Shown piece by piece: positions 1-64,000 of a DNA stretch of 64,000 nt (positions are counted from its first letter, which is position 1; each line of letters starts with the position of its first letter). Under the pieces are notes generated by a model, which had not been told where the DNA came from, searched no databases, and saw nothing but the letters and a program-made list of their open reading frames with translations. A program made the translations under genes and the position numbers. The stretch is from Astropecten irregularis (lineage: Eukaryota; Echinodermata; Asteroidea; Paxillosida; Astropectinidae): contig OZ020248.1 in the NCBI GenBank assembly GCA_963971285.1, positions 24,697,873 to 24,761,872 on the forward strand, given 5' to 3'.

Positions 1-59
1 GTAAGGTGCACAGTGGCTTATCAAACCAAAACGCCATCCCAACGCATTTACACCAAGGT

Positions 60-190
60 GAACAGGAGCAATATGTGACAAAGCGTCTTGCCCAAGGATG
101 CAAGCACCACTTACCCATGGCTGGATTCGAACTCAAGACCACAAGAGCTTGAGTTCGACACACAAGACTACTGGGCCACGGCACCCCATG
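60..190 (-). repeat. tRNA-derived SINE-like sequence
   Basis: Read on the minus strand, the stretch around 187 to 114 has a tRNA-like A box (GTGGCCCAGTAGTC) and a B box (GAGTTCGAATCC) at roughly tRNA spacing, but the sequence between them does not fold into a proper anticodon arm. This fits the head of a tRNA-derived SINE or a decayed tRNA rather than a working tRNA. The rest of the repeat would run off the left window edge. Confidence 0.4.
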
Positions 191-1100
191 CATGTAATAA
201 ACCAAAACGAACATCTCAGAAACTGAGACTTAACACCAGTTTCAAAACAAATGGATGTGATTTCACCAAATAGCATTAACTAAAAAATAATCATGTTTGA
301 ATCAGCACCAAAAACACACAATCATGTACCACTAACTACTAACTAACGTCATAAAAAATTGGGGGAACGAGCACATCATGAAAGCCAAGTGATAATAGTG
401 AATATTATCAAATTTTAATAAAAGTCTTCGAGTCGATTCGTGTTATCTTTCTGTGCCTTTTACAAACGCTTTTCAGTTAAAATATTTTTTTGTACAGATG
501 ATAAAATGCTGCACAAAATGGTTCTACAAATGCGTATGACGCACTCTATCTTTCCGTTGGCTATCACTAATAAAACATTATTTTATTTATTTTCTGCTCA
601 GCCATTGCGGTTTCCTGCTGGGAATGTATAATGACCATAACCATTTCCACATCCACTGGAGAGTTTCCAATTTCACATTTTTATATGTATTCAAGTAAAA
701 GACTGGATATTTATGCATGGTATTTATACAGGGAGCGACTGTATTTGGAGAAGAAACAAGAAGCTCTAGTTCGTTCCATCGTATCCATTCACGCACAGCT
801 ATTATGTATTAATATGTGCTCTCAATAAAGCACAGCAGTCGTGGAGTGTCTCAGTTCAATGAATCGAACAAGATAAACATAATATTCTCAGTTTAAGACG
901 GAAAACAAACTCAGCACGAGTGGCTGGCTGGCTGATGTGATGTTTTCCAACAAATTACATTTTTTATGAGGACTAAGGAGAGGATTGGTTAATGGGTACT
1001 ATACTGTTATTCAAGAAAGGGTAAAAAACATGACGCATGACAATGGCATATTCACGATACATCGAGCCAAATGTATCTGAATATAACGCAGTATCGGTCC
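191..1100. other. No gene seen
   Basis: AT-rich sequence with only short chance reading frames. I see no splice-framed coding exon, RNA gene or clear repeat in it. Confidence 0.5.
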
Positions 1101-1101
1101 T

Positions 1102-1229
1102 TGCTATCAATCGTAGGACTTATGATGTATTATATACTCTCCCTATGCGTAGGATAGGCCCCATACGATGGGTTATCCTTCGTAACTCGAGTTACGATCG
1201 ATCGTAGGGTCTCGTGAAATCGACCCCTG
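1102..1229 (+). repeat. Dispersed repeat, copy 1 (partner at 26480-26592)
   Basis: The stretch from ATCAATCGTAGGACTTATGA to the end GAAATCGACCCCT is repeated in the same orientation at 26480-26592, with a nearly identical core around the palindrome TAACTCGAGTTA and the word GATCGATCGTA. The first copy has an extra piece in the middle. This looks like a short non-autonomous mobile element. No coding potential. Confidence 0.65.
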
Positions 1230-1745
1230 GTGGCTTAAAATTTATTCCCATTGGTATTATTAAATATTAACAATCAGGAACTTACGATGAGATAATGCCT
1301 ATAGCCTAGAATAATTTAGTTTACATGTCAGTTTCTCGTACTTTATATGGAATGGCGTTATGGCGGCCTCCTTGGCTTACGATTCAAATTTAAAACGGGC
1401 CATCGGAAGGCAAAATTTGGACCTATTCGGCACCAGTTAGATGCAAAAATCCTGTGAAGCAAGCCATCTCTCTCTTATTTGAGAAATACTTAGGGGTTCA
1501 GGCTACGAGATGCACTATTTTACATGGTCACTATGACTGTTACAAGGCTGTATTGGTCTATCCATTGGCAGTGCGGAGGAAGGGGAGGGTTTGTACAGGA
1601 AGAGATAGAACGCATGGTGGCGCTGTTCATTACAAATCCAACAGATCGTTATTCATGAATTACAAACTCCCAAACTTCCATACTCAGCTAACAATGTATA
1701 GGCTTAATTAATAACACAAGTCTATGGGCGTTTTTACGAAACGAA

Positions 1746-1938
1746 GGCTCAGGCTCCGTTTCAGGCTCCGGCTCCATTTCCATTCTAAAACAACGGGTAC
1801 CCAAATAGAGGCTTTTGGCTGCAGTTTTGAAGTAGATTCCCTAGTTTGAAAGGAAAACAGAGCTTCAGCTTCAATGAAAAACCTCAAACTATATTTTCAG
1901 CATATGGATATCAGAGCTGGAGCCTGAGCCCGAGCCCT
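1746..1938 (-). repeat. Short element with hexamer ends, inverted copy of 8857-9443
   Basis: The core of about 150 bp is the reverse complement of the middle of the 8857-9443 element; both share the CTTCAGCTTCAATGAAAAAC region and the TTTTCAGCATAT region in complementary form. Both copies are bounded by GGCTCA/GGCTCC-type hexamers, only a few units here but expanded to hundreds of bases in the other copy. It is probably a miniature element whose ends are short hexamer repeats. Confidence 0.6.
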
Positions 1939-1949
1939 ATGGTTCGCCT

Positions 1950-3179
1950 AGCCTGTTACGCACTAAAAAATAAATTGTCAGTTTAGTGGTATTTCACACA
2001 CAAAAACACCCGGTGGGAACAAAATCAAGGACGAAAACTGACAAGGATATAGGGTCGCTTGCTGTGAATTAAGCCCGAAGTTTAGCAAATTAAACGTGCC
2101 CTTAGCAGGCTCGCTAGTCCCTTTAAACAACAGTCCAAATCTGGCACCGAGCATCAGATGTTTTCGTCGTTTCACGGGCACTCATGCGTGACGCGTGGGA
2201 GCTTCGCCATTAATCATCTTAAGTTATTGATGACTGTGTTGTTGGGTAATTGTTTTTCAATGTGTAACTTCGCGCTCAAAGGACATTCGACCCTTCAGAG
2301 AATAATTTTCATTAAAAGCAATATTATGGAGATCATATCTAGAAATGATTTAGAAGGCGGTGATAGAGTATAATACTCTCTGGCACCTGCATGCCATTTT
2401 TTGCGGCTGTATATTGTTCTGCTTTCGCCTGATTTATGTTGCTTCATCAACAGTACCATCCTCCCATGACCTCCTAATGCAGTACTTTCTTTAATCGTTT
2501 AATCGCGCACTATTGTGAATCGCCCGTTTTCAATAGCGACGGAGGCATTATACGGGGCGATCAAAGCTAGCAGGTCACGGTGGGCCAGATGTGACTGACT
2601 GCCCAATTAATGTGTCCTCCCCCACCTTTCCTTCTCTTTTTGAGTCTCTCTCCCTCTCTAAATATTTTTGGGGGTGGGGAGGGCTGAAAGAAAAGGGGCG
2701 TACGCCCTCCACGCCCCTGGATCCGCCCCCAATTGATATCGTATCCATTCCTTGTTTTTCGTTTTGATTAACCCAATCTATAGTTCTGTAATGTCTTTAA
2801 TGAAGAGCAGTCTTTGTAGATGACTCGAGTAGGATCTAAACGTTAGACATTCACTACATGAAATGAAATTTGAACAAATTTCATATCCTTCGTTCCTCTC
2901 CAATTTTCATTTAATGCACTGATGTTAAAAACTCGTTAGAGCTAGGAATCAAGTCCAATAAGCCTATACCTTTTACTTTACAATCATGATTGGGCCTACC
3001 TTATATCTGCCCTGCCGTGATGTTAGATCCTTTGCAGTCTCAAAACTCTCTGAGGTTGCTGCGTACTTTTGAGGGCTTCTGAAAATAATTGAGAAAGACA
3101 GAATTAAGTTACTCGAATGCAGAAAACCTAAGAACCATAAGCTCGAAGAAATAAAGATCTTATACATGTTGATGACTGC
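1950..3179. other. No gene seen
   Basis: Only short chance frames. Around 2690-2730 lies a GC-rich palindromic patch (GGGGCGTACGCCC followed by CACGCCCCTGGATCCGCCCCC) that resembles the edge of an old mobile element, but I could not find its partner in the window. Confidence 0.4.
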
Positions 3180-3528
3180 TTAAACGTAACATCATACTTT
3201 GGATATTGTCAAAGAAATACAGATTCGTGGGCAAAAAATGTCAAGGAAGATACAGTAACAGTCATCTGTGAAAATGTCTTTTTGAGGAAACAATGAAAAC
3301 CGGCCAGAGTATTTCTGAAGTCTTTTCTCGTTTATTTTTGATCTTTAAAAGGTCAAAAATAATTGTGGTCACTGGTTTGACTCTTTTCTGGATAAACACA
3401 GCATTTCAGACAACACATTGTAACGGTATATGTTTCTACCATGCATCTTTATACCCTGTATTAAGTTATATGTAAATCTGTGTTGATTTCTGTTTCGGTA
3501 TGCTACCAAAGTGTGATACTACCTTTAA
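3180..3528 (-). mobile_element. TTAA-type MITE, family A, full-length copy
   Basis: This is a full-length member of a family of about 350 bp, with TTAA at both borders (3180-3183 and 3525-3528) and terminal inverted repeats related to AGGTAGTATCATACTTTGG. It runs opposite to the copies at 10384 and 51746 and shares internal words with them, such as GATACAGTAACAGTCATCTG. The TTAAAGG ends are those of Kolobok/T2-type elements, so it is probably moved in trans by a Kolobok transposase. No protein is encoded. Confidence 0.75.
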
Positions 3529-5864
3529 TGCATGATTGTATAATGTATATACACATTAAAAGCATTGTATTTGATGACACTCATGGCATTTCCATGAACT
3601 TCAACACAAGGAGGCCGGCAGCGAGCTAAAAGGCATATTGCGAATGAAAATTTGATGAAAAAAAAATTAATAGGATTTTGTTATGAATGCTCACTAAATA
3701 ACAACACAAATCGACAATTACACGATGTCGATCTCTCCAATGAAAGATCGTGTGTATTTTTTCTGCTGGAAAAAAAAAAACGCTCAGTGACTCAAGAACA
3801 TTTTTATAATGGGTATATGCCTCAAACGAACGTCCTTCGCCTTCGGGATTTTAAGTGCTTCCTCAGTAATGTCAATGATAGCTCGAGCAATGCACTTGTA
3901 TGATAATTGAACGATGAGGATGCTAAAATGAGACAATATGCTTTAGTAGTATACAATATTCCTTCAACTTATTCAGCCTAGAGTGCATGCACACAGAACG
4001 TGCAAACATCCACTGCATGCCATAACGATAACGATAATGGACAAAAGGTACATTCGCTAAAATTATGGTTAGGCTTTTGTCAAATGTCAAAACTCTGCAT
4101 TTTAATCCAATCATAATATACTCCCTCCGCACACTTGTACTCATCCATGCACGTTTCGCATAGGCGTACTGTCCGAGAGCAAGGTCTAGTCTTTTCTATT
4201 GTCCCTGTACTTTAGTACCCAATAGACAAAGCACACGTTTTCCGTCCGATGACCACTTAGGACAAAAAGAAGTCCGTTCGAAGACAACAAATTGATAAAT
4301 ATGATTGTAATTCCTTTGATTCTCGATCCTAAAGCAGAACAAGTACACACACCCAGGTGTGAAAACGCCTGGCAATCGTGGACTCCCTATTTTGTTTTTG
4401 ACTTTTTTGACACCAGCTCCATTGGATTTGTACATGATATGCAGTTTTCAAATCGTTGACCTTTTGCACTCGTGGGCAATTTAATTGTCCTTTTTGTCAT
4501 AAATTTGAATACCTGTATACAAACTCACACACACACCCTTCCACAGGCAGATAAATATATAGGGAAAACTGATTTTAAATGATTTGATTAAGAACTTGTG
4601 ACGTCACCTACAGAACTAGTATAGGCTCGCGTCAAAGTATATACTGCGTGGCGTCTGTATGTGACGTAAGCAAGGTATTTCGTCGCGAAAAGTGGGGTGC
4701 TAAATTATGAGTCTAAAATACCAAACTTTTCTAAATACAATATTACTTAGCACATAGGCCTACAATGATAGACAGGTTGCGTTTTATAACAATACGAATT
4801 TAAATGAGTTTTGATTGCAATAAACGTTTAATACTTTCCAAACAAGACACATGCAGTATTTACATTCACGTGAAATAAATATTCAGAAACTGTGTTGGTT
4901 ATGATGTAACATCTACTTTATTTCTTTGATATCTCTGTGGCTTACAGACGTTTTCCATTCCTATACTGCTATACAAAATTCCATGTATATTCCCTTCTCT
5001 CTTCAAACTTCCATATACATGCTTCCTTCACTTCCCACTTTTTCCTTCTATTTTGTGAGAGGAGAGCTTATCTTTACATACCTATCCATGAACTTCTCGA
5101 AACCTGGGTCCGAGCTCCGGTTATATTGTGTAATTTACATTACAATGTTACATTTTAAAGCAACAGGTATCGAAATATGGGCTACTGTTGAATGATTCAG
5201 CGCTGTGACCAAAACACAACATCTGGTACAAAACCTACATTTTCAGCTTTGAAATGAAGAGGACACAATGGCTGGAACTGAACCTAGGACCCAGGGTTCG
5301 AAAGGGCCCCAAAACTTTAATCGTCGGGTCTTCTTATCATCTTTTTGTTTTAAATATAAATTAATTTATCACTACAAGTTCGTTAGCATAAAGCAGCAGC
5401 CTCTATATTCTAAAAAGCGAGTCATTTAAATTGTTAACGTTGTCATTAATTAAGGAATTAAAACATATTATCATATTACAATAACTTCATTAAATTCTCA
5501 AATTATCCAGGCAGAATTTAATTTAATTTAATTGACTAAAGTATTTAAGTTTCAGTTTAAATGTTTATACATTAACATCTTTAAAACTGTATCGCAGCGG
5601 GTAAAAGGCAGTGAATAAAATCAAAATTGGATTTGCTTGGTAAAAATCATGGATTTGACAATGTACGTTTTTGTTTTAATTTCCATGGTACAAAATTAAA
5701 TCTTTTTTTTGTATTTTCGGGGCAAACAACGAAAGAGCCAATAAACATTTTAAGATTAGCTTAATCAAAGTCTACCATTGAGTTAAAGTAGTCGTTTGTA
5801 TAAATGAAAAATATAATTATGATATCATAAATCTGTCAAATAGTGCGATTGCAAAATAGTGCGA
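3529..5864. other. No gene; one dispersed repeat inside
   Basis: No coding exon could be framed. The only structure I can support is the repeat at 4590-4700, listed separately. Confidence 0.45.
4590..4700 (-). repeat. Repeat copy shared with 43605-43715
   Basis: This segment, with TTGTGACGTCACCTACAGAA and GTGACGTAAGCAAGG, is the reverse complement of the middle of the TTAA-type element at 43490-43903. It carries two TGACGTCA/TGACGTAA motifs facing each other, so it is itself an imperfect inverted repeat. It is probably a partial or diverged copy of that element. Confidence 0.6.
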
Positions 5865-5961
5865 CACCAAGAGTTTGCAACGCGTTGGCCAATCACAATT
5901 AATTTTGTATAGACCCAATTCCGCGCATTATGATTGGCCAACGCGTTGTAAACTCTTGGTG
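5865..5961. repeat. Hairpin-forming inverted repeat
   Basis: The left arm CACCAAGAGTTTGCAACGCG, continuing into TTGGCCAATCA, is matched by the reverse-complement right arm ending in GTAAACTCTTGGTG. The arms are about 31 bp with about 35 bp between them. It looks like a short foldback MITE. Confidence 0.7.
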
Positions 5962-6683
5962 GCTCACTACTTGAAATCGCCTGTATCGTTTTTTTTTTAT
6001 GATGTGCTTTTGAAAGGCACTGGAACGGTAATTCACTTCGGTGATGAAATCTGAGCAAAATCCGTGTGGTTCAGCACATTACATGTATTTGCTTATAGTT
6101 TGAACCCCCCAGTATAATGTTTGTCACAATCAAAAGGAACCTGTAGTACAGCCCCGATGTTAGGGATGGTTTCACTTTGAGCTTTGAAAAATTAGATTTG
6201 TTGCAATAGTTGAAATGTTGTAATTCAAAACTTTGTACAATAATAAAATATACACAAAAATATTTATACACAAAATAACAATAAACCTTGAGGGTCTTAA
6301 ATACTCTACATAAATATTCTTATTTCGTCTGTGACCGCATACAAATAGCAAAATGTTTGATACTACAGAATATGCGAGAATTCTAGATCGAAAATATAGG
6401 TTAAAGTTGCTTTAGCTCTTACATTAATAATATAAATATTCAATAAGATAATACAATTAATATACACGTGACAATATATATTTATATACAAATATTTCAA
6501 ATGCGGTAGTTTTTCTTAATACAATTCACGACACCTTGAATATGAATATAATTTCTCTTGCTTCTACATTTCGAAGTGCACTTGTGAAGAAACACACGAT
6601 TATCCCCAATAATAATAACACAACATTAATATCAAATTTATTCTTCAACAACATGTAATAAAATGTAATCTCAGCGACTGCAC
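5962..6683. other. No gene seen
   Basis: AT-rich sequence without supported coding exons or clear repeats. Confidence 0.45.
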
Positions 6684-7625
6684 AACCAAAACCAAAACCA
6701 AATTCAAAACCAAAACCAAAACCAAATCCAAAACCCAAAGCCAAAACCAAATCCAAATCCAAAACCAAAACCAAATCCAAAACTAAAACCAAAACCAAAT
6801 TCAAAACCAAAACCAAAACCAAATCCAAAACCAAAACCAAAACCAAATCCAAATCCAAAACCAAAACCAAAACCAAAACCAAAACCAAAACCAAAACTAA
6901 AACCAAACCAAAACCAAAACCAAAACCAAAACCAAAACCAAAACCAAAACCAAAACCAAAACCAAAACCAAAACCAAAACCAAAACCAAACCCAAAACCA
7001 AAGCCTAAGCCAAAACCAAAACAAGAACCAAAACCAAAACCAAAACCATAGCCAAAGCCAAAACCAAAACAAGAACCAAAACCAAAACCAAAACCAAAAC
7101 CAAAACCAGAACCAAAACCAGAACCAAAACCAAAAATTAAAACCAGAAGCAGAAGCAGAAGCAGAACCAAAACCGGTAACCAAAACCATAACCAAAACCT
7201 AACCAAAACCATAACCAAAACCTAACCAAAACCATAACCAAAACCATAACCAAAACCTAACCAAAACCAAAACCAAAACCAAAGCCAAAGCCAAAACCAA
7301 AACAAGAACCAAAACCAAAACCAAAACCAAAACCAAAGCCAAAGCCAAAACCAAAACAAGAACCAAAACCAAAACCAAAACCAGAACCAAAACCAGAACA
7401 AGAACCAAAAATTAAAACCAGAAGCAGAAGCAGAAGCAGAACCAAAACCGGTAACCAAAACCATAACCAAAACCTAACCAAAACCATAACCAAAACCTAA
7501 CCAAAACCATAACCAAAACCAAAACCAAAACCATAACCAAAACCATACCAAAACCATAACCAAAACCTAACCAAAATCATAACCAAAACCAAAACCAAAA
7601 CCATAACCAAATCCTAACCAAAACC
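6684..7625. repeat. (CCAAAA)n satellite-like array with higher-order units
   Basis: About 940 bp of degenerate CCAAAA hexamers (TTTTGG on the other strand). A composite block with AGAAGCAGAAGCAGAAGCAG followed by an ACCGGTAACC motif occurs twice, near 7145-7190 and 7421-7460, showing that a unit of about 275 bp was duplicated inside the array. The period is a multiple of three, so the minus strand has long open frames coding for Phe/Gly or Val/Leu repeats; these are artefacts, not genes. Confidence 0.9.
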
Positions 7626-7999
7626 AATTTTTCAAAAAAATCCGCAGGTAATCTTTCTTAAACATCATTACCATCAATAAGGGCAAAACTTCCTACCATT
7701 CATAATTAATAAAAGAACATTGGGAACCAAAACAAATTCCCGCAAGTGAGTTTTCAACGTGTACTGAGGGCCAGAATTACTTTACTACCAGTGCCAAACA
7801 AAAACAAATCCTACCAAAATAAACACCCATACTGAACCATAAAAATATCCTTCTTCATTTCTAAGTGCATCAATCTAAATAAAGAAAAAAAATTATAGTT
7901 GATAAGTTGTGAATGTTTAAAACTTCTCTTTCTGTAAATATTACGGCCTCATACTGCCGAGTCAAAAATCATATGATATCTTTTTTATTCCTTTCGCCA

Positions 8000-27370
<19,371 letters not shown>

Positions 27371-27523
27371 ATCTGTCTCTGTATAGCTTGCTGGAGTCTC
27401 CTGAAAGACAAACAAAATAATTCATGAGAAATCCATCCAGCGAACCAAATGAAACAACACAACCAGATGTAAGGTTAATGAATCGATACAAACTACATGT
27501 ATACGACCTATACAAATTCGCAA

Positions 27524-27770
27524 TTAAAGGTACCATTACCACACTTTTGGTAAGAAACCAAACAGAAATGTTCACAGATTTACGAATAACTTAGGCCTAC
27601 GGGGTATAAAGATGGACCTGGTACAAACATAACGTTAACATCTCCAGCCTGAAATGTAATTTATTCAGAAATAAAAAAAAAACCAAAACAGTTCTAGTCT
27701 CCGAGATCACGACCTCACAATTTCACGTACTACAATTGCAAAGGTTTTTTGCTGTTTTCTACTGTTTCCA
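27524..27770 (+). mobile_element. TTAA-type MITE, family A, 5' part only
   Basis: It starts with TTAA then AGGTACCATTACC and shares CCAAACAGAAATGTTCACAG and TGAAATGTAATTTATTCAGA with the family. The right half has diverged or been lost. It lies just upstream of the coding start of the Ly6-type gene. Confidence 0.6.
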
Positions 27771-28407
27771 ATCATCAATTGAACTGAAAATTTCACAGGT
27801 TTGTTTTTATTTCATGACAAATCAATTTATGACATGCGGCAGCTGTTCCATCAACGTTCATCGTGTATGATACTTTTTAAAAACAAAAATGGCATAAATT
27901 CAGCAAAACGTAAAGTTTAAAATACATGTAAGAGCACATATTTTGTATATGAGACCGTCATAATGATCAAAAACAGCAAAAAACAGACTGTAAAAGGGTA
28001 ACAAACAAATAAAATTTATAAAATAAAGTAAACAATCAACAAACAGACAAGCTTTTTAAAACATGGAGACTTTCTGAGAGGTGAAAATAATTCTGAAAAT
28101 CGAACTTTCAATGAAAAAGATCTGTGTGATTGTGCAAAATGTGGACTGAAATTGAGAGCGTTTAATTACTGTTCTTTCTATATCAACCCACTGTACGACC
28201 AGTATGTCATCTGTCTGCATTATCAAGGTTAATTTGGCGTTGATGTATTTTTTCAAAACCTTATAAAAACACGATCAGCAAGCATGCCTATATGCATGCC
28301 TGCTACTTAACTTACTATTACTGATATTACTACTAGTTCTAACTCGTATATATGCTTATATTGTAAACATAATTCTATTTGCATAACGAAGGCAATTTTT
28401 TACTATT

Positions 28408-28735
28408 AGGCCGAAAAAAAAAATTGTTGTGTTGCCCTCAGTGACCGACCGTAAAATGCCAAAACCTTGGGTCGGGATTTTTTTTTTCTTTCTTTTTTTC
28501 TCTGAGTCCTTAAGTATAAAAACTCAAAAATTTTGACAGAAAATGTAAGATTTAGCAGTAAAAAAGCGTGTCTCCTCAAAACGACCCAAGACCGTTGATT
28601 TATAAGCCCTGGTGACCATACATCCTGTATTTATTTTTAAATGTTTGAAAGTCGGCCAAAAAAAACAACACAATCGACCCAAAAATGTTAATTTTTCCAC
28701 TTGAGGGCAACACAACAATTTCTTTTTTCCGGCCT
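28408..28735 (-). mobile_element. MITE family B, copy 1
   Basis: Ends are GGCCGAAAAAAAAAATTGTT then GTGTTGCCCTCA, with the inverted copy TTGAGGGCAACACAACAATT at the other side and TTA on both flanks. Inside is the shared word GAGACACGCTTTTTTACTGC (here in complement). Related copies at 30352 and 56643 run the other way. No coding capacity. Confidence 0.85.
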
Positions 28736-30351
28736 TAAACTGAACTACACTGCAAGAAATCTGCTTCATTCTGAATCCCAGAAACGATTAATGTTATACT
28801 TATTCATTCAGTTTGTCTTATAATCAAAATAGTGCTTTTGCTTCTCGTGGTTTCAACAAAAACGGTCTTCAGCTCTTCAACAATCTACACGAACATCCTT
28901 TATTTTGTTCACCGTGTCTTTGGTTAATATTGAGACTATTATTGTTTATACATGCTTGTTTTCCTAAGAATATGGACCTTAATATGCCTTGTCCATATAT
29001 GCCTTATACATCAATGCCCAAAATAACAAGGTTTTGCTGTTACATATATGTCATTGTAATATTCCGGTAAAAAACTGCAAACGCAATGCTTTGGCTCCTG
29101 ATTCTACACGCATTCGGTTGGGCTCGGTTAAAATGATCAAATTTTCATGAATGTGTCCTTGTTCACTTCTACCGACTGGATACTACTAAATAAAAACGCA
29201 TTCTCGTCTCTCACGCACTTGAAAAATACATGCGAAGTTTGGCGCGCTATACATAATCGACTATATTCCCAGGTTTGCATTCGTTGCTAAGATACCAATC
29301 AACATGGCTAATAATTATTACACAATAATGAAGTAAGTTGGAAATGTATAAATACGACGCCGAGGCCACTTGTTTCGATTGGCAAAATAATTAATTCAAT
29401 GCAAATTCTGGAAAGTATTATCGAATATAATGATCAATTACTCAAGGTTGGAAATCAATTGTAGGTTGTATAATGGTCTATTTTGTTTGTTTATAACTAC
29501 TATGTAAACGTGTAAGAGTGTTTGCACAAGATGCATGATTTAAATGCAACCTTCAATTATTTTTGCAAGCTTATCCGTTTGCCTGTAAGTAATGTTTGTA
29601 TCAGTTCGGTGAATTCTGTCCGTACATGTCCCTAAATATCGTGTGCCAACCCTTTTTTATGACATTCAGCAGACATTGTATAGCCGTTGGCCGTTCACTG
29701 AATTAGAATAATAATTTCTAAAAAATAATAATAATGGAAACCGAGGATGGGTTTACTTAGGGAGACATTCCCATGGGGTTGTGTATACCTATTTCTAAAC
29801 ATCCTCGCATACAACCAATGACCTTGAAATTGACATAATTATGTTCATAATGAGAGCGTTCCATGATGTCTGTTATTACAATAATGGACGATACAATTGT
29901 GTCTTCAAAGGGTAGCTAACTATTACCTTAATGAGACACAAAATGTCTCGGTAATTCCCGATATCTCCTAAATGTTCATTTTCAGACGCTAAAATTTCTC
30001 CCAGTGGCTATTTGTAAAAATAGCAATTATTAGAAAGACAATAACTAAACAGTCGGATTAAAGCCTAACAATTACTGAGCAAGAAAAAAGAATATTCCTG
30101 TAAAATCAAATTTGATTATGGGCTCACAAAGGATCGTAATTACGAGTCCGTATCGATTACAATATTTAAATGGCTACGACCTTTACCGAGCGGCTGCGAC
30201 TCTGCCCCATAGACTCGTGTGTAATGTCAAGCCGAAGTCAGACATAATGGACAGACATAATTTCTGTAATAATTATGTCAAGTTGATTCAGAAACACGTA
30301 CTGTGAGCAAAGTATACATGTATCAACATGTCGAGAAGGAGGTGCAAGCGT

Positions 30352-30655
30352 AAGGCCAAAAAAAAATATTGTGTTGCCCTCAAGTGAAAAAATTAAACTT
30401 TTGGGTCGGTCGGTCGATTTTTTTCCCCGACTTTCAAACATTTAAGAATTAATACAGGATTTATGGTCACCAAGGCTTATAAATCAACGGTCCTGGGTCG
30501 TTTTGAGGAGACACGCTTTTTTACTGCTAAATCTTACATTTTCTGTCAAAAATGGTGAGTTTTTATACTGTAGGACTCGGAGGAAAAAAAAATAAATCCC
30601 GACCCAAAGTTTTGGCATTTTACGGTCGGATGCTGAGGGTAACACAACAATTTTA
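30352..30655 (+). mobile_element. MITE family B, copy 2
   Basis: It has the same inverted ends (ATTGTGTTGCCCTCAAGTGA and GAGGGTAACACAACAATTTT) and the shared interior with GGTCGTTTTGAGGAGACACG. The right terminal bases have diverged. Confidence 0.8.
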
Positions 30656-31023
30656 TTTTATCGTCTCTATACACTCTTGATTACGACAGTCTGGAAAATT
30701 AACAGCAACTGGATCATGCACCATGGTAGGCCTTCCAAATGTGAACGTTCCAACCTCCATGTAACATAACACTACAACATGGATCTCAATGTCGACCAAA
30801 AGTATTCACCGCAGGGCTAGGTTGACCACACGACCCAATTTAGTGAGCGTATGTGAATCGAGACTTCCCAGTAACAAACCACAAGTCTGCAGCACATCAG
30901 GCAAAAGAAAATCAAATAAGCCTGAAATTATATGCATCGCCGTTGAAATTGTAACTCGATGCCCTCCACAGAGAATTCCGAAACGTGAATGCTATAAGAG
31001 TTATAATAATGCATCATAATGCA

Positions 31024-31190
31024 ACGAAAAGACTTGAGAAATACTGTGGCTGTTTTTCACTGTTTTCTCAAAAAGTGGGCAACGTATGGGAGTGAAATTT
31101 TCATAGACGACTGTTACTGTATCTGTCTTTGTATTTTTGCCCATGAATCTATATTTCTTTGATAAAAACCAAAGTGTGATATTGCCTTAA
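31024..31190 (+). mobile_element. TTAA-type MITE, family A, 3' half abutting the large transposon
   Basis: From AAAGACTTGAGAAATACTGT to CCAAAGTGTGATATTGCC this matches the right half of family A. Its closing TTAA (31187-31190) is at the same time the left target site of the Kolobok-type element. The left half is missing. Confidence 0.7.
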
Positions 31191-31645
31191 AGGGCAATTC
31201 CAGGCCAGAAATAACTAAACACATTTCAAATGAACACATCCTAACATATAGAATACACTGTATAATTATTTTCCTTACGTGTGGTAAATGGCAAAGGAGA
31301 CGATTTCATTGTAACTTTCCGCTATGCGTAAAGACAAAAGGGCGCAGCCATATTGTTTGAAAACCCCGCCACATCCGGGAAATTATGACGTAGCTTCTGC
31401 ACCTCGCAGTCCGGTGTTCTAGAACGATCGGGAAGACCACACGGTCATGTGTGCGTGCGTGTGTGTAGTGATGGTCACGCACCTAGACTCGTGTGAGGAA
31501 TGGTTCACTATGCACGATCTCGGCACCCGTCTATTCTGTCAAGTTGTGATTTACTATTTACACAAGCATACGCGACGATATTTGGCGATCTTTTGTGACC
31601 GATTTCCCTCATAGTTTTGGACAACATTCCTCTGTATGTTAAAGT

Positions 31646-32877
31646 ATGTCGATTGGGCCACTTCCGTATGATTTTGAGCCGACATTCACGGAAGAAGAAC
31701 TGCAAAATAGGTCTTCAATTGACGAAACAGAAACAGACATCGAGCTTCCGGGTACGACTACGAGCGCGAGTGAACAGGAGTCTCGTCGCGAAAACACAGA
31801 ATGGTGTCATTGTGAAAACTGCGCAGTAATGCCCATCGAGAAGGAATGCTTGTGTTGCCATGAAGTTGGAAAGCTAAACTGGCTGATGGAAGAAAACAGA
31901 TGTATTACATCTCATGAAGATTTTTCAGCTGTTTGCCTGAACAGTGCAGTTCTACGGGCTGCCCACATCATGAGATTGAACTCCCGTGGCCACGATAGTC
32001 AAGGCTTGCGAGAATTATCGAACCGGTATGTGAATAGGCCTAGCAAGATATATCACAGACACATGAATGACATGTCACAATAAACCTATGTCCACGTTTT
32101 TTATTCCATTGGTTCTTCTACCATTCTAACGAAAATTATTTTCAACATGTCCATTGCTTGTTGGGGCATAAGATGGGACTTTCTGTGTTTTGAAATACCC
32201 AAACATGTATCGTGTGTACATGTAAGTAGTTTCATTCATATTGTGAAACTAGTTAGCCCTAATTCATGGTAAGACTTTGCAGGGACGTGAGACTTCAGAT
32301 TTTTTTTCTTCAGATTTTAACTCAGAACTTCAGCTTTTTTATACGCCTGCTCTGTACAAAAGTATACATGTAGGAACTTTTTTAATTTCTGCTTTTTACT
32401 TGGTGTTTTCAGATATTTTTTTTTGTCCACTCACATCCCTTTGTGACTTTGAGAAAGATCATGCTAAGAGTAAGATGAAAATGTCAGGCCCTCCCGTACC
32501 CGAACTTTTTACAACATGTACAATAATACTAGTTCTGCAAATTTGGTAGGAATTCCTGGCATTACATTTTTGTTTTTGTTTGTTGTGGTGGTGGGCCACA
32601 TCATCATTGACTCGCATCCCCTGCCAACTCCAAAAACACTACATTTCATTTACACCCCACCAATTTCATGTATGTCTGCAGGTCTTTACGATACTCAGCA
32701 TATCGGATGTTTGTCAGTTGGTCGCATGGGCATCTAGGAAAGGGCATCCGACGGGTAATTCCTGCATGCGCTGTACTCGCCATACGGACAAACTACCCAG
32801 AAGAAGATGGGGTTTATATTGGCTTCCGTGAAGGGGATGATGGTGAAATTCTTCAAGACAGTGAAGTCTATGCATAA
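31646..32877 (+). CDS. Stand-alone P2X7-type intracellular (ballast) domain protein, 191 aa, two exons
   Basis: Exon 1 is 31646-32025 (donor CG|GTATGT) and exon 2 is 32682-32877 (acceptor TCTGCAG); the joint restores an Arg codon and gives SNRSLRYSAYRMFVSW. The first 50 residues are acidic and low-complexity. Then come WCHCENC, MPIEKECLCC and CITSHEDFSAVCLN, which are the zinc-binding cysteine cluster of the P2X7 receptor C-terminal domain. They are followed by the family's RYSAYRMFVSW, GKGIRRVIPACAVLAIR and PEEDGVYIGF motifs. In vertebrate P2X7 this domain holds zinc and guanine nucleotide below the channel. Here there is no channel part, transmembrane segment or signal peptide, so a soluble zinc protein is expected. 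It lies inside the Kolobok-type element, convergent with the transposase; its job for the element is unknown. Confidence 0.85.
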
Positions 32878-33881
32878 ATGTTTACACTTGTATAAACAGT
32901 TAATTTTATTGTATAAACACACTTAAATTTCATCTTATAGTGTCAAACTGTTTTTTTTTAATTCATCTAAAAATCATAGGGGAATTTCATCTGCAGTGTC
33001 AATACAGACTACAGTTGTTATTGAAAATAATGAAGCCTTCAAGCGCACACAATCTGTAGCAAACAAAATTACGTTCCGATGATTTTATTTCACAAAATTG
33101 AAATAGGCTTATCCTTCATGTAAGCAATGGCGATTGTTATTGTAGAACACGATTTAAATGTAAAAAAAAATCTGCAAGTATCCCTTTAAAACATACCAGT
33201 AATGCAAACATTTGTATTAATTCAAAGTCATGTGCATTTGAAGGTAAAATCATACAACTTGGGACTCAACTGTAAAATACAAAGAGAAACGTATTTTATG
33301 GAAATCCTGGTAGAGCATTGAATAGCATCGTTCATGACTTGTTTTCATTTGAATGTTTAATTCATGTCATGTACAGCGAAAACTTAGCAAAAAGAAGTGT
33401 CTTAATATATGACCTTATTTATATATGTGTGGTTGCTACAAATAATATTCTCGATGGTGACACTGACAGCATTTTCAATATAAACAGTACGCTTCCACAC
33501 TACACTAAACAACGGTTTTGATTTGGGACATTATCAATTCAGTACCATATCTTAAATCTATCAGCAATTTTTTTTTCTGTAATACAATTTGATTCATCGT
33601 GGAATTGTTTACAAAGGTTACATGAATGGACAAACTCTAATTAATCAAAGACGAATAGATATGTCATAGTGATGTTGAAACACTTGTGCGAAAATGGACA
33701 ACTGTTCTTTTTTTGTCTTGGCATTTTTGTTTCTACAAAAAGTCACATGCTTTAATTTACATATTACTAATTGCATAATATACATGTACTTCAGTTGAGT
33801 AAATGTAGTGTACAGAAAACAATAACAAAGCAAAACCTAAAAAGTTTCCTTTGCAGGGATTTACTTTGTTGAGACCTGTGT
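32878..33881. other. Spacer between the two convergent transposon genes
   Basis: AT-rich, no coding exon seen. It should hold the 3' ends and polyadenylation signals of both genes. Confidence 0.5.
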
Positions 33882-36800
33882 TCATTTCTTCACAAATCTG
33901 CTTTTTTCTGCATTTGCTATCAGAACATCCTTCGGAGGTCTAGGTATTGGAGCAATGTTTGCAGGCAGTTCAGGCACTGTTGGACCAGTCAGATTGATTT
34001 CACCCTGTTTTGCTTTTAGTACATCAGTCATTATGTCCCATATATATTCATATGATTTACCCTCCACAATTGGCTTTGAAATCCACATTTTGGTCAATTT
34101 GGAATACACGTGGCGGAATTTCTTAACATGCTCACATGTTCCATCATCATTTATTTTTTCACTTGTTTGCTCTTGTCGATTCAAATTGTTATTATGGTCT
34201 AGCACTGCCAACTGCAACCTGGCAAGCATCTGTGGGTAATCAAACTCCTGCCTTTTGGGACAGTACTTGAGAAGTAGGCTGTGAAAGACTTCAAGCTGCC
34301 CTGTGTGACAAGCTTGTGTCAGTTTCGGGAAGTCTCTCACGAGCCTCTTATCAAGCAGGACCTCTTGCACTGCTTTGTGTGGCTCTGAACCAGCCGATAA
34401 CCATTTTTTGGTTCTGGCTTCTTCAGGGGACAGAGGTTGATGGTCGCAGCAACTGACTCTTTCCCCATCCCATTGGTGAATATTTACAATGTGATGCAGA
34501 ATCGAGTGGATCTTTTCAGTCAAAATGTCTGCATCTTCATTGCAATGTTGGCAAGCGTACCATATTTGGTTGGATATGGATTTGATCCAATCAAACAATG
34601 GTTCATTGACTTTTCTCTTGGCTTTTGCAGTCAGTTTCTTCTTGATTGATTTTGTGAGGTGCCAAACATCATACTGGTGTGTTATTAGTGGGTACTGGTC
34701 CTTCATAAGCTTTGCTATTCCAGTATGCCTGTCTGTTGCAAGTCGATTCACTACTATATTCTTTGATTGGAGGTGATTAATAGCACAAATGCATCCAGCC
34801 TTTTCCATTGCATTGGCATTTGCCACCTCACTGACCTGCACCAAAGCCATAGCTAGAATTTCATGTGTAGTAGAATGCATCAAGGTATAGCTGCCATACT
34901 TTGCATTATATCCAGGGGAATCACATCTGCCATCTCCTGACACTTGTACAGATTTACCCTTGTACTTCTGATGGAGATTATCCATGTGCCGTAAATAATT
35001 TGTATTGACTGCTGGCACAAGAAGACTTCTTTGCATGTCATAATACGTGGTCTTGCCAAAAAACTGCAGGCCATATAAGTTTGCAAAATGGGAGATGTGG
35101 CCAAAAGTGTTTCCACTGAAAAGTATGGCAGCTGCACCAAGAACATTCCCCACTGGGGCTTGCCCTATAGTCGGCTGTGATGTCCACTTCATCACCTCGT
35201 GTCCTGCTGAACAGACAATTGTTGCTCGGACCATTGTGCCCACAAATGACTTTTGGACGCTGGCAACTGCACCATTACAAAAAGGGCATCTCAAAGCAAA
35301 CAAAAGTTTGTCCAGCATATCATCAAAAACAATGAACTTCTTATTTTTGCATAATTTTAATTCACTGACATCAGTGCTTACTTCGGATGAAGATCCTGAC
35401 GAATTGGATGAAATGTTTTCATCGATTTCATAATCTGAATCCCTTACATGACAGTCACTGTAATCATCGTCAGAATCTTCAGCATCACATTCAAGGTCAC
35501 TGTAATCATCTGACAATGGTTCACTTGCCTGTCCCTCTACAAACTTATCTGCACATTCTGAAACTTCAGATTCAAGATTTGTGTCCCTATCAATACAATA
35601 GGAATGATCCAAAAGTACTGCCTCCTTTGAAATACTTAATTTTAAATCTTGAAGGACATCTTCCTTGGACTTCTCTGTTTGTGTTTCTTGATGACACAAG
35701 TTCATGGAGACCACAGGGTTGGGCGTCCAATCTTTTAGTCCAAAATTTGGAGTAAAAGATTCATCCGTCTGGGAAGCGGCATCGCATCTTGCTGGTTGTT
35801 CTGTTATTTCCTGCACAAAAATACAAAAGATATTCTAAAATATCAAGTCAATGAAGATACAACCACAAATTTCCTACACACAATGCAGCACTCCCATTTT
35901 TGGCCTATCCACTTTCTGCTGAAAACCCACTGTTTTGGGGAGTTTTTTTTGGTTTTTTTGGGGAGGGGTGTCCTCTATTGTATTTGTAGGCCTATCTGTA
36001 CAAAACTGAACAATTTCATGTATTTCCATTTGCACACATGTAAATTCTGCAATATGTACAACTCGATGCATTCATTCCAAAGGGTTTTGTACCTTTCTGG
36101 GAAATACTCTTCGTCTTCTTTTCCTTCTGGAGGGACGACTCTTCGGTGACACAACCTCACATGGAGAGATATCAGAGTCTGACGACTGTATTAAGAAAGA
36201 AAAGAGAGGGGTCTACTTTTAATGAAATTCATGTGCAGGTTGTCTTAATAAGATATTAATCTGAGAATTCTCACTTTTGTTTATGTCAAGGAAAATTCTT
36301 GATTGACATATTCTGTACAGTCATGTACGTACAACATTCACACTCACCCGAGGAACGGGCATACTGGTACATGGATCTGGCTGATGCGAAGATGATGGCT
36401 GGTCATGTAACACAGCAGGCTGACTTGTGAGCAGCGTGTTCACCATCTAAAGTTAAGGGAATAAGACAGTTGACAGTTGTGAATATTGTTAATCATTTTT
36501 AAAATTAATTTCATTGGGAAAATCTCCGAAAATGCAGTGTGCAAATAAAGGCAACGTGCGTTAGGCCTATACTTATAAGTTATAGTTGTACTTTTTTTGT
36601 TGAAGTTAACTTGCACACCCGAGGCCTAATTTTAATTGTGTATCGATCGATTAAATCATGCATTCGTACACAAATAAATTGCACATTACATTGTATTTGT
36701 AAGAAGGTCCTAGGCCTACATTGAATTTTTACTTACATGTCTCTTATGGGCACTCGCCAGCCTCTTCTCAGTGGACTCCCGACGCTTAGCTTTTTCTCGA

Positions 36801-37093
36801 AAAGAAAAAATCGTTGGCACTGCATCCTCTCGAAGCTTCTTAGATCTTGGGTTATACCCCAGAAGAACAGCTTGGCGATTTTCTTCGAAACATTCTGGCT
36901 CGAAGTGGTCTTCGCAAACAACGAACACTTTGTTTGGCACAAACGTTTTGAAGTCGAACTTAGCGTTCTTGATATTATGAATCCACTTCTTACAAATCTC
37001 TGGACGTTTCTGAGGATCGGGAATTTGAAAAAAACTACGCCGTTCTCGGGGATTGGGTTTATTCGAGCACCCGAATGCTTGACAAATCGTCAT
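33882..37093 (-). CDS. THAP-domain Kolobok-type transposase, 825 aa, four exons
   Basis: Exons in transcript order: 37093-36737, 36446-36348, 36185-36093 and 35810-33882, all joined in phase 0. Residues 1-96 form a THAP DNA-binding domain: C4, C9, C60, H63, a conserved Trp at 37 and the closing AVPTIF. Exons 2-3 are a Ser/Pro linker and an Arg/Lys-rich patch (RRKRRRR), likely a nuclear signal. Exon 4 starts with an acidic Ser/Asp region, then a zinc ribbon (CPFC ... CSAGH), then the catalytic core: GDGRCDSPG (D476), TDRHTG (D543), YDVWH (the D-x-x-H motif, D564/H567) and LEVFHSLLLKYCPKR (E690), followed by LAVLDHNNN. The D-D-E order with DxxH and a THAP domain fits Kolobok. No stop or frameshift is seen. 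It could be an active transposase or a domesticated copy. Confidence 0.85.
36737..37093 (-). CDS. Exon 1 of the transposase: THAP zinc finger
   Basis: The ATG at 37093 opens 119 codons ending at CAT|GTAAGT. MTICQAFGCSNKP has the THAP opening Cys pair, VVCEDHFEPECF the Cys-His pair, and AVPTIF the conserved end. THAP domains bind specific DNA, in transposases the terminal or subterminal repeats. Confidence 0.9.
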
Positions 37094-37136
37094 CTTTCAC
37101 AAGCACTTTATTCAGCTAACATGTACCCGCTTCGTA

Positions 37137-37431
37137 TGGCCCAATTTCATGGAATCCGTTACGGCCTATTTTTGTGCTTACGGATACAGCGCGTGAAATC
37201 TTTCATGGAATCCGTATGCAAAACTCTCGTTTAGCGAATAATTTCTAGGGTAACGGTGATCATTTTCTGAGTGCTAGCAGGCATGTCGTATGCATTTTGC
37301 ACAAATTCATTGCTTACCGTTACCAAAAAGGAAACTCTTCCGTGAAATACATTAACCGAACAAAAAAAAAGTCTGCAAAGGTAAGCGGAGAAAGTTTGCT
37401 AACGGTAACGGATTCCATGAAATTGGCCAAA
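37137..37431. mobile_element. MITE inserted in the transposase gene's 5' region
   Basis: Ends are TGGCCCAATTTCATGGAATC (then CGTTACGG) and, inverted, CGGTAACGGATTCCATGAAA (then TTGGCCA). The element is about 295 bp and lies 44 bp before the transposase ATG. The outer bases resemble those of the element at 9845-10069. Another internal copy of CATGGAATCCGTA lies near 37205. Confidence 0.8.
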
Positions 37432-37858
37432 GATCGTGCACTTCTTAGAAACTGTATAGTCAGATAACCAGTCTTCCGCAGTCCACGCCTATGGTAAGAC
37501 GGAGCGGGTATACAGGACACACGACTACCGACCACCGACCACCGACCACGGCCGGCCTTGCGGTCAAGTCACCCACGCACACGCTGTATATTACACAGAC
37601 CCCGCATCGTGTTCAGTGTACAACGAACACGATGTCGCGGCTATGAGTTGAGGTGCAGACACTACGTCACAAATCACCGGATGTTGCTGGCTTCGTCTTC
37701 AACAGGGCGGCCCACACGATGGAATAAAATCGTTATCAAAAACCTTTTTTTGTGAAATACCTGGGTGCGTTTAACAATTATTGATAATCTTTCCTGCATG
37801 AAATTTCACGCTCTTTTAGATGAAATTAGTCTCGGAAACGGGTGGCCTTTCCCTTTAA

Positions 37859-38735
37859 AAGTCACGAATTTTCGAAATAAACGGATTTATCCCCCAGACT
37901 CAGCTTTTTAAATCATGATTCTGTCCAGTTTGTCCCTCTTTACAGTGACAATATACATATTGCAATAACAAAAATGTAAAAGGATCGAAACGCGTCAGGC
38001 ACTCCTAACTCTAAGCAAAAAATGTAAAATATATTTTTAGTACAAAGTTGAAATAGGCACACTGTAAAAATCTTGTCTTTTAAAAGGATTTTTTTTCTCT
38101 GAATCTCAAACAACACGTGGTGACAGAGCCGACGTTAATATTGCAATATGCATATAGCATTTTCTTTGGCGTATAACAAACAAAATATGCCGTGCTCAAA
38201 ATGAAGCGGTAAAATTATGTCAAACAACAAGAACTATAGGTCGGTAAATATTTTTTGTGAAAGCACAGTTTATTCTGCTTGGTAAAATATGAAGTCTTTC
38301 AGTACAGCATTTTCCTTTATCTTTTTTTCACGAACAATAGACTAATAATAAGTGAGTTGCATAAATTTGCAATAACGGTGCACTAGACGTGTCCTTGATG
38401 GCGAAGGATGGGAAGGGTTCTCACTCACAATTACGCGCGGCGAAACTTGCTCTGCGCCGCATGATTAACTTTGTTTACATATGTTTTGATGCGGTTGTCA
38501 CAGCAACGCGTAGTTACGACTATACGATGCATGTGTACACTAAGCTTAATTAGATAAGTTGTTAATTTTTCATGGTTTCTGAAAGTCGTACGTGGTCGGA
38601 GACACAACTGGAAAGTGAATAATTCATGCATGCCTTTTGAACCGTTTCCACGGTAATGATGACGACGCGAGAGAGTGGGGTGAAGTTATTATTTTGGAAA
38701 CCCTGGAATAAGGAAAGCAAACAAATAAAACTGGT
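37859..38735. other. No gene seen
   Basis: No supported coding exon. The phrase GAAACGCGTCA followed by CTCCTAACT near 37988 recurs at 63936, so a short repeat is shared with the far end of the window. Confidence 0.45.
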
Positions 38736-39690
38736 GGGTTGGGTTGGGTTGGGTTGGTTTGGCTTGGGATGGGATGGGACGGGATGGGATGGGATGGGAT
38801 GGGATGGGATGGGATGGGATGGGATGGGATGGGATGGGATGGGATGGGATGGGATGGGATGGGATGGGATGGGATGGGATGGGATGGGATGGGATGGGAT
38901 GGGACGGGGTGGGATGGGATGGGATGGGATGGGATGGGATGGGATGGGATGGGATGGGATGGGATGGGATGGGATGGGATGGGATGGGATGGGATGGGAT
39001 GGGATGGGATGGGATGGGATGGGATGGGATGGGATGGGATGGGACGGGGTGGGATGGGATGGGATGGGGTGGGGTGGGATGGGATGGGATGGGATGGGAT
39101 GAGATGGGATGGGATGGGATGGGATGGGATGGGATGGGATGGGATGGGATGGGATGGGATGGGATGGGATGGGATGGGATGGAGTGGGATGGGATGGGAT
39201 GGGATGGGATGGGATGGGATGGGATGGGGTGGGATGGGATGGGATGGGATGGGATGGGATGGGATGGGATGGGATGGGATGGGATGGGATGGGATGGAGT
39301 GGGATGGGATGGGATGGGATGGGATGGGATGGGATGGGATGGGATGGGATGGGATGGGATGGGATGGGATGGGATGGGATGGGATGGGATGGAGTGGGAT
39401 GGGATGGGATGGGATGGGATGGGATGGGATGGGATGGGATGGGGTGGGATGGGATGGGATGGGATGGGGTGGGATGGGCTGTGGGATGGGATGGGATGGG
39501 ATGGGATGGGATGGGGTGGGATGGGATGGGATGGGATGGGGTGGGTTGGGCTGTGGGCTGGGTTGGCTTGTCTAGGCTTGGCGTGGGCTTGGCTGGGCTT
39601 GGCTGGGCTGGGCCGGGCTGGGCCGGGCTGGGCTGGACCGGGCTTGGCTGGGCTGAGCTGGGCTGGGCTGGGCTGGGTAATTGGCTTGGG
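38736..39690. repeat. (GGGAT)n pentanucleotide array
   Basis: About 800 bp of nearly perfect GGGAT units is flanked on the left by GGGTT and on the right by GGGCT-type variants. Few units carry changes (GGGAC, GGAGT, GGGGT). Every plus-strand frame and one minus-strand frame stay open through it, giving Trp/Asp/Gly/Met or His/Pro/Ile/Ser repeats that are not genes. The G-runs every 5 nt favour G-quadruplexes. Confidence 0.95.
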
Positions 39691-41335
39691 TTGTTAAACG
39701 TTTCCTCCCGTCCTTGAGACATGATATTTCAAGTACATTCAATCCGTTTGTCTGTTGCGTTTCATGGTTGCTCACCTCAACTCAAATTGTTGCATCTAGT
39801 TTCCAATTGTCTATTGAATTTTATTCACGAAGGGGGTCCTTTTTAATGTTAGCTTTTGTAATAGATTATGTGTTATGCTTTTATTTAATATTATGTGCTA
39901 ACTTGCTGCATGTATCCTTTCACATGATATTTTGTAGACAATGAATTAACATTTTTTTAAATGCAGTGTCTTAATGATCAATTTGTTAATTCGCGATATT
40001 TTATTGCCAAGATCAAAATGCCATATCAATGCCATATCAAAATGTCATAAAATAAATGCCAAATGGCTCATTGGCATATCACATGAGCATAAATAAGAGT
40101 TTTCACATGCAAACCAGTAGGGCCTGTGGAGAAGGCGAAGTGTGCAATAATGGACCCGCTGATATATTCAAGTCTGCCCTGCTTATCACTTATATCAGCA
40201 TAAATACGTCAAGCCCGGCCCAGTCCATCTTTGAAGCAGACAATGTGTCGAGAAGAAGCTTTTGAGAATACACAGCATATCAATGATATCATCAAAATAT
40301 CATCATCAACAATAAATTGCAATGTCATGTTACCATGGAAACGCTGCTCATGCCCGCTCATTGAAACGTACAGAATGCACGGAAATGGATCTTTCAGTGT
40401 GTTATATAAAACTTCACATCACCATCCAGGCTCAAGTGCGTAGCCAGAAATAGATTCAGCTCGAATGAAAACGACGACGTGTCAATTACCCGAAAAACAA
40501 CAAAAGACCACTTGTATAATTGGGGCTAAAAGTCACGTACTGCCGCATTGCAACAACCCGTGAGGAATTTAATTAAAGGCAGACTGACGCAGGTAAAACA
40601 AAGGAGGTATAGTAGTTTATGCACACTGTACCTAAATTATATCCCACGGTGTATAATTTTGCAATTGTATATGTGCACATGGAATGCGATCTCGCACCGA
40701 TGCTCTTAAAACCTTAAAATTCGGAGACAAAGGAGCAAGACGCGTTTACTCTGTATACCAATATACAACCACTTGAGCCATTCTATGTAATAGGGCCTAA
40801 TTTCAACGTATCATAATAATGTTTTGTCCAATATGTTTATAAAACAGTTAATTTGCTTAATCTAAACTGCGCAAGGCAATCAAAATATCTCTCGCTCTAA
40901 TACAAAGTACGGCAATTTGTTAACTTAAAGAAAATTGTGGCAGATGAGAATAAGATGGCCATTGTGTTCATTACGGATACATTGTAGTCTTGATTCATGC
41001 GGGAAAAACAACTAAATATGCCTATCACAGTCATGAACGTTTTACACGAAGATCGTATAGTCAGCGTTCAATCCTTTCAATTATTTTTTTTAAGGTGATT
41101 TGTCGCAGATTACTAGTCCTCTAAATGTGAACGCAGTTCGAAGGAATTTCAAACATTTTTATAAACTAGAATTTTCATATTTACATTTTAGAGCAAACGA
41201 GCGGCGCTCTCAGACAGCAGTTGAGGAAATCGCTAAATTTACTAAATTAAAGGACTTCTAATTTTCAGTTTCTTCTCATAACTTGTTTTTTGCTGATTAG
41301 ATATTTAGATCTCAGTCAGGGTTGTCAACCAATCT
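39691..41335. other. No gene seen
   Basis: AT-rich sequence with short chance frames only. Confidence 0.45.
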
Positions 41336-41436
41336 TTACTGATTAAGTTCCTTTTTCATTGAAAAGTGAGCAACGAAAAATTTACTGGAGCGGAATTCGA
41401 ACCCGGCACCCTTACCAACTGAGCTATCCAGCCTTA
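41336..41436 (-). repeat. tRNA-derived SINE, copy 1
   Basis: On the minus strand GGCTGGATAGCTCAGTTGGT (A box) is followed by GCCGGGTTCGAATTCCGCTC (B box) with the anticodon arm missing, then AGTAAATTTTTCGTTGCTCA and CTTTTCAATG. The same tail follows the B box at 57565-57660, so this is a SINE family, not a tRNA gene. Confidence 0.75.
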
Positions 41437-43489
41437 TGTTGGTGGTGTGCATAAAAGAACTACGTTTATCTTAATTATGTCGATTTTAAACCGAAATTAA
41501 ATCTCCAATGAGTATTATACAATTCACCTGTAAATGCGGCGAGTGAAATTGATTGGGGGAAATGCACTGCGCAGAACCTTTTAGGCTTTAGGGACGGAAT
41601 AAAGCTATTTCTCAGAGGCGTGGTTGTAAATGCCATTTGACGTCAATTGCAGACAAAGGTGAAACAAGTAATATAAATAAAATTCAGACACTATTTTATA
41701 TACCAATGCATATTAATCTCAGGTGACAATAAGTTAATACAATTTTTGGTGCAGTGAGGTGCATGTATAAGGGAGAGATAATTGGCTTTCAAACGGTTAA
41801 TGGCTATGAACCCGACTGGCTTAATATGCAAAGACGATTTTGACATCAGGAGCTTCAAAGCTGTTCACAATGGATGTTCAACTTTGTCATAATTCATTAT
41901 AGGTGCAAATTCGGCGTTGTTAATTTCAGAAGCTTATTACTGTGTAAATTCTCCCATTTTGCCGAATCCAGTAATTGACACTTAATGCGACATTGATATA
42001 TGACTTAATGTATGAATTTAATCATCCACATCTGCATTTCACAGTATAATGCGTTGCTTGTAATTCCATTCTATCTTCATGCGCATTAATCTAATGACGT
42101 GCGTCATGTGTCAAAATGTAATGCACAATATCCATTCTATTCATAATGATTTTGAATGTAGGCCCATTTCACGTAATCACTTGACTGCATAAGGAACTTA
42201 TAATAATATAGATTATACGCACACATGATACAATTACTGTATAGGCCTATAACTCACATCACTGACAACTTAATGGCCACTGATGTACATCTTTTTTTTG
42301 TTCGCTCACACCAATAAAATATACATTTCAATCATTCCCATTAATCTTGCATTGACATTTTGCAGACTACATGTAAAATAGCACAGCCTGCAGCAAACCG
42401 CGCTTGGACGCTATTTTAAAACGCACAATCATAATACTTTATACACACAGTATATCACTTTAGACAGACATGTAAAAACAATTGTATACGCAACCTGCAG
42501 TGCATATTCATTTTAAACAGGGCTAATTATTATGTCACCACAAAGGAAGGTTCAATGCACTAAAACGTATTATAATTGTAGGCCTATATACCATGGGAGG
42601 CTGGGGTACCACCTCTGAAAGACCCGAACATGATCTAAGGTGTCACAAGATATTTAAATAACGTAGACATTGAGGTTGACATTAAAGATGCGCCTATATG
42701 CGCATTACAACGTACATGAGCATGATACATATATTTATTGACGAACAATACACGGAGCTCTCGGTAACAGGATTGGAACATAATGTACATTATATCAAGG
42801 TCGTTGAAAACACGGTCATTCAGATTACGTCTCAGTCAGTCTCAGTCAGACTCAGACAGATGAAGATTAAAAGCATGTATGATACGAGTTCAATACATGA
42901 TGTTTTTGTTTTAAATTTTGTTTTCTTCATATAGCTCTGTGAGTGCCCTGAGAATAACTATTTCAATCATTACGGTATCAACACTGTGTTTACCCATGTA
43001 CCAATAAAAAAACAATAAATGTTAACAAATGAAACAAATGCAAATGACTGAATTGGTTCGCTGGCTAATTAACATAAATCATCAGCAAAAGCGCCAATAA
43101 TATTGTTCGGATTCGACGAGAACCGTGCATTCTCGATATAAAATGATTTCACCAATACAGTTAATTCAAAGAGGCGTTAAACCTGTGATATGCTCCCACG
43201 TATACCCACCACGTAATCTCTGAATGTATATCTGATCAAGTGAGACAAATGACGCTGATTCCTGACAATTGATTAATATTTAAGATTTATTTCACTTCGT
43301 CGTCCAGACTTTATAATGTCAAGGGTTTGCCTCTGCCTTAGACTATACGAGAAAAACACAACACAAACAATTAACTGTTCACCTGTCAAGGGTAAACTTG
43401 AAGCTCCTTCATTACAAACATCAAGATGTTCCCAATCTAGATGAATACCAACGATTTCGCTCAGACAAAACGTAACTATAGAGCTATCT
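41437..43489. other. No gene seen
   Basis: AT-rich, no coding exon or clear repeat that I could support. Confidence 0.4.
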
Positions 43490-43903
43490 TTAAAGGTTTA
43501 CTGTAATCAAAACTCATATGAAGTTAAATACATCTGTATTATTATAAAACTCAACATGTCTATCATTGTATGTGCTAACATAATATTGTATAGAAAAAGG
43601 AGGTATTTTAAACCTCCCCACTTTTCGACGAAAAGCCTTGCTTACGTCACATGCAGAACGCCACGCAGTATACTGTGGTGCACGCTATACCAGTAGGTGA
43701 CGTCAGACACTATTCTTGCGTGGATCGGTTCCAATGGGAACTGTTTGGGGAAGTGGGCGTATATGTACTGATTTTATAACAATTTGGTCAAAATTAAGCA
43801 CTTACATAGAAATATAAATTTATATATTAATTATGTATGTATCAAGCAATAATTTTAAAGCACCTTCACCCCTTTCCCAAATTTGATTACAGTAAACCTT
43901 TGA
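43490..43903 (+). mobile_element. TTAA-type MITE, family C
   Basis: The left end is TTAA then AGGTTTACTGTAATCAAA. The right end has the inverted copy TTTGATTACAGTAAACCTTT followed by GAG, so the right TTAA has mutated. Inside is a segment also present in complement at 4590-4700. The TTAAAGG start is again that of Kolobok/T2-type elements. Confidence 0.75.
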
Positions 43904-44492
43904 GACAATATGCATGCGATTAAAACGCCCCGCCACATTGGACCAAAAAAAACAAACACAACATGCCCCCAGCAAATGTCATTCACATCGTCTGTCGTAT
44001 AATTCGCACGGCATGACGCCGAAACATGACATTGGATTCATCAACATGGATTCAACGCTACAGTATATGCGACATTCTTGTCAAATCAGTTACATTGTAG
44101 GTCGACGGGGTTGGTTGTCTGGGTATGAGTGAAAAGGGCTACAAGATCCTCATGCAGCATAATTTTGTTTTTAACTGTAGCTGGATATCGAAATCATACG
44201 CTGGCCTCGGTATCCTAGTTGAGCTGATTAGTCACCGTGAAGTAGGGTACAAAATTAGGTCTGTTATTTATGGCAACGCGCTTTTCAAACGTTTGAAATA
44301 AATACTCTTGACATTAAGAACTCCTCAAATGTGTATTTACAACACAGATGAGAATCAGATTTCGTTAAATAAATTTCTGAATTGACACTTAGATGAACCA
44401 AAATTCAAAAACAGTAAGCCTCAAAGAAGGAAGATGAGAGAGATGACAATAAAAACAACAAACACAAATAAACAGAACAGGGCAAAACATAC

Positions 44493-44802
44493 TTAAAGGT
44501 AATATCATACTTTGGTTTTTAGCAAAGAAATACAGATTCATGGGCAAATATATCAAGACAGATACAGTAACAGTCATCTGTGAAAACTGCAGTCCCATAC
44601 GGTGCCCACTTTTTGAGAAAACAGTGAAACAGCCACAGTATTTCTTAAGTTTTTTCTATTTTATTTTTGATCTTTAAAAGATCAAAAAGATTTTCGGTCG
44701 TTGTTTTACTAATTTCTGGATAAGTACACCATTTCAGGCGGAAAAGGTTTAACGGTATGTTCTACCACAACCATCTTCATACCATGTATGGCGAACCTTA
44801 AG
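44493..44802 (-). mobile_element. TTAA-type MITE, family A, copy with degraded right end
   Basis: It begins TTAA then AGGTAATATCATACTTTGGT and runs through the family words AAAGAAATACAGATTCATGG, CAGTAACAGTCATCTGTGAA and GATCTTTAAAAGATCAAAAA. The right inverted end is reduced to a few bases before a TTAA at 44799-44802. Confidence 0.7.
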
Positions 44803-45016
44803 ATCGATTTGTAAAAATGTATGGCCTTTTATTAAACGTGCAATTACGATACACTCCAGGTATGACTACAGAGAATCGAAAGTCTGAAGATGTAATTTAG
44901 GCCTACAGCACTCATGAGGGCAATACTACATTTTAGGCCTACTCATCCTATTATGAGGTCCATGGTCATTACCATAATTACACAATACGCAATCATTACT
45001 AAGGTACCACCGACTC

Positions 45017-45300
45017 ACCTTTTAAGTGATGATGGGTGTGTATACTATGATGAGATGCTGGCCGGAGTAAATTGATGATTGCACTCTTGTAGCCAAAACA
45101 ACAAAATTAGAAGGCGCACTTCAACGAATACAATTGCCGGCTAACAACTTGAGCTGGATGCGATCCAACGGGCGATTATAGCAACCGAGTTGATGCAATG
45201 GAAAGGGTTTGTGTAAGCTATAGGCAGACCAGCTCTTGCTTCGGTATTATGATTCACGAGTTTGCCTTACCGTCTGCGAATAAACGCGTGACAACACGTG
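45017..45300 (-). promoter_or_regulatory. Candidate non-coding first exon on the minus strand
   Basis: On the minus strand the sequence ends in a strong donor (TTAAAAG|GTGAGTCGG). The 280 bp before it are richer in G+C and CpG than the surroundings, and no long open frame crosses it. It could be the missing 5' leader exon of the Ly6-type gene, whose second exon has an acceptor at 27402, across an intron of about 17.6 kb that now contains the transposon. This is a guess from a splice motif and strand. Confidence 0.2.
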
Positions 45301-46981
45301 CAATGTGTAGGTGGAGTGATATTCAAAACCTGCGCATGCGTGGATGCTAGACCTATAATTCATCACAGGTACACACTAGGTGCGTGGCATTTGTTTCATG
45401 ATAAATAATGCATACATGAATATTTTTCTTCATAATGGGGATATAATAAGTGCATATAATGCAACGGGTACAGATGGAAGTTCAGGCCTTGATACGTGCA
45501 TGTGAGACTTAAAAAATGCGGCAAATATGAATGATTGAACGACCAGACGCCAAGTCTAGCGAAAGGCAAACGATGTTTTCTCTGGGGTTTTCCTCCCACC
45601 TCTAAAACTGTATCTTCTTCTCATCATCTTTCCATAACAGGTTTCATCAGGCTGTTGAGCTACAGTGCCTTGGTCACTTTTGAGGAATCCTTGGTGTCAT
45701 TACCAGAAATAAATAATAATAATACTCTATATACTGTCCTGTGTTCTGTCTTGTTTTGCTGAATTAATTATCTAGTGCAGACTTTTGAGAACGTCAGTTT
45801 TAAGCAGAATAACAATGACATTATAATGCACAAACCAACTTATGTCCATACGAATAATTATGCTCAAAGGAAATGGATTCGTCCAAAGAAATGGAAGGGT
45901 GTTTTTTATTTGTCTAATTGTTGTTTTTGTTTCATTACCTGTGGTCTGATTTGATTTAAATGGAGTGTTGCTTTGATTTCTGTATATACAAAAAAGACCT
46001 GTTAAATAATTCAGATGAAAACTGCACAACAAAATTCCGACCCATGACACGAAGACCTCATTAATGTTAAAATGCACTGGAAAAAATATAACTACGGCTA
46101 CTAGTTCAACGAACACCGATATCACCGACTGAAGAATAGTAAAGTTAGTCCAAAGTTCAGTATCATTCAGTTAATATTCATTGACTATTGACACTGTGCA
46201 TTCCATTATATGCAAAGCAATGTACGCCTTTGATCGGTTTGTTTGTTTGTTCAAACCCTGCCACGGTTTGATGGATATGGGGAAGTTGGTCGATCCATAT
46301 CCCGATAAGAGCTTGTGTATAATTTTTCGCCAACTACTTCCTCCTTTAGCATCAGTGTCCAGTACACAAGACAGCACCATTCCCACGGTCCCCTGTGAAT
46401 CATCCTCGGGGGCATCGATGGAGTAAAGGGGTTTCCCCTTCAAGTAATTGTATGCGTATACTGCGTAGTCTTTCACTAGGCAACAACTCCGAGGTGGCAG
46501 CTACCCACACGTGACGGCATTCAACGGGAACAATATTGATACAGCGTGCCCTTTATGACATCAGCATTCTATTGTGGGATACCATGTAAAATATCCTAAT
46601 GTGGTCTGCAAGCTATTTTAGGGACCTGTATTTTGGCATCGAACATTGATGTTACATCACACGTACCACAGCTTGACAGTTTTGACACAGTCCGGTGTGT
46701 CTTTCCTCAATATTGACGACGATCATTCGTTAATACAAGTGTTACAGTGTACATTCTCACACGGTTTGACTTTGGAAGTTTACATGAAATGAAATCAGTG
46801 ATTTGGGACATCAACATAATGCTTTCAATTTAACAGAGCTGACGTACATAGCTGACGGTACGAACGACGGGTTTGCTCTGCATTATTCGTCGCGGTACGT
46901 ATGTGCAGGCACCTACGGTTACTGTTCAAGGTTGTTCGGCAAACAGCAACGCGGGTACATACTAGGCGACTATAATCCAGA

Positions 46982-49900
46982 ATGGAGGGCTATCTTCAAA
47001 AGCGATTCAAGACCGGTATTGTAAAGGTAAGAATTTCTCATCAACTACATTTCAAAAGCTCGTTGACTTTACACTGCGCCCGAATCAATCTACAATCAAG
47101 ATTGATATGTTTAACAAAGTACATGTACAATGTACATGTACATTGAATGATATAGGCCTGTCGAGAAACTAATTGCCCAATTACGTACAACTTCAAGTGC
47201 TTTAAGTACATAAAAATACAACCTATTTTTTTTTCATATTGTATGGTGCGGATGCCCGAACACTATAGCTCTTGAATTGATACAACTACAAGAGCTAGTG
47301 TCCGGGCATCCGCACCATACAATATAAACAAAATGAATTATTCAGTGAATTCAATGCTGGTATAGGTCATTAATTGTGACTCATATGACGCTTAAAATCC
47401 CTTTTACAGTAAGCTGTTCAATCACCATTCACTGTTTTACAACTACACAATAACAGTTTGTGGAGGGACTGCATGAGTGTACCTATAGCCCCCCCCCCCC
47501 CCCTTAGTAACTATACAACTTCTAGTAACTACAACCAGATCAAAGTGAAGACTTAGAAGTCAAGAATACATGTACATTGTACACTGTAGTTCAAAACATG
47601 ATGGCTTCAATTAACGTAGTCCCTTTCCCGTTGTGGTTTGATAGCAATTAGTTTGATCAACTTCCTCCAAAACTGTTTGATGCTTTAATTAATTTGGGGA
47701 AAAAAAATCCAGATTATTTTACATGCGTTCACTTTTAGGCGTTTAGGGGATTCATCGAATGTACACAGTTAGTGATATATCTTCTTCAAGAAGAAGAACT
47801 TGTTTTTCTTTTCTTTTTTAAACCAGACTCTTACCTTGTTTGTCCCTTGTCAAATCGACGTACATTCCAATAGTACTACATGACGTCTGTAGGCTAGGCC
47901 TACATGATGTAAAAGAACATGAGGCGACTCATAACTTCACAAGCCGAAGTGAAGGTCAAGTAAGGACTGGTCACACTGGCAATATACTGCATTGCAGAAA
48001 GACCTAATAAAAAGAAACAGAACATTAAAATTCAATACAAAATATGTTCTTTTGTTAAGCATACTCGCCCCAAGCAATGTTCAAAGCCACTCTGTATAGG
48101 TTTACATGGCAAGAACAATAAAAACAAACTCAGCATAGCCGAAGGTTATATCATAAAACCGTCATGGGACCTGTATACAATTAATTATTGCATGATGTGA
48201 GACAAGTATATAACTGTTATTTTGTTGACCGTCCCTACTTTTTCTTTTTTAAATGAAAATTCCACAGTTTATATAGGTTAGGGGTGGCAGTTTGAAGCCC
48301 ACGTGCAATTGTAATGGATACTCTTACAAAAACAACAGAAAAACAAAACAAACATCACAAATCTTTCTGTATATCGGCATACATACCGTGAATGACTGAA
48401 CGAGGAAACAATAGGTACATCATAACACTATAGTGCCTATTATTTACAATGACACTGTTTACTTTAAAGTGTATGACAATAATACTGTTTGTTTCTATTT
48501 TGTCACCTACAGACCTTCAAAAAGAAATGGTTTGTGCTGAAAGATGCTGAATTGAAGTCCTATCAAACTGAAGACGCATACAGACAAAATGTAAGTATAA
48601 CAGTCTCGTTAAAAACAATGGCAGACGTTAAGAATTAAATTTTAAAATGTCGTCGTACTTTAATTTAAGTCCATGCTTGTGCCGAATTAAAAGAGGAAAC
48701 GGTTGAAATTATATATGGCCAATATTAATTTACTGTCTGAAAAGAATCTGCATAAGACACATTGGATGAGCATAGGGCGACTGCACTGTCCATAAAACAA
48801 CTGTTACCTCTAATAGTAATACGCTGCCATAGAATGGTCTCATTGTCGTTGAACACTGCTTGCTGTTTTTGACGCCTTGTTTAATAATAATGTATAGTTT
48901 AACTTACGTGTATTTAAAAAGGTATTGAAAATACACGCTCAGTATAGAACTCACATGTTTTTCAGTGGACTCAAAATGTGCACATCGACAATAAATTATT
49001 TTGGGTATAAAATCTCGTATAAGCTCGTACACATAATATTTTAACAACAGTACTACGCGTATATATCTTTATGCAATAATTATGTTACAGTGAAGCCGAT
49101 ATACGGTCATTTACTAATTTTTCAGTGTGTAATGTGCCGAGTGCCGACTGAGGTTATTGCTACAGTTTGTATTGCTTTGTGACATTAATACGAGAGTCGT
49201 TTTTCTTTTTCTTTCATTTTTTTGTAGGTGGAGATGTACCAAGATTGCCTGCCCTTATACGACGTTCAGACAGTTCGTGCAGCGAGTGAAAACCTAGGAG
49301 TGGAAGTCGTCACTAAGCACAAAACCTTTATTTTGGTTAGTAATCGGCTTCCAATTTCAATCACATTTCGAGTAAACTAATTTCTCCAAAATAAAAACCA
49401 TGCGTGGTGGTGGTGGCAATGTGCATAATGCAGCTCAAGAAGATGTATCAAAAATTTAATCGCTTATTTTGATTTTTGCCTGGACTTCTCTTTTAATTTG
49501 CTGCAGAAATGAAAAGGTTAATGAGGGACTGGCGTACGCCCTGCAGAGTGATTATTCCTTTTCTTATGCATGTTCTTATTTTCGTGTTCATTATGTCCCT
49601 ACAGGTGGCATCCAGTGCTACGGATCAAAAGCAATGGATCCAGGCGATTTACGACATGAAGAAGGTACATGTCCCCCGGCCGGTATCCACATCAGAAGAG
49701 ACTACAGGGAAGCGAAGAAGGTATAATGCTAAACAAAATTGATTTAAAATCTTTTTAATTCGATAGAGAAAACATTTTCCATTCGCCTCTTTAAAATTGG
49801 AGTGGGGAGAAGGTAATTGTTTTGGGCTTAATCTATAACATCATGTTTCAACTAAAGGTACAGTACATGAATGGTAAAGGTCACAGGACAGCATTCGTAC

Positions 49901-50945
49901 TTTGTCTGATTAAACATGTACATGAAATAATAACCCTGTGAAAATTTGAGCTCAATCGGACATCTGAGTCACGAGAAAATAGCGAAACCCGACTCAATTT
50001 TTCTTATAAAACATGAAGAATGGTTTTTACCCCGAGATCAAAACTGTTTTCGGTCTTTGTTTTACTAATTTCTATTGAATTGAATTGAATTATATCCACA
50101 TCATTCATTCAATATAGAAAATGTGTGATTTGAATTGTTTACAATTTGCCATTCTGGTCGTTTTGTAACAGGAATTGCATACAAGTATACAAGTGTTCAG
50201 TGAATCATATAAAACGGAGTGAGTCGTTCATTTAGAGAAAATCCTGTTTGAGCCTGAAGTATTGTTGGATTTATCATTCTTCACACTCAGGAAAAGATCG
50301 TCAACATCAAGTGGAAAGAGCTGGAGCGAAAGCCGACAAAACTCGAGCCAGTTTTACATTAACCTGGACGAGGACCAGGCGACATGCACTGCAGAGGTGG
50401 GCGTGCAGGCAGACATCGTGCCAACTTCTGAAACAGCAGCAAAAGCTGACTGCAGTAGACCTGTCGGCAATGAGCCTGATGCCGCGGAACAACTGCCGGA
50501 TGAACCAGCCTCAACAGAGCGAGAAATCAATGCAGAAAAAGTTGAGGAGGTTCACCATCACTCCACCGAGTCAGAGGAAGGGTATGGGTCTCATTCAGAC
50601 GGCGAACCCCCGGGTGATCCTCATCGTGTCGCATCCAATGTGAACCAACCCGAGGAAAATGCATCAGATAAAAACGATACCACAGCTCGGGACAACCAAG
50701 AAGTAAACGGAATCCAACAACTTCAGCTGATGTTGCGAATTTCTACCTCGCAGGTCTCAGAGGAGGAGGAAGAAGAAGATGAGATTTGTCACGAGGAGGA
50801 GGAGGAGGATGTTTTCTCTGACGAGGATTGGAGAGAGGAGGAAGATCTCGACTCGGAAGGGTCCATCGATGAAGACGATGATGGTGAAGAGAAGGAAAAC
50901 ATCACATCTGCTTTTGACATGCTGAAGGAACTTTTGAAAACTTAA
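46982..50945 (+). CDS. PH-domain protein with acidic C-terminus, 333 aa, five exons
   Basis: Exons: 46982-47026, 48513-48590, 49228-49335, 49605-49720 and 50291-50945. The first three joints are in phase 0, the last in phase 2; together they make 1002 nt. The ATG (AGAATGG) is preceded by an in-frame stop at 46973. Residues 1-97 are a pleckstrin-homology domain: MEGYLQKRFKTG starts strand 1, then TFKKKWFVLKDAEL and the closing helix DQKQWIQAIYDMKK with its conserved Trp. PH domains bind phosphoinositides or proteins at membranes. Next comes a basic stretch (GKRRRKRSSTSSGKS), then a polar region and a Glu/Asp-rich tail (EEEEEEDEICHEEEEED) ending ITSAFDMLKELLKT. No other domain is seen. The orthologue is unknown to me. 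A candidate polyA signal AATAAA lies at 51541. Confidence 0.88.
47236..47325. repeat. Near-perfect short palindrome in intron 1 of the PH gene
   Basis: ATATTGTATGGTGCGGATGC, then CCGAACACTATAGCTCTTG is matched by CAAGAGCTAGTGTCCGGGCA and then CCGCACCATACAATAT, arms of 37-39 bp around a loop of 14 bp, with a 2-base indel. It is probably a tiny foldback element. Confidence 0.9.
50030..50075 (-). mobile_element. Fragment of TTAA-type MITE, family A
   Basis: Only the stretch GAGATCAAAACTGTTTTCGG and TCTTTGTTTTACTAATTTCT matches the family (compare 44690-44718). Both ends are missing. It lies in intron 4 of the PH gene. Confidence 0.5.
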
Positions 50946-51745
50946 TGCATGATGAAGATAATTTTCTTTTTGAAAAACGTGTTGTTTTAACTAGTCAGTG
51001 TGCATTGTAATACATTAATGTTCATGATCGTAATTATCTTGATAGGGTGATGTGGTTTGTAATATTTTGTAATATTTTAAGAACTTGGGTCATTGTGTTT
51101 CCCTAACATGCAGTTGCCACAGTTATAATGTATAACCCTATACAGTAATACGTTTTCCCCATATTTCAAGAAAATGCGTGACGTAGCATCAATTGAATTC
51201 CTGTACATGTACATGTATAACCCAACCAAGTTCAACGAGGCGAAACCATGGCATCCATGCAACCAACAATGTCCTGATTTTATTTGGCCAAAAAGCTTCC
51301 TAATTTATAACGTTCATATAGAAAAAATAATATCTCTGCCTTTTCATTTCACAATGTTGTGAAAAAGGAAAACCAAAATGAAAAAACTGCACTTGAAAAC
51401 CTATAAGGTCTCACCACCTTATTTCGATTATAACCACTGAAAACAATTAAGAACGCCGAATTTTAGGACATTTGCACAGGTTCACTTAATTGATAACGTG
51501 CATTATATGATTACATGTAAATTCTTTATGAGGAAACTAAAATAAAAAAGAAAATAATAATAATAGCTAATAATGTAGTCGATCTGTGCTGCTTTTTTTC
51601 TGAGTCAATGACACTTTAATGTGTTTTGTATAATTAATGTGTAATTACACATGTATTTTTAAGCTTCCAGATATTCCAGGTTGGTAACCCCACATTATCA
51701 TAATAATATTTCATATGGCACATACTCTAACTTTGTTAGGGACAC
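50946..51745. other. 3' untranslated region of the PH gene and spacer
   Basis: AT-rich, with ATTTA-like words and AATAAA at 51541-51546. No coding exon. Confidence 0.45.
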
Positions 51746-52079
51746 TTAAAGGTAGTATCATATTTTAGTAAGAGACCAAAACATACATGTTCACAGATTT
51801 ACATATAACTTTCAGGGTATGAAGATGATGGTGGTAGAAACCTACCGTTAAAATATTTCCGCCTGAAATGGTGTATTTATCCAGAAATTGATAAATAGAT
51901 CAAAAATAAAAGAGAAAAGACTTAAGAAATACTGTGGCCGTTTTTCACTGTTTTCTCAAAAAGTGGGCGCCGTATTGGACTGAAATGTTCACAGATTACT
52001 TTTTCTGTATCTTCCTTGATATTTGTTCCCATGAATGTGTATTTCTTTGACAAAAACCAAAGTATGATACTACCTTTAA
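51746..52079 (+). mobile_element. TTAA-type MITE, family A, full-length copy
   Basis: TTAA at 51746-51749 and 52076-52079 borders terminal inverted repeats AGGTAGTATCATATTTTAGT and ACCAAAGTATGATACTACCT. It has the same orientation as the 10384 copy. Confidence 0.85.
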
Positions 52080-53415
52080 ATGAAATAAATAAATTCTCAA
52101 TTAAATTGCTTGCACAGTTTATTCTGCTTCAGCTCGAATAAAAAACAATGCACACTTTTGTGTCAAGTAAGATAAATTTTCCATATGGAAAGTTCTACAA
52201 ATGGATATACATGTACATGAACATAGATGTATTGTACCGTAGTCTGTGGCAAGCCACGGTCGATAGGTGGCGGTATACATAGCAGATGGGTACAATACAT
52301 AAACGCTGGTTGACCTAGTTAAAGCAACGAAGCACACAGCGAAAACAAAAGAAAACACAAGCAAGCTGAACATAATAAAAACAAAAGCCAGCCAAACTGT
52401 ATACACAATGAAAATTCCTCACACAGGAGTAGGCCTACGTCTCTGAAATGTCATGACAACACTTAAAATTTGAAGTGTACAATGTATTTATTAGTTTAAA
52501 ACTTAATCCGTCAAATTCGTTTGTGTTTAATTATAATTCCCATTTTGGCTGGGTTCTTTTAAGAAATCATAATATAAAAATGATGCCGCCATTTTTCCTT
52601 TTCAATTCTTTCTTTTGTCTCTTTACGGGTTTTCTTTAACCCTGTATTCATTTATTTATGTTATTCATTTACTTTATTTATTTATTTTTTTTTTTCATTC
52701 ATTTATCTGGGGTTTTATTCCTTTTTTATTTGTATGTTATTCTTTTTTTTTTTTTACTTATGTCTTTTATTCGTTATATATTTCTGGAAGGCCTGATTTT
52801 GTCATATTTTTCGCTCTTCTAATAATATTGAACTTGATGTTCAGCGATCTTGGCCAAAAACCGATGTGTTACTGGGGTTATGCCTTATAACATTATACAC
52901 ACAATTAAGACTGAAATACACGACAGACTTCACAAGTCCACATTTATATACATCTACATAAAACCCAAGTTATAATTGTTAATCTACAAGAGTTGATTTT
53001 ATTTCGGTTAAAAACGGGTACTCGAATTTCACACAAAATATAGTTACACATGTATAGGCTATATACGTTCTATCCAGCTCACCAGACGCGCGTCAATCCT
53101 CTCACGATAAAATGTCCACAGTACATGTATATAGCCTATATAAATTTCGAGATGGCGGCAAGAAACTGCGAATCAGTGTAGACGCAAAACTAAATTAAAC
53201 GAGTTCAGCAGAGCAAGTGTCAAGTGGAAGATGTTTTAGTTCGATACGATTGAGTAACCGACGGATGATATAGAGTTTTAGAATAATCTGACGTCCGATA
53301 GTAGAAAAGGCTATTCACAGCAATCCACAGTACCACGACAGAAAAGTCATTTTGGGAGTTGTACGTACACTATAGTCTATATTTACAAAGTTCAGACACC
53401 ATCTATCAAAGATGA
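52080..53415. other. No further gene; histone 3' region at the right
   Basis: The long T-rich stretch 52600-52800 has open frames that are due to low complexity. TTTATT at 52998-53003 (AATAAA on the minus strand) is a candidate polyA signal for the linker histone gene about 410 bp upstream. I see no histone 3' stem-loop (GGCTCTTTTCAGAGCC type) after the histone stop. Confidence 0.45.
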
Positions 53416-53970
53416 TTACTTCTTGTCCTGCTTTTTGCCTTTCTTTGAAGTCTTCTTCTTGGGCGTTGCCTTCTTGGTCTTGGGCGCCTTTTTAGCAGCA
53501 GGTGCGGCTTTCTTGGCTGCGGGCTTCTGGGCCTTCTTGGCTGCCGTCTTCTTCTTAGGTTTGCTCTTTTTGGCTGGAGACTTGGCCTTCTTGGGAGACT
53601 TGGGCGTGGCAGACTTTTTAGCAGGTGCGGGCTTCTTGACCTTCTTGACCTTCTTGGCGGGCTTCTTGGCAGGCTTTTTGGCTTCGTTCACACGGAAGCT
53701 CCCAGACGCGCCACTTCCTTTGGTGTGGCCGAGCGCCCCCTTTTTCTCCATCCTCTTCAGAGCAAGGGTGATGCGGGTCTCGCATTTCTCGGGGACTTTG
53801 TTGTTGCTTTTGATGTACTTCACGATAGCCTGACGAGAAGATCCCTTCTTGTCATTCAGTGCCTTGATGGCTTGGACGATCATGACATCATAGGACGGAT
53901 GATCACTTGGGGTCTTCTTCACTGTCTTTTTCGGCGTCTTTGCCTGTTTAGGTTCAGCTGGAGCGGCCAT
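53416..53970 (-). CDS. Linker histone, H1.0/H5-like, 184 aa, intronless
   Basis: It binds linker DNA at the nucleosome and compacts chromatin. The globular H15 domain spans about residues 22-95: SDHPSYDVMIVQAIKAL, GSSRQAIVKYIKSNNKV and the closing KGSGASGSFRV. A Lys/Ala/Pro-rich tail of about 90 residues follows, with SPKK/SPAKK phosphorylation-type motifs near 125-135. The SDHPSY start of the domain is typical of the H1.0/H5 replacement type rather than of replication-dependent H1. The gene stands alone, not in a histone cluster, and lacks the histone 3' stem-loop, which fits a polyadenylated replacement histone. The start is the only Met, in AAAATGGCC context on the minus strand. Confidence 0.95.
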   Translation of the reverse strand: MAAPAEPKQAKTPKKTVKKTPSDHPSYDVMIVQAIKALNDKKGSSRQAIVKYIKSNNKVPEKCETRITLALKRMEKKGALGHTKGSGASGSFRVNEAKKPAKKPAKKVKKVKKPAPAKKSATPKSPKKAKSPAKKSKPKKKTAAKKAQKPAAKKAAPAAKKAPKTKKATPKKKTSKKGKKQDKK

Positions 53971-54078
53971 TTTTGTTTGAAGAGGTTGCCGGCAAGAGAG
54001 GGCAGAATTGTCCTTCAGATCTCAATATCCAGTTTGTCTTTCAATAATAATAGCACGACCGCTGGTGACGCTATCGCG

Positions 54079-54086
54079 TAAATATA
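54079..54086 (-). promoter_or_regulatory. TATA-like box of the linker histone gene
   Basis: TATATTTA on the minus strand, about 110 bp before the ATG, would give a 5' leader of about 80 nt. No clear CCAAT box or H1 box was recognised. Confidence 0.45.
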
Positions 54087-54089
54087 GGC

Positions 54090-56642
54090 ATTGCGGACGT
54101 TGCATAAACCACTACCTCACTGACTGCCAACGTGCGTAAAAATGGCGAAGTCCGGACACAATGTACTTGTTGGCAAACATGAATGCACAATTACTGACCT
54201 TTAATGCCGTGTTGTGATGAAACTCTTCACAAATTCAGGTAAATCGATAATTTATCCAACATATAACTCCATTTTGTTACCTAAGTTGACTTCTCCGTAT
54301 ATTTGGCGACTCGTAAATGCTGGAGTTGAAATGTTTACAAAACGGATTTTCCCAATTCAATTGCGTGCTGTAAATTCACCTTTTCTCGAAAAGGCCCCAA
54401 TTGAGTCTCAGAGGAATGTTCAATAAACATATTTTCACCGTCTTTCGTGATTCCAGTTTAATACCGAGCAGAAATAGAAAATTTAATCCATCAAAGTTGA
54501 CGGAACAAACACATCTTTCAGTCTTTCGCCATGTTAAGTTATTGAATTGGGGAACAGAAAATGTACATTTTCCCCATTTTCCTCCAAAATGCAATGTAAA
54601 CATCCTTCTCATCATTCCCATTGGTATCCAATACAAATTATCAGGCATGTTTCACTGTTTTTCACGATCACAGAACGTAAAAATGGCAAAAATCTTCCCC
54701 GATTATGTTGAACGCGATACACGGTGATTGACCTTATGCCAAATGTCGTCACTGCGGCAACGATTCACTTGAGCTAAATTTTTTGACATCAAATTCTTAA
54801 ATATTCCGTTTATCTAGGTAAAATTTAACTCCAAACAGTTAAATAAATGTAGAATATATACGTACAAAATTTACAACTATTGTCCGAATCGAATTGCTTC
54901 ACTTGAAATACAAAGTAAGACCATTTCGAGTACTATTTTATAGACCAGTCATAGTATTAGCTGTACACAATGGATTGTTGTTATTTAGTACAACTCTGAA
55001 CAGAAGCTCAATCGTATAGAGCCTTGATTATTTCGTGAAGAAAAATTATATGAAAACATCATTCGCAAAAAAAATGCAGTCTTACACATAATGTGAATAA
55101 TTATGTTTAATTCTAATTTATCTTCTTTTGAGATCCAATAGGCCTGATCAAGTGCGTGTACGATTTTGATTCAGATACTCGCTAGTGTGTCACGGTCATA
55201 CAATTCAACCTCAATATTGGATGACTTTGACGTTGTACGTGGAACTGCCACTGTTCTGCACAGGCGTATTGCCGCGCAGTACTGCTCGAGAGTCATCGAC
55301 GGGTATTGTAGTGGGCATTAATGTGTCGGGGATGATGTTTTCAGGAGCAAATTACTCAGTGAAAATATTTTCATTAATTACTAATTTATAAATTATACTC
55401 GGGGAAGACAACATTTCATTTATCCTCATGTTGGATGCGCTTCCAAACCTTTCAAAAGGGTGAAACAACGGCAGGGATTACGAATGCGGAGAAGGGAAAT
55501 TCCGTCCATATTTTGCACACCTATAATTATTGCGGACAGTTGTATTAAATGTTGTAACTGTTTACAACAGCCTCAACCGCATTGGCAGGCTCGATTTCCA
55601 TAATGAAATCATAAATGAACAGAACTTATCGCTACAATCACGTGCAGTTTTAAAGCCGTTGACTGATTTTAACACTGACTTCGCGTTCGATCCATGTGGC
55701 TTATTTTTTTTTTTGACGCATTGTATTTTCTCAATTAAATGCCCCTAGGTATTCTGCACGCAATTCACTTTTACCTCGTGAATTTTAGTGTATAATTTAC
55801 ATTTCAACAAAGTAAATTTCTCAATGATGCAGGAAGTTATTTTCAATATAACCTGTGATTTATATAAGAAAAAAATCACTATTGTCCTTACGGTTACTCT
55901 GAATGCGGGCCTCGTTTGCCAGTCTGGCGAAAACGATGACGTACTTATTAAATATACAATTCATCACCTAAAAGGTATTATGCTATACAATGTACGGCAC
56001 ACAATCGATAGGCCTATTAATTTATTAAATTTGTCTGATTAACGACCACCGTCTTTGATGACTTTTTCATAAAGGTCAGTATTATTATCCGCAGCTTGAA
56101 CGATTGAAAATAATGAATGCTCTCCGATCCGTAGAATAACGTTTGAACAATGATGAATTATACTAACCTTATTTAGGACTAAAAATTTAACGCCGTCAAC
56201 AGTCCTCAGTGTGTAGAGACCGCAAGCTTTAATTATATTAAACAGCTTACACTTAAATTCAAATATTATTTTGGACCAGCGCGTCCTTTCAAAATGCAAC
56301 TACAATTCATGCAGTACATGTATTTTGAACTATTTTCGCAATTTCATGTTCTGCTTTTACCGTGAATTACTGGGCTTACAAGTAGGTAATATTAGTATTG
56401 CTTTCATAGCACAATAAATAAATACCTTACATTGTAGTTCACATCTGTTGTTGACAGATCCATTTAAAGCATAATGTGTTTACAACTGAGCAAACTATTT
56501 CAAATAAAAACGACTTTTCATTTTCAAAAACAAAAGTTGGTCTAATCATGTAAAATGAGACGGAAAAAAGTGCCATAAAGGAAGCAGAAACAAAGCCATT
56601 GGATTACACACAGATGGAGTTATATTTACAAACAAAATCTCT
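54090..56642. other. No gene seen
   Basis: AT-rich sequence with short frames only. A 20-codon open frame starting ATGGCGAAGTCCGG lies just upstream of the histone gene on the other strand, but I found no convincing continuation. Confidence 0.45.
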
Positions 56643-56974
56643 AAGGCCTAAACAAAAAATTGTTGTGTTGCCCTCAAGTGAAAACAATTGAAATTTTGGG
56701 TCGGTCGGTCGACTTTTTTTATTTTTGTTTGGATTTTTTTTGCCAGACTTTCAAATGGATTTATGGTCACCAGGGCTTATAAATCAACGGTCTTGGGTCG
56801 TTTTGAGGAGACACGCTTTTTTTACTGCTAAATCTTACATTTTCTGTCAAAAATGGTGAGTTTTTATACTTTAGGACTCAGAGAAAAAAAACAAAGAAAA
56901 CAAAAATCCCGACCCAAAATTTTGGCATTTTACGGTCGGTCGCTGAGGGCAACACAACAATTTTTTTAGGCCTA
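56643..56974 (+). mobile_element. MITE family B, copy 3
   Basis: AGGCCTAAACAAAAAATTGT, then TGTTGCCCTCA at the left and GAGGGCAACACAACAATTTT, then AGGCCTAA at the right form the inverted ends, flanked by TAA on both sides. It is the best preserved of the three copies. Confidence 0.85.
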
Positions 56975-57564
56975 ATTTGGGTGGACCTTTATTTTATAAG
57001 TCACTGACTTGATTTGAGCCATTGCTAAGAAAGCTGAGTCAAGTAAATTGCTTGCAATGACTAGACTTGACACTTGCCTTTGTGAAGTTGAGACATCACA
57101 AGCTTCCTATACATTACTACACAATGCTGCTGGCCACAAATTACCCTTTTTGCAAATGGCAATATAAAATATGTATTATGATGTTTCTTTATGCATGGAG
57201 TCTCATACATGATTCAAGACATTTTGAATACATGGTGGAAATTCATTGTAAGGTTTATTGTAGCTGTTTATGATTTCTGAAAAGAAACTTAAAAGAACCC
57301 CATTATTTCATAAAGTTCTTTCTGCACAGTGTGATCTGTATTCTACCTCGAAACCACGTAAGTCCTTCAGTGCTAGTGGTTTCTCGGTAGAATCATAATT
57401 AAACTTCAATTACATTTCATTTATTTCGTTTAATTTTAAATTATCATGAGAACTCTCAACAACAAGTCATGATTCTTTTACACAATACAGTCATGTTATT
57501 GGTGATCCTCCCAAAGGAGTACAATTCTTGCAAATTACTGATTTATTATGATAGCCTGATTATA

Positions 57565-57660
57565 ATATGGTAGCGTTGGTACAGTATTTCGAAGGTCGCT
57601 GGTTCGAATCCTGCTCCAGTAAATTTTTCTTTGTTCACTTAATCACTTTTCAATGAGTTC
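57565..57660 (+). repeat. tRNA-derived SINE, copy 2
   Basis: TGGTAGCGTTGGTACAG (A box) and GCTGGTTCGAATCCTGCTCC (B box) are followed by AGTAAATTTTTCTTTGTTCA and CTTTTCAATGAG, the same tail as at 41336-41436 on the other strand. Confidence 0.75.
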
Positions 57661-57974
57661 TTCTAGGTATACCTTGATAGTGTTTTGCATGTAATTGCAG
57701 ATTTGCAGTGCCTGAAATTCCCTATTAATTGATCAATGTGACCTATTTTTCTGTTAAACATGACTTCCATTTCTGCTATATTGCTAATTATAACATCTTG
57801 CTGTTTGTGAACTCCCTCACCCAATAATGCAGAATTGACTGACCCAAACAAACTTTCCACATTATATCATACCGGTATGCTTTGTGTTTATTTTTGTAAT
57901 TATCTATAACCTCTTCCTGTTTAGGCATTAGGTCAAAAGTAGTCCTTTCTAAATCTGAGTCCCCTGGTATTAAA

Positions 57975-58155
57975 TGCCAGGCCTGGGATTAAGTTCCGAA
58001 AGGGGCAAACCGGCAAGACCACTTTTCAATTGCAAGGGCCACTTCCATTGGGAAAAACATAATGTCTATGGAAATATTTGCAGGGGCACCAAGGCCAAGA
58101 ACCAGGGCAACAAAGGCCATGGCCTCCGTGGCCACCGTTTAATTCCAGGCTTGAA
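57975..58155. repeat. Element with CCAGGCCTGG-type ends
   Basis: The left end CCAGGCCTGGGATTAA and the right end TTTAATTCCAGGCTTG are imperfect inverted repeats. The interior is richer in G+C (CAAGGCCAAGAACCAGGGCA) and has short inverted words such as GGCCATGGCC. Probably a MITE. Confidence 0.5.
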
Positions 58156-58159
58156 GTGC

Positions 58160-61100
58160 ACATAATATTTAATAAACATTTATAATGTTCTTTAACAAAA
58201 CTGTGGAGTCTGGACTAGGCCAATTTTCTTGAGATGCAAATATTTTTTTCAGTATCAATAACATTTTATCATACTGCAAAATAACCATGTTGAACGAACA
58301 AGTTTTAAAATGTCACAAGTCGACATGCCGGAGCTGCACTTTGTATGGTACCAGTCCTGAAGATGCCTGTATGGCATGCTTCACAGTGCAAAAGCCTGCA
58401 GTTTCGCAAAGAACATGTGTGCGTACAATTTGGATCTTGTTTTTCGCATCATGGCAGCCAACCACTGACTGTGAGACAATGATAGTCATCTGTGTTGATA
58501 AGACAACCATATAAAATGAATGCCACAAAGGACTGAGATTTGACTATGGCCTACTAGGTCAACCAATGAAACATGCATGCTCCTTTGCTCTGTGGGTCAA
58601 CTTGAAGGGGGTAAATCGCTCGCCACGCAGTGCATTCCTTTCCTCCATGATATAACCATGGGGCTAGGTCAGAGCTTCCTACTCCTAGCTCCATGATCTA
58701 ACAATACATGCACAGCATGGAGTGAGGAACTTTAAATGTTTCCTGGTTCTAAACTAAGAAGGAACTACATAGTACATGTATGCCTATGTAGTACATGTAG
58801 TAGGCCTGTATGTTACGTACGCAATAAACCATGATGGGATGGGATAGCCATACAGTTATCTCCATGAATATATGTTTATCTCCGTTGAAAGGTTAAAAGA
58901 CTTGATTTATCTAATAATACTGATGACGATAAGGTTAATTAAACTTTCAACTTACTCATTCCGGGCTCATTTTCATGACTTTCGGGCAACTTGAACTTTC
59001 ACGACTCAAATTCTTCCCGCCTGACATTCTTGCACGTGGAAATTGACAGCACGACCTTGTAAATCATCAACATCCGGTTCAAAGGCGAATGGTTGCATAG
59101 GGGTGTTGATACATTTTTCGTACAGTATTTTTATAATATTATTCATGTGGAGGGAATCAAGACAAGAACAATCAAAAATATATTTTATTTTTTACTTTTA
59201 AAGTTGTTTTAAATGTGTTCATTGTTTGTATTTGATTTTCCTTAGTAATTAATGTAGTAATGACACCCCTTTCTTTAGTAAAATGGTCCGGTCCTTCTCA
59301 GTGATTGTTTGTAATATATTATACATGTAGATGACGATGTTGGCGAATACGCACTAACATACAATGGGAACTTCGAACCATCTACACGTTCTTGTGATAT
59401 TTGTATTTATCGTCTGCTGGCTGTGAATGACAGGCAATGCATGCACGCTATGCACGGCGTGCACACGTTGATGGTGCGGAGCGTGTGAAGAACAAGATTG
59501 GACGACAAACATCGCCTCTTTTAAATACTTAATATTTATATTTTGGCGGAAATTCATCGAGAAGAAGTGGGTAGGTAAATATTACGGTATATCAAGGTCT
59601 AGGTAGAAATAGAGCGAGGGCTCATCCAAGAAAATGTCTCCCTTTTTAAGTTGTTTGGCCAATCTTCATGTTCAACATGCACATAGATGTCGGTACAGTA
59701 CATTGCTAGTGACTAGTGTCTAAACTTGGTGATTTATATTATACCAAAGTGTACGTACATTGTAGGCATGGTAGGAGAGGCCTTGAACAAAACATATCTT
59801 GTTCTACCTCTTTTCGTCAGTTCTGCCGTAGTTTAGTCATAAATCATTTACCAAACAGAGAAATTGACACAACAAAAAATGGACAGAAAATAATTTCTTA
59901 TGAATTTATATATAATATAGGCCTACTATAGGCCTATGCCAATTTCACACGAAGTGGTGTTGACCTTTCATTTGCAAAGTTATAAAGTTGCATACCTACA
60001 CTTCACATTATTGCTCATTGACTATTTGACTTGACCAAAAAAAAAATTTAAACACAATTAAATTTTCGACCTAAAACTTTGGTCACCTCTTTTAGGCCTA
60101 TGGCTGAAAAAAAAAGAAGAGATGAGTTAATTCCTGCAAGGTAAAGTTTTTTCCAAAAGGGTGTGATTTGTTGTGTTTGTTTATTGTTTTGGGTACATGT
60201 TTGCCAAATGCTTCTCTTTATACCAATATATGCCTTCCATCCTTTTTTTTAATCTGGTTAAAAATATTCATATTTTAACCAACTGTTCAACTAATTGGTT
60301 AATGAATTATTATGACTCCCAACACTAATCAGTTCCTAATTGATCACTCAAGTCGATGGTGAGTCTAGTATTACTAATTCCTGTATTAAACTTTGCAAAC
60401 TATATTTTGGACTGCGTTGGTTACATTTAAGTTGAATCTTTCCAAGACAGACGAACATCAAAAAGTTTGACATAAGCCATGTTAATTGATTCACGATTGA
60501 CTCGAGTCTGGCTCACATATTCCCATCTGGTCACAGCGACATGCACACACCATGGACGAAAGTTCCTCCATGCACACACCATGTAAAATGCATACTACTG
60601 TACATTAAGTACTGTGCATTTCTGTATATCCGAAACTGAAACTCAATGATAGAATTTTCCCTGCATTATTGATATTCAGGGGAACATGATTCCTGAACTT
60701 AACCTCCAATGGTGTTACTTTTCAGTGGTGAAGTTCATAGACTCGACATTCCATTGATAGGATTGATGACAATTTGACCAACTCTAGAAGCAGTATGTGA
60801 CTCCCTTTTAGTTTTACTACCAGTGAACTTTAACATGTGAGTGGAATAAGATAAGAAATGGAATTCAGGAGTTTTGAAATGGGAAACTTTGATAAAAAAA
60901 TAGTTGACCCTGCGATGGAATTTGTCGCTGTTTCAAATGGGTCCCTGAGAAAATATGACCTAGCTGATCCGAGTGTATTCAAATAATTTCTGTTGCACAA
61001 GCTGGAATACCTGCTTGCTTTTACAAGCATTTGTTTTGAAAAGGGCTGAATAAATGTGTGTACATGTTCTGAAATTTCCAATGGAAAAACGTGACCTACT

Positions 61101-62255
61101 TTTCACAGCTTAAGTTGAACCATTGTAATATGACTATCCTGCTGTTGAATACAACTTCCATGGCTACATAAACTACAGTGTCAATGGGAGGCTGTATAGC
61201 TGCAGTGTAACTGATATGTTTCTCTAGGCGTAGAAGGCAAAATAATGTTCTTCTTTTTGGGCTCCTGCTGTGGTTGGTGTTAATTTCCTCACAGTCAAGC
61301 TTCTTGTGCCTTGTTGTGGAAAGAGGTCAAATGTTAGCTTCACATTATAAGCAGGATGTCATGAAGCAGCCGTTAACCTCCTTAAATCTGTGCCCTGTAA
61401 TAAATCTTAAGAATTAAGGGACTGCAAGCTCTCTAAGGGGGATAAATTTGAGTATTTTTCACACTCAGAGTTCTGTTGAGTTTGATGATGTAGGGTTTAT
61501 TCTGTCTCTGGACTTTAAGCAGATTAAAAGTCTGACTGCTGCGATTTCTAGTACAAGTAATCATTTGGGCTTTGTACACATGTATCTCACTTAATTGACA
61601 AGTACGTACTATGCAAAGTTTCTTGTCAAACTTTATATTTCAGGAGCACACTCATAATTGTTTGTTGTTTTCAATTATCTTTCACTGACTTTTGGATTGC
61701 CAAATGGCAATCTATTTCTATACCAGAGAATTATTGAATTAAGCCTATATGTCATTAATTTGTATTTAGATGTGTTATCACAAATTGATGCATGTCTTTG
61801 TTTGAACTCCATGATCCAGCATATAATGAATGCACTTGTAATAATTTCAGCCCAGATTATTTCTTTTCTCGTGAAATTTTTTTTTTTCCCAAAAAACTTC
61901 AGGGGAAGGGACATTTTTTTTATACTACATTATAAGTTTTAGGTAAAATTAACTTGAAATATGAATCAATTTTGAATTCGTGTTTGCTGCTGTTCTGGTT
62001 AATTCCTTAATAATTGTTACTATTAAGATCTATATGATTATCCTGTTTGGGGTGATTATCAGCCATCAAAATCTGTGTGCTTAACTGCTCATTTGCTCTT
62101 TCCATGTTGATTAGTATTTATGCCTACTTAAAATTTTTGTTGAGAAAAAAAAAAAATCCCTCTATTATTTACGGAATTATTCTGAAATATTCATTGCTTT
62201 CCCAAGCTTGATGAGCTCTGACGAAAAATGGTGCGTAATACATTATAATTGCAAG
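58160..62255. other. No gene seen
   Basis: AT-rich sequence with short frames and no supported exon. Near 60540-60590 the phrase CATGCACACACCATG occurs twice as a direct repeat. Confidence 0.4.
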
Positions 62256-62668
62256 AAGGCAGTGATCGGTGAGCTTGATGCCACAGTCTGATCAGACGCT
62301 AGTGTCTCACGGGCCCCTCCAACGATACGCTCTGTTTCAGATGCGAGCCGGCTGCCCCGAGAATTGCCACAGGTAGAGTGTGGATGTTTTGTAAGCCGTG
62401 TAAGAACTGAATGCACGCTGCATCTCCTTGCAAACCGTCCCGGGTGATGCGGGGGATATCACTTTGGATCGCTGTCTGCGTGACTGCAGCTGTGAGATTG
62501 CAACAAGAACGTTACATCTAGAAGTTTGCTCGGCGTTCCCTTTTAGCGAGCAGTTGGTGATTTCATCAGTGTTTTTGAAATAATCTGGACAGACACTCAG
62601 TCATGAGCAGGAGTATATGTTGTGTTACTTGATTTTGTGGATAGTACCGTATACATGAAAGACAGGGT
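62256..62668 (+). promoter_or_regulatory. Possible promoter and first exon of a gene running off the right edge
   Basis: This stretch is clearly richer in G+C and CpG than its surroundings and ends in ACATGAAAGACAGG|GTGAGTTTG, a good donor with an ATG four codons before it. No homology can be judged from four codons. It may be a 5' exon of a gene beyond the window, or nothing. Confidence 0.2.
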
Positions 62669-63569
62669 GAGTTTGTACACTTCTTGCATTTTTCTTTTCT
62701 TTCCATTTGATCTTAGATGCATATGGGCAGTGGGTTTTCCAGCTGGCCATATGCTGTTATGATCTCCATCCCTTGTGACCCTTGGTTGAAATTTTCTGCT
62801 TTTTGAGAAGAGCTGGCTGGAGGCTTCCATGTGAAGACAGGAAAGCACCTGTGGTTTAGAGGTATTTTTTATTGATTGATTTATTTGTTTATTTCTTCTT
62901 TTGTTTTAATCTGAACCAAAGAGAGTGTTATTACAGAGGTACATTTTGTTTTGAAATGGAAATATGAGATCAGCTCAACTCAGTTCAAAATCAAATGCAA
63001 AATCAAAATGTTCCTGTAACACTGCATTTATCAGTCACAAAACAAGTGACAGCAAAGCTGAAAAGCATTTATTGTCTTTTAAATAATTAAAATGAAATTC
63101 CAAGGGGGAAACTATAGAATTACTGATAAAATTTTACATAACAAAATGCTCATTTCAAAGGAGTTTGTAGTCTTTGAAATATCCCCCACCCCCAAACAAA
63201 AATAAAAATGAATATGGTGAATATGATGAATATGGATACTAGCAAGACAATTCTAAAAGCTGTGAATAAACCCAGAAACTTAAAGTGCACAAGTAAAACC
63301 ATTGAAACTTGGCAGCTGAATCTCTCTTCTCATTAAGCTGGAATATGTTACACTGTACATGTATTGCCATCAAGTACAATTGGCACCTGAAATGTACAGT
63401 CAGTCCTATATGTACAGGTGTATACAAATACATGTTTTAAATGTAAATACATTAATTTTTTACAGTCCAAATCTTGGACTTTTGTCCATGATTTCATTTT
63501 TCACTTTAAATTGTTCATTATCAAGAGTTTAAAAGCATCGTATTCCTTGAGCACTGCAGCTCAGGATGC

Positions 63570-63745
63570 TACAAATAGCGCTCCACACTTGCGCTAAAAA
63601 TAGCACTGGATCTCAGACAAACATTGCAACCATGCAAACGTGTGTGCGTGTGCGCGTCCATGTACACTACATGTACGTGTGTGAGACAATGTTTGTCTGA
63701 CATCCGGAGATTTTGTGACGTCATTAGTGCGGAGCGCTATTTTAC
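63570..63745. repeat. Inverted-repeat element with AAATAGCGCTCC ends
   Basis: AAATAGCGCTCCACACTT and CAGACAAACATTG at the left are matched in complement by CAATGTTTGTCTGACATCCG and GTGCGGAGCGCTATTT at the right. An extra partial end (CTAAAAATAGCACTGGATC) lies inside the left arm. Probably a MITE. Confidence 0.7.
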
Positions 63746-64000
63746 TATGTGTACAGTAATGAATGAATTCTGGCTATAAACTCGGCACACTATGCATTTA
63801 CCGAGCATTCATGGATCATGATCCATTGGAGAGGTGTGTGCATTCCACACAGTCTCATCAAGCATTGAGACATTCCTCAATTTGGTCTGCTCCGTCAATC
63901 AAGCAAGCCTTTGAGAAAGATCCTGCTAGGATCAAAACGCGTCATCAGGCCCTCCTAACTTTAAGCAATCAAGCAAGCAATCAGACTGTGAGGTGTGGCA

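Follow-up and report, generated by a model that had tools for sequence, protein, structure and literature searches.

The window, a stretch of 64,000 nucleotides from Astropecten irregularis, contains a complete, intact and recently mobile Kolobok DNA transposon (Table 1) encoding a THAP transposase and, as second gene, a free P2X7 ballast domain (KolX). The link between Kolobok elements and this domain was published in 2022, thus the element is a well-documented new example and not a discovery. We are fairly confident that it is a Kolobok element, putatively of the Kol0 type, and that KolX belongs to it as a gene under constraint. The initial annotation had proposed a Kolobok-type transposon with a ballast-domain gene inside, and the TTAA target sites, RR...YY ends, THAP domain and DDE residues with a DVWH motif bear this out.

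Table 1. Features of the Kolobok element, in positions of the window
Feature	Position	Strand	Remark
Kolobok element, 5'-AGGG...CCCT-3'	31191..37854		6664 bp; ends common to seven deletion copies and the C97 copy
Left TTAA target-site duplication	31187..31190		TTAA also beside copies at other sites
Right TTAA target-site duplication	37855..37858		
Left subterminal inverted block	31362..31405	+	core 31386-31405, TGACGTAGNNTCTGCACCTC; probably bound by the transposase
Right subterminal inverted block	37650..37693	-	core 37650-37669
KolX (P2X7 ballast-domain) gene, exon 1	31646..32025	+	Pfam match; cysteines aligned with P2X7
KolX gene, exon 2 with stop	32682..32877	+	whole protein 191 aa
Transposase, exon 4, catalytic	33882..35810	-	residues assigned by motif
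Transposase, exon 3	36093..36185	-	
Transposase, exon 2	36348..36446	-	
Transposase, exon 1, THAP domain	36737..37093	-	C2CH, AVPTIF box
286-bp stretch with perfect 22-bp inverted ends	37141..37426		just upstream of transposase; probably a nested short insert

The inverted terminal words annotated initially, TTAAAGGG at 31187 and CCCTTTAA at 37851, were both present. These two 8-base words are found at six places in the window, as would suit two unrelated genes lying between chance copies of TTAAAGGG. This reading is refuted: the exact ends are shared by seven deletion copies and by the copy on C97, and the subterminal pair is unique. Among the 15 pairings of the words, similarity beyond the 8-mer was notable only for 31187-37851 (score 26); the remaining 14 pairings scored 9-11. 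A short KolX-only element ending at CCCTTTAA 33182 was rejected, its resemblance to the left end being confined to the 8-mer (score 9). TTAA flanks the window element, the copies on C97 and C16 and all seven deletion copies on both sides, and the termini follow the 5'-RR...YY-3' pattern, with AGGG...CCCT in the window element and AGGA...CCCT in C16. The inverted subterminal block, described earlier as 34 bp with 28 identical positions, is real and longer, 44 nt with 80 % complementarity at a depth of 171-215 from the left and 161-205 from the right end. Its local alignment score is 26; the highest score among 1000 dinucleotide shuffles was 17, and 1000 randomly drawn window pairs reached at most 20. 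An 18-base motif of the block had 21 exact matches in the 476 Mb genome, the reversed-pattern control none. Twenty of these matches form inverted pairs inside ten elements (window, C97, C16 and the seven deletion copies); the unpaired match lies on C23 in a 367-bp left-end fragment without TTAA. The motif is a candidate transposase binding site: most likely the THAP domain would bind the paired sites, which lie some 160-215 bp inside the element at either end, and the DDE core would cut next to TTAA and reinsert the element at TTAA.

A second copy carrying both genes, proposed initially as a check, was found on C97 and, in diverged form, on C16. The C97 copy is complete, ends at the same bases as the window element and has KolX and transposase open, each with 4 amino-acid differences from the window. 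The C16 family has its genes in the order seen in the window element, the KolX intron in the same phase, and cysteines that align. Seven deletion copies of about 1.2 kb are 98.9-99.8 % alike and have the internal junction and the end bases in common. For one of them, L017, there is a related empty site: next to L015 lies an uninterrupted stretch that matches the two L017 flanks when these are joined with a single TTAA. For the window insertion, searches from its repeat-like left flank yielded no clean empty site.

Both genes had been described as intact, spliced and convergent, and the gene models, which are predictions, agree: the frames are open and the splice sites are GT-AG. The transposase is an 825-aa THAP/DDE protein of four exons on the - strand. 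Its THAP domain, claimed from the sequence earlier, was confirmed with PF05485 (E=3.4e-16; C2CH at residues 4-63, AVPTIF at 91-96). By motif, the DDE residues are D476, D543 and E690; a DVWH (564-567) lies between D543 and E690, and a CxxC..CxxH zinc finger (603-640; CxxC 603, CxxH 637) between DVWH and E690. Otherwise Pfam returned for the transposase only a sub-threshold MULE match (E=0.0088), and there was no PDB match; an AlphaFold model of the last exon without alignment was unusable (mean pLDDT 34). No Pfam hit to the transposase of piggyBac, which also uses TTAA, appeared at E values of up to 1, and the protein has the THAP and DxxH features instead. As expected for an animal element, relatives of the transposase were absent from scans of viral and bacterial/archaeal contigs, and relatives of KolX from the scan of viral contigs. 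The second gene had been taken for a free P2X7 intracellular domain, in accordance with the match to PF20478 (P2RX7_C): E=4.7e-9 and 1.1e-11 for the separate exons, 1.9e-24 for the spliced frame. KolX has neither a P2X domain nor a known catalytic domain in Pfam.

KolX is regarded as a gene that belongs to the element itself. Between the window and C16 families, KolX had a pN of 0.221 versus a pS of 0.762, compared from one family pair and with dN/dS merely bounded because pS is saturated; the transposase core had 0.133 versus 0.748, without exons 2-3 and the N-terminal part of the last exon of the C16 transposase. Since amino-acid changes are few relative to silent ones, KolX is probably an accessory gene. 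The initial annotation had called it a passenger. A true passenger would be a ballast gene of the host that a Kolobok element picked up and takes along with no gain for itself. The seven short copies, in which the KolX frame is interrupted at codon 11 and which moved nonetheless, speak for such a role; however, the convergent order of KolX and transposase recurs at diverged loci (window with C97, C16, C30, four loci on C1, and C11:19.41 Mb), the gene is constrained, and KolX is reported as typical second gene of the Kol0 lineage by Kojima & Bao 2022 (PMC9587614). A true passenger is thus very improbable, and the wording is unsupported. The mobility of these deletion copies does show that an element can do without KolX in cis. 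The stop at codon 11, common to 7/7 copies, rules out a truncated KolX as repressor. We somewhat favour KolX as a helper of transposition, a small zinc-structured protein that would most likely act in trans. A self-regulating role, as transposition repressor or silencing antagonist, appears rather unlikely to us. In its favour, the protein is small, cysteine-rich and free of known catalytic domains in Pfam, and is kept beside the transposase; its conservation suits a helper equally well.

The supposition that the ballast domain spreads with transposons stood for a part of the loci. Among the 34 ballast loci found in the genome, 16 were shown inside Kolobok elements and 17 had no demonstrated element, while the locus on C9 was tied to elements solely via 2.69 kb in common with C30. 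Transposase neighbours, likewise suggested for inspection, gave a similarly divided picture: a Kolobok-like transposase lay downstream and convergent at nine loci, three further loci had non-convergent matches only, and 14 had no match within 8 kb, with 69 of 106 transposase candidates scored, so that the transposase list is a lower bound. Hence not every stand-alone ballast gene can be attributed to a transposon from these data. All 11 P2X_receptor matches of the genome were on C10, which carries none of the 34 ballast loci. Two types of KolX occur in this one genome, the intron-split type of the window and a single-exon type on C30, also linked to a transposase. The single-exon type is much closer to P2X7 than the window KolX, an observation new here.

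The P2X7 receptor (PDB 6u9v and others) differs from KolX in that a P2X channel part is fused to the ballast domain. KolX aligned over chain residues 470-592, where seven of nine P2X7 cysteines (477, 479, 482, 498, 499, 506, 572) fell on KolX cysteines; we read these seven as zinc ligands. Of the five GDP contacts of P2X7 named by Rump et al. (PMC7016195), R546 and R578 are kept in KolX as R130 and R162, whereas H547 is replaced by Y, R574 by V and K583 by E. That the P2X7 tail came from a transposon is plausible and already published: Kojima & Bao 2022 describe KolX as having the ballast fold and P2X7 as arisen by fusion with KolX (PMC9587614). This origin seems little noticed; in the literature searched, 'Kolobok' and 'P2X7' stand together in two papers, PMC9587614 and PMC9319628, the latter with each word once, and 'KolX' in one. 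The locus has both genes open and its ends fixed to the base; there are also deletion derivatives, a related empty site and a candidate site for transposase binding. As a complete, recently mobile example it makes the function of KolX, and what the P2X7 ballast was built for, testable.

Kolobok elements are defined in PMC9587614 by 5'-RR...YY-3' termini and a DDE transposase with C/DxxH between the second D and E and a zinc finger between DxxH and E; features of this signature, matched by the window transposase, are also given in PMC6004289. As in Kol0 (type Kolobok-1_XT; PMC9587614), the window element combines a TTAA target, RR...YY ends, DDE with C/DxxH and zinc finger, and, as another protein, a KolX that has the P2X7 ballast fold and conserved cysteines, all seven aligned; unlike in Kol0, an intron splits the KolX domain. 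The putative Kol0 placement is by these features of the element, which is probably a new family beside the named Repbase families. KolobokP/E/D/5 have accessory nucleases or a helicase and a second CCHC finger; in the four window frames scanned there was no other significant Pfam domain, and by eye no CxxC between the first two transposase D residues. Xenopus XKol shares THAP C2CH, AVPTIF, DDE, AG ends and TTAA sites, has full-length copies of 6.8-13.9 kb and an H2CH finger versus CxxC..CxxH here (PMC6004289); 'P2X' is absent from the main text of that paper. The P element and THAP9 also have a transposase of THAP plus DDE, but as a single protein with built-in GTP-binding domain and GTP cofactor (PMC7776569); the C/DxxH motif is common to P and Kolobok (PMC9587614). 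It is a long shot that KolX serves Kolobok transposition as a trans-acting guanine-nucleotide (GTP/GDP) and zinc cofactor, with P2X7 then carrying a domesticated transposition cofactor from the single-exon type of C30; KolX would in that case correspond to the GTP-binding domain built into the P-element transposase.

The window contains a Kolobok element with two predicted genes (see table): KolX, coding for a P2X7 ballast-domain protein, and a THAP transposase. Both gene models are convergent, with open reading frames and GT-AG at all splice sites. KolX matched Pfam P2RX7_C with E=1.9e-24 and residues 470-592 of the P2X7 structure (chain 6u9v) with E=2.5e-8. The transposase starts with the THAP domain (E=3.4e-16), and motifs located D476, D543, DVWH (564-567), a CxxC..CxxH finger (603-640) and E690. 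Immediately upstream of the transposase, a 286-bp stretch (37141-37426) is bounded by inverted ends that match perfectly over 22 bp; it is probably a short nested insert.

Features of the window
Feature	Position	Strand	Size	Remarks
Kolobok element	31191-37854		6664 bp	5'-AGGG...CCCT-3' ends, TTAA on each side
KolX gene model	exons 31646-32025, 32682-32877	+	191 aa	predicted
Transposase gene model	exons 37093-36737, 36446-36348, 36185-36093, 35810-33882	-	825 aa	predicted
Linker histone H1/H5 frame	53416-54021	-		open; PF00538, E=3.4e-26
Simple repeat	38562-39728		~1.1 kb	open frames of 153-388 aa, several frames, both strands

The inverted subterminal block is 44 nt long and 80 % complementary; its score of 26 compares with maxima of 17 in 1000 shuffles and of 20 in 1000 random window pairs; the 14 remaining TTAAAGGG/CCCTTTAA word pairings within the window scored 9-11. 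The element ends are regarded as real because copies across the host genome (476 Mb; the window is C11:24697873-24761872) settle the question. Seven deletion copies of 1175-1195 bp (L011-L017) had element bases 1-802 fused to 6278-6664 at one common junction. All seven carried the first and last 16 bases of the window element and TTAA on either side. Identity was 97.4-98.0 % to the ends of the window element and 98.9-99.8 % among the copies, hence a recent spread. KolX codon 11 is a stop in all seven, thus the proteins that moved them came from elsewhere. The adjoining 30-base flanks were different in every copy, and the 500-base flanks had pieces of dispersed repeats common to the window, L011 and L017, and to L015 and L017. 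The left and right flanks of L017, joined by one TTAA, aligned with an unbroken stretch beside L015 that has a single TTAA at the point of joining; this is a related empty site. The left flank of the window element (31040-31186) itself belongs to a dispersed repeat that has relatives close to four other ballast-domain loci (L011, L017, L035 and the overlapping L031/L037). The initial annotation of a Kolobok transposon with a ballast-domain gene is confirmed by this TTAA-flanked element with THAP transposase and KolX and by its mobile copies elsewhere in the genome.

A second and a third copy with both genes were found as well, a full copy on contig C97 and a diverged family on C16. The full copy (C97:1956-9547) has TTAA at both sides, and no similarity was found between its flanks and those of the window element. 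Its KolX (191 aa) and transposase (825 aa) each present four amino acid differences from the window proteins. Two additional inserts are ~180 and ~770 bp long, the longer one adjoining the position that matches the 286-bp stretch. The diverged element (C16:5054820-5062121) has TTAA at both ends and the convergent gene order of the window. Its KolX of 195 aa has the same intron phase and 120 identities in 187 aligned residues; its transposase aligned in two stretches with 77 % (494 aa) and 80 % (127 aa) identity, and residues 61-642 of the last exon, aligned separately, with 71 %. The window element and the C16 element have TGACGTAGNNTCTGCACCTC at all four of their ends. In an exact genome scan, 20 of 21 matches were inverted pairs within ten elements (window, C97, C16 and the seven deletion copies), the remaining one belonged to a left-end fragment of 367 bp on C23. 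For the reversed control pattern, no match turned up in the genome. The motif would be the natural candidate site for binding by the transposase.

Nei-Gojobori counts between window and C16 yielded pN 0.221 and pS 0.762 for KolX, pN 0.133 and pS 0.748 for the transposase core, and pN 0.113 and pS 0.689 for the THAP exon, with silent sites saturated and the ratio for KolX only bounded. From these counts KolX looks constrained, much like the transposase, and a role as idle cargo seems very improbable. Most likely, the transposase would cut and paste the element at TTAA, the THAP domain would bind the subterminal sites and KolX would be a trans-acting helper of transposition. For KolX the helper role is rather probable and a regulatory one doubtful, with a small share of the probability left unassigned. 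Regarding the helper, P-element transposase, which has the C/DxxH motif in common with the Kolobok transposase, is described to need GTP (PMC7776569), and the P2X7 ballast to bind guanine nucleotides (PMC9859053). A supply of guanine nucleotide in trans by KolX would be attractive but is unsupported. This reading is weakened because three of the five GDP contacts of P2X7 listed by Rump et al. are lost in window KolX; only R546 and R578 are kept, and H547 is replaced by Y. R and I take the places of A567 and L569, which PMC9859053 names.

Genome-wide, 35 protein and 32 Pfam matches merged into at least 34 ballast loci, and at least 69 Kolobok-like transposase matches were obtained (69 of 106 candidates scored). 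Within 8 kb of a transposase match were 11 of the 34 or more ballast loci, eight of them in convergent orientation. On C1, three of six ballast loci had a nearby transposase, whereas 2000 random placements gave 0.09 on average and never more than 2. Eight downstream stretches were examined: six had no transposase match at E <= 1e-3, the hits were at C30, counted before, and downstream of the ballast locus C1:13221220 (convergent; L076, E=1.6e-7), which is additional to the 11. The presumed vicinity of ballast loci to Kolobok transposases thus held for about half: 16 of at least 34 belong to Kolobok elements, seven deletion copies included, while 14 had no transposase match among the 69 scored and three had a non-convergent one within 8 kb, all in a transposase-rich stretch of C11. 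The C9 locus is tied to these elements only through a repeat in common with C30. There, four of 11 ballast loci were near a transposase (one convergent) versus 1.8 by chance; four were reached in 8.65 % of 2000 random placements. This stretch outside the window (C11:19.0-22.2 Mb; 3.2 Mb, ~0.7 % of the genome) holds 51 of the 69 transposase matches and 11 of the 34 ballast loci, many with stops. It has the appearance of a transposon graveyard, and may be pericentromeric or represent a piRNA-type cluster. P2X channel and ballast domain are separate in this genome, since all 11 P2X receptor matches were on C10, where none of the 34 ballast loci lies.

The finding is a good rediscovery, because KolX in Kol0 Kolobok families and its fusion with a P2X4-like gene as origin of P2X7 were already published (Kojima & Bao 2022, PMC9587614). 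The same article reports a match of KolX to the C-terminal region of P2X7, with seven cysteines conserved. Seven of nine cysteines in the P2X7 stretch (477, 479, 482, 498, 499, 506, 572) align with KolX C54, 56, 59, 70, 71, 86 and 156, which we read as the seven cysteines described in the literature to bind zinc. The Kolobok features THAP, DDE, AG ends and TTAA sites are described in PMC6004289. Rump et al. (2020, PMC7016195) report the ballast domain across animals, and the words 'transpos', 'Kolobok' and 'THAP' are absent from their main text. They also mention an Ixodes protein in which a 'TAHP' domain and the ballast domain are joined; in our reading, this would be consistent with a gene model that spans a Kolobok element. 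A 2.69-kb repeat, 99.5 % identical between C30 (L022 279-2966) and C9 (L023 275-2964; left boundary TTAAAGG), holds a P2X7-like ballast frame in a single exon and a small cysteine-rich frame upstream. On C30 this open frame codes for 182 aa, and at a distance of 2.3 kb there is a Kolobok-like transposase match, convergent and partly degraded. Read by eye, the C30 protein retains R546, H547 and R578; it matched chain 6u9v with E=4.6e-23, versus 2.5e-8 for window KolX; its best P2X7 match reached 9e-25. The single-exon type would be the better model of the P2X7 donor among the elements examined here, because the C30 frame is closer to P2X7 and the P2X7 ballast domain resides in exon 13 (Rump et al., PMC7016195).
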